A DNA stretch of 64,000 nucleotides. It comes from Ensifer oleiphilus (GTDB lineage: Bacteria > Pseudomonadota > Alphaproteobacteria > Rhizobiales > Rhizobiaceae). Below, piece by piece: positions 1-64,000 of this stretch; the first letter of the stretch is position 1; the number at the start of each line of letters is the position of its first letter. The notes under the pieces were generated by a model. It was not told the origin of the DNA, did not search any database, and saw only the letters and a program-made list of their open reading frames with translations. The DNA is taken from positions 558,001 through 622,000 of the forward strand of contig NZ_JABWDU010000001.1 in the NCBI RefSeq assembly GCF_013371465.1. The letters run 5' to 3'. Both the position numbers and the translations under genes were made by a program.

Positions 1-901
1 GGTAGGGATCGACCGAGCCGGTATCGAGGTCGTCGTCGCCATATTTGGAATCGTTGAAGTGGAAGCCGCCGAGCTTCTTGAACTGGATGAGCCGGGCGAC
101 GATCATCTCGATGTTGACGTTGGGCGCGTGGTGGCCGAGGTCGACAAGGCAGAAGGCCTTGGGGCCGAGCTCCTGGGCGATCAGGTAATTGGTGCCCCAG
201 TCCTGGACGACCGTTGAATAGAAGGCCGGTTCGAACATCTTGTGTTCGGTGAAGACGCGCCAGTCGTCGGGTAGTGCGGCATAGACCGCTTTCATCGCAT
301 CAAGGTAGCGCTCGAACGACTTGGTGAAATTGCTCTGGCCGGGAAAGTTGGAGCCGTCGCCGACCCAGACCGTCAGCGCCTTCGAGCCGAGTTGCCGGCC
401 GATGTCGATGCATTCGAGATTGTGTTCGACCGCCTGGGCGCGGGTGGCCGCATCGCTGTGCGACAGCGATCCGAACTTGTAGGAATGCGCCTGTCCGGGC
501 GCATCCGAAAACGTGTTGGAGTTCATCGCGTCGAAGCCGAGACCGAGGGCCGCGCCCTTCTGTTTCAGCTCCTGGATGTCGCTCACCTTGTCCCACGGGA
601 TGTGCAGCGAGACGTTGGGCGTTGCCCGCGTCAATTGCTGGATGACGGCGCAATCCTCCAGCTTGTCGAAGATGTTGCGCGGCTCGCCCTGGCCGGGGAA
701 GCGGGCGAAACGCGTGCCGCCGGTGCCGACACCCCAGGAAGGCACGGCGACGCCATAGGCGCCGACCTTCGCCTTGATGGTGTCGATATCGATGCCGCGG
801 CGGGCCAGTCTTTCGCCAAGGCTGGCATAATCTTCGCGAAGAGCCGCCTCGCGCCGTTGGTTTTCCACGTCGAGGACGCTTTTGCCGATCATGGTGCTCA
901 T
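1..901 (-). CDS. rhaI: L-rhamnose isomerase, C-terminus cut by window edge
   Basis: Converts L-rhamnose to L-rhamnulose in the cytoplasm. The frame reads leftwards from ATG at 901 (peptide begins MSTMIGKSVLDVENQRR) and stays open to base 1, so about 300 N-terminal residues are visible and the stop lies outside. The stretches VDLGHHAPNVN and GGFHFNDSKYGDDDLD look like the metal and substrate residues of the xylose-isomerase-like TIM barrel, as in the rhizobial/Pseudomonas type of rhamnose isomerase. GGAGAG sits about 6 bases before the ATG. A second ATG at 892 is possible. The gene follows rhaD by 13 bases and is surely in the same operon. Confidence 0.9.
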   Translation of the reverse strand, partial: MSTMIGKSVLDVENQRREAALREDYASLGERLARRGIDIDTIKAKVGAYGVAVPSWGVGTGGTRFARFPGQGEPRNIFDKLEDCAVIQQLTRATPNVSLHIPWDKVSDIQELKQKGAALGLGFDAMNSNTFSDAPGQAHSYKFGSLSHSDAATRAQAVEHNLECIDIGRQLGSKALTVWVGDGSNFPGQSNFTKSFERYLDAMKAVYAALPDDWRVFTEHKMFEPAFYSTVVQDWGTNYLIAQELGPKAFCLVDLGHHAPNVNIEMIVARLIQFKKLGGFHFNDSKYGDDDLDTGSVDPY

Positions 902-914
902 CAAACTCTCCGGC

Positions 915-3014
915 TCAGCGGGTGAACGACTGGGCGTTGCCCGCGTCGACATTGACGATGTTGCCGGTCGATTTCGCCGACATGTCGGAGGCTAGGAAGT
1001 AGATCGCCTCGGCGATATCCTCCGGGAACACGCTGAGCTTCAGCATCGAGCGCTCGCGGTAGTGCGCCTCCAGGTCGTCGACATCCATCTTGTAGGCGGC
1101 GGCGCGCTGTTCCTTCCACTCGCCGGTCCAGATTTTCGAGCCGCGCAGCACCGCGTCCGGGTTGACGACGTTGACGCGGATCTGGGCTGCGGCTCCCTCG
1201 AGCGCCAGGCAGCGGGCGAGGTGAATTTCGGCGGCTTTGGCGGTGCAATAGGCCGATGCGCCGGGCGAGGCGGCAAGGCCGTTCTTGGAGGCGACGAAGA
1301 CGACGTTGCCGCCGGCCTTCTGGTTGCGGAAGATGCGGAAGGCCTCGCGCGAAACGAGGAAGTAGCCGGTCGCGAGAATGTCCATGTTCTTGTTCCAGAG
1401 CGCCAGCGTCGTGTCCTCGACGCTGGCGGAGGAGGCAAGGCCGGCATTGGAGACCAGGATATCGAGGCCGCCGAAGGCGAGAAGCGTATCCCCGAAGCCG
1501 CCCTCCACGGCGGCCTCACTGGTCACGTTCATGCTGACCGAGCGGACGAAATCCTTGCCGTGGCGGGCTGCAAGCTCGCTTTCGGCGCTAGCGAGCGCCG
1601 TCTCGTCGATATCGGCGAGGACGACGCAGGCGCCCTCCTGCATCAGCCGGTGGGCCGTTGCCTTGCCGATGCCGCCGGCGCCGCCGGTGACCAGCGCGAT
1701 GCGGCCGGCAAGGCTCTTCGGCTTCGGCATGCGCTGAAGCTTGGCCTCCTCGAGCAACCAGTACTCGATGTCGAAGGCCTCCTGCTCCGGCAGGCCGACA
1801 TAGGTCGAAACCCCGGAGGCGCCGCGCATGACGTTGATGGCGTTGACGTAGAACTCGCCGGAGATGCGTGCTGTCGCCTTGTCCTTGGCAAAGGTGATCA
1901 TGCCGACCCCGGGCACGAGATAGACGACTGCGTTCGGATCGCGCATGGCAGGGCTATCCGCGTGCTTGCAGCGGTCGTAGTAGGCGGCGTAGTCCGCGCG
2001 ATAGGCGGTGATCGCATCAGGCAGTCCGGCCAGCGTCGTGTCGACATCCGGCTTTGCCGGGTCGAAATCGACGACCAGTGGCCGGATCTTCGTGCGCAGG
2101 AAATGGTCCGGGCAACTGGTGCCGAGCGCTGCTAACGGCTTCAGGTCGCGCGCGGCGACGAAATCGAGTACGGCCTGGCTGTCGTCAAAATGGCCGACCT
2201 TCTTCTCGTCGGTGCTGATAAGGCCACGGATCACCGGCATCAGCCGTTTGGCGATTGCCGCGCGCTCGGCCGCCTCGAGCGTCGGCTTTACGGCGCCACC
2301 GAAGGCTGGGCCAACGTTGTATTCCTCGAACCAACCGATCGCGACATTGATAATCTCGATCGTCGTTTCGTAGGCCTCTTTGGCCGTGTCGCCCCAAGTG
2401 AAGAGGCCGTGGCTTTCGAGGATGACGCCGCGCGCCTGCGGGTTCTTCGCGCAGAAATCGCTGAGCCAGAGACCGAGTTCGAAACCGGGCCGCTTCCAGG
2501 GCAACCAGCCGATCTCGCCGCCGAACAGGTTGTCGGTCAGGTTCTGACTGTCCTTGCTCGCCGCAATCGCGATGATGGCGTCGGGATGCATGTGATCGAC
2601 ATGTTTCTTCGGCACATAGGCGTGCAGCGGCGTGTCGATCGAGGCGGCGCGGGGGTTAAGATCGAACGTGCAATGCGGGAGGTAGCCGACCATCTCGTCT
2701 TCGAACGCGACGCCACGATAGATGCCCTTCAGTGCGTTGAGCTTGTCCATGTAGAGCGTGGCGAAGCCGTCAAGCTTGATCGTGCCGACGTCGCCGCCGG
2801 AACCCTTGACCCAGAGAACCTCGACCATTTCTCCGCTGAGCGGATCCTTCTCCATCACTTTGGCCGAGGTGTTACCGCCACCGTAATTGGTGATGCGCTT
2901 GTCGGAGCCGAGCAAGTTCGAGCGATAGAGCAGACGCTCTGGCTCGCTCATGCCCGCAGCCTTCGCGTCATCCCAAAGGTTTGCAAGTCCCGCGCCCTGC
3001 TGCTTGTCGAGCAT
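915..3014 (-). CDS. rhaD: Bifunctional rhamnulose-1-phosphate aldolase / short-chain dehydrogenase
   Basis: A 699-residue two-domain enzyme. Residues about 20-400 are a class II aldolase/adducin domain with GGGNTS (45-50) and the metal-binding histidines in DHMHPDA (about H141, H143) and SHGLF (202). Residues about 435-699 are an SDR domain with the nucleotide motif TGGAGGIG (443-450), NAG (523-525) and the catalytic YxxxK (Y589, K593). It should cleave rhamnulose-1-phosphate to dihydroxyacetone phosphate and lactaldehyde, and the SDR half should oxidise or reduce the lactaldehyde. It is the first gene of the leftward rhaDI operon, divergent from rhaR. This fusion is the usual form in rhizobia. 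Confidence 0.93.
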   Translation of the reverse strand: MLDKQQGAGLANLWDDAKAAGMSEPERLLYRSNLLGSDKRITNYGGGNTSAKVMEKDPLSGEMVEVLWVKGSGGDVGTIKLDGFATLYMDKLNALKGIYRGVAFEDEMVGYLPHCTFDLNPRAASIDTPLHAYVPKKHVDHMHPDAIIAIAASKDSQNLTDNLFGGEIGWLPWKRPGFELGLWLSDFCAKNPQARGVILESHGLFTWGDTAKEAYETTIEIINVAIGWFEEYNVGPAFGGAVKPTLEAAERAAIAKRLMPVIRGLISTDEKKVGHFDDSQAVLDFVAARDLKPLAALGTSCPDHFLRTKIRPLVVDFDPAKPDVDTTLAGLPDAITAYRADYAAYYDRCKHADSPAMRDPNAVVYLVPGVGMITFAKDKATARISGEFYVNAINVMRGASGVSTYVGLPEQEAFDIEYWLLEEAKLQRMPKPKSLAGRIALVTGGAGGIGKATAHRLMQEGACVVLADIDETALASAESELAARHGKDFVRSVSMNVTSEAAVEGGFGDTLLAFGGLDILVSNAGLASSASVEDTTLALWNKNMDILATGYFLVSREAFRIFRNQKAGGNVVFVASKNGLAASPGASAYCTAKAAEIHLARCLALEGAAAQIRVNVVNPDAVLRGSKIWTGEWKEQRAAAYKMDVDDLEAHYRERSMLKLSVFPEDIAEAIYFLASDMSAKSTGNIVNVDAGNAQSFTR

Positions 3015-3099
3015 CTCGAATTCCTCCCGGTCCGTTGCCTCGCGGCTTGGCGGCCGCGTGGAGATGTGGTTGGCATCAGATCACATGGCTCGAAAGTCG

Positions 3100-3119
3100 T
3101 TGTCAATCAAAAACGATCA
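3100..3119 (+). promoter_or_regulatory. Candidate RhaR operator, left site
   Basis: A 20-base site starting TTGTCAATCA. It matches the reverse complement of 3155-3174 at 17 of 20 positions by direct comparison. It lies between the divergent rhaD and rhaR starts. That it binds the DeoR-type RhaR is inference. Confidence 0.6.
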
Positions 3120-3154
3120 AATTCGCGCATATCGCACTGCACAATGAAAAAATA

Positions 3155-3174
3155 TGATTGATTGTGATTGACAA
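3155..3174 (-). promoter_or_regulatory. Candidate RhaR operator, right site (inverted copy)
   Basis: An inverted copy of the 3100-3119 site, with the first ten bases (TTGTCAATCA, read on the minus strand) identical. The site centres are 55 bases apart. It ends 43 bases before the rhaR ATG, so binding here could control rhaR itself as well as rhaDI. Confidence 0.6.
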
Positions 3175-3216
3175 TGTTTGGTCGTGATGGAAGCATGCAC
3201 ATTATCGGAGGAACGG

Positions 3217-4029
3217 ATGCACGAGAAAGAAAGACATCGGATCATTCTGTCGGCGGTTCAGGAAAAGCCTGTCGTCACGGTGCCGGAACTGGTCGATCTG
3301 ACCGACAGTTCCGAGGCGACGATCCGGCGCGATATTGCGGCGCTCCACGTGCAGAAGCGGCTGCGGCGCGTGCGCGGCGGGGCCGAGGCGATCAATCCGC
3401 CGCAATTCGTGGGCCTTGCCGGTCGCCCGTTCAAGGTCAATGAGAGCCTGCATGCGCGGGAGAAGCAGGCGATCGCCAAGGAAGCGGTTGCGCTCTGCGA
3501 AGACGGCGAGCCGATCATCATCAATGGCGGCACGACCACCTTCCAGATGGTGCACTTTCTGACCAATCGCCGGATGCAGGTCTTCACCAATTCGTTTCCG
3601 ATCGCCGAGCATCTGCTCAAGCATTCGAAGAACACGGTGATGCTGTCTGGCGGCACCATCTACCGCGAGCAGAACATCATCTTGAGCCCCTTCGACAATG
3701 ACGTGACGCGCAATTTCTATGCGCGCCGCATGTTCATGGGCGCCCAGGGGCTCGGTCCGCTCGGCCTGATGGAAGCCGACCCGCTGCTGATCCAGGCCGA
3801 ACAGAAGCTGATCGATCAGGCCGACGAACTCGTCGTGCTGGTCGACTCCTCGAAATTCCACAAGCGCTCCAGCCTCATCCTGTGCGGATTGAAGCGGATC
3901 GCCACTGTGATCACGGATTCGGGCATCGAGGACAGGCATGCCGCGATGCTCGAAAATGCCGGCGTGCGCCTGGTGATCGCCAGTGCCAGGGCCGGCACGG
4001 ATGCTGAGACTGCATCCTCGACCGCTTGA
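3217..4029 (+). CDS. rhaR: DeoR-family transcriptional repressor of rhamnose genes
   Basis: 270 residues. The N-terminal winged helix includes VTVPELVDLTD and SSEATIRRDI, the DeoR-type recognition region, followed by the basic wing LRRVRGGAEAI. The rest is a DeoR C-terminal sensor domain (IINGGTTTFQM, VMLSGGTIYREQ, VLVDSSKFHKRS). The start at 3217 is chosen because GGAGGA lies 6 bases upstream; the frame stays open 13 codons further up. It stands divergent to rhaDI and just upstream of the transporter genes. By analogy with R. leguminosarum it is the negative regulator of the locus; the effector is unknown from sequence. Confidence 0.88.
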   Translation: MHEKERHRIILSAVQEKPVVTVPELVDLTDSSEATIRRDIAALHVQKRLRRVRGGAEAINPPQFVGLAGRPFKVNESLHAREKQAIAKEAVALCEDGEPIIINGGTTTFQMVHFLTNRRMQVFTNSFPIAEHLLKHSKNTVMLSGGTIYREQNIILSPFDNDVTRNFYARRMFMGAQGLGPLGLMEADPLLIQAEQKLIDQADELVVLVDSSKFHKRSSLILCGLKRIATVITDSGIEDRHAAMLENAGVRLVIASARAGTDAETASSTA

Positions 4030-4153
4030 GACGGCCGAGGGGAGGGGAAGATCGACACCGGTTGCAAAAGGCCGGGCCGGTTCGAATTGGAGAAGGTCAG
4101 TACCGGACGATGCGGTCATCCCGATCGCGTCCCGGTTCATGGGAGGAGTGGAA

Positions 4154-5143
4154 ATGAAGATCCTGAAATCATTGATGGTCACGGCCGCCGTTTCGCTGGC
4201 GTTGATGGCCAGCGCCGCGCATGCGGAAAACAAGAAGATCGCGCTCGTCGTCAAGGCGCTCGGCATCGGCTTCTTCGAGGCCGCCAACAAGGGCGCGCAG
4301 GAAGCCGCAAAGGAACTGGGCAATGTCGAGGTGATCTACACCGGTCCGACGACCACGACCGCTGAAGGCCAGATCGAGGTGATCAACTCGCTGATCGCCC
4401 AGAAGGTCGATGCGATCGCGGTATCGGCCAACGACACCGACGCGCTGGTTCCGGCGCTGAAGAAGGCGATGGATCGCGGCATCAAGGTCATCTCCTGGGA
4501 CAGCGGCGTCGCCAAGGACGGCCGCCTGATGCACCTCAACCCGTCTTCGAGCCCGCTGATCGGCAACATGATCATCAAGCTCGCCGCCGACAATCTGCCG
4601 GAAGGCGGCGATGTCGCCGTGCTCTCGGCAACGGCGACCTCGACCAATCAGAATGTCTGGATCGAGGAAATGAAGAAGGTCCAGGGCAACTACAAGGGCA
4701 TCAATGTCGTTGCTACCGTCTACGGCGACGACCTGGCCGACAAGTCCTACCGCGAAACGCAAGGGCTCATCCAGTCCTACCCGAACCTGAAGGCGATCAT
4801 TGCGCCGACCTCGGTCGGCATCGTCGCCGCGGCTCAGGCTGTCACCGACGCCGGCAAGATCGGCCAGATCAACGTCACCGGCCTTGGTCTTCCCTCGGAA
4901 ATGGCCGGCCACGTCAAGTCGGGCGCATCCAAGTCCTTCGCCATCTGGAACCCGATCGATCTCGGCTACTCCGCAACGATGATCGCCAATGATCTCATCA
5001 ACGGTGCCGAAGCCAAGCCCGGCGCGGAGCTGAAGATGGGCCGCATGGGCGCCGTCAAGCTCGACGACAACAACGAAGGCGCAATGGCCGACCCGTTCGT
5101 CTACGACGCGTCGAACGTCGAAGAGTTCGCAAAGATCTTCTGA
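4154..5143 (+). CDS. rhaS: Rhamnose ABC transporter, periplasmic substrate-binding protein
   Basis: 329 residues, a type I periplasmic sugar-binding protein of the RbsB/CUT2 kind. A clear signal peptide ends in SAAHA, with cleavage predicted after residue 24. The mature part carries typical family segments (VVKALGIGFFEAANKGAQEA near the N-terminus, then AISANDTDALVPAL-like and TSTNQNVW). The start at 4154 has GGGAGG upstream; the open frame extends 57 codons further with no good ribosome site. The gene lies 124 bases after rhaR and is followed by a RIME-like repeat before rhaT. Confidence 0.92.
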   Translation: MKILKSLMVTAAVSLALMASAAHAENKKIALVVKALGIGFFEAANKGAQEAAKELGNVEVIYTGPTTTTAEGQIEVINSLIAQKVDAIAVSANDTDALVPALKKAMDRGIKVISWDSGVAKDGRLMHLNPSSSPLIGNMIIKLAADNLPEGGDVAVLSATATSTNQNVWIEEMKKVQGNYKGINVVATVYGDDLADKSYRETQGLIQSYPNLKAIIAPTSVGIVAAAQAVTDAGKIGQINVTGLGLPSEMAGHVKSGASKSFAIWNPIDLGYSATMIANDLINGAEAKPGAELKMGRMGAVKLDDNNEGAMADPFVYDASNVEEFAKIF

Positions 5144-5169
5144 TCGGCGAGGGGCGTTTGATCGCATCC

Positions 5170-5318
5170 GCCCCTCATCCGCCTGCCGGCACCTTCTCCC
5201 CGCTTACGGGGAGAAGGGACAAGCGGCATACTCGCCCGTCCCCCCTGCCACCAGTGAGTGGCTGGTTCCCAACGGACCCCCTCTCCCCGAGAGCGGGGAG
5301 AGGGCTGGGGTGAGGGGC
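5170..5318. repeat. RIME1-like rhizobial intergenic mosaic element
   Basis: The element is bounded by the inverted ends GCCCCTCA (5170-5177) and TGAGGGGC (5311-5318). It contains two GC-rich palindromes with 11-base arms: 5192-5202 with 5207-5217, and 5279-5289 with 5294-5304. The CCTTCTCCCCG and CCCTCTCCCCG cores are typical of RIME1 elements of rhizobia. It occupies the rhaS-rhaT gap and would form strong hairpins in the transcript. Confidence 0.75.
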
Positions 5319-5401
5319 CATTTTCAGACTGCGGTGCGCTCGGTGTGAGGCACACAAATCAGGCGGAACTGAACTTGCTGCAGGACCAGACCACATCGCG
5401 G

Positions 5402-6898
5402 ATGAAACCCGCCATCGCGCTCGAGGGGATTTCGAAATCCTTTCCCGGCGTCAAGGCGCTGTCCGATGTTTCGCTGTCGCTTTATCCGGGTTCCGTGACG
5501 GCTCTCGTCGGTGAGAACGGTGCCGGCAAGTCGACCCTCGTGAAGATCCTGACTGGCATCTACCAGCCTGATAGCGGCAGCATCCGCGTCGCGGACGCGG
5601 AAACAGTCTTCCCGACAGCGCTTTCCGCCGCGCGTGCCGGCGTCACCGCCATTCACCAGGAAACGGTGCTGTTCGACGAACTGTCGGTTGCCGAAAACAT
5701 CTTTCTCGGACATGCGCCCCGCAATCGTTTCGGTCTGATCGACTGGAAGAAGTTGAATGCGGATGCGCGCGCGCTTCTGCTTCGCGCCGGTGCCGATTTC
5801 GATCCGACCATCCGGCTTCGCGATCTCGGTATAGCGAAGAAACATCTGGTGGCGATTGCCCGGGCATTGTCGGTCGACGCCCGCGTCGTGATCATGGACG
5901 AACCGACGGCGGCGCTGTCGCACAAGGAAATCCACGAACTCTACGCGTTGGTCGAACGGTTGAAGGCGGACGGCAAGGCGATCCTGTTCATTAGTCACAA
6001 GTTCGACGAGATCTTCCGCATCGCCGATCGCTACACCGTGTTTCGCGACGGAACGATGGTCGGCGAGGGGCTGATTGCCGATGTCGCCCAGGACGATCTC
6101 GTGCGCATGATGGTTGGGCGCGCGGTCGGCTCGGTCTATCCGAAGAAGGACGTCGTCATCGGCGAGCCGGTGCTGACGGTCTCCGGCTACCGCCACCCGA
6201 CCGAATTCGAGGACATCAACTTCGAACTGCGGCGCGGCGAGATCCTCGGCTTTTATGGCCTCGTCGGTGCCGGCCGTTCCGAATTCATGCAGTCGCTGAT
6301 CGGCATCACCCGCCCGTCGGCAGGCGCCATCCGGCTCGATGGCGAGATCCTGGTGATCCGCAGCCCGTCGGAAGCGATCAGGAGCGGCATCGTCTATGTG
6401 CCCGAGGAGCGTGGTCGCCAGGGCGCGATTATCGGCCTGCCAATCTTCCAGAATGTCACGCTGCCCTCCTTGTCGCGCACCTCGCGCTCCGGCTTCCTGA
6501 AGCTTGCCAATGAGTTCGCGCTTGCGCGCGAATATACCTCGAGGCTCGATCTGCGGGCAGCTTCGCTCGACCAGGATGTCGGCACGCTTTCGGGCGGCAA
6601 CCAGCAGAAGGTGGTCATCGCCAAGTGGCTGGCAACGAAACCGAAGGTGATCATCCTCGACGAGCCGACGAAGGGCATCGACATCGGCTCCAAAGCCGCC
6701 GTTCACGCTTTCATGAGCGAACTTGCGGCCGAGGGCCTCAGCGTCATCATGGTCTCGTCGGAAATCCCCGAAATCATGGGCATGTCGGATCGCGTCATCG
6801 TCATGCGCGAGGGCCGCATCGCCGGCCGCTTTGAGCGCGACGAGCTGACGGCGGAAAAGCTGGTGCGCGCGGCAGCCGGCATCGTGGAGGCCGCATGA
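5402..6898 (+). CDS. rhaT: Rhamnose ABC transporter, duplicated ATP-binding protein
   Basis: 498 residues with two nucleotide-binding domains, as in RbsA-type CUT2 importers. The first half has Walker A GENGAGKST (about 37-45) and Walker B VVIMDEPTAALS, with the degenerate signature usual for this half. The second half has the normal degenerate Walker A GLVGAGRSE, a full signature LSGGNQQK and Walker B VIILDEPTKGID. ATG 5402 is the first ATG after the RIME-like repeat; the frame is open further upstream, through the repeat, which is unlikely to be translated. The ribosome site before 5402 is weak, so a TTG start at about 5374 is an alternative. The stop overlaps the rhaP start. Confidence 0.9.
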   Translation: MKPAIALEGISKSFPGVKALSDVSLSLYPGSVTALVGENGAGKSTLVKILTGIYQPDSGSIRVADAETVFPTALSAARAGVTAIHQETVLFDELSVAENIFLGHAPRNRFGLIDWKKLNADARALLLRAGADFDPTIRLRDLGIAKKHLVAIARALSVDARVVIMDEPTAALSHKEIHELYALVERLKADGKAILFISHKFDEIFRIADRYTVFRDGTMVGEGLIADVAQDDLVRMMVGRAVGSVYPKKDVVIGEPVLTVSGYRHPTEFEDINFELRRGEILGFYGLVGAGRSEFMQSLIGITRPSAGAIRLDGEILVIRSPSEAIRSGIVYVPEERGRQGAIIGLPIFQNVTLPSLSRTSRSGFLKLANEFALAREYTSRLDLRAASLDQDVGTLSGGNQQKVVIAKWLATKPKVIILDEPTKGIDIGSKAAVHAFMSELAAEGLSVIMVSSEIPEIMGMSDRVIVMREGRIAGRFERDELTAEKLVRAAAGIVEAA

Positions 6899-7875
6899 TG
6901 GCAAAGCTTTTGAAAAATCGTGAACTGTTGCTCGTCGGCGCGATCCTGGTGCTGATCGCGCTGATCGCCTGGCGCTTCCCGCCCTTCGTCGCGCCGGCCA
7001 ATCTGGCGCGGGTCTACAACGACACCTCGATCCTGATCATCCTGGCGCTCGGCCAGATGGCGGTGATCCTGACGCGTTGCATCGATCTGTCGATGGCGGC
7101 AAACCTCGCGCTTTCCGGCATGGTCGCGGCGATGCTGAACGCCGCCTTTCCCGGTCTGCCAATCCCGATCATCATCCTCTCGGCGATGGCGCTCGGCGCC
7201 GTCCTCGGCATGATCAACGGCGCGCTGGTCTGGAAGCTCGACATCCCGCCGATCGTCGTCACGCTCGGTACGCTCACCATCTATCGCGGCCTGATCTTCC
7301 TGCTCACCAACGGCAAGTGGATCAATGCCCACCAGATGAGCGATGCCTTCAAGAGCTTTCCACGTGCCGATCTGGCCGGCATTCCGGTGCTCTCCTGGCT
7401 TTCCGTTGTCATGATCGCGGCGATGTTTCTGGTCATGAGCCGCACCGCCCTTGGCCGCGCCTTCTTTGCCGTCGGCGGCAATCCGCATGCCGCGGTCTAT
7501 ACCGGTATCGATGTCGGGCGCACCCGCTTCTTCGCCTATTGCCTCTCGGGCACGCTGGCCGGCCTCTCCGGTTATCTCTGGGTATCGCGTTATGCGGTCG
7601 CCTATGTCGATATTGCCGCCGGATTCGAACTCGACATCATCGCGGCCTGCGTCATCGGCGGCATCTCGATCGCCGGCGGCATCGGCTCGGTGCCGGGCGC
7701 GGTGCTCGGCGCCATGTTCCTCGGCGTCATCAAGAACGCCCTGCCGGTCATCAACATCTCGCCGTTTGCGCAGATGGCGATCTCCGGCATGGTCATCATC
7801 ACGGCCGTTGCCGTCAACGCCCGTGCCGAACGGCGCAAGGGCCGCGTCATCCTCAAGAAGGCGGAGGCTGTCTGA
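6895..7875 (+). CDS. rhaP: Rhamnose ABC transporter permease 1
   Basis: 326 residues, a polytopic BPD_transp_2 permease of the RbsC family with about eight to ten hydrophobic segments. The diagnostic stretch ILTRCIDLSMAANLALSG corresponds to the usual GGIDLSVG region, and the C-terminal GGISIAGGIGSVPGAVLGA matches the family glycine-rich loop. The start overlaps the rhaT stop by 4 bases (ATGA); ATG 6898 is equally possible. It pairs with rhaQ to form the membrane channel. Confidence 0.92.
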   Translation: MMAKLLKNRELLLVGAILVLIALIAWRFPPFVAPANLARVYNDTSILIILALGQMAVILTRCIDLSMAANLALSGMVAAMLNAAFPGLPIPIIILSAMALGAVLGMINGALVWKLDIPPIVVTLGTLTIYRGLIFLLTNGKWINAHQMSDAFKSFPRADLAGIPVLSWLSVVMIAAMFLVMSRTALGRAFFAVGGNPHAAVYTGIDVGRTRFFAYCLSGTLAGLSGYLWVSRYAVAYVDIAAGFELDIIAACVIGGISIAGGIGSVPGAVLGAMFLGVIKNALPVINISPFAQMAISGMVIITAVAVNARAERRKGRVILKKAEAV

Positions 7876-8879
7876 TGGCCGAAACGCATCTCTCCCCCCG
7901 CAACATTCCCGATCGCCTGGAAGGGCGCAGCGCGCGCTTGCTGAAGAGTTGGGAAAGCCTGCTGCTCGTTGTTGCCTGCCTCATCTTCCTCGGCAATTCG
8001 CTGGCTTCGCCGTATTTTCTCGATCCGTGGAACCTGTCCGACGCGACGTTCAACTTTACCGAAAAGGCGATGATCGCCTTCGCCATGGCGCTGGTGATCA
8101 TTTCCGGCGAGATCGATCTCTCGGTCGCCTCGATCATAGCACTTGCCTCGACGGCCATGGGTTATGCGGTCCAGCTCGGCTTCGACACGCCGGCGCTGGT
8201 GGTGGTCGGACTGTCTGTCGGCCTTCTCTGTGGCGTCGTCAACGGCCTGCTGATCACCGGTCTTGGCCTGCCGTCGATCGTTGTCACCATCGGCACCATG
8301 AGCCTGTTTCGCGGCCTGTCCTTCATCATCCTTGGCGACCAGGCCTTCACAGGCTATCCCGACAGCTTTGCCTGGTTCGGGCAGGGCTATATCTGGTGGG
8401 TGTTCTCGTTCGAGTTCACGCTGTTCGTCGTGCTCGCCGTCATCTACGGCGTGGTGCTGCACAAGACCAATTTCGGCCGCGCCGTCTACGCCATCGGCAA
8501 CAACCAGACGGCAGCACTGTTTTCCGGCATCCGTGTCGGCAGGGTGAAGTTCACGCTGTTCCTGCTGACAGGCCTGATGGCCGGCCTTGCCTCGATCTGC
8601 CTGACCTCGCGTCTCGGCTCCACCCGCCCGTCGATCGCACTCGGGTGGGAGCTGGAGGTGGTCACCATGGTCGTGCTCGGCGGCGTCAGCATTCTCGGCG
8701 GTTCCGGCACCATTCCGGGCGTGGTGCTTGCCGCTTTGATCATGGGCATGGTCACCTTCGGCTTCGGATTGCTGAACGTGCCGGGCATCGTCATGTCGAT
8801 CTTCATCGGTTTGCTGTTGATCTCGGTGATCGCCCTGCCCATTCTGTGGCGCCGCGCCCGCCGCCGTCTCGCCCACTGA
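7875..8879 (+). CDS. rhaQ: Rhamnose ABC transporter permease 2
   Basis: 334 residues, a second BPD_transp_2 permease. It has the [16 protein letters not shown] motif and the glycine-rich [19 protein letters not shown], plus a charged N-terminal tail of about 35 residues not present in RhaP and a basic C-terminus (RRARRRLAH). The start overlaps the rhaP stop by one base (TGATG), indicating translational coupling. Confidence 0.92.
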
Positions 8880-8886
8880 GGTTTTC

Positions 8887-9201
8887 ATGGAAAAATACGC
8901 TTTTCGCATGCGGCTCAACCCGGGAATGGCCGCCGAATATACCGCGCGCCACGACGCCATCTGGCCGGAACTGGTGACGCTGCTGAAAGATGCGGGCGTC
9001 ACGGATTACTCCATTCATCTCGACGAGGAGAACGATCTGCTCTTCGGCGTTCTCTGGCGCACGGACGATCATGGCATGGCCGATCTGCCCTCACATCCCG
9101 TGATGCAGAAGTGGTGGGCCCATATGGCCGACATCATGGAAACCCGTGGCGATAACGAGCCGGTCGCCGTGCCGCTCAAAACCGTCTTTTACATGAGCTG
9201 A
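8887..9201 (+). CDS. rhaU: L-rhamnose mutarotase
   Basis: 104 residues, the full length of the family. The N-terminal pattern [19 protein letters not shown] carries the catalytic His (about H22) with a nearby Tyr, and [16 protein letters not shown] is the conserved C-terminal helix. It interconverts the anomers of L-rhamnose so that the isomerase receives its preferred form. It lies 7 bases after rhaQ and 4 before rhaK. Confidence 0.93.
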
Positions 9202-9205
9202 CCCG

Positions 9206-10630
9206 ATGCGGATTGTGGGCGTTATCGACATCGGCAAGACCAATGCCAAGGTCGCAGCGGTTGATCTCGATCGCTTCGAAGAGATCGCTGTGCGAAAGAC
9301 TGCAAACGGTGTCGTCCAGGGCTATCCGTACCCGCATTTCGATGTCGACCGTCTCTGGGCTTTCGTGCTCGACAGCTTGAAGGCGCTCCATGCCGAACAC
9401 CCCATAGAGGCGATCTCGATCACCACCCACGGCGCGACGGCGGTCGTTCTCGACCAAGCAGGCGGACTTGCCTTGCCCGTGCTCGACTACGAATTTGGCG
9501 GGCCGGATACTCTGTCGGAAGCTTATGAGCGCGTTCGCCCGCCCTTTGCCGAAACCGGTTCGGCGCGCCTGCCGATGGGACTGAATGTTGGCGCGCAACT
9601 GTTCTGGCAGCAGCAGACCTTTGCCGATGCGTTCGCCAGGGTCACGACAATCCTGACCTACGCGCAATACTGGACTTTCAGGCTGACCGGCATCCGCGTC
9701 AACGAACTGACCTCGCTCGGCTGCCACACCGATCTCTGGAACCCGACGGCCGGCACGTTCTCGACGCTGGTGGAAAGCCAGGGGTGGGGCCAACTGTTCG
9801 CGCCGGTTCGCAAGGCTAACGATATCGTCGGTGCGTTGCTGCCTGAGCTTTGCGCCGCCACCGGCATTCCTGTCGGCACGCCCGTCTATTGCGGCATCCA
9901 CGATTCCAACGCATCGCTGCTGCCGCACCTCTTGACCCGCAAGGCGCCTTTCTCGGTCGTGTCGACCGGCACCTGGGTGGTGATGCTGGCGGTCGGCGCT
10001 GACACGGTGACGCTCGATGAACGCCGCGACACGCTGATCAACGTCAACGCACTCGGCGACCCGGTTCCCTCGGCGCGCTTCATGGGCGGTCGCGCCTTCT
10101 CGCTGTTGCTCGGCGACGGCGCGGCGTCCACCTCGTTCGAAGACGAGCAGGCCGTTATTGCGGCCGGGCACATGCTCTTGCCTTCGCTTCCCGAAGGCTC
10201 CGGGCCTTTCCCGTCAGCCAGGGCCCGTTGGACGGTGGATGAAGAGAAGCTGACGCCAGCCGCCAAGGTTGCCGCCGTGTCTTTCCATTTGGCCCTGATG
10301 ACGGCGACTTGCCTCGATCTTATCGGTGCGCGCGGGGATATTGTCGTCGAGGGGCCGTTTGCCGCAAACGCTGCCTATCTGCGCATGCTTCAGGCAGCAA
10401 CGGGACGCCCGGTCCTTGCTGACAGCCGCAATGTGACCGGCACCAGCCTCGGAGCTGCAAGCCTTGTCGACGGCCGCCATGTGCGCACCGGAGCGCAAGC
10501 CTTCGCCGGCCCCATGCCGGAGAGTTTTGTGCGCTATGCGCAAGACTGGCGCGCGCTGACGAAACGCCATGTGCAGCAGGGCAATGACGAAGGTCGAGGT
10601 CGGCTTGGGGAGAGTAACGGCGTCGCGTGA
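9206..10630 (+). CDS. rhaK: Rhamnulose kinase-type sugar kinase (FGGY)
   Basis: 474 residues of the FGGY carbohydrate-kinase fold. The N-terminal phosphate loop reads VIDIGKTNAKVAAVD, there is a typical SITTHGATAVVLD segment, and the catalytic Asp region is YCGIHDSNASLLP. The ATP-site glycines are in SVVSTGTWVVML. It is the last gene of the rightward rha operon. In R. leguminosarum RhaK is reported to be needed both for catabolism and for activity of the transporter, which fits its place in this operon, though that link cannot be read from the sequence. Confidence 0.88.
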   Translation: MRIVGVIDIGKTNAKVAAVDLDRFEEIAVRKTANGVVQGYPYPHFDVDRLWAFVLDSLKALHAEHPIEAISITTHGATAVVLDQAGGLALPVLDYEFGGPDTLSEAYERVRPPFAETGSARLPMGLNVGAQLFWQQQTFADAFARVTTILTYAQYWTFRLTGIRVNELTSLGCHTDLWNPTAGTFSTLVESQGWGQLFAPVRKANDIVGALLPELCAATGIPVGTPVYCGIHDSNASLLPHLLTRKAPFSVVSTGTWVVMLAVGADTVTLDERRDTLINVNALGDPVPSARFMGGRAFSLLLGDGAASTSFEDEQAVIAAGHMLLPSLPEGSGPFPSARARWTVDEEKLTPAAKVAAVSFHLALMTATCLDLIGARGDIVVEGPFAANAAYLRMLQAATGRPVLADSRNVTGTSLGAASLVDGRHVRTGAQAFAGPMPESFVRYAQDWRALTKRHVQQGNDEGRGRLGESNGVA

Positions 10631-10666
10631 AAGACGCCTGTGAGAAGACGAAGCGTGTTCTTCCGC

Positions 10667-10780
10667 TCAGAAAACCGAGCTGCGGTTTGCCGAACGGTTA
10701 TGCTCGAGATTGAGCACGATGGATACGGCCATCATCGTCAGGATTGCTGTGAGTGCGGCGCCAATTCCAAGAACAATCAT
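10667..10780 (-). CDS. Possible small single-span membrane protein (37 residues)
   Basis: A short frame reads leftwards from ATG 10780 to a TGA at 10667. The peptide starts MIVLGIGAALTAILTMMA, continues hydrophobic to about residue 23 and ends in a polar tail of about 14 residues (NLEHNRSANRSSVF). GGGAA stands about 7 bases before the ATG. The frame fills the start of an otherwise empty 665-base gap and is convergent with rhaK. A single transmembrane span with an outside polar tail is what is visible; no function can be given. Confidence 0.4.
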   Translation of the reverse strand: MIVLGIGAALTAILTMMAVSIVLNLEHNRSANRSSVF

Positions 10781-11045
10781 TGTTCGTTTCCCGTCAGCGC
10801 ATCATCATGATTGCGCTTTGCTTGCTGCAAAGGTTTATTCCGCGCGATCCGCGCCGACTTCACTTTCGCTTCGATACGCGAGCGCAAGTAGAAGTACAAT
10901 TCTAAACTCTTGTGAGTGAAAACCTGTTGAAATTCGAGGCTAATAGTGCGGCATTGCTGCGCTGCAAAAACAGTGCCCGAAAACGTCCGGCGAATTTTAG
11001 TGATTCCGGTTACAGGCTATCAACCGTTAACCTTCAAGCAAGGAA

Positions 11046-11053
11046 TTAACCAT
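11046..11053 (+). promoter_or_regulatory. CtrA-type half-site (TTAACCAT) upstream of che operon
   Basis: Exact TTAACCAT, preceded at 11027 by a second TTAACC. The same octamer occurs upstream of flaA and flaB and, inverted, upstream of rem. CtrA binding is inference from the known alphaproteobacterial consensus. Confidence 0.5.
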
Positions 11054-11101
11054 AAACATTGTCCCACACGTCGGAATGGGAAAAATTCACAGTCTCCTCA
11101 A

Positions 11102-11141
11102 GGCATGATGCCGCCCCGCCGTACCGGTTCCGGTCCGGTAT
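11102..11141 (+). promoter_or_regulatory. Late-class flagellar/chemotaxis upstream motif, che operon copy
   Basis: The order of blocks GGCATGATGCCG, then TACCGGT, then CCGGTAT recurs upstream of flaA, flaB and flaC. It ends about 155 bases before the icpA start. A conserved class III upstream motif is known in S. meliloti; this is likely its counterpart. Confidence 0.6.
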
Positions 11142-11296
11142 CGATTCTTCACCGAATTTACTTGCGGGATGGACGATAGCAGACGCCCAAGCGGCGGGGG
11201 CTGATCGCATCGATGTGGCGTGCACGTCCGGTGGACCGTGGACTGTCCTGATCCTCCCCAGGTGAATTCCAAGCATGAAAAACCGGGGATTGAGCG

Positions 11297-12919
11297 TTGA
11301 GGCAGGAAGCATCGTCAGAACAGGCAAGGAAGGGCCAGGCAGGCAGTCTGCTGGAGCGCTTGCGTTTTGCCGGGCTCGACGACGAGAGCTGTTCCCGCGT
11401 CCGTGACACCCGGCATAAGCTTTCCCCCCGCATCGACGCAGCACTTCGCGATCTTTTCCAGCGCCTGCAGAGTTATCCCGACGCAGCCCGGCACTTCGAT
11501 AGCGACCGGCAGCTCGAGCGGCTGCAGGACATCCAATCCTCGCACTGGAACGTGCTGACCGACGCGCGTTTCGATGGCCTCTATGCTGAGCGCGTCAAGG
11601 TGCTTGCCGATACTTCGAACCGCATGGGCCTCGATCCACGTTGGCAGATGGCAAGCCATGCAGTCGTGCTTGAGCACCTGGTTATCGGCCTCATTGAAGA
11701 GGCTTGGCCGAAGTCCTTCCTGCCGATGGGCAGAGGACGACGCAAGGAACTGTGCGATCTGGTCGCGGCGCTTGTCCGCACCGTCTTCGTCGATACCGAG
11801 ATCGGCGTCTCGCTCCGCTTCAACGCCCTGCGACAGCAGCACCAGCGCCAGCTCGCCGACCAGCACAGTGCCGACGAGCAGGCTGTAACGACGCTTTTCG
11901 GCGATTTCGCCAAGGGCTTGGGCGAGGGGGACCTCGGCGTGCGCCTGTCCGAGAACGCACCCGACGCCTACCAGCCGATCGTTGCCAGCCTGAATGCGGC
12001 GCTCGACACGATCCAGCAGAGCCTGCAGTCTGCCGATCAGCGCGGCCAGGCGGCCGAGACTCTTGTCGGTCGTTTGCGCGAAGGTGCCGCCGGTTTCTAC
12101 GATAAGGCAACCGCGGAAGCCGATGCCCTCTCGGGCCAGATTGCGGCCCTTTCCGACATGACCGAACGCATGGCCACAGGCTCGAACCGCATCAGCGCCA
12201 CCGAGATGAAGGCCAACGAGACGCGGGTTGCCGTCGAGCGCAGTGGCGAGATCGCCGGCCAGGCCATTTCCGCCATGGCCGACATCGAGGCATCGGCCGA
12301 GAAGATCGGCCAGATCATCGGCGTCATCGATGAGATCGCTTTCCAGACCAATCTCTTGGCGCTGAACGCCGGCATCGAGGCTGCAAGGGCGGGCGACAGC
12401 GGTCGTGGCTTTGCCGTCGTTGCCCAGGAAGTGCGCGCGCTTGCGCAGCGCTCCGGCGAGGCAGCGCGCGAAATCAAACAACTGGTAACGGGCACCAAGT
12501 CGCAGGTCGAGACCGGCGTCGAGATCGTCGGCCGCACGCAGGATGCGATCAGCAGCATCGTCCAGCAGGTCACATCGATCAATGCCGCGGTCTCCGGCAT
12601 CGCCCGCGAAGCCGAGCAGCAAGTCGGCGACCTCAAGGGCGTAACATCCGACATCGGGGCGATCTCGCACGCCGTCAAGGCAAGTGCGGCGATGGCGGGC
12701 GAGACGGTCCGCTCTTCCGACGATCTGCACAATGTCATCGTCGAGCTTGGCGAGACGATCCGCAGGTTCCGTGTCGAACGTCGCCACGCGGTTTCACCAA
12801 CACCGACTGCCAGCCAGGGACGCCGCCTCGCGGCTCCTGTGGCCACGGTCGAAGACGAAATGGCGACGCCGTTGTTCGATGACGGCCCGCAACGTCAGTT
12901 CGCCGGTTGGCAACGCTGA
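11297..12919 (+). CDS. icpA: Soluble globin-coupled chemoreceptor, first gene of che operon
   Basis: 540 residues. Residues about 15-170 look like a protoglobin sensor (a helix-rich region with a His in [10 protein letters not shown], about residue 120, as candidate haem ligand). About 195-240 resemble a HAMP-like linker, and about 245-500 are an MCP signalling domain with the hairpin tip [20 protein letters not shown] near 345-365. There is no transmembrane segment, so it should act in the cytoplasm. The frame has no ATG before about residue 110; TTG 11297 is chosen because GGGGA lies 7 bases upstream and an in-frame stop is at 11291. Oxygen or redox sensing is inference from the fold. Confidence 0.85.
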
Positions 12920-12960
12920 TCCCAGGGACACTCAAGAGTTAGCAGTCGAGGAAAACAGGA

Positions 12961-13254
12961 ATGGCCAGCAAGAAGACCGCCCGCAAGACGCTCAGCCTCG
13001 CTCCGGTGTTGGACCTGAACGAAGCGACGACGTTGCATGAGAAGCTTTTGGGCCTGAAGGGCAGCGATCTCACGATCGATGCCTCGGCGGTCGAGCGGGT
13101 GGGAACGCTTTGTGTCCAGGTCCTGATGGCTGGTGCCAAGACTTGGGAAGAAGAACATTTGTCTTTCACCTTCAGCAAGGTGTCGGACGCTTTCGAGAAA
13201 ACGACACAGCTCATCGGGGTCGACATCGACCACCTGATGGCAAAGGAGATTTGA
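12961..13254 (+). CDS. cheS: CheS, STAS-domain protein of the che operon
   Basis: 97 residues, one STAS-like domain (DLTIDASAVERVGTLCVQVL is the central strand-helix unit). In S. meliloti the gene at this place, CheS, binds CheA and speeds loss of phosphate from CheY1, the phosphate-sink regulator. The position directly before cheY1 (3-base gap) supports the same role here. The Ser/Thr that anti-sigma antagonists phosphorylate is not obvious, so switching by phosphorylation is doubtful. Confidence 0.82.
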   Translation: MASKKTARKTLSLAPVLDLNEATTLHEKLLGLKGSDLTIDASAVERVGTLCVQVLMAGAKTWEEEHLSFTFSKVSDAFEKTTQLIGVDIDHLMAKEI

Positions 13255-13257
13255 AGA

Positions 13258-13623
13258 ATGAAAAAGCGAGTTCTGACAGTCGACGACTCCCGGACGATCC
13301 GGAACATGCTTCTGGTCACGCTGAACAATGCCGGCTTCGAAACGATCCAGGCGGAAGACGGCGTCGAGGGCCTCGAGGTTCTTGAGGAAGCCAATCCCGA
13401 TGTCATCGTCACCGACATCAACATGCCGCGTCTCGACGGCTTCGGCTTCATCGAGGGCGTGCGCAAGAACGACCGCTACCGCGCTGTGCCGATCCTGGTG
13501 CTGACCACGGAAAGCGACGCTGAAAAGAAGAACCGTGCCCGTCAGGCCGGTGCCACCGGCTGGATCGTCAAGCCGTTCGACCCGACCAAACTGATTGATG
13601 CAATCGAGCGCGTAACGGCCTGA
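13258..13623 (+). CDS. cheY1: CheY1, response regulator (probable phosphate sink)
   Basis: 121 residues, a stand-alone receiver. The acidic pair D9-D10, acceptor D53 (VTDINMP), hydroxyl residue in VLTTES (about T84) and K105 (VKPF) are all present. By analogy with S. meliloti it drains phosphate from CheA and does not drive the motor. It lies between cheS and cheA. Confidence 0.9.
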   Translation: MKKRVLTVDDSRTIRNMLLVTLNNAGFETIQAEDGVEGLEVLEEANPDVIVTDINMPRLDGFGFIEGVRKNDRYRAVPILVLTTESDAEKKNRARQAGATGWIVKPFDPTKLIDAIERVTA

Positions 13624-13642
13624 AGTCCGAGGATAGCCTCCA

Positions 13643-15931
13643 ATGGATATGAACGAAATCAAAGAGATCTTCTTCCAGGAATGCGAGGAACAACTCGCCG
13701 AACTGGAATCGGGTCTGCTGAAGCTCAATGATGGCGACCGCGATCCGGAAACGGTCAATGCCGTGTTTCGCGCGGTGCACTCGATCAAGGGTGGCGCCGG
13801 TGCTTTCGGGCTCGACGACCTCGTCTCCTTCGCCCACGTGTTCGAGACGACACTTGATTGCGTTCGTTCCAACAGGCTCGACCCCGGCCCTGAGGTTCTG
13901 AAGGTGATGCTGAAGTCGGCCGACGTGCTCGCCGACCTGACGAACGCTGCCCGCGATGGCGGCAGTGTCGACGAGGCGCGCAGCCGCCAGCTGATCAAGG
14001 AGCTCGAGGCGCTTGCCAATGGCGAAGTGCCCCAGGCATCGTCCGTAGCCGAGCCGGTCGCCAAGGCCGCCCCGGTTGCCGCAGCACCCGTCGTCAACGA
14101 CGAAGGCTTCCAGCCTGTCGCCTTCTCCTTCGACGATTTCGAGACGGACGAGCCGGCCTTGATGGACTTGCCGACCTACGAGATCGTCTTCAAGCCGAAA
14201 TCCGATCTCTACGCCAAGGGCAACGACGCGACTTTGCTTCTGCGCGACCTCTCGCGCCTTGGCGAGATGAGCATCCATTGCGACATGGACGCGCTCCCGG
14301 CGCTCGATCGCCTGAGCCCGGAAACGGCCTACTTCTCCTGGAAGGTGTCGCTGAAGACGGACAAGGGTGAAGACGCGATCCGCACGGTTTTCGAATTCGC
14401 CGAGTGGGATTGCGACCTCGACGTTTCGCGGGTCTCGGGCGATGCCGCCCCTGTCGGCGAGGAGCTGCCGATGCAGCCGGTACCGTTCGATCTGTCGATC
14501 CTCGACGACGAGCCGGCTGGCCCCATCGGCGTGATCGAGGAAGAAGAACAACTGGCAGCACAGCAGGAGATCCGCAACGCGGCCGTCGCTGCTGCCGGTA
14601 CCGCCAGCAACGTGTTGCAGATGGCCCAGTCCGCCGCCCGCGCACCCGCTGAAAAATCGGCCGGCGCCGCCGCCAGTGCTGCTGCTCAATCCGCAGCCGC
14701 TCAGCAGGCAGCAGCGTCCGCTGCGACACCGACCATCCGCGTCGATCTCGATCGCGTCGACCGCCTGATCAACCTCGTCGGCGAACTCGTGATCAACCAG
14801 GCAATGCTGTCGCAGAGCGTGGTCGAGAACGACGCCAACGGCACCTCGTCGATCAACATGGGCCTCGAAGAGCTGCAGCAGCTCACCCGCGAGATCCAGG
14901 ACTCGGTGATGGCGATCCGCGCGCAGCCGGTAAAGCCGGTATTCCAGCGCATGTCGCGTATCGTTCGCGAAATCGCCGACATGACGGGCAAGTCTGTCCG
15001 CCTCATCACCGAGGGTGAAAACACCGAAGTCGACAAGACGGTCATCGACAAGCTGGCCGAACCGTTGACGCACATGATCCGCAACGCCGTCGACCACGGC
15101 CTTGAAACGCCCGAGAAGCGTCTCGCCGCCGGCAAGAGCGCCGAAGGCACCGTGCGCCTGACCGCAAAGCACCGTTCGGGCCGCATCGTCATCGAGCTTG
15201 CCGACGACGGTGCCGGCATCAACCGCGAGAAGGTGCGCCAGAAGGCGATCGACAACGATCTGATCGCCGCGGACGCCAATCTCTCCGACGAGGAGATCGA
15301 CAACCTGATCTTCCACGCCGGCTTCTCGACGGCCGACAAGATCTCCGACATCTCCGGCCGCGGCGTCGGCATGGACGTGGTCAAGCGCTCGATCCAGGCG
15401 CTCGGCGGCCGTATCAACATCTCGTCGAAGCCTGGCCATGGCTCGGTCTTCACCATGAGCCTGCCGCTGACGCTGGCCGTTCTCGACGGCATGGTGGTCA
15501 CGGTCGCCAACCAGACGCTGGTGGTGCCGCTGACGGCGATCGTCGAAACACTGCAGCCGGAAGCCGCCGCAATCCATTCCTTCGGCTCCAACCAGCGGCT
15601 GATTTCGATCCGCAACTCCTTCTGCCCGCTGGTCGATGTCGGTCGCATCCTCAACTTCCGCGCCAGCCAGGCAAACCCGGTCGAAGGTGTTGCGCTTCTG
15701 GTGGAATCGGAAGGTGGTGGCCAGCGCGCACTGATGGTCGACGCCATCCAGGGCCAGCGCCAGGTCGTCATCAAGAGCCTCGAGGCCAACTATACGCACG
15801 TGCCGGGCATTGCAGCCGCCACCATTCTCGGCGACGGCAGGGTGGCGCTCATCCTCGATGTCGACACGATCGTGGCCGCCTCGCGTGGCCAGTCGCTGAA
15901 GCCTGAAATGTCTCTCGCTGCTGCTGGATGA
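13643..15931 (+). CDS. cheA: CheA, chemotaxis histidine kinase
   Basis: 762 residues in the classical five-domain order. P1 carries the phospho-accepting H46 in [12 protein letters not shown]. The P2 regulator-binding region lies around 180-290. A long Ala/Gln-rich linker (about 310-365) precedes the P3 dimer helices. P4 is the ATPase, with the N box ([11 protein letters not shown]), G1 ([10 protein letters not shown]) and G2 (GRGVGMDVV). P5 is a CheW-like domain at the C-terminus. It autophosphorylates and passes phosphate to CheY1, CheY2 and CheB. Its stop overlaps the possible cheW start. Confidence 0.96.
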
Positions 15932-16407
15932 ATGTGATGACCTATGCCGCAAAGAATCTGACCACGGACGGACGAGAGCTGATCGCTTTCCGCGTCGGCG
16001 ATCAGGAATTCTGCGTGAACGTGATGTCCGTGCGCGAAATTCGCGGGTGGACACCGGCGACTGCGATGCCGCATGCGCCGTCCTACATGCTCGGCATCAT
16101 CAACCTGCGCGGTGCGGTGTTGCCGATCGTCGATCTGTCGGCACGCCTCGGCATGAAGCCGGCCGAGCCGACCGTCCGCCACGTCATCATTGTCGCCCAG
16201 GTGAAGAGCCAGGTGGTCGGACTGCTCGTTGACGCCGTCTCCGACATCCTGACGATCACCGACGACAAGATCCAGCCGACGCCGGATGTCATCTCGTCCG
16301 AATTCGAAAGGAGCTTCGCCCGTGGCGTGCTCGCGATCGAAGGTCGGTTGATCTGCCTAATAGAACTCGAATCTGTCTTCCCGCAGGAAGAAAGGGAAGC
16401 AGCATGA
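15928..16407 (+). CDS. cheW: CheW, receptor-kinase coupling protein
   Basis: 159 residues from ATG 15928, which overlaps the cheA stop by 4 bases; ATG 15937 (MTYAAKN) is an alternative with a slightly better upstream GGA. The domain shows [21 protein letters not shown] and the conserved [12 protein letters not shown]. It bridges receptors and CheA. The stop overlaps the cheR start. Confidence 0.93.
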
Positions 16408-17312
16408 GAAACCAGGCCGTTCTCGAACAGAAGCAGTCGCCCGACGAATGCCTGGCAAGCGGCGAGTATCCGCTGACGCGCCGCGATCTCAATGAAATCG
16501 CAGCGATGATCTACGCCGATGCCGGCATCTACCTCAACGAAACCAAGGCATCCCTGGTCTATTCCCGGCTGTCGAAGCACATCCGCAACCTCGGTCTCAA
16601 GGGCTTCCGCGAATACTGCCAGCTGGTCTCTTCGCCTGCGGGTGCCGCCGCCCGGCGCGATATGCTCTCGCACTTGACGACGAACTTCACGCGCTTCTTT
16701 CGCGAGAACCATCACTTCGAGCATCTGAAGACGGATGTTCTGCCGGAGTTGATTGCCCGCGCCAAGGCCGGAGGTCGCGTGCGCATCTGGTCGGCCGCCT
16801 GTTCGGACGGGCAGGAACCCTACTCGATCGCGCTGACGGTGCTGTCGCTGCTGCCGAATGCGGCGGACTACGACTTCCGCATTCTCGCCACCGATATCGA
16901 TCCGAAGATCCTGGCGCTGGCACGGGCCGGTGCCTATGACGCTACCGCACTCGAAACGGTCAATCCGGCCATGCGCAAGCAATGGTTCGACGAGGTCAAT
17001 TCCGGCGGCCGCTTCAAGTGGCAGATCGACGATCGCGTCAAGAAGCTCATCACCTTCAACGAACTGAACCTGATGGCGCAATGGCCGTTCAAGGGACCGT
17101 TCGACGTGATCTTCTGCCGCAACGTCGTCATCTATTTCGACGAGCCGACCCAGATGAAGATCTGGTCGCGCTTCGCCGGAATGCTCGGCACCAACGGCCA
17201 TCTTTACATCGGTCATTCCGAGCGCGTGTCGGGCGACGCCAAGTCGCAGTTCGACAATATCGGCATCACCACCTATCGCCATACCGGCAAGTTTCATGGA
17301 GGACGGGTATGA
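16404..17312 (+). CDS. cheR: CheR, chemoreceptor methyltransferase
   Basis: 302 residues. The N-terminal helical domain contains [15 protein letters not shown]. The SAM-binding domain has [17 protein letters not shown], the acidic ATDID and the conserved [13 protein letters not shown]. It methylates receptor glutamates for adaptation, working against CheB. Overlaps of 4 bases at both ends show tight coupling with cheW and cheB. Confidence 0.95.
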
Positions 17313-18367
17313 CCGCACCCGCTCGTGTTCTCGTCGTCGATGATTCAGCCACCATGCGTGGCCTGATCACGGCAGTTCTCAATTCCGATCCGGGCGTAAC
17401 CGTCGTCGGCCAGGCGGCCGATGCGATGGAGGCGCGCCAGGCGATCAAGCAGCTCGATCCCGATGTCGTGACCCTCGACATCGAGATGCCGAACATGAAT
17501 GGCCTGGAATTCCTCGACAAGATCATGCGCCTGCGTCCGATGCCGGTCATCATGGTCTCGACGCTCACGCACAAGGGGGCCGAGGCAACAATTGCAGCGC
17601 TTGAAATCGGTGCGTTCGACTGCGTCGGAAAGCCGCTTCCGGGTGACCCCAATCCTTTTGCCGGTCTCGTCGACAAGGTAAAGGCGGCCGCGCGTTCGCA
17701 GCGCAAGTTCATCATCACCGGCAACAAGACGGCAGCACCCGCTGCAGCCAATGCCAATGGTGCCTCTGACTATCGGGCAGGCCGCAAGATCATCGCGATC
17801 GGCGCCTCGACCGGCGGCGTCGAGGCCCTGATCACCGTGCTGCAGAAGTTCCCGGCAAACTGCCCGCCGACGGTGATCACGCAGCATATGCCGCACACCT
17901 TCACCAAGAGCTTCGCCGAGCGGCTCAATCGCCTATGCGCACCAACGGTGCAGGAAGCAACCGACGGCGCGCGGCTGGAAATCGGCAAGGTCTATCTGGC
18001 TCCGGGTGGCGAGCGTCACCTGCAAGTGGCCAATCCGACGGCACCGTGCTGCCGTCTGGTCGACCGAGATCCCGTCAACGGCCATCGTCCTTCGGTCGAT
18101 GTGCTGTTCGATTCGGTCGCCGAACTTGCCGGTCGCAATGCGATCGGTGTCATTCTGACCGGCATGGGCCGCGACGGCGCATCCGGTCTCCTGAAAATGC
18201 GGCATGCCGGAGCAAAGACCTTCGGCCAAAACGAAAAGACATGTGTCGTCTACGGCATGCCGAGAGTTGCATATGAATTGGGTGCCGTCGAAACGCAGCT
18301 CCCCCTCGGTTCCATCGGGGAAGAGATACTGAAGACAGCGGCGCTCCGGAAGGAAGGAAGCGAATAA
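17309..18367 (+). CDS. cheB: CheB, chemoreceptor methylesterase/deamidase
   Basis: 352 residues. The receiver domain has D57 (VTLDIEMP) and K108 (GKPLP). The C-terminal esterase has the catalytic triad S167 (GASTGG), H193 (ITQHMP) and D289 (GMGRDGA). ATG 17309 overlaps the cheR stop, and the protein then begins [14 protein letters not shown] as in the family; a longer in-frame extension upstream lies inside cheR and is not translated in all likelihood. Confidence 0.95.
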
Positions 18368-18756
18368 TGTCCATCGCCGAAAAAATCAAAGTACTGATCG
18401 TCGACGATCAGGTCACGAGCCGCCTGCTTCTGGGCGATGCCTTGCAGCAGCTGGGCTTCAAGCAGATCACGGCTGCTGGTGACGGGGAACAGGGCATGAA
18501 GATCATGGCCCAGAACCCGCATCACCTTGTTATCTCCGACTTCAACATGCCGAAGATGGACGGCCTCGGCCTGCTCCAGGCCGTGCGCTCCAACCCGGCG
18601 ACGAAGAAGGCGGCCTTCATCATCCTGACGGCGCAGGGCGACCGCGCGCTGGTCCAGAAGGCGGCCGCACTCGGGGCGAACAACGTGCTGGCAAAGCCGT
18701 TCACCATCGAAAAGATGAAGGCCGCCATCGAAGCCGTATTTGGGGCGTTGAAATGA
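18367..18756 (+). CDS. cheY2: CheY2, motor-binding response regulator
   Basis: 129 residues, a stand-alone receiver with acidic residues D13-D14, acceptor D58 (VISDFNMP), T in FIILTAQ and K110 (LAKPF). In S. meliloti phosphorylated CheY2 slows the unidirectional motor. ATG 18367 shares one base with the cheB stop. Confidence 0.92.
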
Positions 18757-19307
18757 ACATGGAAGCCGTCGGTAAGCGCGTGCATGTCATCCAGGGCGAG
18801 TACAAGGTCTTCAACGATCCCAATGTGGTGTTGTCGACCATTCTCGGTTCCTGCGTGGCGGCCTGCATGCGCGATCCCGTGGTCGGAGTCGGCGGCATGA
18901 ATCATTTCCTGCTGCCGGGATCGGCGTCATCGCCCGCTTCCGGCGGCGACGCTACCCGCTACGGTGTCCATCTTATGGAGCTGTTGATCAACGGCCTGCT
19001 GAAGCAGGGCGCTCGCCGCGATCGGCTCGAAGCCAAGATCTTCGGCGGGGCCAAGACCATCGCGCGGTTCTCGAATGTCGGTGAGCAGAACGCTGCCTTT
19101 GCCCGGCAGTTCCTGCTCGACGAAGGCATTCGCATCGTCGGCGAGAGCACGGGCGGCGAACACGGCCGCAAGCTCGAATACTGGCCGTCGTCGGGACGCG
19201 CCCGTCAGTACGCACTGACAGGCGTGGAAACCCAGCGCACCGTTCAGCTGGAAGTGCGTCCGGTCGTGGCGCCGCGTCCGGTCGAAAGCTCCATCGAATT
19301 CTTTTGA
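18753..19307 (+). CDS. cheD: CheD, chemoreceptor glutamine deamidase
   Basis: 184 residues. The catalytic Cys is C34 in [11 protein letters not shown] and the His is H51 in [10 protein letters not shown], both in the family arrangement. [13 protein letters not shown]-like residues close the domain. It overlaps cheY2 by 4 bases and is followed by a GC-rich hairpin before cheT. Confidence 0.93.
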
Positions 19308-19308
19308 T

Positions 19309-19330
19309 CCTGCGGGGTTTGTCCCGCAGG
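19309..19330 (+). other. Hairpin between cheD and cheT
   Basis: An 8-base stem CCTGCGGG (19309-19316) pairs with CCCGCAGG (19323-19330) around a 6-base loop, just after the cheD stop. No T-run follows, so it is more likely an mRNA-processing or partial attenuation site than a full terminator. Confidence 0.45.
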
Positions 19331-19378
19331 CGACCCAACACCTGCACTATCGCTAGAAAAACCACGTGAGAACCGACA

Positions 19379-19771
19379 ATGCAGACTGACTACCAGGGCC
19401 ACATGCCGCACGTGGAAGAATCACTGCCCGAAGTGTTGATGCGCGTGGTCACCGAACTTCACGACGTCGCTTATCTCATCGAACGGATCGAGCCGCAGCT
19501 GCTCGGCGGTCGAGGCGCCTCGGCGCTCGACAGTCCCGAAGAGATGATGGTGCTGCAGGGCATCGATTTGGCCGTGCAGAAGACCCGCGGACTTGCCGAG
19601 TTCATCGATACGATCACGGCGGCGATCCCCGATACCTGCCTCGTCGACGTTACAACCGCCGTCAATCTGGTCAAGCTCGCCGACATGAAGAAGGCGCTCG
19701 GCAACGGCATGTTGCGTCACGGCCATTCCCAGCCGTTGACGAAGGCAGCAGGCGACTTCGAAGCATTCTAG
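19379..19771 (+). CDS. cheT: CheT, CheZ-like chemotaxis protein
   Basis: 130 residues, predicted mostly helical. The segment GIDLAVQKTRGL contains DxxxQ (D63, Q67), the spacing of the catalytic Asp-Gln pair of CheZ-type phosphatases. The S. meliloti protein at this position, CheT, has been reported as a distant CheZ relative involved in signal termination. It ends the che operon. The assignment rests on position and this motif. Confidence 0.75.
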   Translation: MQTDYQGHMPHVEESLPEVLMRVVTELHDVAYLIERIEPQLLGGRGASALDSPEEMMVLQGIDLAVQKTRGLAEFIDTITAAIPDTCLVDVTTAVNLVKLADMKKALGNGMLRHGHSQPLTKAAGDFEAF

Positions 19772-19822
19772 GTCGCCGAGCGTTCGGAAGGACACACCAA
19801 GGACGTTTCGGCACTTTGATAC

Positions 19823-19970
19823 CGGCGCATCTTGTCCGCTTTCGGTGGATACGCTCGAAAGCGGTATGCTCAAGAGCATTTCCGGGAAGCGCGCGAGGCG
19901 GTTTTCCGCCAGGAAATGCGAGAAAACAAGCGGATAGAACGTTTCCACGCCTCCGTTCAAGACGGAGGCG
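19823..19970. repeat. RIME2-like intergenic repeat upstream of fliF
   Basis: It contains a 9-base stem (19836-19844 with 19856-19864), the GAGCATTTCCG...GGAAATGCG core (about 19874-19919) typical of a very common rhizobial intergenic repeat, GATAGAACGTTTCC, and a further 9-base hairpin (19948-19956 with 19962-19970). Its first part resembles 39717-39768. It takes up about a third of the 461-base cheT-fliF gap; the rest shows no gene. Confidence 0.6.
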
Positions 19971-20232
19971 CCTCGGCGATCGAGGCCGCATCGATCGCCG
20001 ATGCATCCTGATTTCTCGCCAGCAATATCCCCCGAATTCGCCGAAGCTGTCGGCAAAAGCCAAGTTCGCACAAGTTTCGTTTCCTACGGTCCCGATCGAG
20101 GCTGATGGATTCGTGTGTATTGGACGTCGTTACGGGGCACACGACACTCATCAAACCCGAATGTTGGAACTGCGCAGGGCGCTCGTCGGATGACCGGCTT
20201 GAACGTCCTGCGATACTGGGTGCGGAAACAGA

Positions 20233-21909
20233 ATGAGTCTGTTGAATCAATTTTCGATGTTCACGAAGAACCTCGCCGGGCTGGGGCAAGGCAAGCTGAT
20301 AGCGCTGGCCGCCGCCGGCATTATCGCTGTCGGCATGGTCCTGGGGGCCGGTATCTACGTCAACAGACCATCGTTCGAGACGCTCTATGTCGGGCTTGAG
20401 CGAAGCGATGTCACTCAAATCAGCATTGCGCTCGCAGAGGCCAATATCGACTTCAACGTCGGTGCCGATGGTGGCAGCATCCAGGTTCCCGTCGGCATGA
20501 CCGGCAAGTCCCGTCTGCTGCTCGCCGAGCGCGGTCTGCCGAGCAGCGCCAATGCCGGCTATGAACTCTTCGATAATGTCGGCTCGCTCGGCCTGACCTC
20601 CTTCATGCAGGAAGTCACTCGGGTTCGCGCGCTTGAAGGCGAAATCGGACGCACCATCCAGCAGATCTCCGGTATCGCCGCCGCCCGCGTCCACATCGTC
20701 ATGCCGGAGCGCGGCAGCTTCCGCAAGGCTGACCAGAACCCGACCGCCTCGGTGATGATCCGCGCCAGCGCCACGGTCGGCCGCAGCGCGGCAGCGTCCA
20801 TCCGCCACCTGGTCGCCTCGTCCGTACCGGGGCTCGACGTCGACGACGTCACCATTCTCGATTCGACCGGTCAGCTTCTCGCTTCGGGAGACGATCCGGC
20901 CAATAGCGCCCTCAACCAGTCTCTGGGTGTGGTTCAGAACGTCCAGACCGAGCTTGAGAAGAAGATCGACAACGCGCTCGCTCCGTTCCTCGGCATGGAC
21001 AACTTCCGCACCAGCGTCACGGCACGCCTCAACACTGACACGCAACAGATCCAGGAGACGATGTTCGATCCGGAATCGCGTGTCGAGCGTTCCACCCGCG
21101 TCACCAAGGAAGAACAGAAGTCCAGCCAGCAGCAGCCGGACAATGCCGCGACCGTGCAGCAGAACATTCCGCAGGCTGCTCCACGCGGCGGCGCCGGCCC
21201 GCAGTCGAACGACCAGGCCGAGAAGAAGGAAGAACAGACCAACTACGAAATCAACAGCAAGACGATCGCGACCGTAAAGAACAGCTACACGGTCGAGCGC
21301 CTGTCGATTGCCGTCGTGGTCAACCGCGGTCGCCTCGCCGCCATGGTCGGCGAACCGGCCGACCAGGCGAAGATCGACGCCTATCTCCAGGAGATGCAGA
21401 AGATCGTATCGTCGGCCGCCGGCATCGATGCGAACCGCGGCGACGTCGTCACCTTGAACGCGATGGATTTCGTCGAGACGCAATTGCTTGACCAGGCCGT
21501 CTCAGGTCCTGGCATCATGGAGACACTGACGCGCAATCTCGGCGGCATCATCAATGCGCTCGCCTTCGTCGTCGTCGCCTTCCTGGTCGTCTGGATGGGC
21601 ATGCGGCCGCTGGCTCGCCAGCTTGGCCTTGGTGGAAGCTCCGGCCAGCTCGCCAATGAGTCCGCCGGTCTCGAACTGCCCGATTTCTCCCCTGCGACGG
21701 CAGGTGCCGGCGGCGCCCTCATGGACGGCTTCGGCTCCGACTTTGGCTTCGACAGCACCGACGACCTTCTCAGCATGGGCGAAGACGCCGGCGCCTTCAA
21801 CCGCCGCGTCAAGGAAGGGCCGGAAAGGCGCCTTGCACGAATGGTCGAGATCAGCGAAGAGCGCGCTGCCAAGATCCTGCGCAAATGGGCTATCGAGAAA
21901 GCCGCCTGA
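20233..21909 (+). CDS. fliF: FliF, flagellar MS-ring protein
   Basis: 558 residues. The first transmembrane helix is at about 18-42 (ALAAAGIIAVGMVLGAG). A large periplasmic region follows with YscJ-like ring modules (FETLYVGLERSDVTQI, LLLAERGLPSSANAGYELFD). The second helix is at about 437-458 (GGIINALAFVVVAFLVVWMG) and the cytoplasmic tail for FliG binding ends in AAKILRKWAIEKAA. A strong terminator follows, so fliF looks like a single-gene unit here. Confidence 0.95.
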   Translation: MSLLNQFSMFTKNLAGLGQGKLIALAAAGIIAVGMVLGAGIYVNRPSFETLYVGLERSDVTQISIALAEANIDFNVGADGGSIQVPVGMTGKSRLLLAERGLPSSANAGYELFDNVGSLGLTSFMQEVTRVRALEGEIGRTIQQISGIAAARVHIVMPERGSFRKADQNPTASVMIRASATVGRSAAASIRHLVASSVPGLDVDDVTILDSTGQLLASGDDPANSALNQSLGVVQNVQTELEKKIDNALAPFLGMDNFRTSVTARLNTDTQQIQETMFDPESRVERSTRVTKEEQKSSQQQPDNAATVQQNIPQAAPRGGAGPQSNDQAEKKEEQTNYEINSKTIATVKNSYTVERLSIAVVVNRGRLAAMVGEPADQAKIDAYLQEMQKIVSSAAGIDANRGDVVTLNAMDFVETQLLDQAVSGPGIMETLTRNLGGIINALAFVVVAFLVVWMGMRPLARQLGLGGSSGQLANESAGLELPDFSPATAGAGGALMDGFGSDFGFDSTDDLLSMGEDAGAFNRRVKEGPERRLARMVEISEERAAKILRKWAIEKAA

Positions 21910-21936
21910 TTACACACGGAAATCGTCTGTTCGAGG

Positions 21937-21963
21937 AAAATCCCGCCACTTCGGCGGGATTTT
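21937..21963 (+). terminator. Rho-independent terminator after fliF
   Basis: An 11-base perfect stem AAAATCCCGCC / GGCGGGATTTT with a 5-base loop, the right arm running into TTTTCGTTT. It lies 28 bases after the fliF stop. Confidence 0.9.
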
Positions 21964-22749
21964 TCGTTTCGGTGGTGATGCGGAGGCCGCGCGGATGCCG
22001 ACATGTCCGGCGCAAATATTGTGCGAGTCTCTGCGGTCGGCGGGCCCTGTCGCAGGATTCCCGGCAAGAATCGTTACGTCGTCGTCAGAGTCATGAATGC
22101 GACCCGCGATTGTAATACTTTAACGAGATCTTAATTTGTAGATTCGTTCGTCGCCGCGGGCCTGCGGAGGGCGGGCTAGTTTACTGCTTCCGTCGTGCTC
22201 AATACATAGATAAACCGGAATATAAATCCGATCATGCGATAATAATCGATGTCGCATTCCGTTTTTATATAGTGAAAGACTTCGATTGTTCGGTCGAATG
22301 ACTGGTGCATTTCCGCAACAGGCGTGGTTCTAAAGTAAAAAATGCGTCTATTCGACGATTCTCCCGACTCCGTCGGGCAGCAACATTTCCGCTGGAATTG
22401 TGCTCAGCACTGCATCCGGCGCTGTGCAAAATCGATGCGGCAGCGGAGCAGGAGCAATTCGCAAACAAAAACTCTTTTAAATATCAACGCTGTGCCAAGG
22501 CAGCGTGCTGCGGGATGCCGGGATCCGGAAATGTCGAAGTGGCATCTTTGCGAATCGTTTCACGAAAGGTGGGGGAAGTAAATAGCGAGAAGATGGCGGT
22601 GGTTTTTTTTGAGGACGGATGTACATTTTTAACAGTTGATTCGCGTCCTGAATTGCGACTGGTGGTGATATTCGGCTTGAGCCGGCTGTCGGCGGCGACA
22701 GTGCAAGCACAGGTTCCAGGGCGGTGAATCCGGCACGGGGGCTGACATC
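21964..22749. other. Long upstream region of visN
   Basis: About 780 bases with no convincing gene. The section about 22110-22640 is markedly AT-rich for this genome (runs such as TAATACTTTAACG, ATATAAATCC, TTTTTATATAG). It holds a TTAA-N7-TTAA site at 22120-22134. A reading frame over 22305-22727 has unusual codon use and no ribosome site and is not accepted. The size suggests a complex control region for the master regulators. Confidence 0.6.
22120..22134 (+). promoter_or_regulatory. CtrA-type full site (TTAA-N7-TTAA) upstream of visN
   Basis: TTAA at 22120-22123 and 22131-22134 with exactly seven bases between, the classical CtrA spacing. It lies 615 bases before the visN start codon. Function is inferred. 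Confidence 0.45.
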
Positions 22750-23490
22750 ATGGACATTTCGCAAGCAGACATAACTGTCTGGCCTTTGCCGACAGCGTCG
22801 ACACGCATACGCGGTGGCGGGCTCACGCGTGACCAGTTGTTCCGGCGGCTGGGCGACATGGCCGGGCGCGCCAACCTGGGAACCGGGCTTGCGGCCCTGA
22901 CCGAGTATGTCGGCGCGAGCCATTATCTCCTGGCACGATACGATCTCTCGCAAGACAACGGCCTGGACTTCGTCGTCTGCTCCGATTGGCCGTTCGATAT
23001 CGTCAGGCGCCTTTCGGCCATCGTCATCGGGCTTCACGCCAAGACCACCGAGCTTGAGAAGTGCCTCTCGGTGTTGCAGCCAATGTTCTATTCGTTGCCC
23101 GACGACATCGACCTGCCGCGCGGTATCAGCCGCGAGTACTGCGCGGTCACCTTCAATGTCGGGCGGTTGCGCTTCTCGTTGATGCTGCTCGTTCCCGAGG
23201 ACGTCATCCTGTCTCAGGAGAACCTGCGCGATGTGACCCTGCTTGCCGGATACCTGGCAAGTTTCACCACGCGCGCGGAAGTGCGGCACGATCGCGACTT
23301 CGAACTCACCGAACGCGAGCTGGAATGCCTGTTCTGGATCGCCGAGGGCAAGACGAGCGAAGAGATTGCCGTCATTCTCGGGATCTCCCGCAACACGATC
23401 AACAACTACATCACCAGCGTCATGCGAAAGACGGCGACGCGAACCCGCTCCGAAGCGATCGCCTACGCCGTCCGAAACAACCTGGTCTGA
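22750..23490 (+). CDS. visN: VisN, LuxR-type master regulator of motility
   Basis: 246 residues. The N-terminal about 160 residues resemble a ligand-binding/GAF-like LuxR domain, and residues about 180-246 are the LuxR helix-turn-helix (LTERELECLFWIAEGKTSEE, then ISRNTINNYI). In S. meliloti VisN acts as a heterodimer with VisR and switches on rem and hence all flagellar and chemotaxis genes. visR follows after 12 bases. Confidence 0.92.
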   Translation: MDISQADITVWPLPTASTRIRGGGLTRDQLFRRLGDMAGRANLGTGLAALTEYVGASHYLLARYDLSQDNGLDFVVCSDWPFDIVRRLSAIVIGLHAKTTELEKCLSVLQPMFYSLPDDIDLPRGISREYCAVTFNVGRLRFSLMLLVPEDVILSQENLRDVTLLAGYLASFTTRAEVRHDRDFELTERELECLFWIAEGKTSEEIAVILGISRNTINNYITSVMRKTATRTRSEAIAYAVRNNLV

Positions 23491-23502
23491 GAGGCGAGAC
23501 CG

Positions 23503-24246
23503 ATGACCCATTTCCTCGCCAATGGACGCAATGACGACGACCAGCGGCACAGCCGCAGCGGCAGAGCGGCGCGCGCAGCGACCCTGATCACGCGGTTGCA
23601 GGCGATGCAGCGCCAGATCAACGCCAAGCATTTCGCTGTCCTGCGCCTCAACAGCAAGGGCATGGGCGCGGTGCGCAAGATGACCTGCGTGCTCGACAAC
23701 TGGGGCATTTCCTCGGAAGCGAATGCCCACGATCTCATAACCGTCTACGGCGAGGAACTGACGGCCCATCTCGATACGTCGCTGCTGCCCGTTCTTTGGA
23801 ATGGCTCAGGCGAACATCAGGCGGCGGAGATGTCAGAGTTCGGACACTTCGGCCATCGTCTGAAAGGGCGCAAGCTGCCCTATTCCGGCATCGCCTTTCC
23901 CGTGCGCCTCGGTGCCCAGGGCAACGGATATGTCGTCTTTGCCGGCAGCTATGTCGACGCGACCACCGAGCAGGTCGTCGACCTGCACGGACGCAGCTGC
24001 ACGATCATGACCGACCTTTTGGCCGCCGACGAGAAACGCATGGTGCAGGCCGAGACGCTCAGCGATCGTGAGATCGCTTGCCTGCAGATGGCGGGCGACG
24101 GCCACATCAGCGAGGAGATCGCCGAGCGGATGGGGCTTTCCGTCCACACCGTGAATGCCTATCTCGGCGCCGCCACCACCAAGCTCGATTCGGTCAACCG
24201 TATCCAGGCGATCGCCAAGGCCATTCGCCTCGGTTACATCAGCTGA
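23503..24246 (+). CDS. visR: VisR, LuxR-type partner of VisN
   Basis: 247 residues with the same architecture as VisN. The C-terminal HTH reads LSDREIACLQMAGDGHISEEIAERMGL and continues with SVHTVNAYL. GAGGCGAG precedes the ATG. It is convergent with the unknown minus-strand gene at 24259, with only 12 bases between the stops. Confidence 0.92.
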   Translation: MTHFLANGRNDDDQRHSRSGRAARAATLITRLQAMQRQINAKHFAVLRLNSKGMGAVRKMTCVLDNWGISSEANAHDLITVYGEELTAHLDTSLLPVLWNGSGEHQAAEMSEFGHFGHRLKGRKLPYSGIAFPVRLGAQGNGYVVFAGSYVDATTEQVVDLHGRSCTIMTDLLAADEKRMVQAETLSDREIACLQMAGDGHISEEIAERMGLSVHTVNAYLGAATTKLDSVNRIQAIAKAIRLGYIS

Positions 24247-24258
24247 TGGCACAGCGGG

Positions 24259-24699
24259 TCAGCTCGCCAGTGGCAGCTGATACGATGTGATGAACTTCGC
24301 GTCCGCGAGGCTCTTTGCAAGAAAGGCCGTGTTCTCGTCCGGATCGGCCGACGGATTCTGGAAAGCGATGTGGCTGATCTCGATGCCGGCGGTTTCGTTG
24401 CCGAGAGAAAGCCGCACGTAGATGGTCACGCCGCGCGGCTTGAGCTCGAGATCGAGCACGATTTCCGGCTCGCTGTCCCAGTCGAGATTGTAGTTGCCGC
24501 CAAGACCGAAATTGACCGTCCCGGGCAGGAAATAGAGCTCGGCGGCCGATTCAACGAGGTCAGCGAGGCTGGCATAGGATTCGAACCGCAGGAGAGCGAT
24601 GAAGTCCGCAGCGTCGATGAGACGCAATTCGGTCGCCACTGGGCGGATCGCTTCGGCTACTAATTGTTCCCGTCTCTCGGAGAATTCGCACTTTTTCAT
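24259..24699 (-). CDS. Conserved unknown protein of the flagellar cluster, downstream of flhB
   Basis: 146 residues, soluble, without signal peptide. The first half is helical (REQLVAEAIRPVATELRLIDAADFIALLR); the second half is rich in alternating hydrophobic strands (EIVLDLELKPRGVTIYVRLSLG). It starts 5 bases after the flhB stop, so it is co-transcribed with flhB. A gene in the same place is present in the S. meliloti cluster as I recall it. No family is recognised; the neighbourhood suggests a motility-related or export-related role. Confidence 0.8.
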   Translation of the reverse strand: MKKCEFSERREQLVAEAIRPVATELRLIDAADFIALLRFESYASLADLVESAAELYFLPGTVNFGLGGNYNLDWDSEPEIVLDLELKPRGVTIYVRLSLGNETAGIEISHIAFQNPSADPDENTAFLAKSLADAKFITSYQLPLAS

Positions 24700-24704
24700 C
24701 GGCG

Positions 24705-25784
24705 TTACGTCATCCGTTTTGGTTGCGATTGCGCGTGCACCCTGTGAATGAGTTCGGCTACTGCCTTGTAAAACACGGGTGGAATCACACTATCGACCGA
24801 GACTTGTGCAAACATGGAGCGTGCAAGCGGCGGATCCTCAAAGACGGGGATGCCGTTTTTCTCAGCAATTTCACGGATTTTGAGGGCGACGAGGTCCTGG
24901 CCGAGAGCAACGACAACCGGTGCGTCGCTTTCTTCGCGGACATAACGCAGGGCAACGGCATAGTGAGTCGGGTTGGCGATCACCAGCGTCGCCCGCGGCA
25001 CGGATGAAATCATGCGCTTGCGCGCGCGATCGCGCTGCATGGAGCGCAGGCGCGACTTGACGATCGGGTCGCCCTGCGCCTGTTTCATCTCCTCCTTCAC
25101 TTCCTGCTTCGTCATCATCAGCTCGGTGTACCAATGATGGCGGGACCAGAAGATGTCGGCGATCGCCAGGACGGCGGTCGCCAGCATGATGACGATCATT
25201 ACCTGGTTGAGATCGGACGTCATCGTCGCAAAGATCGTCACCGGATCGGAAAACATCAGGTCGAGCGTGGCGAAATAGTCGTTCCACAGAACCAGCACGA
25301 CGAAGATCGACACGACGATGATCTTGAACAGCGACTTTCCGAATTCCACCAGGCCCTGAACGCCGAAGATCCGCTTCATGCCGGCCATCGGCGAGATCCG
25401 GTTCATCTTCGGTTGGATGCGGTCGAGCACCGGCCGCGGCAGGTTCTGAAAGATCGATGAGCCGACGCCGAAGACGATCAGCAGCACGAAGGCAGGAATG
25501 AGCAGTGCGGTCGATTTCCAGGCGAGGTGCGTCATCAGCGCGACGACATCCGTGGCGTTGTTCAGCCGCCAGGCCTCCGGCTGTTCGAAAATGTCCTTGA
25601 GCGCCTCTGCGACCGTACCTGCACCATCGGCGAGGAAAAAGACGAAAAAGATGTAGATCGCCACCGTCGAGGCAAAGGTCGTCGCCTCGCGGGAGAAGGG
25701 CAGATTACCCTTGTCGGCGGCGTCGGAAATCTTCTTTTCCGACGGGAGCTCTGTTTTACTGTCCTTATCCTGATCGTCCGACAT
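24705..25784 (-). CDS. flhB: FlhB, flagellar export apparatus substrate-specificity switch
   Basis: 359 residues. Four hydrophobic segments lie between about 35 and 215. The cytoplasmic domain contains the self-cleavage site NPTH (N271-H274) followed by the usual YAVALRY. ATG 25784 ([18 protein letters not shown]) fits the family start; the frame is open 34 codons further up. No good ribosome site is seen before it. A strong terminator separates it from fliG, so it probably has its own promoter in 25785-25930. Confidence 0.94.
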
Positions 25785-25932
25785 GCGACAGGAAGTCTCC
25801 CGACCGGTTTCCACAAGCCAGCGCTGATCTTGCGCTGCCTGTAGTGAACCCGGAAAACAAGCCAGACAAGAGCCTCGCCGAGGCAATCATGCCGGGTCAA
25901 CAGGAAATGCGGGGCGTTGAGCCCGCCAACGC

Positions 25933-25959
25933 AAAAACGCAGGCCCGAGGGCCTGCGTT
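25933..25959 (-). terminator. Rho-independent terminator after fliG
   Basis: Read on the minus strand, an 11-base stem AACGCAGGCCC / GGGCCTGCGTT with a tiny loop runs into a TTTTT tract. It lies about 60 bases after the fliG stop and about 150 bases before the flhB start. Confidence 0.88.
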
Positions 25960-26020
25960 GTCATTCTAGGGGCAGATGTAGCAGCCATCCTGGCGAGACA
26001 ATCCCGCCGTCCGAAAGGGA

Positions 26021-27052
26021 TCAGGCGGCCCGGGCTTCCTTGTCCTTCAGCTCCAGCTGACCGCTGGCGGCGAGACGGATCGCCTCCTGCGTGATCGAGC
26101 GGCGGGCAATGGCAATATCGCGCGGGTTGATGCCAGCGTCGCCCATGGCCAGATCGGATTCGATCATGCGGCGCTGACGTGCGCCGATGGAGGCGAGCAC
26201 CGATTCGCGCAGATCCGAGGTCGAGCCACGCAGCGCCATGGTGATGATGTCGGTCGAGACATCGTTGAAGAGCTGAACGCGGCTGCGCTGCGGCATGTAG
26301 AGAACGTCGTCGAAGAGGAAGATCTTCGGGCGAACCTTCTTGGCCGATTCGGTGCTGAGAGTTTCGAGCGAGGCAAGCAGAGTGTCGACCTGCGGCTTGT
26401 CGAGCTCGTTCATGACCTCGGCGATCTTTGTCGGGCCGGCGGAGTTGCGCTCGGCTTCCATCTCGCCGATCATTTCCATGACGCGGTTCTCGATGATCGA
26501 TGCAGCCTTGGGGCTGACGTCCTTCATGTTGACGGCACGCTTCAAGATGTCGGGGCGCTGCTCTTCGGCGAGCTGCAGCAGAACCTTGGCGCCGAAGTTT
26601 GAAGGCATCATCGACAGCACATAGGCGATGGTCTGCGGATGTTCCTTGGCCAGTTGCAGCGCGACTGCGACCGGGTCGCACTCCTGCAGCCGGTCCCAGA
26701 TATTGGCTTCGTAGGACTGGAAGGTGGCGCGGCGGCCGAGCAGGCCGTCGACTTCATCCGGCGTCAGGCCTTCTTCGAGAATGCTCTCGATCGCCTTGGC
26801 GTTGTCCATGAGGCCCGCGCCCTCGGTGAAGAGGTCCTCGAACTCGTTGACCAGCGCTTCCAGCTCGTGGGGAGGGATGGCCCGAAGCGACTGCGCGGAG
26901 GCAATGATCGCCTGCAGTTCGCTCTGGGTGAAGAACTTCAGCAGCTTTCCGGCGACCGTCTTGCCCATCGCCAGCAGAACAGCCGCTGCCTTATCCGTCT
27001 GGTTGAGAGGCCTGGAAAGTGCCTGAGCCTCAAAACTTTCGAAATCCATCAT
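26021..27052 (-). CDS. fliG: FliG, flagellar motor switch protein
   Basis: 343 residues with the three-part FliG arrangement: an N-terminal MS-ring binding part, a middle part with the EHPQTIAYVL motif (about 138-147), and a C-terminal torque domain with charged residues (DDVLYMPQRSRVQLFNDV) that interact with MotA. The ATG at 27052 is followed directly by a second ATG (27049). It is the last gene of the motA-fliM-fliN-fliG unit. Confidence 0.95.
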   Translation of the reverse strand: MMDFESFEAQALSRPLNQTDKAAAVLLAMGKTVAGKLLKFFTQSELQAIIASAQSLRAIPPHELEALVNEFEDLFTEGAGLMDNAKAIESILEEGLTPDEVDGLLGRRATFQSYEANIWDRLQECDPVAVALQLAKEHPQTIAYVLSMMPSNFGAKVLLQLAEEQRPDILKRAVNMKDVSPKAASIIENRVMEMIGEMEAERNSAGPTKIAEVMNELDKPQVDTLLASLETLSTESAKKVRPKIFLFDDVLYMPQRSRVQLFNDVSTDIITMALRGSTSDLRESVLASIGARQRRMIESDLAMGDAGINPRDIAIARRSITQEAIRLAASGQLELKDKEARAA

Positions 27053-27081
27053 GGATTCATCCCTCGCCCAATAATTGGGTT

Positions 27082-27711
27082 CTATGACTTCTTGCTGCCC
27101 TTGATCTCGATGAGCTTGACCCCGAACCGGGTGTCGTCGCCTTCGAGAACGGTAATTTCACCACGGCCGATGATGCGGCCGTTGACCATGATTTCGACCG
27201 GTTCGCCGATCCGCCGGTCGAGCGAAATCGTAGCACCTTCCGTCAGGTTCATGAGGCCCGATACCTGCATCCGGCTGGTGCCGAGAACGATCTGGACATC
27301 GATCGGAATGTCCATGATCAGGTCGAGATTGGCGGTCATGCCGCTGCCGGGCGGCGTATCGGTGGCGGTTTCACCGGCATCGAATGCCGGTGCGCCGAAA
27401 TCGCTTGCGCCGAAACTGCTGCCGCCGCCGAAATCGGTGGAGGCAGGGGCAGCCGACAGGTCGCTGCCGAAAGTGTCCGAGCCGAAGTCGCCGCCAAAGG
27501 CGCCGAGACCGTCGGCAGGAGCCGCGAAATCGCCGCCGAATTCGGCGGTTCCGCCGAACGTATCTTCGCTGCCAAACTCAGCGCCGAAGCCATCCGGCGC
27601 GCTCGTGTCTTTCTTGAGAACACCGCGCAGATCGTCGATCGCCTGGTCGAGTTCCATGTCTCCGACAGCGACTGCGGCCTGTTCGTTGATTGGTGCTTTC
27701 TTGGGTGCCAT
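27082..27711 (-). CDS. fliN: FliN, motor switch protein with FG-rich linker
   Basis: 209 residues. The C-terminal part (about 130-205) is the SpoA/FliN domain ([20 protein letters not shown], then [13 protein letters not shown]). Ahead of it, residues about 42-115 form a low-complexity stretch made of FG, FGG and FGSD units. FliN proteins with only the SpoA domain are 80-140 residues, so this is a long form. It completes the C-ring with FliM and FliG. Confidence 0.93.
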
Positions 27712-27771
27712 GTGCGAACTATTCCAGTTGAAGCTTGCCTCAGGCCTACTGCCTGTCGACGGCGAGCCGAA

Positions 27772-28719
27772 TTAACTCATGATGTGGCGAAGGATGTCCT
27801 GTTCGGAACCGTGGGTATCCTTGACCCGCACGGTATATTTCGCACCCGAACGACCGAACTCGCAGACGTAGAGGTCGCGGCCGTTGGCGTTGACGTCGAC
27901 GCGAACGTCCTGGGCATCGTGGAAGGGAATGACGTCGCCGGCCTGGAGACGGCTGATCGTCTCGAGCGTCAGGCTCTCCAATCGGATCCGCGCCTCGATC
28001 GTGACGGCGGAGCGGCGAACCTGCTCCTCCATCTGCTCGGTCCATTCGGTCTTCTGCTTGCGGTTCTGCCCGGCGCCTTTTGGAAACACGACCTGTGTCT
28101 TCAAGAGCACGCTTTGCGGCACGATGATCGAGAAGGTGGACAGGACGGGACCGAAGCCGATCGTCATGTCGATTGCCGCCGCATGCACGTCCTCGACAAC
28201 AGGATCGGGTTTGCCGCGCGCAGCGCTGTTCTGCGCGCGCGCTACGATCGGCTCGAAGCCGCCCGGCGCGTTGACCGCGGTGCGCAGCACGTCGGCAATC
28301 TTCTCCAAGATCGGTTGGGCGACGTCGATTTCGATCGGGGAAAGCGTGCGCGGCTGCGGCTCTTCTATATCCGTCGGCTCAGCCCCCAGCAGCGCCTCGA
28401 CCATGGTGATGATGATCGGGCTGTCGCAGCTGATCTGAAAGTCGGGGCACCAGTTGCGCAAGGAGACGTCGCCGATCAGCACGCCGTTTCCGAGCTCGGC
28501 GATCAGAGTGTTGCGAAGTCCGGTGCGGAAGCCCGCATAGGCGATGGCGATGTCGAGGCCGGTTTCCGCCTTGCAGATGTCGGGAAGGAATTCGCCGAAC
28601 ACATGGCCGAGATCGAGCGCCACCCTGCCGATCGCGCGGTCGTCGCCGAGCGCGCCGGTCATGCGCGCCAGCAGTTTCCTGTCGAAGGGATGAACGTTTG
28701 TTGTCGTACCTGCAATCAT
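27772..28719 (-). CDS. fliM: FliM, flagellar motor switch protein
   Basis: 315 residues. The middle CheC-like domain lies around 40-230, and the C-terminal SpoA domain contains GDVIPFHDAQDVRVDVNGRD-like residues near 255-275. The canonical N-terminal CheY-binding peptide (LSQxEIDALL) is not recognisable, as seems usual for rhizobial FliM; how CheY2 docks is therefore not evident. It starts 4 bases after the motA stop. Confidence 0.9.
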   Translation of the reverse strand: MIAGTTTNVHPFDRKLLARMTGALGDDRAIGRVALDLGHVFGEFLPDICKAETGLDIAIAYAGFRTGLRNTLIAELGNGVLIGDVSLRNWCPDFQISCDSPIIITMVEALLGAEPTDIEEPQPRTLSPIEIDVAQPILEKIADVLRTAVNAPGGFEPIVARAQNSAARGKPDPVVEDVHAAAIDMTIGFGPVLSTFSIIVPQSVLLKTQVVFPKGAGQNRKQKTEWTEQMEEQVRRSAVTIEARIRLESLTLETISRLQAGDVIPFHDAQDVRVDVNANGRDLYVCEFGRSGAKYTVRVKDTHGSEQDILRHIMS

Positions 28720-28723
28720 CGGA

Positions 28724-29602
28724 TCAAGCCGCCTTGCTCTCGCTGCCGCCGCCGGGGTTCATCATTTCCTGCTCGACCGCGTCGATCGAAGGACGCTCAT
28801 AGGCGGAAATCGTCTTGCGGCCATATTCGAGCGCGACCTGCGGAACCGAGCCATTCATGTAGGCAAGCAGCGTCTGCTTGACGATGATGTAGAGGCGGTT
28901 CTGCTTTTCACGCACCGACTTGATGTTGGCGACGATGGGCGCGACGATCGAGTAGGAGAGGAAAACGCCGAGCAGGGTGCCGACGAGGGCGGCGGCGATC
29001 TTGGCGCCGAGAACCTCCGGCGCCTCGCTGATCGCGCCCATGGCTTTGATAACGCCCAGAACCGCCGCGACGATGCCGATCGCCGGGAAGGCGTCGCCCA
29101 TGATCGTCAGGGCATGGTAGGACTTCATCTTGTCGTGGGTGATGGTCTGGATTTCCTCGTCCATCAGCGCCTCGATCTCGTGCGAGCGGGCATTGCCGAT
29201 GATGATCAGCCGGACGTAGTCGCAGATGAAGGCCGTCAGTTCCTTGTTCTTAAGGACGGTCGGCGCTGACTGGAAGATCGACGATTCCTCGGGGTTGTCG
29301 ATGTGGCTTTCGATCTCGTTGCGCGACTTCGTTCTGAGATCCCGCATCAGCGAGTAGAGAACGCCGAGCGTATCGAGATACTCCCGCTCCTTGGGAACCT
29401 TGTGGCGAAACGCTTCGCCGAGAGCCTTGCCGGTATCCTTCACCACCTTCATGGAGTTGGCCATGATGAAGCCGCCGATGCCGGCGCCGCCGATAATCAG
29501 CAGTTCGAAAGGCTGGTTGAGGACTTCCATATGGCCGCCCATGGCCACGTAGCCGCCGAGAATACAGCCGAAAGTCACAAGAAGCCCGATGATGATGTTC
29601 AT
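28724..29602 (-). CDS. motA: MotA, flagellar stator proton-channel subunit
   Basis: 292 residues with four membrane segments: about 3-22, 33-50, and two near 170-190 and 200-225. The cytoplasmic loop has the charged residues that meet FliG, and [17 protein letters not shown] carries the conserved Pro of the third helix. It is the first gene of the leftward operon, divergent from the DUF1217 gene. Its partner motB is about 17 kb away. Confidence 0.95.
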
Positions 29603-29787
29603 TTTCGATACCCGTCACGATCCCATTTTCGTCTATCGGGATAAGGTCTCTGCCTTGTGTGAGGCTGGCCGCCTAGGTCGCGGGAATCATTGTGATGGAA
29701 CAGGTTCGCGCAAGCCAATCCGGTCAGGATTTGGTATGGCCGGCTCTCCAGTCGCGCCCGTCTCATTCCGCTAAGGGCGATCCGACC

Positions 29788-30567
29788 GTGACCACGACCT
29801 ATACGAGCTACAAGCTGATCACAGCCGACTTGGGCAAGTCGCTGGAGCGTGTCGCCAAAGAACCTGATGTCGCCCGCGAGACCGAGTATTACCTGTCGAA
29901 GATCGGCGACATCAAAACCATCGACCAGTTCTTCGCCGACACGCGGCTATATAACTACGCGATCAAGGCGCACGGCCTGGAAGACATGGGTTACGCCAAG
30001 GCGTTTATGCGCAAGGTGCTGACCGAAGGCGTGGACAATGAGGATGCGTTCGCCAACAAGCTGACCGACAGCCGCTACAAGCAGCTGGTCGAATCGCTGA
30101 ATTTCGCCCGCCAGGGCGAGGCTGCCACGTCCTTCGATCGTGCCCAGAAGGGTGTCGTTGACAAATACGCCCGCGAGACGCTCGAGCAGAGTGCCGGCGA
30201 AGAGAACGCCGGCGTGCGCCTTGCGCTCTACTTCGCGCGGATGGCGCCGTCGATTACCAGCGGCTATGCCATCATTGCCGACGAGGCACTGGCGCAGGTG
30301 GTGCGCACGACGCTGCAGCTACCGAACGAATTCGCCGGAACCGAAGTCGATCGTCAGGCGGCCGCCTATGAGGCCGCAATCGATCTCAAGGACTTCCAGG
30401 ATCCGGCCAAGCTGACGGATTTTCTCGATCGCTTTACGGCTCTCTGGGAAATCGACAATTCAACGGACGGTTATGACCCGCTTGCGGTTTTCGGTGCGTC
30501 GAGCGGCTACGGCATCTCTTCCGACCTGCTCCTGTCCATCAACAGTCTGAAACTCGGGGGACGCTGA
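29788..30567 (+). CDS. DUF1217 family protein of the flagellar cluster
   Basis: 259 residues from GTG 29788, chosen because AAGGGCG lies upstream and the peptide then starts with the compact TTTYTSYKLITADLGKSL. An in-frame ATG further up would add 32 residues of poor composition. The protein is helical (YYLSKIGDIKTIDQFFAD, VDNEDAFANKLTDSRYKQL) and matches the DUF1217 family found in rhizobial flagellar regions. It precedes flgF by 2 bases. Its role is unknown; a link to the rod or basal body is a guess from context. Confidence 0.75.
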   Translation: MTTTYTSYKLITADLGKSLERVAKEPDVARETEYYLSKIGDIKTIDQFFADTRLYNYAIKAHGLEDMGYAKAFMRKVLTEGVDNEDAFANKLTDSRYKQLVESLNFARQGEAATSFDRAQKGVVDKYARETLEQSAGEENAGVRLALYFARMAPSITSGYAIIADEALAQVVRTTLQLPNEFAGTEVDRQAAAYEAAIDLKDFQDPAKLTDFLDRFTALWEIDNSTDGYDPLAVFGASSGYGISSDLLLSINSLKLGGR

Positions 30568-30569
30568 AC

Positions 30570-31295
30570 GTGCAGACCGGTCTTTACGTCGCGATTTCGT
30601 CGCAGATGGCGCTTGAAAAGCGCCTCAACACCCTTGCCGACAACATCGCAAACTCCGGCACAGTCGGTTTCCGTGGCACGGAAGTGAAGTTCAACCAGAT
30701 GCTCGGCGATACCAAGCCGACGAAGGTTTCCTACGTCAGCAAGGGCGAGGAATTTCTCAATACCAACAATGGTTCGCTGACACGCACCGGGGCCGCGCTC
30801 GACTTTGCCGTCAAGGGCGATGCCTGGTTCCAGATCGACACGCCCTCCGGTCCGGCGTTAACGCGCGACGGTCGCTTTACCCTGACCGAAACCGGCGAAC
30901 TGGTGACCATTCGCGGCTATCCGGTTCTCGACGCGGGCGGTGCGCCGATCCAGATCAACGGTTCGGGCGGCGAGGTGACCGTCGGCGCCGACGGCGCCTT
31001 GCACCAGAATGGTGTCGCCGTGGCCTCGCTCGGTCTCTACCAGGCGGATTTCAGCAAGGGTTTCATTCGCCTCGACAACAGCGCCGTGCTTCCGACCGTC
31101 CAGCCCGAACCGGTCGTCGATCGCTTCGATGTTGGCGTCATGCAGGGTTTCCTCGAGGAGTCCAACGTCAACGCCGTCGCTGAAATGTCGCAGCTGATCA
31201 TGGTCACCCGCGCCTTCGACAACATCACCGCGCTGATGCGTGACAGCGAAGGATCGCTCAGTGAAGCGATCAAGACGCTCGGTGGCAGCCGCTAA
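30570..31295 (+). CDS. flgF: FlgF, flagellar proximal rod protein
   Basis: 241 residues from GTG 30570, with GGGGGA upstream. It has the N-terminal rod/hook signature LADNIANSGTVGFRG and the C-terminal FLEESNVNAVAEMSQLI. It forms part of the proximal rod and is exported by the flagellar type III system. Confidence 0.93.
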   Translation: MQTGLYVAISSQMALEKRLNTLADNIANSGTVGFRGTEVKFNQMLGDTKPTKVSYVSKGEEFLNTNNGSLTRTGAALDFAVKGDAWFQIDTPSGPALTRDGRFTLTETGELVTIRGYPVLDAGGAPIQINGSGGEVTVGADGALHQNGVAVASLGLYQADFSKGFIRLDNSAVLPTVQPEPVVDRFDVGVMQGFLEESNVNAVAEMSQLIMVTRAFDNITALMRDSEGSLSEAIKTLGGSR

Positions 31296-31313
31296 GGCGT
31301 GACAGGAAACGGT

Positions 31314-32714
31314 ATGGAACGCGAAGGCCTGAAGACGAGCGCCGCATCGACATCGCTGGCTGCCCTTGCCGGCCTGGTCGAGCGCTACGCCAAACCCGAA
31401 CATTCGATCGCGCCGGGCGGTCATGTCCAGACGATCTCGCCGGGCCACTATACCGTGACCGGCCTGTCGCGGCATGTCCGGCTTGGTGATTTCGTGGCGC
31501 ACAAGAGTTCGACCGGTACGCATCTCGGCGAAGTCGTGCGGGTCGAGCCCGAGCGCGTCGTCGTCTGCCCGATCGAACCGGGCGACCCCATCGGCATCCA
31601 CGATACCGTCATCCGCAAGGGTGCCTTCCGCATCGCGCCGACCGACCAATGGTGCGGCCGGGCAATCAATGCCCTGGCCGAGCCGATCGATGGCCTCGGT
31701 CCGCTGTTGCAGGGTGACGTTCGCCGCTCGATTTCCAACACGGCACCGCCGTCGATGACCCGCAAGCGCGTGGAGCACGGCTTTCGCACCGGCGTGCGCG
31801 CGATCGATATCTTTTCGCCGCTCTGCCTCGGGCAGCGCCTCGGCATTTTTGCCGGCTCCGGCGTCGGCAAATCGACGTTGCTGTCGATGCTGGCGCGCGC
31901 CGATGCTTTCGACAAGGTGGTCATCGCGCTGGTTGGCGAACGTGGCCGCGAAGTGCGCGAATTCATCGAAGACACACTCGGCGACAATCTCTCCAAGTCG
32001 GTTGCCGTTGTCGCCACCAGCGACGAAAGCCCGATGCTGCGCAAGATGGCGCCGCTGACTGCCGTCACCATTGCCGAGCATTATCGCGACAACGGCGACA
32101 ACGTGCTGTTGATCGTCGACAGTGTCACCCGTTTTGCCCACGCCATCCGCGAAGTGGCGACCGCATCCGGCGAGCCGCCGATCGCCCGTGGTTATCCCGC
32201 TTCGGTCTTTACCGAATTGCCGCGCCTGCTCGAGCGTGCGGGCCCGGGCGCCGAGGGCGCCGGCACCATCACTGCGATCATCTCGATCCTGGTGGACGGC
32301 GACAACCACAACGACCCGATCGCCGACTCGACCCGCGGCATTCTCGACGGTCACATCGTGCTCGAACGCAGCCTGGCGGAAGAAGGGCGTTATCCGCCGA
32401 TCAATCCGCTGGCGTCGATCTCCCGTCTGGCGCGCAAGGCCTGGACGCCGGACCAGGAAAAGCTGGTGTCGCGGCTGAAGGCGTTGATCCACCGCTTCGA
32501 GGAAACGCGCGACCTGCGCCTGATCGGCGGCTACCGCCCAGGCGGCGACCCCGATCTGGACATGGCGATCAAGCAGGTTCCTGTCATCTACGACGTCCTG
32601 ACGCAGACGGCGGGTGAACCGCCGACGCAGGACGCATTTTCCGATCTTGCCGGCGCGCTGAAAGCCGCTGCGATGGGCAATCAGCCGGGTGCTGCAGGGA
32701 TGAGGCCGAGGTGA
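31314..32714 (+). CDS. fliI: FliI, flagellar export ATPase
   Basis: 466 residues, F1-beta-like. Walker A is FAGSGVGKSTL (about 179-189), Walker B is VLLIVDSVTRF, and the catalytic region GERGREVREF is intact. ATG 31314 is preferred because AGGAA lies 6 bases upstream; a GTG at 31299 has its purine run too close. No conventional fliH is adjacent; a FliH-like gene is at 46084. Confidence 0.94.
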   Translation: MEREGLKTSAASTSLAALAGLVERYAKPEHSIAPGGHVQTISPGHYTVTGLSRHVRLGDFVAHKSSTGTHLGEVVRVEPERVVVCPIEPGDPIGIHDTVIRKGAFRIAPTDQWCGRAINALAEPIDGLGPLLQGDVRRSISNTAPPSMTRKRVEHGFRTGVRAIDIFSPLCLGQRLGIFAGSGVGKSTLLSMLARADAFDKVVIALVGERGREVREFIEDTLGDNLSKSVAVVATSDESPMLRKMAPLTAVTIAEHYRDNGDNVLLIVDSVTRFAHAIREVATASGEPPIARGYPASVFTELPRLLERAGPGAEGAGTITAIISILVDGDNHNDPIADSTRGILDGHIVLERSLAEEGRYPPINPLASISRLARKAWTPDQEKLVSRLKALIHRFEETRDLRLIGGYRPGGDPDLDMAIKQVPVIYDVLTQTAGEPPTQDAFSDLAGALKAAAMGNQPGAAGMRPR

Positions 32715-33271
32715 TGGGTGTGACGGATTACGACGCGGACGAAACGATCCATCAGCGCAAGCGCGAAGGCGGCATGCCGATGATCGACAAGGCGCTGGCT
32801 GCGACCGGCATCATGCTGGCCGCACTTGCGACTTTCTTTCCCTGGTATGCCTTCTTCAACCAGGACAAGTTCACGATGCCGCCGTTGTGGCAGGGATCGA
32901 CGCGCGATCTGCCGGAGAAGCCGGCGCGCAATGTTCTGTCCGTCTCGCCGCTGGCAATGTCCGACATGGACGGCGAGACCGTCGCGGCAATCGACCAACT
33001 GACGACTGCCACGGTGCCAAGCCTTGGCGGCGGTCCCGCGGCCGAGGGGACGGCACCGAAGGAAGGGCTCGAGCAGCCGTTCCCGGGCAAATCCGGCTTC
33101 AAGCTGATGCATGTCGCCAATGGCCGCGCTCTGATCGAGGATACGGCTGGCATGTACATCGTGCGCATCGGCTCGATCCTGCCTGACAACAGCCGTCTGG
33201 CGACGCTTGAAGAGCGTGACGGCCGCTGGGTGATGATCACCTCGAACGGCGACATCTACCGGGCCGACTGA
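32714..33271 (+). CDS. Unknown single-span membrane protein after fliI
   Basis: 185 residues from ATG 32714, which shares one base with the fliI stop; a GTG at 32711 would add one residue. A cytoplasmic N-terminus of about 25 charged residues is followed by a hydrophobic span (KALAATGIMLAALATFFPWY, about 25-45), then a periplasmic part ending in a small strand-rich module (GRALIEDTAGMYIVRIGSIL, then DGRWVMITSNGDIYRAD). It is translationally coupled to fliI, so a flagellar role is likely but unproven. No family recognised. Confidence 0.8.
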   Translation: MGVTDYDADETIHQRKREGGMPMIDKALAATGIMLAALATFFPWYAFFNQDKFTMPPLWQGSTRDLPEKPARNVLSVSPLAMSDMDGETVAAIDQLTTATVPSLGGGPAAEGTAPKEGLEQPFPGKSGFKLMHVANGRALIEDTAGMYIVRIGSILPDNSRLATLEERDGRWVMITSNGDIYRAD

Positions 33272-33446
33272 ACAGCCACAACATTTTGTCGAAGTCCTTC
33301 TCCGTTGCGGATTGATCGCCATCCGCGGCGGATAATATCGTGCGCAATTCTCGCGTATCGCGTGGTCTGCGACGAGGCCGTTTTCAACGACAAGTCCCAC
33401 GCAAGATTACCCACCTAGGTTCGCATCACCAAGCATGGAGCTTTTG

Positions 33447-33827
33447 ATGCAACCGATTCAGCTTTTCGAACTCGCGTCCCGGCAGGCCCAGTGGCTGACC
33501 GTCCGCCAGAACGTGGTGGCCGGCAACATCGCCAATGCGAATACGCCGCACTACAAGGCCAAGGACGTCAAGCCGTTCGAAAGCGTGTTGCAAAACACCG
33601 GCATCCAGATGGCCGCCACCAACAAGGCCCACTTCACCGAGAGCCTCGAAGCCTCGCAGGTGGCCGAGGTCGGCATGCTCGACGGCGTTCAGATCCAGCA
33701 ATCCGGCAACAGCGTCGCGATCGAGCAGGAAATGATGAAGACAGGTGAGATCAAGCGCGACTACGAGCTCAGTGCCGGGCTCGTCAAAGCGTTTCACCGA
33801 ATGATGCTCATGACGGTACGGAAGTAA
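33447..33827 (+). CDS. flgB: FlgB, flagellar proximal rod protein
   Basis: 126 residues from ATG 33447, which has GGAG 6 bases upstream; ATG 33435 would add MELL. The signature [18 protein letters not shown] is present. It begins the flgB-flgC-fliE-flgG-flgA-flgI-motE-flgH-fliL-fliP run after a 175-base gap that may hold a promoter. Confidence 0.92.
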
Positions 33828-33832
33828 CAACC

Positions 33833-34252
33833 ATGGATCCTTTGACTTCGGCCATGAAGGTCTCGGCCTCCGGTCTGCAGGCAGAATCGACCCGCCTGCG
33901 CATCGTTTCCGAAAATATCGCCAACGCACGCTCCTCGGGCGACGTCCCGGGCGCCGATCCGTACCGGCGCAAGACCATCAGCTTTGCAGCCGAGGTCGAC
34001 AGGGCCAGCGGTGCGTCGCTCGTCGAAATCGAGCGGCTCGGCACGGATGATTCGAACTTCACCATCGAGTTCGATCCGGGCAACCCGGCGGCCGACGAGA
34101 AGGGCATGGTCAAGATGCCGAACGTCAACATCCTGGTCGAAATGGCCGACATGCGCGAAGCCAACCGCGCCTATGAAGCCAACCTGCAGACGATCAAGCA
34201 GTCGCGCGACCTGGTTTCCCAAACAATCGACCTGTTGAGAGCATCACAATAA
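33833..34252 (+). CDS. flgC: FlgC, flagellar proximal rod protein
   Basis: 139 residues with the rod signature [25 protein letters not shown] split over the early part and the C-terminal [19 protein letters not shown] typical of FlgC. It lies 5 bases after flgB and shares one base with the fliE start. Confidence 0.95.
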
Positions 34253-34593
34253 TGATCGACGCAATTAATTCAGTCGGCGCATTTTCGGTCATGAAAGAGG
34301 CCGAGGGTACCCGCCTTACGTCCTCTTCGTCGTCGGTCTTCGGCGCAGCTGCCGCGGCCCCCGCAGCCCCCCAATCCCAGAGCTTCGCCTCGGTTCTCGG
34401 CGACATGGCGACGGACGCCATCGGCGCCATGAAGAAGGCCGAAGGTGCCTCGCTCGACGGCATCCGCGGCCAGGCGAACACCCGTGAAGTCGTCGATGCG
34501 GTGATGAATGCCGAGCAGTCGCTTCAGACCGCAATCGCGATCCGCGACAAGGTGGTGACCGCCTACCTCGAAATCGCGCGCATGCAGATCTAA
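34252..34593 (+). CDS. fliE: FliE, hook-basal body junction protein
   Basis: 113 residues, with the conserved C-terminal half ([20 protein letters not shown], and [20 protein letters not shown]). It joins the MS-ring to the rod and is among the first exported proteins. It starts on the last base of the flgC stop codon. Confidence 0.94.
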
Positions 34594-34603
34594 GGAACGA
34601 GAC

Positions 34604-35392
34604 ATGAAGGCCCTTTCCATTGCCGCAACCGGCATGAACGCCCAGCAGCTGAACCTTGAAGTGATTGCGAACAACATCGCGAACATCAATACGACCGGCT
34701 ACAAGCGTGCCCGCGCAGAGTTTTCCGACCTGCTTTATCAAACCGAGCGCGCCCAGGGCGTGCCGAACCGCTCCAACCAGGCGATCGTTCCGGAAGGCGC
34801 GATCATCGGCCTCGGCGTCCAGACGGCTGCCGTGCGCAACCTGCATATCCAGGGTAGCCTCGTCAGCACCGGCAATGACTACGACCTCGCACTGGTCGGC
34901 CGCGGCTGGTTCCAGGTGGAAACGCCCGATGGCGAAACGGTCTATACCCGTGCCGGCGCCTTCAACAAGAATGCCCAGGGCCAGCTCGTCACCATTGACG
35001 GCTACACCGTCGTGCCCGGCATCACCGTTCCGCAGGACGCTACCGAAATCGCCTTCACCAGTTCCGGGCAGGTCATGGTGCGCGTCGGCAACGATCCGGC
35101 GATGCAGGAAATCGGCCAGCTGACGGTTGCCAACTTCGTCAATGAAGCGGGCCTCGAGCCGCAGGGCGAAAACCTCTTCAAGCAGACGCCTGCCTCCGGC
35201 GAGCCGATCGTTGGCACGCCGGCTGATCCGGGCTTTGCGCTGATCAAGCAAAAGTATCTCGAAGCGTCGAACGTCGATCCGGTCAAGGAAATCACCGACC
35301 TGATCTCGGCCCAGCGCGCCTATGAGATGAACTCCAAGATCATCCAGGCCGCAGACGAAATGGCGGCTACGGTGAGCAAGAACCTCAGGTAA
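34604..35392 (+). CDS. flgG: FlgG, flagellar distal rod protein
   Basis: 262 residues, the usual length. The N-terminal signature [20 protein letters not shown] and the C-terminal [20 protein letters not shown] are both present. It forms the distal rod that crosses the periplasm. Confidence 0.96.
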
Positions 35393-35409
35393 CGGAAGAG
35401 GGGGCAAAC

Positions 35410-35922
35410 ATGACGTTTCGCCGAGCCGCTGGCATGACAGCTCAGAAAGACGGTTCCGCGCCAGGCGCGCGGCACGTGGTGGCGGGCGTTTTGCTTGCCG
35501 CCGCTTTCCTGTCGCCTTCGGCAGGCTTTGCGGAACGGCTGACGGCAGTCATCCCCAAGCAGACGATCTACCCCGGCGAAGCGATCGACGCTAGCCGGCT
35601 CGAGGTCGTCGATGTGACCAACCCCGATCTGACGGACGGCTACATCAGGACGTTAAGCGAGATCGACGGCAAAGTCAGCAAGCGCACGCTGCTGCCCGGC
35701 CGCGTCATTCTGGCCTCGGCCCTGCGCGAGCAATACGCAGTCGAGCGCGGCTCCACCGTCCGTCTGGTCTTCAGCAATGGTGGCCTCACCATCAGCGCGG
35801 CCGGTTCGCCCCTTCAGGACGCCGCAATCGGCGATCTGATCCGGGCTCGTAACATTGATACTGGCGTTATCGTCTCCGGAACGGTGATGGCCGACGGCAC
35901 GATACATGTGGTGGCGAAATGA
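35410..35922 (+). CDS. flgA: FlgA, P-ring assembly chaperone
   Basis: 170 residues. A hydrophobic export segment lies at about 22-42 (HVVAGVLLAAAFLSPSAGFA), giving a mature SAF/FlgA domain (IPKQTIYPGEAID, GRVILASALRE, GSTVRLVFSNGGLTI). It is exported to the periplasm to help FlgI form the P-ring, and it overlaps flgI by 4 bases. Confidence 0.92.
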   Translation: MTFRRAAGMTAQKDGSAPGARHVVAGVLLAAAFLSPSAGFAERLTAVIPKQTIYPGEAIDASRLEVVDVTNPDLTDGYIRTLSEIDGKVSKRTLLPGRVILASALREQYAVERGSTVRLVFSNGGLTISAAGSPLQDAAIGDLIRARNIDTGVIVSGTVMADGTIHVVAK

Positions 35923-37034
35923 AAATGCTTGCCTGCAAATGGTTCCTGACGCTGGCCGTCGCGCTGTCTACAGCGATGACGCCTGCCTTTGGCGCGTCGC
36001 GAATCAAGGACGTCGCCTCGCTGCAGGCCGGCCGTGACAACCAGCTGATCGGCTACGGCCTCGTCGTTGGCCTCCAGGGAACGGGCGACAGCCTGCGCTC
36101 GTCGCCGTTCACCGATCAGTCGATGCGCGCCATGCTGCAAAACCTGGGGATCTCGACCCAGGGCGGAGAATCGCGCACCCGCAACGTCGCGGCCGTTCTC
36201 GTCACCGCGAACCTGCCGCCCTTTGCCAGTCCCGGCAGCCGCGTCGACGTCACGGTCGGATCCCTCGGTGACAGCACCTCGCTTCGCGGCGGCACCCTGG
36301 TGATGACCTCGCTTTCGGGCGCTGACGGTCAGATCTATGCGGTGGCCCAGGGCTCCGTCGTCGTCACCGGTTTCACGGCGCAAGGCGACGCCGCGTCGCT
36401 CAACCAGGGGGTTACCACCTCCGGCCGCGTGCCGAACGGCGCCATCATCGAGCGCGAACTGCCGTCGAAGTTCAAGGACGGCTTCAACCTCGTGCTGCAA
36501 TTGCGCAACCCCGACTTTTCCACCGCGGTCGGCATGGCCGCCGCGATCAACAAATATGCCGCCGGGCAATATGGCGGCCGTATCGCCGAGGCCCGCGATT
36601 CTCAAGCCGTTCTCGTCGAAAAGCCGAAGATGGCGGATCTGGCGCGGCTGATGGCGGATATCGAAAACATCGTCATCGAAACCGATGTTCCGGCAAGGGT
36701 CGTGATCAACGAACGCACCGGCACGATCGTCATCGGGCAGGATGTGCGCGTCAACGAGGTCGCTGTCAGCTACGGCACCTTGACCGTGCAGGTCAGCGAG
36801 ACGCCGACGGTTGTTCAGCCGCTGCCGTTCGCTCGCGGCCAGACGGCAATGGAGCCGAACACCACGATCGAGGCCCAGTCCGACGGCGGCACGGTCGCGA
36901 TCCTCAACGGGTCCAGCCTCCGGTCTCTGGTTGCCGGTCTCAACAACATCGGCGTCAAGCCTGATGGCATCATTGCCATCCTGCAAAGCATCAAAACGGC
37001 TGGGGCCCTTCAAGCGGAGCTTGTCCTGCAATGA
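35919..37034 (+). CDS. flgI: FlgI, flagellar P-ring protein
   Basis: 371 residues with a signal peptide ending near PAFGA (about residue 26). It has the family segments RIKDVASLQAGRDNQLIGYG and VNERTGTIVIGQDVRVNEVA. The C-terminus ends in KTAGALQAELVLQ as in the family. It overlaps motE by 4 bases. Confidence 0.96.
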   Translation: MKMLACKWFLTLAVALSTAMTPAFGASRIKDVASLQAGRDNQLIGYGLVVGLQGTGDSLRSSPFTDQSMRAMLQNLGISTQGGESRTRNVAAVLVTANLPPFASPGSRVDVTVGSLGDSTSLRGGTLVMTSLSGADGQIYAVAQGSVVVTGFTAQGDAASLNQGVTTSGRVPNGAIIERELPSKFKDGFNLVLQLRNPDFSTAVGMAAAINKYAAGQYGGRIAEARDSQAVLVEKPKMADLARLMADIENIVIETDVPARVVINERTGTIVIGQDVRVNEVAVSYGTLTVQVSETPTVVQPLPFARGQTAMEPNTTIEAQSDGGTVAILNGSSLRSLVAGLNNIGVKPDGIIAILQSIKTAGALQAELVLQ

Positions 37035-37567
37035 TGAACATCGACCGCTTTCTCGGAAGATCCCGCAACATCCTGCTCGCCTCAGTCGCCGTCGCGTCGA
37101 TGCTGGCGATGCCCGGCGCCTTTGCCCAGGACGTCACAGCCCCGCCAGCCGGCAACGCGACGGCCAACGAGATCCAGCAGTTCTGCACCAATATCGCTGA
37201 CGCTGCCCGCGACCAGCGCTATGTCCTGCAGCGCAAGGAACTGGAAACGCTTCAGGCCAATGTCGACGACCGGATCGCGACGCTCGAAAAGCGGCGCGAG
37301 GAATACGAAGACTGGCTGAAGCGTCGCAACGACTTCCTCAAGCAGGCCGAGATCGGCCTCGTCGGCATCTACAAGACGATGAAGCCGGACGCTGCCGCGG
37401 GCAAGCTTGAAATGGTCAATCCGGAGATTGCCGCCGCCATCGTCATGCGGCTACCGGCGCGCCAGTCGTCGTTGATCCTCAGCGAGATGAGCGATGAGAA
37501 GGCGGCCATCCTGACCAACATCATCTCGAGTGCCAGTGATCCGAACACCTCGAAGGAACCATCATGA
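37031..37567 (+). CDS. motE: MotE, periplasmic chaperone for MotC
   Basis: 178 residues. The signal peptide ends near GAFA (about residue 32). A coiled coil follows (about 65-110, QRKELETLQANVDDRIATLE onward), then an MgtE-N-like helical repeat (EIAAAIVMRLPARQSSLILS). In S. meliloti MotE stabilises and folds MotC in the periplasm. It sits between flgI and flgH with 4-base overlaps on both sides. Confidence 0.88.
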   Translation: MMNIDRFLGRSRNILLASVAVASMLAMPGAFAQDVTAPPAGNATANEIQQFCTNIADAARDQRYVLQRKELETLQANVDDRIATLEKRREEYEDWLKRRNDFLKQAEIGLVGIYKTMKPDAAAGKLEMVNPEIAAAIVMRLPARQSSLILSEMSDEKAAILTNIISSASDPNTSKEPS

Positions 37568-38274
37568 AAATGCGTCTAACGGCCGTATTGGCCGCGGGCC
37601 TCCTCGCAGGATGTCAGAACCAGGCTTTCAACGAGATCGGCCGGGCCCCTGCCATGAGCCCGATCGGCAGCGGTCTGCAATATACGCAGACGCCGCAGCT
37701 TGCGATGTATCCGAAGCAGCCACGCCAGGTCTCCAACGGTTTCTCGCTCTGGAACGATCAGCAGTCGGCGCTCTTCAAGGATGCGCGCGCATTGAACGTC
37801 GGCGACATCCTGACGGTCGAGATCGCCATCAACGACAAGGCCTCGTTCGACAACAAGACCGATCGCAGCCGCAAGAACACCAGCGGCTTCAACATCGGCG
37901 CGAGCGGTCAGTCGGAGGCCAGCGACTTCGGCTGGTCGGGTGATCTGAAATACGGTTCGAACACCAAGACCGAAGGCGATGGCTCGACCGAGCGATCTGA
38001 GAAGCTGCAGCTGCTCGTCGCCGCCGTCGTCACCGGCGTGCTCGAAAACGGCAACCTCCTGATCAGTGGCTCGCAGGAAGTACGCGTCAACCACGAGCTT
38101 CGCATCCTCAATGTCGCCGGTATCGTGCGCACGCAGGACGTCGACGCCAACAACGTGATCTCCTACGACCGGATCGCCGAGGCACGCATTTCCTACGGTG
38201 GCCGCGGCCGCCTGACGGAAGTGCAGCAGCCGCCTTACGGTCAGCAGGTCATGGATTTGATTTCGCCGATCTGA
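37564..38274 (+). CDS. flgH: FlgH, flagellar L-ring lipoprotein
   Basis: 236 residues. The lipobox LLAGC gives the lipidated C17. The mature protein has the family motifs GDILTVEIAINDKASFDN and the C-terminal DVDANNVISYDRIAEARISY. It forms the outer-membrane bushing. Confidence 0.95.
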   Translation: MKMRLTAVLAAGLLAGCQNQAFNEIGRAPAMSPIGSGLQYTQTPQLAMYPKQPRQVSNGFSLWNDQQSALFKDARALNVGDILTVEIAINDKASFDNKTDRSRKNTSGFNIGASGQSEASDFGWSGDLKYGSNTKTEGDGSTERSEKLQLLVAAVVTGVLENGNLLISGSQEVRVNHELRILNVAGIVRTQDVDANNVISYDRIAEARISYGGRGRLTEVQQPPYGQQVMDLISPI

Positions 38275-38292
38275 TCGGCAGGGAACGGCAAG

Positions 38293-38790
38293 ATGGAAGA
38301 ACTCGATACCGCCGCGCCTGCGAAATCACCGTCGAAGGTGATCACGATCGCAATCGTTGCTGTCCTGACGCTCGTCGCCGGTGGCGGCGGCTGGCTGGTC
38401 GGCGGCATGCTGGCGCCGCCACCGCCCAAGGAGCAAGTGGACGCGGCGAAGGAGGTCGCCCCGAACGCGACAGGCGAGGAGGGCGTGCCGAAGGTCGCGA
38501 CGGAGGCCAATGGCGTCGTTCAGCTGGAGCCGATCACCACGAACCTTGCCTACCCCTCTGAAAACTGGGTCCGGCTCGAGGTGGCGTTGCAGTTCGACGG
38601 TATCCCGGACCCGGCCGTGGCCGAGCAGATCCACCAGGATATCGCCGCTTATATGAAAACCGTGTCGCTGCAGCAGATCCAGGGACCGCGCGGGTTTCAA
38701 TATCTCAGGGATGACATCCAGGAACGGGTTGACCTGCGCTCGGATGGGCGCGTAACCAACGTTATGTTCAGAACCTTCGTCATTCAATGA
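38293..38790 (+). CDS. fliL: FliL, basal-body/stator-associated membrane protein
   Basis: 165 residues. One membrane helix is at about 17-38 (KVITIAIVAVLTLVAGGGGW), then a linker rich in Ala/Glu, then the periplasmic FliL domain (LEPITTNLAYPSENWVRLEV) ending in VTNVMFRTFVIQ. It supports stator function. A second FliL-like protein is encoded at 61920. Confidence 0.9.
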   Translation: MEELDTAAPAKSPSKVITIAIVAVLTLVAGGGGWLVGGMLAPPPPKEQVDAAKEVAPNATGEEGVPKVATEANGVVQLEPITTNLAYPSENWVRLEVALQFDGIPDPAVAEQIHQDIAAYMKTVSLQQIQGPRGFQYLRDDIQERVDLRSDGRVTNVMFRTFVIQ

Positions 38791-38798
38791 TTCGCTAA

Positions 38799-39536
38799 AT
38801 GATCCGGCTCATCGCCTTCATAGTCGCCATGACGGCGATGTCCGGAATTGCCGGCGCCCAGAGTTTTCCCTCTGACATCCTGAACACGCCTATCGACGGC
38901 TCTGCCGCGTCCTGGATCATCCGGACCTTCGGCCTTCTGACCGTTCTGTCGGTGGCGCCTGGCATCCTGATCATGGTCACCAGCTTTCCGCGCTTCGTGA
39001 TCGCGTTTGCCATCCTGCGCACCGGCATGGGTCTGGCGACGACGCCGTCGAACATGATCATGGTGTCGCTGGCGCTGTTCATGACGTTCTATGTGATGGC
39101 GCCGACCTTCGATCGTGCCTGGCGCGATGGCATCGACCCCTTGATGAAGAACCAGATCACGGAAACGGAGGCCTTGCCGCGCATCGCGGAGCCGTTCCGT
39201 GAATTCATGCTGGCCAACACCCGTGACAAGGATCTGCAGCTCTTCATCGATATCGCCAAGGAAAAGGGTCAGACCGTAGTCGTCGACGACAAGGTCGACC
39301 TGCGCGCCGTCGTCCCCGCCTTCATGATCTCGGAAATCCGCCGCGGCTTCGAGATCGGCTTCCTGATCATGCTACCGTTCCTGGTAATCGACCTGATCGT
39401 CGCCACCATCACCATGGCAATGGGTATGATGATGCTGCCCCCGACGGCAATCTCCTTGCCGTTCAAGATCCTCTTCTTCGTGCTGATCGACGGCTGGAAC
39501 CTGCTCGTCGGCAGCCTGGTGCGCTCATTTAGCTGA
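38799..39536 (+). CDS. fliP: FliP, flagellar export gate protein
   Basis: 245 residues. A cleavable signal peptide (MIRLIAFIVAMTAMSGIAGA) is followed by four membrane helices, with the conserved PGILIMVTSFPRFVIAFAIL and MMLPPTAISLPFKILFFVLI. It forms the export gate with FliQ and FliR, which are encoded 18-20 kb downstream. It is the last gene of the unit and converges with the GT41-like gene. Confidence 0.96.
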   Translation: MIRLIAFIVAMTAMSGIAGAQSFPSDILNTPIDGSAASWIIRTFGLLTVLSVAPGILIMVTSFPRFVIAFAILRTGMGLATTPSNMIMVSLALFMTFYVMAPTFDRAWRDGIDPLMKNQITETEALPRIAEPFREFMLANTRDKDLQLFIDIAKEKGQTVVVDDKVDLRAVVPAFMISEIRRGFEIGFLIMLPFLVIDLIVATITMAMGMMMLPPTAISLPFKILFFVLIDGWNLLVGSLVRSFS

Positions 39537-39716
39537 GCAGTTTTGCCCGTCCTGGCTGCGGCAACGGCATCGCCTTGCCGGTATGCAGGCCCCTCCATAT
39601 AGGGTTTCGGCGTACCGGTCTTCCGTCAAGCCCGTCTAGATTTCGCGATTTTATCGGTTTGTCTTAAGCAACGTGCCTTCAAAGAACGCACGAAGGAAGC
39701 TCGGGCATTTTGTTTT

Positions 39717-39768
39717 CCGGCGATCTTATCCGCGTCAGCGAACTCACCTGAAAGCGGGATGCTGCTAG
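39717..39768. repeat. Partial copy of the 19823-19970 repeat
   Basis: CCGGCGATCTTATCCGC ... TGAAAGCGGGATGCT matches the first part of the repeat before fliF (CCGGCGCATCTTGTCCGC ... CGAAAGCGGTATGCT), with a diverged middle. The rest of the 380-base gap 39537-39917 contains no gene that I can support. Confidence 0.5.
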
Positions 39769-39844
39769 GCGTCACCCTGTCATTGCCGCGCAGGCGTGAG
39801 ACGATGGGCGCGGTGTGCCCGCTGCCGGCCCGCGGTCCCGAACG

Positions 39845-39872
39845 AAAAAACCCCGCCGTGTGGGCGGGGTTT
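39845..39872 (-). terminator. Rho-independent terminator of the GT41-like gene
   Basis: A 10-base stem AAACCCCGCC / GGCGGGGTTT with a 5-base loop, running on the minus strand into TTTTTT. It lies 46 bases after the stop of the minus-strand gene. On the plus strand the T-run is short, so it would serve fliP less well. Confidence 0.85.
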
Positions 39873-39917
39873 AAGGGTAGGCAAGGCGTGTCGGCGGTTT
39901 GCTCCGCCGTTCTTGAT

Positions 39918-41843
39918 TTACTGTGCGAATGATCCCGTTCGTGCCGGCAGGGCCGGCACGTCGATGAGCGCGGGCTCCAAGCCGTTCCTGGCGCGCTCGG
40001 CCATCATCTCATAAGCTTGCTCGAGGTGGCGGCAGAAGCGCTCTGAGTCGAAGAGCGGCATCTGCATCCTGTTATCGGTGAGCCGCTGCCTGTACTCAGC
40101 GACCTTCGCGCGGTTCCCGTAAAGGGCGACCGCCTGCTCGATGTAGGCGTCGATGTCTGCGGTAACGAGTTCCGGCACGCCGATCGCGTGCAGCAGGCTT
40201 TCGCTGACGCGTGAGGCGAAGTGGGTGCCTTTGGGCGTCAGGACCGGCAAGCCCATCCACAGCTGTTCGGAGGTTGTGGTGTGGCCGTTACAGGGGAAGG
40301 TATCGAGGCCGAGATCTGCCGCCGGGATACGGCCGAGGTGCTTTTCGTAGTCGACCTTCGCGCAGAAGATGATGCGCTTCGTGGTGATGCCGTAGCTTTG
40401 GAAGCGCCGGAGAATATGAGCCTGGGCCTCGGGTTTCGGGCACATGAGCCAGAGTACGCTATCGGGGGTTCTGCGAAGGATCTCCGCCCATGCCTTCATC
40501 GTCTCAACCGTAATCTTGCGGTTGGCGTTGAACGAGGCGTAAACGAACGCGTCTTCAGGCAAACCGATCTCGGCGCGGCTCGTCGTTGCGGGCAGGGGCC
40601 GGCCGGCGGGGTCGTTCGGCTGGTAGGTCTCGGGCAACCGGCAGAACCGCTCATGGTAGTGTTCCTCGCTGCCATCGGGCAGGACGTAGTGGTCGCCGAT
40701 GATGTAGTCGAGGTCGGTGTTGACGGTGGTGCCTGGGAAGCCGAGCCAGGCGACCTGAACAGGGGCGACCTTGTGGTTGAGAATGGAGACGCGACTGTTC
40801 ATCGTGTGTCCCTTGAGGTCGACGAGAATGTCGATCTGTTCGTCGCGGATGGCCTGGGCAGCGTGCTCGTCGGAAAGGTGTTCGACGCGGACAATCCTGC
40901 CCCAGCTTTCCCGCCCTTGGCCGACGACCTTGAGATATTTCTCCGGCGTGTAGCAGAACAGGACGATCTCGAATTTTTCAGGATCATGGGCGGTCAGCAC
41001 GGCCCGCAGCAGCTTCATGGTGGCGTGCAGGCCCCAGAAGTCGTTGGACAGATAGCCGATCCGGATTTTCTTGCCCCAGCTATGCGGCATGGAGCGACGC
41101 TCCTTTGGCAGGCCGGGCGGGAATGGCTGATCGAGTGCTGCAGCCAGGCGGTTCAGCTTTTCGTCGCGGCACCAGTGGATATTGTAGAATGGCGTTTCCG
41201 CGCGCAGGAATTTGCTGTTGTTCGACTGAATCACGCGCTCCAGGGCCTGCGCATAGTTTTCGATTTCATTGAAGTTGTTCACTTCCTGCATGAAAACGAG
41301 ATAGGCGGACAAGAGGACCGGGTTCGAAGGCGTCCGCCGGAACAGATTGGTGACGATCTCGCGGTCTTCGTTGTTGCCGACGTCTGATGTCAGCAGCTTG
41401 GCCGCAAGCACCTGGTGTTCCTGCCGGGCGCTGGCCGAGAGCGTCGACTTGAAGGGGCCGAGAATGTCGGCCTGGTCGCGCTTCAGGAACAAGGTCACGA
41501 TGATGTAGGCAAGCTCGGGATCCGTCTTGGCCTGCTCGAGGAGGGGCCGGCCGAGGCTCAAGGCCTGATCGTCATTGCCGCAGGCGAAATGCAGCTTCAT
41601 GGCCTCGGCCAGGAAATGCTCCGAACGCAATCCGCCTTCTTCACCCGCCAGTTGATAGGCTTGCGCCGCATCGCTCCGGAAGCCGAGTTTCAGCAACACT
41701 TTCGCTAAAAGCGCATAGGTCTTGGCATCGCGGGTAAGATCGAGCAGCTGATTAAGGGAATCGAGGGCCTCGGTGTACTGGCCTTTTTGATACTGCCGCG
41801 AAGCGGAAGAGAAAATGGTGTGGGCGTTCAAGGGAAGCTCCAT
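39918..41843 (-). CDS. O-GlcNAc transferase-like glycosyltransferase (GT41/SPINDLY type)
   Basis: 641 residues. About 1-210 are TPR-like helical repeats (ASRQYQKGQYTEALDSLNQL, and following units). About 258-600 match the OGT catalytic region: IRIGYLSNDFWGLHATMKLL (H273), ILVDLKGHTMNSRVS, VQVAWLGFPGTT, VYASFNANRKI (K443, the UDP-contacting Lys position), YEKHLGR (H502) and LDTFPCNGHTTTSEQLW (H521). The Asp expected after CNGHTT appears as Glu (E526). ATG 41843 is used; a TTG at 41873 would add 10 residues, and neither has a strong ribosome site. It is divergent from flaA and convergent with fliP. Flagellin glycosylation is inferred from location only. Confidence 0.85.
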   Translation of the reverse strand: MELPLNAHTIFSSASRQYQKGQYTEALDSLNQLLDLTRDAKTYALLAKVLLKLGFRSDAAQAYQLAGEEGGLRSEHFLAEAMKLHFACGNDDQALSLGRPLLEQAKTDPELAYIIVTLFLKRDQADILGPFKSTLSASARQEHQVLAAKLLTSDVGNNEDREIVTNLFRRTPSNPVLLSAYLVFMQEVNNFNEIENYAQALERVIQSNNSKFLRAETPFYNIHWCRDEKLNRLAAALDQPFPPGLPKERRSMPHSWGKKIRIGYLSNDFWGLHATMKLLRAVLTAHDPEKFEIVLFCYTPEKYLKVVGQGRESWGRIVRVEHLSDEHAAQAIRDEQIDILVDLKGHTMNSRVSILNHKVAPVQVAWLGFPGTTVNTDLDYIIGDHYVLPDGSEEHYHERFCRLPETYQPNDPAGRPLPATTSRAEIGLPEDAFVYASFNANRKITVETMKAWAEILRRTPDSVLWLMCPKPEAQAHILRRFQSYGITTKRIIFCAKVDYEKHLGRIPAADLGLDTFPCNGHTTTSEQLWMGLPVLTPKGTHFASRVSESLLHAIGVPELVTADIDAYIEQAVALYGNRAKVAEYRQRLTDNRMQMPLFDSERFCRHLEQAYEMMAERARNGLEPALIDVPALPARTGSFAQ

Positions 41844-42025
41844 GGAATAAGCGCAACCGTTGTCACCGCGCAAGCCTGTGCAACGTCAATGTACCAAGAT
41901 ACCGTTTTGAAGCAGAAACCTTGCCCGAGGCGGGATTGCCGGGCGAATAGCGTATTGTTTTCCAATAAATTCAGTGTCGCCGAAGTCATTCTCGCGAGCT
42001 TGGGCGAAGCGAAAGTAACGTGCTG

Positions 42026-42033
42026 TTAACCAT
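42026..42033 (+). promoter_or_regulatory. CtrA-type half-site (TTAACCAT) upstream of flaA
   Basis: Exact TTAACCAT within TGTTAACCATAGG, 203 bases before the flaA ATG, in the gap shared with the divergent GT41-like gene. CtrA binding is inferred. Confidence 0.5.
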
Positions 42034-42085
42034 AGGATTTTGCTTCGAAAATATCTTGCCGCCTTAATGAAATCGCAAGCATTGG

Positions 42086-42100
42086 GGGTGATATTCACCC
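42086..42100. promoter_or_regulatory. 15-base palindrome in the flaA upstream region
   Basis: GGGTGA-TAT-TCACCC is a perfect inverted repeat of 6-base arms around TAT. It lies between the TTAACCAT box and the late-class motif of flaA. I do not see it before flaB or flaC. It could be an operator for flaA or for the divergent gene. Confidence 0.45.
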
Positions 42101-42148
42101 TCACATGACGGGTTTGGTTTCCTTCACTTGAGTGAGCGGAGCCGAGTG

Positions 42149-42200
42149 GCATGAAGCCGGTCCGTCATTACCGGTAGACGTTTTAGTCCGGTATGTCCCC
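42149..42200 (+). promoter_or_regulatory. Late-class flagellar/chemotaxis upstream motif, flaA copy
   Basis: GGCATGAAGCCGGTCCG, then TTACCGGT, then CCGGTATGTCCCC, ending 35 bases before the flaA ATG. The ACCGG/CCGGT arms could also pair as a hairpin if the stretch is transcribed. Confidence 0.65.
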
Positions 42201-42235
42201 AACCATGTAACCTTGTAATTTTGAGGGACAGTCTC

Positions 42236-43153
42236 ATGACTTCTATTATGACCAACAACTCGGCAATGGCCGCACTCTCCACGCTGCGTTCGATCAATTC
42301 CTCGATGGAAACGACGCAGGACCGTATTTCGTCCGGCTTCCGCGTTGGTAACGCTTCCGACAACGCCGCCTACTGGTCGATCGCAACGACCATGCGTTCG
42401 GACAACAAGGCCCTCGGCACCGTTCAGGACGCACTCGGCCTCGGCGCTGCCAAGACCGACGTTGCTTACACCGGCATGAAGGCTGCGATCTCGGTCGTCG
42501 ACGAAATCAAGGCAAAGCTCGTTGCTGCCAGCGAGCCGGGCGTTGACAAGTCGAAGGTCCAGAAGGAAATCACGCAGCTTCAGGATCAGCTGAAGAGCGT
42601 TGTCAAGTCCGCTGGCTTCTCCGGCGAAAACTGGCTCTACACCGCTTCGGGCGCAACCGCTCCGGGCACCAAGTCGATCGTCGGTTCGTTCAACCGCGAC
42701 TCCAACAGCAATGTCAGCCTGACGACGCTCGACGTCGACACGACCAAGACCATGCTGATCGACGAAGCTGCAACGGCAAACGGCCTGCTGACGGCAGAAC
42801 TCAAGGATGCAGGCGGCACGGCTATCTCTGGCGTCAGCGTTCTGAACCTCAACATCACTGCTGCCGACACGACCGCGCTGAAGAACTACCTCAGCGGTGT
42901 TGACACCGTGCTGAAGAGCATGACCGATGCCGCTTCGGACCTCGGTGCTGTCAACAAGCGCGTCGACCTCCAGAAGGACTTTGTCGACAACCTGATGGAC
43001 TCGATCGAATCGGGCGTCGGCAAGCTCGTTGATGCTGACATGAACGAAGAGTCGACCCGCCTGAAGGCCCTGCAGACGCAGCAGCAGCTCGGCATCCAGG
43101 CTCTCTCGATCGCCAACAGCAGCTCGCAGAACATCCTGTCGCTGTTCCGTTAA
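42236..43153 (+). CDS. flaA: Flagellin A
   Basis: 305 residues from ATG 42236, which has GAGGGAC upstream. The N-terminal D0/D1 region is MTSIMTNNSAMAALSTLRSI and the C-terminal D0/D1 ends QQQLGIQALSIANSSSQNIL, then SLFR. The central part (about 130-215) is short, so the outer domains are reduced; S. meliloti flagellins are longer as I recall. It differs from FlaB at 19 of 305 positions by my reading. It is likely the principal flagellin. Confidence 0.95.
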   Translation: MTSIMTNNSAMAALSTLRSINSSMETTQDRISSGFRVGNASDNAAYWSIATTMRSDNKALGTVQDALGLGAAKTDVAYTGMKAAISVVDEIKAKLVAASEPGVDKSKVQKEITQLQDQLKSVVKSAGFSGENWLYTASGATAPGTKSIVGSFNRDSNSNVSLTTLDVDTTKTMLIDEAATANGLLTAELKDAGGTAISGVSVLNLNITAADTTALKNYLSGVDTVLKSMTDAASDLGAVNKRVDLQKDFVDNLMDSIESGVGKLVDADMNEESTRLKALQTQQQLGIQALSIANSSSQNILSLFR

Positions 43154-43195
43154 TCGGTCCAGACACCGGCGACTTCGGTCCCGGTCTGCAATACG

Positions 43196-43227
43196 AAAAA
43201 CCGCGTCTCGATCGAGGCGCGGTTTTT
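43196..43227 (+). terminator. Rho-independent terminator after flaA
   Basis: Outer stem AAAAACCGCG / CGCGGTTTTT, with the inner TCTCGATCGAGG also able to pair, followed by CTTTT. It lies 42 bases after the flaA stop. Confidence 0.9.
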
Positions 43228-43269
43228 CTTTTGGCTATACGGTTTTTTGGGTCTCGGCTTCAACGTTCG

Positions 43270-43277
43270 TTAACCAT
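43270..43277 (+). promoter_or_regulatory. CtrA-type half-site (TTAACCAT) upstream of flaB
   Basis: Exact TTAACCAT, followed by TTAACCAA at 43311-43318 and a further TTAAC at 43324. Same class of box as before flaA and icpA. CtrA binding is inferred. Confidence 0.5.
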
Positions 43278-43338
43278 CTTGGTGTTTTCTATGCCTATCG
43301 AAACGGCGGGTTAACCAACAAGATTAACGCGTTAGCAG

Positions 43339-43382
43339 GCATGAAGCTGGCCGCCGTTTCCCGGTAATCCCGGAATGTCCCT
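43339..43382 (+). promoter_or_regulatory. Late-class flagellar/chemotaxis upstream motif, flaB copy
   Basis: GGCATGAAGCTGGCCG, then CCCGGTAAT, then CCGGAATGTCCC, ending 33 bases before the flaB ATG. The spacing between blocks is shorter than in flaA, while the blocks themselves are kept. Confidence 0.65.
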
Positions 43383-43415
43383 TTCAATCCAGAATTCCCA
43401 AGGGGCACTCAGCCA

Positions 43416-44333
43416 ATGACTTCTATCATGACCAACAACGCCGCGATGTCCGCACTCTCGACGCTGCGTTCGATCAATTCCTCGATGGAAATGACGCAGG
43501 ACCGTATTTCGTCGGGCTTCCGCGTTGGCAATGCTTCCGACAACGCCGCCTATTGGTCGATCGCAACGACCATGCGTTCGGACAACAAGGCCCTCGGCAC
43601 CGTTCAGGACGCACTCGGCCTCGGCGCTGCCAAGACCGACGTTGCTTACACCGGCATGAAGGCTGCGATCTCCGTCGTCGACGAAATCAAGGCAAAGCTG
43701 GTTGCCGCCAGCGAGCCGGGCGTCGACAAGTCCAAGGTCCAGAAGGAAATCACGCAGCTTCAGGAGCAGCTGAAGAGCGTTGTCAAGTCCGCTGGCTTCT
43801 CCGGTGAAAACTGGCTCTACACCGCTTCCGGCGCAACCGCTCCGGGCACCAAGTCGATCGTTGGTTCGTTCAACCGCGACTCCAACGGCGCTGTCAGCCT
43901 GACGACGCTCGACGTCGACACGACCAAGACCATGCTGATCGACGAAACCAACACGGCAAGCGGCCTGTTGACGGCAGAGCTTAAGGATGCAGGCGGCACG
44001 GCTATCGCCGGCATCAGCGTTCTCAACCTCAACATCACGGCTGCCGATACGACCGCGCTGAAGAACTACCTCAGCGGTGTTGACACCGTGCTGAAGAGCA
44101 TGACCGATGCCGCTTCGGACCTCGGTGCCATCGACAGCCGCATCGACCTCCAGAAGGACTTCGTCGACAACCTGATGGACTCGATCGAATCGGGCGTCGG
44201 CAAGCTGGTTGATGCTGACATGAACGAAGAGTCGACCCGCCTGAAGGCCCTGCAGACGCAGCAGCAGCTCGGCATCCAGGCCCTGACGATCGCCAACACC
44301 AACTCGCAGAACATCCTGTCGCTGTTCAAGTAA
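43416..44333 (+). CDS. flaB: Flagellin B
   Basis: 305 residues, same length as FlaA and about 94% identical. Most differences fall in the central region (the IDETNTASG and GAIDSRID segments) and at the last residues (TNSQNILSLFK). GGGG(CA) precedes the start. The DNA is also nearly identical over the first and last thirds, pointing to a recent duplication or ongoing gene conversion. It is followed by its own terminator. Confidence 0.95.
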   Translation: MTSIMTNNAAMSALSTLRSINSSMEMTQDRISSGFRVGNASDNAAYWSIATTMRSDNKALGTVQDALGLGAAKTDVAYTGMKAAISVVDEIKAKLVAASEPGVDKSKVQKEITQLQEQLKSVVKSAGFSGENWLYTASGATAPGTKSIVGSFNRDSNGAVSLTTLDVDTTKTMLIDETNTASGLLTAELKDAGGTAIAGISVLNLNITAADTTALKNYLSGVDTVLKSMTDAASDLGAIDSRIDLQKDFVDNLMDSIESGVGKLVDADMNEESTRLKALQTQQQLGIQALTIANTNSQNILSLFK

Positions 44334-44385
44334 TCAGCGCATCGAACATGGGGGCGGATTCGCCCTCATGATCATCCACTCAAGG

Positions 44386-44417
44386 AAACCGCGTCGCCCG
44401 AGAGGGCGGCGCGGTTT
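44386..44417 (+). terminator. Rho-independent terminator after flaB
   Basis: Stem AAACCGCG / CGCGGTTT with inner CGCCC / GGGCG pairing, followed by TTC; about 50 bases after the flaB stop. Confidence 0.85.
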
Positions 44418-44507
44418 TTCCGTTTGTGGTCTGTGGCTTGCTGCCATTAACGCCTGCTTCATATTTCCTTATTTTTGTTCACCTTCGTTACTGACTTCTG
44501 AATGGCG

Positions 44508-44522
44508 TTAACCGTTTGTTAA
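44508..44522 (+). promoter_or_regulatory. CtrA-type full site (TTAA-N7-TTAA) upstream of flaC
   Basis: TTAA at 44508-44511 and 44519-44522 with exactly seven bases between; both are extended as TTAACC. It lies 141 bases before the flaC ATG. Confidence 0.5.
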
Positions 44523-44587
44523 CCAAACAATCGTTACACATTCGTTAAGAGCGAAGGGTCGCCCCCAGGGCAAAACAGGGGCGGTTC

Positions 44588-44636
44588 GCATGACGCTGGT
44601 CCCGTCGCTGCCGGTCATTCACACCGGGATGTTCTC
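44588..44636 (+). promoter_or_regulatory. Late-class flagellar/chemotaxis upstream motif, flaC copy
   Basis: GCATGACGCTGGTCCCG, then GCCGGTCATT, then ACCGGGATGTTCTC, ending 26 bases before the flaC ATG. It is the most diverged flagellin copy but keeps all three blocks. Confidence 0.6.
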
Positions 44637-44662
44637 AGAAAATCATTCGGGGCAAGTGACCA

Positions 44663-45631
44663 ATGACCAGCATCATGACCAACACGGCCGCCATGGCCGC
44701 ACTCCAGACGTTACGCTCGATCAACACGAACATGGCCGAAGTGCAGGACAGGATCTCGTCCGGCTACCGGGTGCAGACCGCGGCGGACAATGCCGCCTAC
44801 TGGTCGATCGCAACCACCATGCGATCCGACAACGCCGCTCTGTCGACGGTACAGGATGCACTCGGCCTCGGTGCGGCCAAGGTCGATACCGCCTATGAAG
44901 CGATGAAAGCTTCCATCGACATCGTCACGGAAATCAAGACGAAACTGGTTGCCGCGCGCGAGCCAGGTGTCGACAAGCTCAAGATCAACAAAGAAATCAC
45001 CGAGCTGAAGAACCAGCTCATGTCTGCCGCGCAATCGGCGTCGTTCTCGAGCGAGAACTGGCTCTACAACACCAATACCGCCGCCGTCGGCACAAAGTCG
45101 ATCGTCGCCTCCTTCAACCGCGACGGAAACGGCAACGTCTCCATTACGACGCTTGATTTCGACACGGCGCAATCGATGCTGATCGACTCAGGCAGCTCGG
45201 CACGCGGCCTGCTGACCAGAGGCTATGATGCCGACGCGCTCCTGGGAACGCCGACCGGCACCGCGGCTCCGTACTATCTGATCGTCGCACCGCCCGCAGC
45301 CCCTCCGACCGGCACCGAAATCAAGCTGTCCGCATCCACCACGCCTGCCGACATGGACGCGATGATCCGCGTCGTCGACAAGATCCTTGGACAGTTGACG
45401 GATGCCGGCTCGACACTTGGTGCGATCACCAAGCGCATCGACATGCAGGAAAGTTTCGTCGCCAACCTGATGGATACGATCGACAAGGGCGTCGGCCGTC
45501 TTGTCGATGCCGATATGAATGAGGAATCGACGCGGTTGAAGGCGCTGCAGACGCAACAGCAGCTCGGTATTCAGGCGCTCTCGATCGCCAACACCAATTC
45601 CGAAAACATCCTGCGCCTCTTCCAGCAGTAA
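44663..45631 (+). CDS. flaC: Third flagellin, diverged
   Basis: 322 residues. The terminal regions match FlaA/FlaB (MTSIMTNTAAMAALQTLRSI; QQQLGIQALSIANTNSENIL), but the middle (about 185-225) is different and contains a Pro/Ala/Thr-rich segment (PTGTAAPYYLIVAPPAAPPT) absent from the other two. It is probably a minor filament subunit. Naming follows gene order in Rhizobium and Agrobacterium; equivalence to S. meliloti flaD or flaC is not settled. Confidence 0.9.
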   Translation: MTSIMTNTAAMAALQTLRSINTNMAEVQDRISSGYRVQTAADNAAYWSIATTMRSDNAALSTVQDALGLGAAKVDTAYEAMKASIDIVTEIKTKLVAAREPGVDKLKINKEITELKNQLMSAAQSASFSSENWLYNTNTAAVGTKSIVASFNRDGNGNVSITTLDFDTAQSMLIDSGSSARGLLTRGYDADALLGTPTGTAAPYYLIVAPPAAPPTGTEIKLSASTTPADMDAMIRVVDKILGQLTDAGSTLGAITKRIDMQESFVANLMDTIDKGVGRLVDADMNEESTRLKALQTQQQLGIQALSIANTNSENILRLFQQ

Positions 45632-46083
45632 GGTTTTCCAACCGGTGGCCCTCTGGCCCGCCGGTTTGAGATCGCTCGGCCGCATCCACTGAGAAGCGGA
45701 TGCCGGAACGGGTTGAGTTCTGCCATGTCGTCGGTCACGGCACCCGGTGGAAACGGTTGGACCGCGCTAATTGCCCTGGCGCGGTCCAACACATTCATTT
45801 TCGCACAAGTTTGACCGAATAGCCTTCCCTCGCAGTCCTGTCGGTTGACTGCCGGCCAATATGAGATTTGCGCCGCCGCCTGCATCGGTCCACCGCCTGG
45901 ATGAGAGTTTCCGAGCGCGACCTGTGTAAGTCCAAGCATGCAGGGTTCGCCGCTATCGGCGACCGGACCCGAGGGAGACATTTCAGCAGTGTCAGCATCA
46001 TGGGAATTCTGCGCCGTAAGGCGGCGCCTGTCGGGCAGACGGGGATCGCCGGCTGTCGGCCTGCGCGCATCGAGGTTCCAGCC
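45632..46083. other. Gap between flaC and the FliH-like gene
   Basis: 452 bases. Besides the hairpin at 45757-45789 it holds a reading frame that extends the FliH-like gene upstream (from about 45868), but with no ribosome site and atypical composition. It is the probable promoter region of the fliH-like-motB-motC-motD unit; no late-class motif or TTAACCAT box was seen here. Confidence 0.5.
45757..45789 (+). terminator. Strong hairpin after flaC, probable terminator
   Basis: An 11-base perfect stem TTGGACCGCGC / GCGCGGTCCAA with an 11-base loop, 125 bases after the flaC stop. The following ACACATTCATTTT is only weakly T-rich. It could instead shape the leader of the next operon. Confidence 0.5.
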
Positions 46084-46743
46084 ATGAGCGCGATGCTGTC
46101 CCGCTATCTCAAGGATTTCAGCGCGCCGAAAGTCGAACTGTCGATGATGCCGCCGAAATATTTTCCCGACCTTGATATCGACTATTCGGATAGCGACCGT
46201 TCCGCACCGCGGTCGATCGTCCCTCAGATCGATGTCGATGTCGATGCCGAGCGCCGTGAAGCATTCGAGCAGGGCCGTGCGGAAGCGCAGGCAGAGCTTG
46301 CCTTTGAACACGCCAACCAGATTGCCGACCTCCAGGCTGCCCACGCAGCCGAAATCGAAGCCCTGACCAAGCGCTTCGAGGAAGAGGCGGCAAGCCGCGT
46401 TGCCGAACGATTCAACGCGATGACGGACGAATTGGCCGTTTCCCTGGGCGACCAGACCGCGCGTGTGCTTGCTCCTGTCATGGAGGATGCGCTTTTGCAG
46501 CGGGCCGTTGCCGATATGGCTCAGATGATACGGCAAGGCATCGTCTCCGGCGAAGGGTGCGCAATCACCGTCAAGGGCCCGCTTCCCCTGTTCGAAGCGT
46601 TGAAGAGCAGCCTCGGCGACGACATGCCGGTGTTCCGCCACATTGAAACAATGGACGTCGATCTCGCCATCGAAATGGATGGCACGATCCTCGTCACGAG
46701 AATGGCGGCTTGGGCCGACACTGTCCGGAAGGTTCTCGCATGA
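46084..46743 (+). CDS. FliH-like protein (candidate FliI regulator)
   Basis: 219 residues from ATG 46084 (GAGG 9 bases upstream). The acidic N-terminal part ([13 protein letters not shown]) is followed by a long amphipathic coil (about 55-125, [20 protein letters not shown] onward) with the spaced small residues seen in FliH, then a globular end ([40 protein letters not shown]). It is usually left as an unknown gene in rhizobial clusters. No other fliH is present although fliI is. The stop overlaps motB by 4 bases. Confidence 0.7.
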
Positions 46744-47954
46744 GCGACGAAAGCCACCACAACGGCAAGAACGAAATCATCATCGTCAAGCGCGTCAGCG
46801 GCGGTCATGGCGAACATCACGGCGGGGCGTGGAAGATCGCCTATGCCGACTTCATGACGGCGATGATGGCCTTCTTCCTCGTCATGTGGCTGATCAATGC
46901 CGCCAACGAAGAGACGAAAGCGGCGATTGCCTCCTATTTCAACCCGGTGCAGTTGACCGACCAGAAGCCCGCCGAACGTGGCCTCAAGGACCCTGCCAAG
47001 GATGCGCAGGGCGAAGAGACGCAGCAACGATCGAAGGTCGACGGCGAGCAGGAAAAGTCCGGTGGCTCTGCCAAGACCGGCGACCAGCTGACGGCGACCT
47101 CGGGCGAGGAAACGAAGTATTCCGACGCCGACTTTTTCGAAAACCCCTATTCCGTGCTTTCCGAGATCGCGCAGGAGGTGGGCCAGCAGGCAAACATCAG
47201 CGTCAAGGGTGACGGAGGCGCAGCGCAATCCGGGCCATCGACCGGTGCGGAGGGCGGCGAAGCCTATCGCGACCCATTCGATCCGGATTTCTGGACCAAG
47301 CAGGTAGAAGTCAAGGAGGCCGGCAACACGGCCGAGACAGATGTAGCCCTGGCGTCCAAGGCGGCCATGGAAAGCGGCTCAGCGCCGCTGCAGAAAACGG
47401 CGGAAGACCAGAAGGCCGAGGACGGTGCGAAGCCTGCCGAAGCCGGCAAGACCGATGCCGAAAAGGCCGAGCTCCTGAAAAAGGATGCCGCGGCGCAGGC
47501 GGAAGCGCTGAAGGCCGAGATCAAGAAGGAGCTCGGCGCCGATGCCGGCAAACTGGCTGAAGGCCTCGTGGTGACGCCCGCCGAGGGCGGCCTGCTGGTG
47601 ACGATCAGCGAGCAGACGGATTCCCAGATGTTTGCCGTCGGTTCGGCCGTGCCGCAGAAGGAACTGGTCATGGCCATGGAAAAGATCGGCAGGCTGTTGT
47701 CTGAGCGCCAGGGCGCCGTTGCTATCCGCGGCCACACCGATGGTCGTCCGTTCAAGGACGGAACCTACGACAACTGGCGCCTGTCGGCCGCGCGGGCTCA
47801 GAGCGCATATTACATGCTCGTTCGCGGCGGTCTGAAGGAAGATCGCGTCAGCCAGATCACCGGCTTTGCCGACAGACGGCTGCAGATCCCTGGCGATCCC
47901 TATGCGCCCGGCAACCGCCGCATCGAAATCCTGCTGCAGTCGGCAAAGGGCTAG
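46740..47954 (+). CDS. motB: MotB, flagellar stator subunit
   Basis: 404 residues. The single membrane helix (about 33-52) contains the proton-binding D37 in [19 protein letters not shown] long Ala/Glu/Lys-rich linker (about 80-280) is unusual for enteric MotB but normal for rhizobia. The C-terminal OmpA-like peptidoglycan-binding domain has [11 protein letters not shown] and [18 protein letters not shown] 46740 overlaps the preceding stop. Confidence 0.95.
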
Positions 47955-47959
47955 GACCG

Positions 47960-49270
47960 ATGCTGCGACGCCTGAGATCCGCCTTGATGATGTCGGCACT
48001 TGCCATCCCGCTTTCGGCGGGACTGGTCAGTGCCAACGATCTCGAGGAGCTTGCACCGTTCAAGATGATCCGGTCGCTGCAATATGTGCAGGATTCGGTG
48101 GTGCTCGGCGATCATTCGGCCATCGAGATGCAGCGCTTCATGCTGGGGGCGATCGACAAGCGGCTCAGGGCCGCAGACGCCTCCGTGTTCCGTGATCCGC
48201 GCAACGTCGATGCAGCGCTCGTCTACGCCATGAGCGGCGGCAACCCGGAGACGCTCAACTATCTCGCCGACCACGATGTCGACGGCAATTTCGATTCGCG
48301 CGTTACCGATGCGCTCCGCCAGTATCTCGGCGGCAAGGGCGGACTGATCGTCGAGAGCCTGTCGAAGGCGGCGCCCGAGTACCGCAACTCCCGTGTCGGT
48401 CCCTACCTGTTTCTGATCCTGGGCAATGCCACCTCGCAGCAGGATCCGGTTGGGGCGATGAAGTTCTACGACTGGGCGCGATTGACGGCTCCAGGCACGA
48501 TCATCGAAGAGGCGGCACTTCGCCGCTCTGTCTACCTCGCAGTGCAGGCGAACTTGCCGGAGAAGGGCTTCCGCTACGCGCTGAACTACGCCCGCCGCTA
48601 CCTGACGTCGCCCTACGCGAGCCAATTCGCTGATGTCTTCGTCGAGCTGGCCATGGGGCATTTCGAAGAAGGTGCACATGAGCGGATCTCCGAAGTCCTG
48701 ACTTTCATGGACGCGCCGCGCCAGCGGGAGGTCTATCTGCGCGTCGCGCGGCGCGCCGCCATCAGCGGCAAGCAGACCCTGGCGAAGCTCGCGTCCGAAC
48801 GAGCCGAACAGCTTGCAGTCGACGGCGCCTCCGAGCCGCGCGTGCTTGCCAATTTTTACGCCGGGCTGGCGTCGGTGCCATCGTCCGATGTTTTCGCCGC
48901 GACCCAAAGCATCGCCGCGATCCCGGACGCGGAACTCTCGCCGCGCGACCGCGCCCTGCGCGATGCCGCCAAGGCGGTTGCAGACGCGGTCGTCAGACCA
49001 CCGGACGATGAAAGCTTCACGCAAGCGTTGTCCGTTAGACCGGTTGGACCAGTCACGCCGAACGATGACGTCGACGGCGCGGAAACGGGAAGCGGCATGA
49101 GCCCGTTCGGGGAACCGAAGGCGCAGACCGGCGCCCCGACAGCGGAAGAGACGACAGAGGTTAGCGCCGACACTGCCGACGCCTCCGACCCCGCCCACGA
49201 TGGTTTTGTGGCGAAGGGCCGGTCAAAGGTCGACGAGATCGATGCGCTGCTGAGGGGGGAAGGCAAATGA
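47960..49270 (+). CDS. motC: MotC, periplasmic motility protein
   Basis: 436 residues with a signal peptide ending near LVSA (about residue 25). The mature part is helical (ETLNYLADHDVDGNFDSRVT, RYALNYARRYLTSPYASQFA), with a Pro/Asp/Glu-rich C-terminal tail. In S. meliloti MotC binds MotB in the periplasm and MotE protects it. It overlaps motD by 4 bases. Confidence 0.9.
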   Translation: MLRRLRSALMMSALAIPLSAGLVSANDLEELAPFKMIRSLQYVQDSVVLGDHSAIEMQRFMLGAIDKRLRAADASVFRDPRNVDAALVYAMSGGNPETLNYLADHDVDGNFDSRVTDALRQYLGGKGGLIVESLSKAAPEYRNSRVGPYLFLILGNATSQQDPVGAMKFYDWARLTAPGTIIEEAALRRSVYLAVQANLPEKGFRYALNYARRYLTSPYASQFADVFVELAMGHFEEGAHERISEVLTFMDAPRQREVYLRVARRAAISGKQTLAKLASERAEQLAVDGASEPRVLANFYAGLASVPSSDVFAATQSIAAIPDAELSPRDRALRDAAKAVADAVVRPPDDESFTQALSVRPVGPVTPNDDVDGAETGSGMSPFGEPKAQTGAPTAEETTEVSADTADASDPAHDGFVAKGRSKVDEIDALLRGEGK

Positions 49271-50733
49271 GAGCTCTGGATGAAAGCCTGCGCGCACCGC
49301 CTCCAACCCAGACGGGCAAGGCGGGCGCCCGCGCGGGCGGCAAGGAGCAGGCCCCAGGTGGCTTCGAGGATGCCGTCGCGACCGCCGGGCGCCAGAAGGC
49401 GAACGGTCAGGGCGCACAGGGTTCGATCGCCGGAAGCGGCGATGCCGCAGAGGGCGATCATTCGGGAGCTGCAACTTTGATCGGCAACGATGGCATCAAG
49501 GGCGGTGACGCAAAGATCTCGATCTCCAAGCCGACGCACCGCGCGCCTGGGGATCTCGAAGATCCGACGCCTGAAAATCAGAATGCTCAGAACGAGCGCT
49601 TCTCGCTCGCAGCGCGTGAAAAGGACGCCAAACGTCTTGCTGCCGCCAGGGCAACGCTGGCCCGGGAGAATGCGGGCGCGCCCGACCTGGCCGGCGACAC
49701 GGACGACGTGGCTGCGCGCATAGCTGCGCTGTCGCGCGGGCTTGGCAAATCCCAGGCCGGCGGCCCTCAAGGCGTCGACGGCAACAGCGAGGCGACGGAC
49801 GGGCAGGCGGCTTCCGATGCCAAGCCGTTGCCAAACGCCAGCATGGACGATCTGCTGACGCTGCTCGGCGGCAACGCGATGCCGTCGGCGCGTCCGGATG
49901 CGCAAGGCGGCGCGGCCGGACCGGCCGACGCTCACGCCATCGGCGACAGCAACGCCAAGGGCGCAGCCCACGGCGATATGGCCGATGCGCATGGCGCGAA
50001 TGCGGAAGGTGCCGAGGGCGAACAGGGCACGGACCGGCTGTTTCGCTTTGCCCGCGCCGATGGCAAGGGCCAAGCGATCTCCATGAGCATATCGAAGGAC
50101 GGCGAACACGCGACGGTCGACGCAGCGCGGTCAAATGCCAAGGCTGAGAACGTCACCGTGCTCGAGGCACGACGGTATCTCGGCATTTCGATGAGCACGA
50201 ACTCCACCAATGTCACCAGTGCGATCGCCGGTGACGCAGGTTTTGCCCAATCGTTGCAGCCCAGTACGGCCCTCGGCCAGCCGGGCGCCTGGGCCCAGGC
50301 AGGCAAGACCCTGAACACGCTCAAGATCCAGATGCATCCGATCGAACTCGGCCTTGTGACCGCGACGTTGCGGTTGAAGGACGACGAGTTGCAGGTCGAG
50401 TTGAAGGTCGAAAACGCCGACGCTTTCCGACAGCTGCGCGACGACCAGAGCGAAATGGTCAAGGCGTTGCGGGCCCAGGGCTTCGCAGTCGATCAGATCA
50501 ACGTCGTCTTCAATTCTGGCAGCGATGCCTCGACCGGCGGCGGCAGTTCGCAGCAGCAGGCTCAGGCGGGCCAGCAGAGCCGCGAGCGCGCCGAGGACGG
50601 GGGCGGCCAGGGGCGGCAGCGACAGAATGGCGACAGCCAGGCTTCAATGGCGGAAAGGCGAGTTGGCAATGGCGGTACGGATGATGCGGTTTCCGGCACT
50701 GAGCGTTCTCGCACTGGTCACGTCTACATGTAG
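49267..50733 (+). CDS. fliK: MotD/FliK, hook-length control protein
   Basis: 488 residues. Most of the protein (about 15-330) is low-complexity, rich in Ala, Gly, Asp and Gln, as expected for an exported ruler. The C-terminal FliK domain (about 345-425) reads LKIQMHPIELGLVTATLRLK, then ALRAQGFAVDQINVVF. A Gln/Gly/Ser tail follows. The gene was first named motD in S. meliloti and later recognised as fliK. Its end overlaps the start of the lytic transglycosylase gene. Confidence 0.9.
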   Translation: MRALDESLRAPPPTQTGKAGARAGGKEQAPGGFEDAVATAGRQKANGQGAQGSIAGSGDAAEGDHSGAATLIGNDGIKGGDAKISISKPTHRAPGDLEDPTPENQNAQNERFSLAAREKDAKRLAAARATLARENAGAPDLAGDTDDVAARIAALSRGLGKSQAGGPQGVDGNSEATDGQAASDAKPLPNASMDDLLTLLGGNAMPSARPDAQGGAAGPADAHAIGDSNAKGAAHGDMADAHGANAEGAEGEQGTDRLFRFARADGKGQAISMSISKDGEHATVDAARSNAKAENVTVLEARRYLGISMSTNSTNVTSAIAGDAGFAQSLQPSTALGQPGAWAQAGKTLNTLKIQMHPIELGLVTATLRLKDDELQVELKVENADAFRQLRDDQSEMVKALRAQGFAVDQINVVFNSGSDASTGGGSSQQQAQAGQQSRERAEDGGGQGRQRQNGDSQASMAERRVGNGGTDDAVSGTERSRTGHVYM

Positions 50734-51241
50734 CGCATTCGCCAGTGCTGACACCGGCATCTGCGAGCGTGAAATCATCACGGCAGCGTCGAAATACGGC
50801 GTCCCGGCAGGCATCCTCTATTCCGTCGGGCTGACGGAGACGGGCCGCAAGGGATCGCTGCAGCCATACGCGATGAACATCGAGGGCAAGGCTTACTTCG
50901 GCAACAGCACCCAGGACGTGCTGGTCCACTTTGCCAATGCCCGGGCTGAGGGTGCCAAGCTCATCGATCTCGGTTGCATGCAGATCAATTACTACTTCCA
51001 TGGCGATCAGTTCGCATCGCCGACGGAGATGCTTGACCCGCGCAAGAATGTCGAATATGCCGCGCGCTTCCTGTCCAACCTCCGCGCGAAGCACGAGAGC
51101 TGGACCATGGCCGTTGCGCGCTATCACGCCGGCCCGAACAACGACCCGGCGCAGAAGAAATATGTCTGCCGGGTGATCGCGAATCTGGTCGCGACGGGCT
51201 ACGGCAAGTGGACGCCGAACGCCACGCAGTTCTGCCAATAG
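50669..51241 (+). CDS. Exported lytic transglycosylase (SltF-like)
   Basis: 190 residues from ATG 50669 (MAVRMMRFPALSVLALV); GGAAAGGCGAG precedes it. A signal peptide ends near AFASA. The SLT domain has the catalytic Glu E57 in SVGLTETGRKGSLQPYAM, then IDLGCMQINYYFHGDQFASP and AVARYHAGPNNDP. The two Cys of the mature N- and C-termini (C32, C189) could pair. It overlaps fliK by 65 bases in another frame. Opening the cell wall for the rod is the likely task, since FlgJ here lacks a muramidase domain. Confidence 0.85.
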   Translation: MAVRMMRFPALSVLALVTSTCSAFASADTGICEREIITAASKYGVPAGILYSVGLTETGRKGSLQPYAMNIEGKAYFGNSTQDVLVHFANARAEGAKLIDLGCMQINYYFHGDQFASPTEMLDPRKNVEYAARFLSNLRAKHESWTMAVARYHAGPNNDPAQKKYVCRVIANLVATGYGKWTPNATQFCQ

Positions 51242-51401
51242 ACAACCAATGATTGCTTGATCTCGGGCTGTGCCGCATTGTGGCGACAATGCGCGGAGAA
51301 TGTGACGGCAAGTGGTTTTGTCGCAGGCCGTTAACTTTTCCACATTATTTTAGTGCGATCGTTAACGTCGAGCCACTAGATGTAGATCAAATCGGCGCGA
51401 C

Positions 51402-51420
51402 ATGGTTAATCAATTATTAA
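51402..51420 (-). promoter_or_regulatory. CtrA-type half-site (inverted TTAACCAT) and adjoining palindrome upstream of rem
   Basis: ATGGTTAA at 51402-51409 is TTAACCAT on the minus strand. It is fused to the palindrome TTAAT-CAATT-ATTAA (51406-51420). GTTAAC occurs twice more at about 51330 and 51360. The site lies about 90 bases before the rem ATG. The regulator is not known from the sequence. Confidence 0.5.
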
Positions 51421-51511
51421 TTCCACCCATTCACTTCCTCTAGTTGTTCATGAATCCCTCGATTCGTACCTCTCAATCAGTGCGGTGCCATACTGATTCG
51501 GAGGCGGACGA

Positions 51512-52183
51512 ATGATCGTAGTGGTTGACGATAGAGAACTCGTGAAGGACGGCTATACGTCGCTTTTCGGGCGAGAAGGAATTCCCTCGACGGGCTTCGA
51601 TCCCAAGGAGTTCGGTGAGTGGGTGAATGCGGCGGCGGATTCAGATATCGATGCGGTCGAAGCGTTTCTGATCGGCCAGGGTGACAGCACCTTTGCCTTG
51701 CCGCGCGCGATCCGCGACCGGTCGATGGCGCCCGTCATCGCCGTCAGCGATACGCCCTCCCTCGAAAACACGCTGGCGTTGTTTGACTGCGGCGTCGACG
51801 ACGTCGTTCGCAAGCCGGTCCACCCTCGCGAAATCCTGGCCCGGGTGGCGGCGATCCGCCGGCGTCTGAAGGCCATCAACAACTACACCGACATCGGCCC
51901 GATCCGCGTGTTTGCGGACGGTCGTGATCCGGAGATCAACGGCGACGTGTTTGCCTTGCCGCGCCGCGAGCGCCGCATTCTCGAATACCTGGTCTCGAAC
52001 CGCGGCCGCCGGGTCTCCAAGTCTCAGATTTTCAACGCGATTTACGGCATCTTCGACGAAGACGTCGAGGAGAACGTCGTTGAAAGCCATATCAGCAAGC
52101 TGCGCAAGAAACTGCGCAAGAAGCTCGGCTTCGACCCGATCGATTCCAAGCGTTTCCTTGGCTACTGCATCGACTGGAACTAA
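51512..52183 (+). CDS. rem: Rem, OmpR-type activator of flagellar genes
   Basis: 223 residues. The receiver-like N-terminus has D6-D7 and K101 (VVRKPVHP) but no Asp at the usual acceptor place (around E50-F52), so control by phosphorylation is doubtful. The C-terminal winged helix (about 125-223) has [20 protein letters not shown] and [12 protein letters not shown]. In S. meliloti Rem is an orphan regulator under VisNR that activates the middle flagellar genes in exponential phase. It follows a 270-base AT-rich gap. Confidence 0.93.
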
Positions 52184-52275
52184 GGCGCGCTCAAGCGGTC
52201 GACTGCGGCACCTAAGACAGGTTCACGCAAGGCCCGCTTCCTAGTGTCGCTGCAACGTGGAAATGAGGATCCGAT

Positions 52276-53508
52276 ATGAGTCTCTATGGCAGCATGCGAA
52301 CGGGCGTCTCCGGTATGAACGCTCAGTCGAACCGTCTCGGCACAGTCGCCGAAAACATCGCAAATGCGAACACGACGGGCTACAAGCGTGCCTCGACTGA
52401 GTTCTCGTCGATGATCCTGCCTTCGGGCGGCGGCAACTACAATTCCGGCGGTGTCGAGACCCAGGTGCGCTACAGCATCTCGCAGCAGGGCGGCACCAGC
52501 TACACGACGTCGTCGAGCGACCTTGCGATCAACGGTGGCGGCTTCTTCATCGTGCAGGGCAATGGCGGTGAGAACTTCCTGACCCGCGCCGGCTCTTTCG
52601 TGCCGGACAAGGACGGCAACCTCGTCAACACTGCCGGCTTCAAGCTGATGGGATACGAGTACAAGGCCGGCGCCGACCCCACAGTCGTCGTCAACGGTTT
52701 CGACGGCCTGACGGAAGTCAAGCTCAAGGACGAAGGCCTGGTGGCATCCGGTTCCACCAAGGGTGCGATGGAAGCGAACCTTCCTTCGGGTGCGGCCATC
52801 GGCGACGAAAAGCCGACGTCGCTCGTCGTCTACGACAGCCAGGGCAACACCCGCATCCTCGATTTCGTTTACAAGAAGACCGGCGTGAACCAGTGGTCGG
52901 TTGAGATCAGGGACCGTTCGACCTACACGGCTGGCCCGCCGGCAACGGGCGTGATCGGCTCGCAGAGCATGACTTTCGATGCGGCCGGCAAGCGCATTTC
53001 GGCCACGCCCGCTACGCTGACGACGACGCCTATCAACAACCTGCCGGGCACGGGCGCCAATCTCGGCGCCCTGACGATCGACACGACAAAGACGTCGCAG
53101 CTCGGCGGCGATTTCACCAGCACCGGCGGCGGCATCGACGGTTCGAAGCCGAGCAAGATGTCGGGCTTCGAGATCGACAAGGAAGGCATCGTCTACGTCA
53201 AGTACGGCGACGGCAACCTCATTCCGAAGTTCCGTATCGCACTTGCCACCGTACAGAGCCCGGACAGGCTCCTGCCGCAATCTGGCAACGTCTATTCGCA
53301 GGGAACCGATTCCGGCGTCATCGTCACCGGTTTTGCCGGCTCCGGCGCTTTCGGCAACATCCAGTCCAAGGCGCTCGAGAACTCCAACGTCGATATCGCC
53401 AACGAGCTGACCTCGATGATCGAGGCCCAGCGCAACTACACGGCAAACTCCAAGGTGTTCCAGACCGCGTCTGACCTGCTTGAAGTTCTGGTCAACCTGA
53501 AACGGTAA
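52276..53508 (+). CDS. flgE: FlgE, flagellar hook protein
   Basis: 410 residues. The N-terminal signature [20 protein letters not shown] and the C-terminal SKALENSNVDIANELTSMIE and TANSKVFQTASDLLEVLVNL are canonical. GAGGAT precedes the start. It begins a long collinear run through to 62486. Confidence 0.96.
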   Translation: MSLYGSMRTGVSGMNAQSNRLGTVAENIANANTTGYKRASTEFSSMILPSGGGNYNSGGVETQVRYSISQQGGTSYTTSSSDLAINGGGFFIVQGNGGENFLTRAGSFVPDKDGNLVNTAGFKLMGYEYKAGADPTVVVNGFDGLTEVKLKDEGLVASGSTKGAMEANLPSGAAIGDEKPTSLVVYDSQGNTRILDFVYKKTGVNQWSVEIRDRSTYTAGPPATGVIGSQSMTFDAAGKRISATPATLTTTPINNLPGTGANLGALTIDTTKTSQLGGDFTSTGGGIDGSKPSKMSGFEIDKEGIVYVKYGDGNLIPKFRIALATVQSPDRLLPQSGNVYSQGTDSGVIVTGFAGSGAFGNIQSKALENSNVDIANELTSMIEAQRNYTANSKVFQTASDLLEVLVNLKR

Positions 53509-53531
53509 TTGAAAGAGATACGGTCCGCGTC

Positions 53532-54947
53532 ATGTCGCTGTCCTCCGCAATATCCATCGCACAACAGGCCTTCAGCAACACGGCGCAGCAAACCGCGATC
53601 GTGTCGAAGAACATCGCGAATGCGGGCAACGCGGACTACTCGCGTCGGCTTGCGCTGCTCGGGAGTACGGCGAACGGAGCGCAGGTCGTATCCATCTACC
53701 GTGCCCAGAACGAGGCGTTGCTCAAACAGAGCATCGCCGGCATGGGCGAGGCTTCCGGTCAGGCACGGCTCCGCGAGGGACTGGAACTGATGAAGTCGGC
53801 GCTCGGCGGCAACAATTACGAGACGGCGCCGTCCAAGCTGCTGGCCGACTTCCGCAACAGCCTTCAGACCTTTGCAGCGACCCCCGGCAACAAGTCGATC
53901 GCCGCCACGGCGGTGTCCGATGCCGGGGACCTGGCAGATTCTCTGAACAAGGCGTCCAGGTCCGTTCAGGACATGCGCGAAAATGCCGACAAGGAAATCG
54001 CGCTGGAGGTCGACAAGCTGAATGGCTTGCTGGCGGAGTTCGAGAAGGCCAACAATGCGGTCAAGGCGGCAACCGCTCAGGGGACCGACCCGAACGACGC
54101 GCTCGATGAGCGCGACAAGATCCTGAAGCAGGTTTCCGAGATCGTCGGTATCTCGACGACGACGCGCGGCAACAACGACACCGTGATCTTCACCACCGAC
54201 GGAACCGTTCTGTTCGAGAACATCCCGCGGTCCGTCACCTTCGCGTCGCAAAACACCTATGATGCAACGACTGTCGGCAACAAGATCTATGTCGACGGCG
54301 TGCCGATCGCAGCCGGAACCGGCGCCGACACGACGGCCAAGGGCAAGCTTGCCGCACTCGTGCAGCTGCGCGACGACGTCGGGCCGAAATTCCAGTCGCA
54401 GCTCGACGAGATTGCACGCGGTCTGGTGACCTTGTTCCAGGAAGGCGGCCAACCCGGCCTGTTTACCTGGGGATCGCCCGGTATTCCGCCCGTGGGCATC
54501 GTGCCGGGCATGGCATCGAAGATCACGGTCAACGCGCTTGCCAAGGCAAACCCGCTGATGTTGCGCGACGGCGGTTTCGACGGCACGTCGAACAACCCGA
54601 CCGGCAATGCCGGCTACACCGATCTGCTGGATGGCTTCGTCAACAAGATGGGCGAGAACATGGCGTTCGACCCATTGTCCGGCCTCGACAGCAGCAGCAA
54701 CATCATGAACTTCGCCACCAGCTCCGTTGGCTGGCTGGAGCAGTTCCGCAAGACGGCGTCGACCGCCGACGACAGCAAGCAGGCGCTGCTGTCACGCACG
54801 GCGGAAGCACTGAGCAAGCAGACGGGAGTGAGCATCGACGAGGAACTGTCGCTGCTGCTCGATCTCGAACAATCCTACAAAGCATCGGCCAAGCTGGTCA
54901 GCACCGTGGACGCCATGATGGCGGCCCTTATGGAAGCTGTGAGGTAA
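53532..54947 (+). CDS. flgK: FlgK, hook-filament junction protein 1
   Basis: 471 residues. The N-terminal IVSKNIANAGNADYSRR marks the rod/hook-type domain; the middle contains the FlgK region LNGLLAEFEKANNAVKAATA and DALDERDKILKQVSEI; the C-terminal helix is LLDLEQSYKASAKLVSTVDA. It caps the hook before filament growth. Confidence 0.94.
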   Translation: MSLSSAISIAQQAFSNTAQQTAIVSKNIANAGNADYSRRLALLGSTANGAQVVSIYRAQNEALLKQSIAGMGEASGQARLREGLELMKSALGGNNYETAPSKLLADFRNSLQTFAATPGNKSIAATAVSDAGDLADSLNKASRSVQDMRENADKEIALEVDKLNGLLAEFEKANNAVKAATAQGTDPNDALDERDKILKQVSEIVGISTTTRGNNDTVIFTTDGTVLFENIPRSVTFASQNTYDATTVGNKIYVDGVPIAAGTGADTTAKGKLAALVQLRDDVGPKFQSQLDEIARGLVTLFQEGGQPGLFTWGSPGIPPVGIVPGMASKITVNALAKANPLMLRDGGFDGTSNNPTGNAGYTDLLDGFVNKMGENMAFDPLSGLDSSSNIMNFATSSVGWLEQFRKTASTADDSKQALLSRTAEALSKQTGVSIDEELSLLLDLEQSYKASAKLVSTVDAMMAALMEAVR

Positions 54948-54949
54948 TC

Positions 54950-56002
54950 ATGAAGACGTCCTTCGTTTCAAACCTGGCGATTCAGAGCGCCATGCGCCTG
55001 ACGATTCAGCAGACTCAAGCCGAGCTGCTGAAGCGTTCGCAGGAACAGACAACCGGCATTCACTACGATCTTGGGTTGACGCTCGGCGCAACGACGTCGC
55101 GATCGCTCAACCTCCAGCGCGAGCTGGACAGGATGTCGGCGATGAAGAGCACCAATGCCGTCGTCACGCAGCGCCTTTCGGCGTCCCAGGGTGCGCTTGA
55201 GACGATGCAGAAGGCGGCCGAGAAGGTGCGTGATACACTCGTGACCTACAAGGGTAACGACGGCGTCGACGCGATGAAGATCCTGAAAACCGAAGTGAAC
55301 GGCGCCCTTCAGATCTTTACGTCGGCGGCCAACACCTCCTTCAACGGCGAGTTTCTATTCTCGGGCATCAACACCGACGTCAAGCCGCTGGCCGAATACA
55401 ACTCCGTGCCTCCGTCTGCGGCGAAGGCCGCTTTCGATACGGCGCTGACCAATTACATGTCGGCGAACAGTCTCACCGACATGAGCCAGTTCACACCGGC
55501 ACAGATGCAGGATTTCATCAGCAACACGCTGGAGCCGATGTTCACCGGCCCTGGCTGGGATGCCAACTGGTCGGATGCGTCGAGCCAGAACATGACGAGC
55601 CGCATCAGCGCGAGCGAGGTCATCGAGAGCTCGACCAACGCCAACACCAAGAGCTTCCGCATGTTCGCGCTTGCAAGCGTGATTTCGTCGGAGCTGATGG
55701 ACAAGAACGTCAATTCGCAGGTTCGCAACACGATCAGCAATGCGGCATTCGGTTATGTCGAGCAGGCCATTGCCGGCCTGAATGGCGAACGCAGTTCGCT
55801 CGGCATCTCGGAATCGCGCGTCAAGAAGGCGACCACGTCGCTCGAGGCGCAACAGAAGCTGCTCAATACACACATCCTGGACATCAATGGCATCGATCAG
55901 ATCGAAACGGCGACCCGTGTGAACACCTTGAAGACCCAGCTCGATACATCCTACGCGCTGACGTCGAGACTGCAGCAGATGAGCTTGCTCAACTACCTCT
56001 GA
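54950..56002 (+). CDS. flgL: FlgL, hook-filament junction protein 3
   Basis: 350 residues with flagellin-like ends: SNLAIQSAMRLTIQQTQAEL at the start and TQLDTSYALTSRLQQMSLLN at the C-terminus. It joins FlgK to the filament. It starts 3 bases after the flgK stop. Confidence 0.93.
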   Translation: MKTSFVSNLAIQSAMRLTIQQTQAELLKRSQEQTTGIHYDLGLTLGATTSRSLNLQRELDRMSAMKSTNAVVTQRLSASQGALETMQKAAEKVRDTLVTYKGNDGVDAMKILKTEVNGALQIFTSAANTSFNGEFLFSGINTDVKPLAEYNSVPPSAAKAAFDTALTNYMSANSLTDMSQFTPAQMQDFISNTLEPMFTGPGWDANWSDASSQNMTSRISASEVIESSTNANTKSFRMFALASVISSELMDKNVNSQVRNTISNAAFGYVEQAIAGLNGERSSLGISESRVKKATTSLEAQQKLLNTHILDINGIDQIETATRVNTLKTQLDTSYALTSRLQQMSLLNYL

Positions 56003-56037
56003 GAAGAGGAGACCGGACAAACATGAAGGATGTCTGA

Positions 56038-57232
<1,195 letters not shown>

Positions 57233-57239
57233 TACCCGA

Positions 57240-57506
57240 ATGAATGAGGCGGATGCCCTCGATATTGTGCAGGCTGCGATCTGGACCGTGATCGTGGCCT
57301 CAGGGCCCGCCGTTCTTGCCGCGATGATCGTCGGCGTCGTCATCGCCTTTATTCAGGCGCTGACCCAGGTTCAGGAAATGACCCTGACCTTCGTCCCGAA
57401 GATCCTTGCGGTAATGATCACGGTCGCCATTTCCGCGCCCTTCATCGGCGCGCAGATCTCGATCTTCACCGACATCGTCTTCTCCAGGATACAGTCCGGA
57501 TTCTGA
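57240..57506 (+). CDS. fliQ: FliQ, flagellar export gate protein
   Basis: 88 residues with two membrane helices (about 12-38 and 52-78), full length for the family. The motif IVGVVIAFIQALTQVQEMTL is conserved. It forms the gate with FliP and FliR. Confidence 0.95.
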   Translation: MNEADALDIVQAAIWTVIVASGPAVLAAMIVGVVIAFIQALTQVQEMTLTFVPKILAVMITVAISAPFIGAQISIFTDIVFSRIQSGF

Positions 57507-57617
57507 TCGCGCTTTCGCGCTACCACCTTCGCGCAAGCTTGGGCCTCTATCTCCAGTCTTAGATTGGGGCAGCGCGTGTGAATGCTGCCCGACCTCTCAT
57601 GAAGAGACGGAAGAGAC

Positions 57618-59705
57618 ATGGCACAACAAGCAGCGCTGATCATCCCGAAAGTAGCACCAAAGGGCCGGGACATCGGCTTTGCGCTCGGGATCGTCATGAT
57701 CCTGGCAATCCTCTTCCTGCCGATCCCGCCGTTCCTCATCGACATGGGGCTGGCGTTCTCGATCGCCTTCTCGGTTTTGATTCTGATGGTGGCGCTGTGG
57801 ATCCAGCGGCCCCTCGAATTCTCGTCCTTCCCGACGATTCTTCTGATTTCGACCATGGTTCGCCTGGCGTTGAACATCGCAACGACGCGCGTCATTCTTT
57901 CCCACGGTCATGAAGGCCACGGTGCTGCAGGCGGCGTCATCTCCGGTTTCGCCAGTCTCGTCATGTCCGGCGATTTCGTCATCGGTCTGATCGTCTTCCT
58001 CATTCTGATCACGGTGAACTTCATCGTCATCACCAAGGGTGCGACGCGTATCGCCGAAGTCGGCGCGCGCTTCACCCTCGATGCCATTCCCGGCAAGCAG
58101 ATGGCGATCGACGCCGACCTTTCGGCCGGTCTGATCGACGAGAAGGAAGCGCAGCATCGTCGTCGTGAGCTGGAGCAGGAGAGCTCGTTCTTCGGCGCCA
58201 TGGACGGTGCGTCGAAGTTCGTCCGCGGCGATGCGATCGCCGGCCTGATCATCACCGCGATCAACATCTTCGGCGGGATCATCATCGGCTATCTGCGCCA
58301 TGACATGCCGATCGGCGAAGCGGCCGACGTGTTCGTCAAGCTTTCCGTCGGTGACGGTCTGGTCTCGCAGATCCCGGCGCTGATCGTTTCGCTGGCCGCC
58401 GGCCTCCTTGTTTCGCGCGGCGGAACCGCCGGTTCCACCGACCAGGCCGTTGTCGGGCAGCTCGGCGGCTATCCCCGCGCCTTGATGGTCGCGTCCGGCC
58501 TGATCATCCTGCTTGCGCTGGTTCCGGGCCTGCCGTTTTTCCCGTTTGCGGTTCTCGGCGGCGGCATGGCCTTCTTGAGCTGGGTCATTCCACGGCAGAT
58601 CGCGGCGGAAAACGAGGCGCGCCGGATGCAGGAAGCAGCGACTGCCCAGCAGACCAAGGAAGGCGAAGCAGACTCGGTCAAATCGGTGCTGAAGACCGCC
58701 GAGATCGAGCTGCTGCTTGGCAAGCAGGTGTCGACCCGCTTGCTCGGCGCCCACCAGGAACTGGCGTTCCGCGTCGGCAAGATGCGCCGCAAGTTCGCCG
58801 GCCAATACGGCCTCGTCATTCCGGAGATCAAGGTCTCCGACGATATCAGCATCCCCGACAAGGCCTATCATGTCCGCATTCACGGCACGACGATCGCGTC
58901 CAACACGGTGCGTGTCGGTGAAGTTCTTGTTGTCACCGGCGGCGGCCGCCGCCCGAGCGTGCCGGGAGACGAGATCCGCGAACCCGCCTTCGGCATGCCG
59001 GCGGTCTCGATCCTCGAGACCTTCACCGAGGACCTCAAGCGCGAAGGTTTCCATCCGATCGACAACGTCTCGGTGGTGCTGACGCATCTGTCCGAAGTGA
59101 TCCGCAACAACCTGCCGCATCTCCTGTCGTACAAGGACGTCAAGGTGCTGATCGATCGGCTGGATCCGGAATATCGCAAGCTCGCCGACGAAATCTGCAC
59201 CTCGCACATGTCCTACTCCGGGCTGCAGGCGGTGTTGAAGCTGCTGCTGGCGGAGCGGGTATCGATCCGCAACCTGCACCTGATCCTAGAAGCGGTGGCC
59301 GAACTCGCGCCGCATGTCAGAAAGACAGAACAGATCGTCGAGCATGTGCGCGTGCGCATGTCGCAGCAGCTGTGCGGCGACCTCGCCGACAACGGCATCC
59401 TGCGTGTCCTGCGCCTCGGCAACAAATGGGACATGGTTTTCCACCAGGCGCTGAAGCGTGATGCCAAGGGGGAGGTTGTCGAGTTCGACATCGATCCGCG
59501 CCATCTCGAAGAGTTCAGCGAACAGGCGACGAAAGTTATCCGTGAACATCTCGATCGCGGCATGCCCTTCGTACTGGTAAGTTCGCCCGAATCCCGCTCT
59601 TATGTCCGCATGATCATCGAGCGTCTTTTTGCCACTTTGCCCGTGCTCTCGCATGTCGAGCTTGCCAAGGGACTCGAGATCAAGATCATCGGCTCGATTT
59701 CATGA
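57618..59705 (+). CDS. flhA: FlhA, flagellar export apparatus protein
   Basis: 695 residues. About eight membrane helices lie in residues 18-325, with the conserved [20 protein letters not shown] of the FHIPEP loop. A large cytoplasmic domain (about 350-695) docks substrates and chaperones. GGAAGAG precedes the ATG. It overlaps fliR by 4 bases. Confidence 0.96.
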
Positions 59706-60454
59706 TAACCGACCCCGAGGGCACGGTGCTCGCGCTGTTTGCGGCATTCTGCCGGATCGGGGCGTGCATCATGATCATGCCGGGGTTCTCGACCGCGCGC
59801 ATTCCCATGCAGATCAGGTTGTTCATCGCCGTCGCCATCTCCATGGCGATCCTGCCTGTCATGTGGACCGATATCTACCCGCAGGTGACCGGCAAGGGCC
59901 ACACCTACATCTACCTGATCGCGGCCGAAACGGCGGTTGGCGCGGTGATCGGTCTGGTGGCGCGCTACTATGTGCTCGGCCTTCAGTTCGCCGGCACGGC
60001 GATAACGATGCTGATGGGCTTCAACCCGCCGCCATCGTCGGACGTGCTCGAAGACACGGCGGAAAACCAGATCACCAGCATGATCAGTTTTGCCGGGCTG
60101 ATGATCCTGTTCATGCTCGACTTCCACCACGTGATGTTCGAAGCGATCGCCCAGTCCTATCGGGTCATGCCCGTCGGCAGCGTCTTCGATCCGCAGGGCG
60201 TTCTCATCACCCTGACGGATTCGCTCGAGCAGACCTTCATGATCATGGTGAGGCTCGCCAGCCCCTTCCTGATCTACGGCCTCCTGTTCAACGTCGCCAT
60301 CGGCATGGTCAACAAGCTGGCGCCGCAGATCCCGATCTACTTCATCTCCCAGCCCTACCTGATCATGGGGGGCATGTTCCTGCTCTATCTCGGTATCGCC
60401 GCAATGCTGCGCCTGTTCGGCGACGGCTTTGCACCCGTCATGCAGGGAGGCTAG
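59702..60454 (+). CDS. fliR: FliR, flagellar export gate protein
   Basis: 250 residues with about six membrane helices and the family segments [20 protein letters not shown] and [20 protein letters not shown]. It completes the FliPQR gate together with FliQ at 57240 and FliP at 38799. Confidence 0.95.
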
Positions 60455-60458
60455 GCAA

Positions 60459-60872
60459 ATGAAGACGCGGTCACAGAAGCTCAAGCGCCTGGTCGCCGTT
60501 CAGCGTCATCTTGAGCAGATGGCGGAGGCCGACTTTGTCGAGATGACGCGCCAGCGCGACGTCCTGGCCGAGACGATTGACGTCGTCGTCGATGCCATGG
60601 GGTCGGGCCATCCGATGCATCGCATGTTTTCCGGCCACTATTCCTCGCAGGTCGGGCGCCTTGTGCAGAAGGACCAGATGCTGCTCGGCATTCAGCAGAC
60701 GCACGAAGCGCGCATGCTGAAGGAGCGAGCCAAGGCGGACCGGCTCGAGGAAAACATGAAGGAGGCCCGACAGTCGGAGGACCGGGAAGAGGCCGACAAT
60801 TCCATCTACGACCTGATTGATCAACACGTTGCCGGCCACGCGCCAGCTTCCGGTAAGGTTGAGCGGCGATAG
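60459..60872 (+). CDS. FliJ-like coiled-coil protein
   Basis: 137 residues from ATG 60459, with GGGAGG upstream. It is almost entirely helical and charged (KLKRLVAVQRHLEQMAEADF; ERAKADRLEENMKEARQSED), with the size and pattern of FliJ, the central stalk of the export ATPase. No other fliJ is present in the cluster. It lies 4 bases after fliR. Identity at the residue level to FliJ is not visible by eye, so the name is inferred from size, coil pattern and context. Confidence 0.7.
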   Translation: MKTRSQKLKRLVAVQRHLEQMAEADFVEMTRQRDVLAETIDVVVDAMGSGHPMHRMFSGHYSSQVGRLVQKDQMLLGIQQTHEARMLKERAKADRLEENMKEARQSEDREEADNSIYDLIDQHVAGHAPASGKVERR

Positions 60873-60985
60873 TGTGACATCCGCAATGCTCGCCGATCGG
60901 CAGGGCGTTCGGATCGAGTGTTGAACGCGCGATTGCGTCGGTCCTGATCAAGGACGCCGCGGTACCGTTGTCGAGAGGAATTGTC

Positions 60986-61537
60986 ATGGCTATCTCTCCG
61001 CCCAGCGATCTGGTGATGGACGTCGTACGCGCCGCCGATCCGGCCGAGGTGCAGGAAGCGCAGGCCCGGCTCAAGGCCAATCGCGCCGCCTTTCAGGCGA
61101 CGAGCCTTGCGGAAAACGGCAATGGCTTCGCCGCTGCCGTCAACGTTCTCAACGCGTCGGAAGGATCGAGCGGCCTCGGCGACATCAACAATCGCGTCGA
61201 ACAGAAGAAGGTCCCCGAGACCTACCGCAAGTTCGAAGCGATGATCTTGCAGAACTTCGTGAAGTCCATGCTCCCGAACGACAGCGAGAACGTTTTCGGC
61301 AAGGGCACGTCCGGTGACATCTGGAAAAGCATGATGGCCGAGCAGATCGGCGACGTCATCTCCAAGAGCGGCGGTATCGGCATTGCCGATCAGCTGGCCG
61401 CGGGCGACGCGCGCGAGCGCGTCAATGCATCGCTCGATGGCAACAGCCGAAACCTGGCCGCAAGCCTCGTGCAGGAATACGAGCGCAAGACGCTCACCGG
61501 CTATACGACTGAAGACGATAAAAACAAACAAGCTTAA
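60986..61537 (+). CDS. flgJ: FlgJ-type rod-binding protein without muramidase domain
   Basis: 183 residues from ATG 60986 (GAGAGGAA upstream). The C-terminal two thirds match the rod-binding FlgJ_N domain (ETYRKFEAMILQNFVKSMLP, GDIWKSMMAEQIGDVISKSG, GIGIADQL). The glucosaminidase half of enteric FlgJ is absent. The lytic function is likely supplied by the enzyme at 50669. Confidence 0.88.
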   Translation: MAISPPSDLVMDVVRAADPAEVQEAQARLKANRAAFQATSLAENGNGFAAAVNVLNASEGSSGLGDINNRVEQKKVPETYRKFEAMILQNFVKSMLPNDSENVFGKGTSGDIWKSMMAEQIGDVISKSGGIGIADQLAAGDARERVNASLDGNSRNLAASLVQEYERKTLTGYTTEDDKNKQA

Positions 61538-61551
61538 TTGGGAGTTCATTT

Positions 61552-61920
61552 ATGGAAGCTGTGGCATCCAACGACGTCCGGATCCAGAACGTGCTCGGCC
61601 GGCTGGAAATGATCATCGACAATGAAAACAGCCGGATCGGCGTTGATCCGGAGTTCGATATCAAGACGTCGAACGCGCACAAAAGCCGTTGCCTCTACGA
61701 ATTGACGATGCTTCACCGCGATACGCTGCCGGGTGAGTTTTCGCCGGCCTTCGCATCGCAGACCCGTCATCTGCGCGACAAGCTCGAGGTCAATTCACAG
61801 AAGGTCGAAGCCCATCTCGACGCCGTGCGATCGGTCGTCGATCTGCTGAAGACCGCAGCTCAGGACGCCGATGCCGACGGCATATATTCCGAAGCACAGT
61901 TCCGCTACAGCGATTTCTAA
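61552..61920 (+). CDS. FlgN-like export chaperone
   Basis: 122 residues, helical, soluble (IQNVLGRLEMIIDNENSRIG; LRDKLEVNSQKVEAHLDAVR; VVDLLKTAAQDADADGIY). Size, helix pattern and position between flgJ and the end of the cluster fit FlgN, the chaperone of FlgK and FlgL. GGGAG precedes the start. Tentative assignment. Confidence 0.65.
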   Translation: MEAVASNDVRIQNVLGRLEMIIDNENSRIGVDPEFDIKTSNAHKSRCLYELTMLHRDTLPGEFSPAFASQTRHLRDKLEVNSQKVEAHLDAVRSVVDLLKTAAQDADADGIYSEAQFRYSDF

Positions 61921-62486
61921 TGCTTAAGCTCATTCTCACCGGGGTTTGGGTCTGCGCCGTCACGCTCGGATCCGTCTATTATTCCATGCAGAGCGCTTCG
62001 GCGCCCGTCGTCTCGGATGCGGAAGCAACGCGGCGTGCATCGGAACAATATGTTCCGGGGGAAATGATCACGGTCCCCGTCATCAAGGGCGGGGCCGTAC
62101 AGGGCTATTTCCTGACGAAGCTTTCCTTCTCGGCAACGAAGGAAGGCATCAACAATCTGCGGGCGCCGCTTCGCCAGATGGTGACAGACGAGCTTTACGA
62201 CATGCTCGTCGGCTCGCGGTTCATCGACGTTGGTGACACCGGCACGTTCGATCTGCCGACCTTCAAGTCGACGGTCAAGGATGGGCTCAACAAGAAGCTC
62301 GGCGGCGAAGTGATCACCGAGGTCCTGGTCGAACAGCTCGAATATCTGACCAAGGATGACGTCAAGCGCGTGGCCAACGGCCAGAACGTCCCGCGCCAGA
62401 AGCCTACCGCCATCGTCGACAAGAATGGCAATGTTGCCAACGACAAGCTGCCGGAAGGCGGCGTCAGCGCCAGCAGCGGCCACTGA
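61920..62486 (+). CDS. FliL-like single-span membrane protein, last flagellar gene
   Basis: 188 residues. A membrane helix at about 3-22 is followed by a periplasmic domain resembling the FliL fold: a strand pair (ITVPVIKGGAVQGYFLTKLS), a helix (LRQMVTDELYDMLVGSRFID), a further helix (FKSTVKDGLNKKLGGEVITE) and a final strand. The C-terminal 30 residues are polar. The start shares one base with the preceding stop. It is usually called hypothetical; FliL kinship is my reading. Confidence 0.7.
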   Translation: MLKLILTGVWVCAVTLGSVYYSMQSASAPVVSDAEATRRASEQYVPGEMITVPVIKGGAVQGYFLTKLSFSATKEGINNLRAPLRQMVTDELYDMLVGSRFIDVGDTGTFDLPTFKSTVKDGLNKKLGGEVITEVLVEQLEYLTKDDVKRVANGQNVPRQKPTAIVDKNGNVANDKLPEGGVSASSGH

Positions 62487-62505
62487 CCGTAAGGGCAGGT
62501 TCGCG

Positions 62506-63495
62506 TCAGTTCTTTTCCGGATTGCGGTATTGTTCGTTGACGAGGCCCAACTCCGCCATCAGCCGGCCGACGGCCACATGGAAGTGGTAAAGCCCGGCTG
62601 AGAAGAGACCGGTCTTCCTCCATAATTTGATGCCGCGCGGCAGCGATGCAGCGAGCAGGGCAAGCGATTTCCCGAAGGTTTTCACCCGTCCGCCGATGCT
62701 TGGATCCCGGCGGTGTTCGAGCATTGTCGAAATCGCCCCGTTTCTAAGGCTACGCGCACGAACCCATGACGCACTAGTGCGCCGCGCCGGCACCGTCTCG
62801 GCCACCCACGCCTCCTTGGCCCAGGCGAACGAAAACCCCTTTTCCTTGCCGCGGCTGTAGAAGTCGGCATCGCCGCCACCGATGAAGTTGAAAGCGGGAT
62901 CGAGGAACGGGCGCGGCATGGCGTCCAGAACCCGGCGCGTCACCAGCACGTTGCCAGAGGAAAAGAGGATCGGCACGGGTCCGGTCGCTTCATAATGGGG
63001 CGTAAACACCGGGTGCCGCTTCCATTTCTGTCCGCTCGCATCCTCGAAAACGGGCAGCTGTGGTCCGCCGACCATGTCTGCCTGTGTCGCTTCCTGTGCC
63101 GTGATGAGGCAATCGAGCCACTCGGGTGCAGCGATCTCGTCGTCATCGATGATGGCAATGGCACGCAGGTTGGGATAGTTTTCGAGCGCCGTCGCCCAGC
63201 CGGCATTGTAGGCGTAACAGTTTCCGCGCTGGTGGGCGACGATGACGATGGAGTCCGAGGGATGTCCGAGGAAGAAATCTTTCGCCGCCGCGGCACCTGC
63301 AAGACCTTCATCGTCGTTCTCGATGACGACGGTCGCAAAGGCGACATCAGGCCGTTGGGATACAATTGTTTTCAGTGTTTTGATGACATGTTCCGGCCGA
63401 CGAAAGGTCGGCAGCACGACGACGAGTTCGATGTCACCGGCGTCCTCCAGCTCGGTCCGGAAATAGACGGAAGTATCCTGGCCGATAGACGTCAT
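62506..63495 (-). CDS. Family 2 glycosyltransferase
   Basis: 329 residues of the GT-A fold. The nucleotide-binding start is LVVVLPTFRRPEHVIKTLKT, the metal motif is IAIIDDDEIAAPEWL (Asp cluster at about 117-119), and the acceptor region includes FIGGGDADFYSRGKEKGFSF. The C-terminus is basic with a hydrophobic patch (FGKSLALLAASLPRGIKLW). It converges on the last flagellar gene and belongs to another locus, probably surface polysaccharide. The sugar is unknown. Confidence 0.88.
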   Translation of the reverse strand: MTSIGQDTSVYFRTELEDAGDIELVVVLPTFRRPEHVIKTLKTIVSQRPDVAFATVVIENDDEGLAGAAAAKDFFLGHPSDSIVIVAHQRGNCYAYNAGWATALENYPNLRAIAIIDDDEIAAPEWLDCLITAQEATQADMVGGPQLPVFEDASGQKWKRHPVFTPHYEATGPVPILFSSGNVLVTRRVLDAMPRPFLDPAFNFIGGGDADFYSRGKEKGFSFAWAKEAWVAETVPARRTSASWVRARSLRNGAISTMLEHRRDPSIGGRVKTFGKSLALLAASLPRGIKLWRKTGLFSAGLYHFHVAVGRLMAELGLVNEQYRNPEKN

Positions 63496-63638
63496 CGTGA
63501 AACCTGTGCAAGCGGATTGCTGGCAAGCACTAAAGCAAATCTTCCTAAACAGATGCTGAACCGGGAAAACGACTTTTGAATGAATGCTTTAAGCGGTCCT
63601 TCACCCCACGCTGCTAAAGAGAGGGCAATGCTCCATCC

Positions 63639-64000
63639 ATGACGTTTGGCAAAATGCATCTGATCCTGGTTTCATCGCTCGTTCCCGTCGACAAACCTGC
63701 TTCAGGTTTCGATATCGCCAATCGTGCGGTGCTCGATGGTTTGCTTGCGCTTGGCCACCGGGTCAGTGTCGTCGGCTTCCTTCAGCCAGGACGCAAGCCC
63801 GCCCCCGGTTGCGAGATGCATCTGCTCGGCGAACTGGAAGTGACCAATGCCAAGGTCGGCCGCCGGCAGAAGCTGAGCTGGCTTTCAGCCGCCTTTCTCA
63901 ATCGGACTTCGGTGTCTTCAGCCAAGATGCTGGGCGTGCCGGCCGGCCGGATCCAGTCGATCCTGGACGGTCTTGCGCCCTTCGACGGCGTGGTGCTCAA
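63639..64000 (+). CDS. Family 4-like glycosyltransferase, N-terminal part only
   Basis: The frame is open from ATG 63639 to the window end (about 120 residues). It begins MTFGKMHLILVSSLVPVDKP and continues with ASGFDIANRAVLDGLLALGH, a Rossmann-type strand-loop-helix seen at the start of GT-B enzymes. An alternative start is ATG 63654. It is divergent from the GT2 gene with 143 bases between, suggesting a pair in one polysaccharide locus. The rest lies outside the window. Confidence 0.6.
   Translation, partial: MTFGKMHLILVSSLVPVDKPASGFDIANRAVLDGLLALGHRVSVVGFLQPGRKPAPGCEMHLLGELEVTNAKVGRRQKLSWLSAAFLNRTSVSSAKMLGVPAGRIQSILDGLAPFDGVVL

Follow-up and report, generated by a model that had tools for sequence, protein, structure and literature searches.

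A TPR-GT41 glycosyltransferase gene beside the flagellin genes of Ensifer oleiphilus as a candidate flagellin O-glycosyltransferase gene of Rhizobiaceae

Background

The glycosyltransferase GmaR of Listeria is a GT2-type enzyme that also has an anti-repressor role. FlmG of Caulobacter crescentus requires pseudaminic acid and is composed of a TPR part, for which binding to flagellin has been demonstrated, and a glycosyltransferase (GT) part (PMC7591256). Among rhizobia, the flagellins of Rhizobium leguminosarum 3841 and VF39SM stain with Pro-Q Emerald, and the flagellin bands of strain 3841 run at about 35 kDa versus a predicted 31 kDa; MS/MS of R. leguminosarum flagellin in 2010, with a coverage of 18-46%, found no glycopeptide, and the authors, who discuss N-X-S/T sites and write 'possibly' glycosylated, name no enzyme for this modification in the available part of their paper (PMC2936354). 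Filaments of Agrobacterium sp. H13-3 are said to be glycosylated, with data not shown (PMC8310070). No publication connecting a GT41 gene with the flagellins of rhizobia was found in the open-licence PMC literature, and the accessible text of an A. fabrum motility screen makes no mention of glycosyl, GlcNAc, glycan, tetratricopeptide or TPR (PMC9812332).

Organization of the locus and domain structure of the GT protein

The window analysed, a stretch of 64,000 nucleotides of the E. oleiphilus genome, contains a gene (39918..41843, minus strand; ATG at 41843, stop codon ending at 39918) coding for a protein of 641 amino acids. It is proposed to be a TPR-GT41 flagellin O-glycosyltransferase gene based on its ORF, Pfam matches, synteny, tree and dN/dS, and is referred to as the GT gene below. 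The GT gene is convergent with fliP (38799..39536, plus strand; Pfam FliP) and divergent from flaA (42236..43153, plus strand), which is followed on the same strand by flaB (43416..44333) and flaC (44663..45631), all three with Pfam Flagellin_N/C matches and encoding the proposed substrates. This position between fliP and the flagellin genes, divergent from flaA, had been given in a preliminary description of the locus and was recovered with exact coordinates and with Pfam support for the neighbours. FlaA and FlaB are 94% identical, perhaps by a recent duplication or conversion (42236-44333). Between fliP and flaC, no glycan genes were found besides the GT gene, and the two GT41 matches in the genome both fall inside the same ORF, which makes it the sole GT41 gene found there. 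The gene is under purifying selection in the sequence pairs tested (dN/dS of 0.05-0.11 versus the five closest relatives and of 0.15-0.25 versus three further ones).

A GC-rich, terminator-like inverted repeat with its T tail on the minus strand is located between the fliP and GT genes (39848..39872); three sites of this type occurred in the region versus 3.0 expected in shuffles, so that such repeats are no commoner than chance and position is the sole support for this assignment. On its other side, the GT gene has a divergent intergenic region of 392 bp in common with flaA (41844..42235). In alignments, the flaA side of this region is highly conserved and the GT side carries a conserved CCTTGCC..AGGC block (41919-41931; aligned Ensifer and Sinorhizobium loci), which does not stand out in the window, where 12 matches with at most two mismatches compare with 7.9 expected.

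The catalytic domain (amino acids 257-614; 40002..41075, minus strand) matched the Pfam model PF13844 (Glyco_transf_41) with an E value of 1.1e-69 and 235.5 bits versus a cut-off of 25, and the solved structures closest to the GT protein were OGTs (E 3.5e-60, and 4.4e-91 with a 17-member profile). As the preliminary description had claimed, H273, K443, H502 and H521 are kept, since they align with the catalytic residues H558, K842, H901 and H920 of metazoan OGT. H273, K443 and H521 are invariant among 17 aligned sequences, that of the window included, and H502 varies. Similarly, the previously noted Glu in place of the OGT Asp after the NGHTT motif, Glu526, is invariant in 17 out of 17 aligned sequences (window's included), and an invariant tryptophan, W224, stands near the aligned position of an OGT histidine, H498. 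These alignments identify the catalytic half of the protein as a GT41 domain of the OGT type, whose catalytic residues line up with those of OGT. As for the N-terminal region (amino acids 1-250; 41094..41843, minus strand), all Pfam TPR models remained below their cut-off with the single GT protein (best 0.0017). However, a profile built from this region in 12 members of the family matched consensus TPR proteins in the PDB at an E value of 3.8e-8, and eight of the 12 members matched TPR_19 at E≤0.01, indicating that this part is probably a genuine but diverged TPR region. Hence, of the TPR plus GT41 architecture described earlier, the GT41 half was recovered directly and the TPR half by the profile; a role of the latter in flagellin binding is proposed by analogy with FlmG (PMC7591256). 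No DNA-binding or other regulatory domain was found among the Pfam and NCBIfam matches of the GT protein, nor did it match the Maf domain (PF01973; Pfam). PF01973 was also unmatched in the whole genome, which is a weak check, as the control matches only in archaea.

Linkage to flagellin genes and co-divergence with FlaA

In many Rhizobiaceae, the GT gene has a syntenic link with flagellin genes. A scan of named genomes confirmed 340 relatives, the best 80 of which were used for locus counts. The closest named match was that of Ensifer adhaerens Lc04 (98%; the window's own record may be absent from the listing), and, within the genus, each of the 16 genomes searched carried the gene. The preliminary description had suggested a survey of the rhizobia carrying the gene at this place; in 76 of the best 80 of the 340 relatives, a divergent flagellin gene began at a distance of 304-490 bp from the aligned start of the GT gene. 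Of the four exceptions, three end at contig ends (L046, L072 and L087), and the fourth, a Shinella locus without flagellin (L065), still lies in a flagellar cluster (FlgK, FlgD, FlaF and FlbT; Pfam). Furthermore, fliP was missing at eight of the 80 loci and lay beyond the flagellins at two more (L083 and L100), and flagellin was retained in nine of these ten loci, so that the GT gene is more constantly associated with flagellin than with fliP. A quick tree of 122 GT41 domains, the root of which is for drawing only, grouped the flagellin-linked rhizobial GT genes into one clade of 44 rows (SH-aLRT 99). A flagellin was present in the fetched stretch for 39 of these rows, the others being L005, L072 and L087 (contig ends), L065, and L012; the last, read in a wider stretch (L212), was judged to be away from flagellar genes.

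Four loci were picked for their unusual flanks, and ten proteins beside their GT genes were scanned against domain models. Matches over the cut-off comprised a GT2, a GT1/methyltransferase fusion, an FkbM methyltransferase, a GSCFA, a glycerophosphotransferase-like and two GT1-like proteins, the rest being one methyltransferase match below the cut-off and two proteins without match. The flanks of these four chosen loci look like a glycan island and, in some relatives, adjoining transferases or methyltransferases could extend or methylate the sugar that the GT protein would add.

The divergence of the GT protein tracks that of FlaA beyond what other flagellar proteins predict. Indeed, mirror-tree analysis gave a partial correlation between GT and FlaA of 0.565 (permutation p 0.002; 59 loci) when FliL, FlgH and MotE were controlled for, versus 0.053 for FliP-FlaA and 0.110 for GT-FliP with the same control and loci. 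Control for FliP alone, with a partial correlation of 0.777 (62 loci), was replaced by this combination because FliP evolves slowly; loci lacking any needed gene were dropped, which brought 80 loci down to 62 and 59, respectively. Mere linkage ought to couple FliP to FlaA also, and co-transfer of the neighbouring GT and flaA genes could be a source of the co-divergence.

Eight loci without the GT gene (L174-L181), chosen for FlaA similarity, had fliP followed by a flagellin gene on the same strand, with a gap of 162-533 bp in seven of them and of 1,134 bp in L181. Their fetched stretches contained no GT41 match, and GT41 paralogues occurred elsewhere in three of the eight genomes (G204, G094 and G169). 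The place of the GT gene is thus simple in the gene's absence. An adjacency of fliP and flaA, given in the preliminary description for S. meliloti, was in this way encountered in eight gene-less relatives.

Proposed function of the GT protein

The GT gene quite probably encodes a soluble, cytoplasmic flagellin O-glycosyltransferase. This interpretation, already favoured in the preliminary description, is strongly supported, albeit indirectly, by the synteny in 76 of the 80 loci, the single clade, the co-divergence with FlaA, the glycan-gene flanks, and the glycostained flagellins reported for R. leguminosarum 3841 (PMC2936354), in which strain the orthologue of the GT gene was retrieved (L067). 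The TPR part would bind FlaA, FlaB and FlaC before export, and the GT41 part would move a sugar from a nucleotide sugar onto Ser or Thr residues in the exposed middle of flagellin, after which the glycosylated subunits would be exported and build the filament. The flagellin centre had the same Ser/Thr content whether the locus carried the gene (0.250; n=29) or lacked it (0.247; n=4), in a comparison for which the pattern kept 29 flagellins from 80 loci, four from six and four from two.

It is unlikely that flagellin is not the main target and that the protein acts on another flagellar or cytoplasmic target or controls flagellin expression in the manner of GmaR. The published bifunctional case of Listeria GmaR and the divergent intergenic region that GT and flaA have in common would fit such a role, but no DNA-binding domain figured among the Pfam and NCBIfam matches, the constant neighbour of the GT gene is a flagellin gene and not a regulator gene, and GT divergence tracks FlaA. 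The GmaR-like dual function offered as a second idea in the preliminary description thus finds no support, no regulatory domain having been found among those matches.

GT41 relatives in the Alphaproteobacteria

GT41 relatives (E≤1e-20) were present in 129 of 385 genomes of the class, most matches covering the GT domain only, so that the rarity in bacteria initially ascribed to TPR plus GT41 proteins finds no confirmation as far as GT41 in this class is concerned. Outside the Rhizobiaceae, at least ten genomes of seven families carried a GT41 gene within 6 kb of a flagellin gene (L132, L138, L145, L161, L162 and L164-L168), which should be read as a minimum number rather than as a rate, as these loci were chosen after the flagellin positions had been seen; three tested loci had flbT nearby. 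Two further arrangements were observed in Rhizobiaceae. A sister rhizobial group consists of full-length TPR-GT41 genes beside znuA (L150-L154, L019, L021, L024-L027 and L032), with a znuA-like match within 1.5 kb in seven of 13 loci, one more (L018) showing it in the wider stretch L151, and with Pfam run on L153 only. Tandem arrays of five, two, four and three GT41 genes (L146, L147, L148 and L149, respectively) occur in other Rhizobiaceae, no FlaA-like match being found in their fetched stretches.

The sister group beside zinc-uptake genes indicates that the GT41 family can have other partners and, together with the clade member away from flagellar genes (L012/L212), would be consistent with a surface polysaccharide or another exported protein as target, the flagellar location being incidental. 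Such a target is nevertheless very unlikely for the window protein, given flagellin synteny in 76 out of 80 loci, held in nine out of ten loci with fliP absent or moved, and given that the solved GT41 relatives matched are protein-modifying enzymes.

NeuB, FlmG-like proteins and the donor sugar

One of the loci without the GT gene, L174, contained genes for NeuB, a DegT aminotransferase, a Polysacc_synt_2 dehydratase and a TPR protein, P0003, after the flagellin genes (10299-17919). Its sister locus L175 (2085-9693) contained a cytidylyltransferase gene as well, one further protein being matchless and one having a match below the cut-off. These sets are interpreted as a pathway of pseudaminic type located near the flagellin genes in one genus (two genomes). 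P0003 matched TPR models only (Pfam); it had no match to GT41 or any other GT family, nothing in NCBIfam or the PDB, and no significant similarity to the window GT protein (best E 2.4). P0003 appears to be FlmG-like in layout and context, from which a transferase role may be surmised. Of 247 family genomes, 19 contained a relative of P0003. Among the strong ones (E≤4.5e-87, own genome included), nine out of nine had NeuB at most about 6 kb away on their contig, and among the weak ones (E≥1e-27) one out of ten had NeuB, with the cut between both groups drawn after the gap had been seen. Compared with a NeuB background of 49 out of 247, the nine out of nine correspond to a P value of 2.5e-7, which ignores kinship, several of the genomes being from the same genus.

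None of the nine genomes with a strong P0003 relative carried a GT41 clade gene, which was present in 17 of the 247 family genomes based on own placement of 30 fetched loci (GT41 matches occurred in 63 genomes, those outside the 17 being paralogues or unplaced). NeuB was found in three of these 17 genomes, as expected by chance (P of three or fewer 0.55). In addition, NeuB (PF03102) had no match in the window's own genome, which is 99.94% complete, and among 50 named-locus genomes with an orthologue (50 of the best 80 loci), a set partly overlapping the 17, it was found in nine and absent from 41 (completeness not stated). R. johnstonii 3841 and four genomes closely related to that of the window were among the 41. 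The lack of NeuB in the own genome and in 41 of the 50 genomes suggests that the GT41 enzyme probably uses another sugar, without apparent dependence on nonulosonic acid. Given this absence and the family membership, the donor would most simply be UDP-GlcNAc or a related UDP-sugar. A flagellin glycosyltransferase using nonulosonic acid like Caulobacter FlmG is therefore most improbable, in spite of a TPR plus GT-B layout and a cytoplasmic logic as in FlmG (PMC7591256) and of NeuB in nine of 50 orthologue-bearing genomes, as the own genome lacks a NeuB match in a search that does match in Caulobacter, and NeuB in three out of 17 clade genomes equals the background, versus nine out of nine for strong P0003 relatives.

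There is an even chance that Alphaproteobacteria harbour two separately built TPR plus GT-B systems for flagellin O-glycosylation, namely the FlmG type, using nonulosonic acid, and a GT41 class that needs none and lies beside flagellin genes through the Rhizobiaceae, with a pseudaminic-type set instead in at least one rhizobial genus and the GT41 module re-aimed at a zinc-uptake locus. The GT protein represents a specific candidate enzyme for rhizobial flagellin glycosylation, for which a sugar not belonging to the nonulosonic acids is predicted. As a bacterial relative of OGT with a single substrate that is both abundant and known, it would be a useful model for studying how proteins are selected by TPR parts, and it bears on the presentation of flagellin to plants by root-associated bacteria.

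Comparison with known systems

The catalytic domain of the GT protein matched metazoan OGT, XcOGT and plant SPINDLY alike. It has the TPR plus catalytic layout in common with OGT, as well as four aligned residues (compared with metazoan OGT only), whereas its TPR region is shorter, Glu526 takes the place of Asp and W224 that of an OGT histidine, and its locus is flagellin-linked. The HMW1C/NGT N-glycosyltransferases show a distant likeness in the catalytic domain (NCBIfam NGTferase, 49 bits, far below the cut-off of 1000), and the neighbours of the GT gene are fliP and flagellin genes. With Listeria GmaR, the GT protein would have flagellin O-glycosylation in common, possibly with GlcNAc; in contrast to this GT2-type anti-repressor, it belongs to GT41 and shows no sign of a regulatory domain. 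FlmG of C. crescentus, compared by description only, has a TPR N-terminus and a GT-B C-terminus too, is soluble and modifies several flagellins (PMC7591256), as is proposed here for the GT protein. FlmG requires pseudaminic acid, whereas the genome with the GT gene has no NeuB match. The rhizobial enzyme thus apparently follows an FlmG-like plan with a GT41 engine and without nonulosonic acid.
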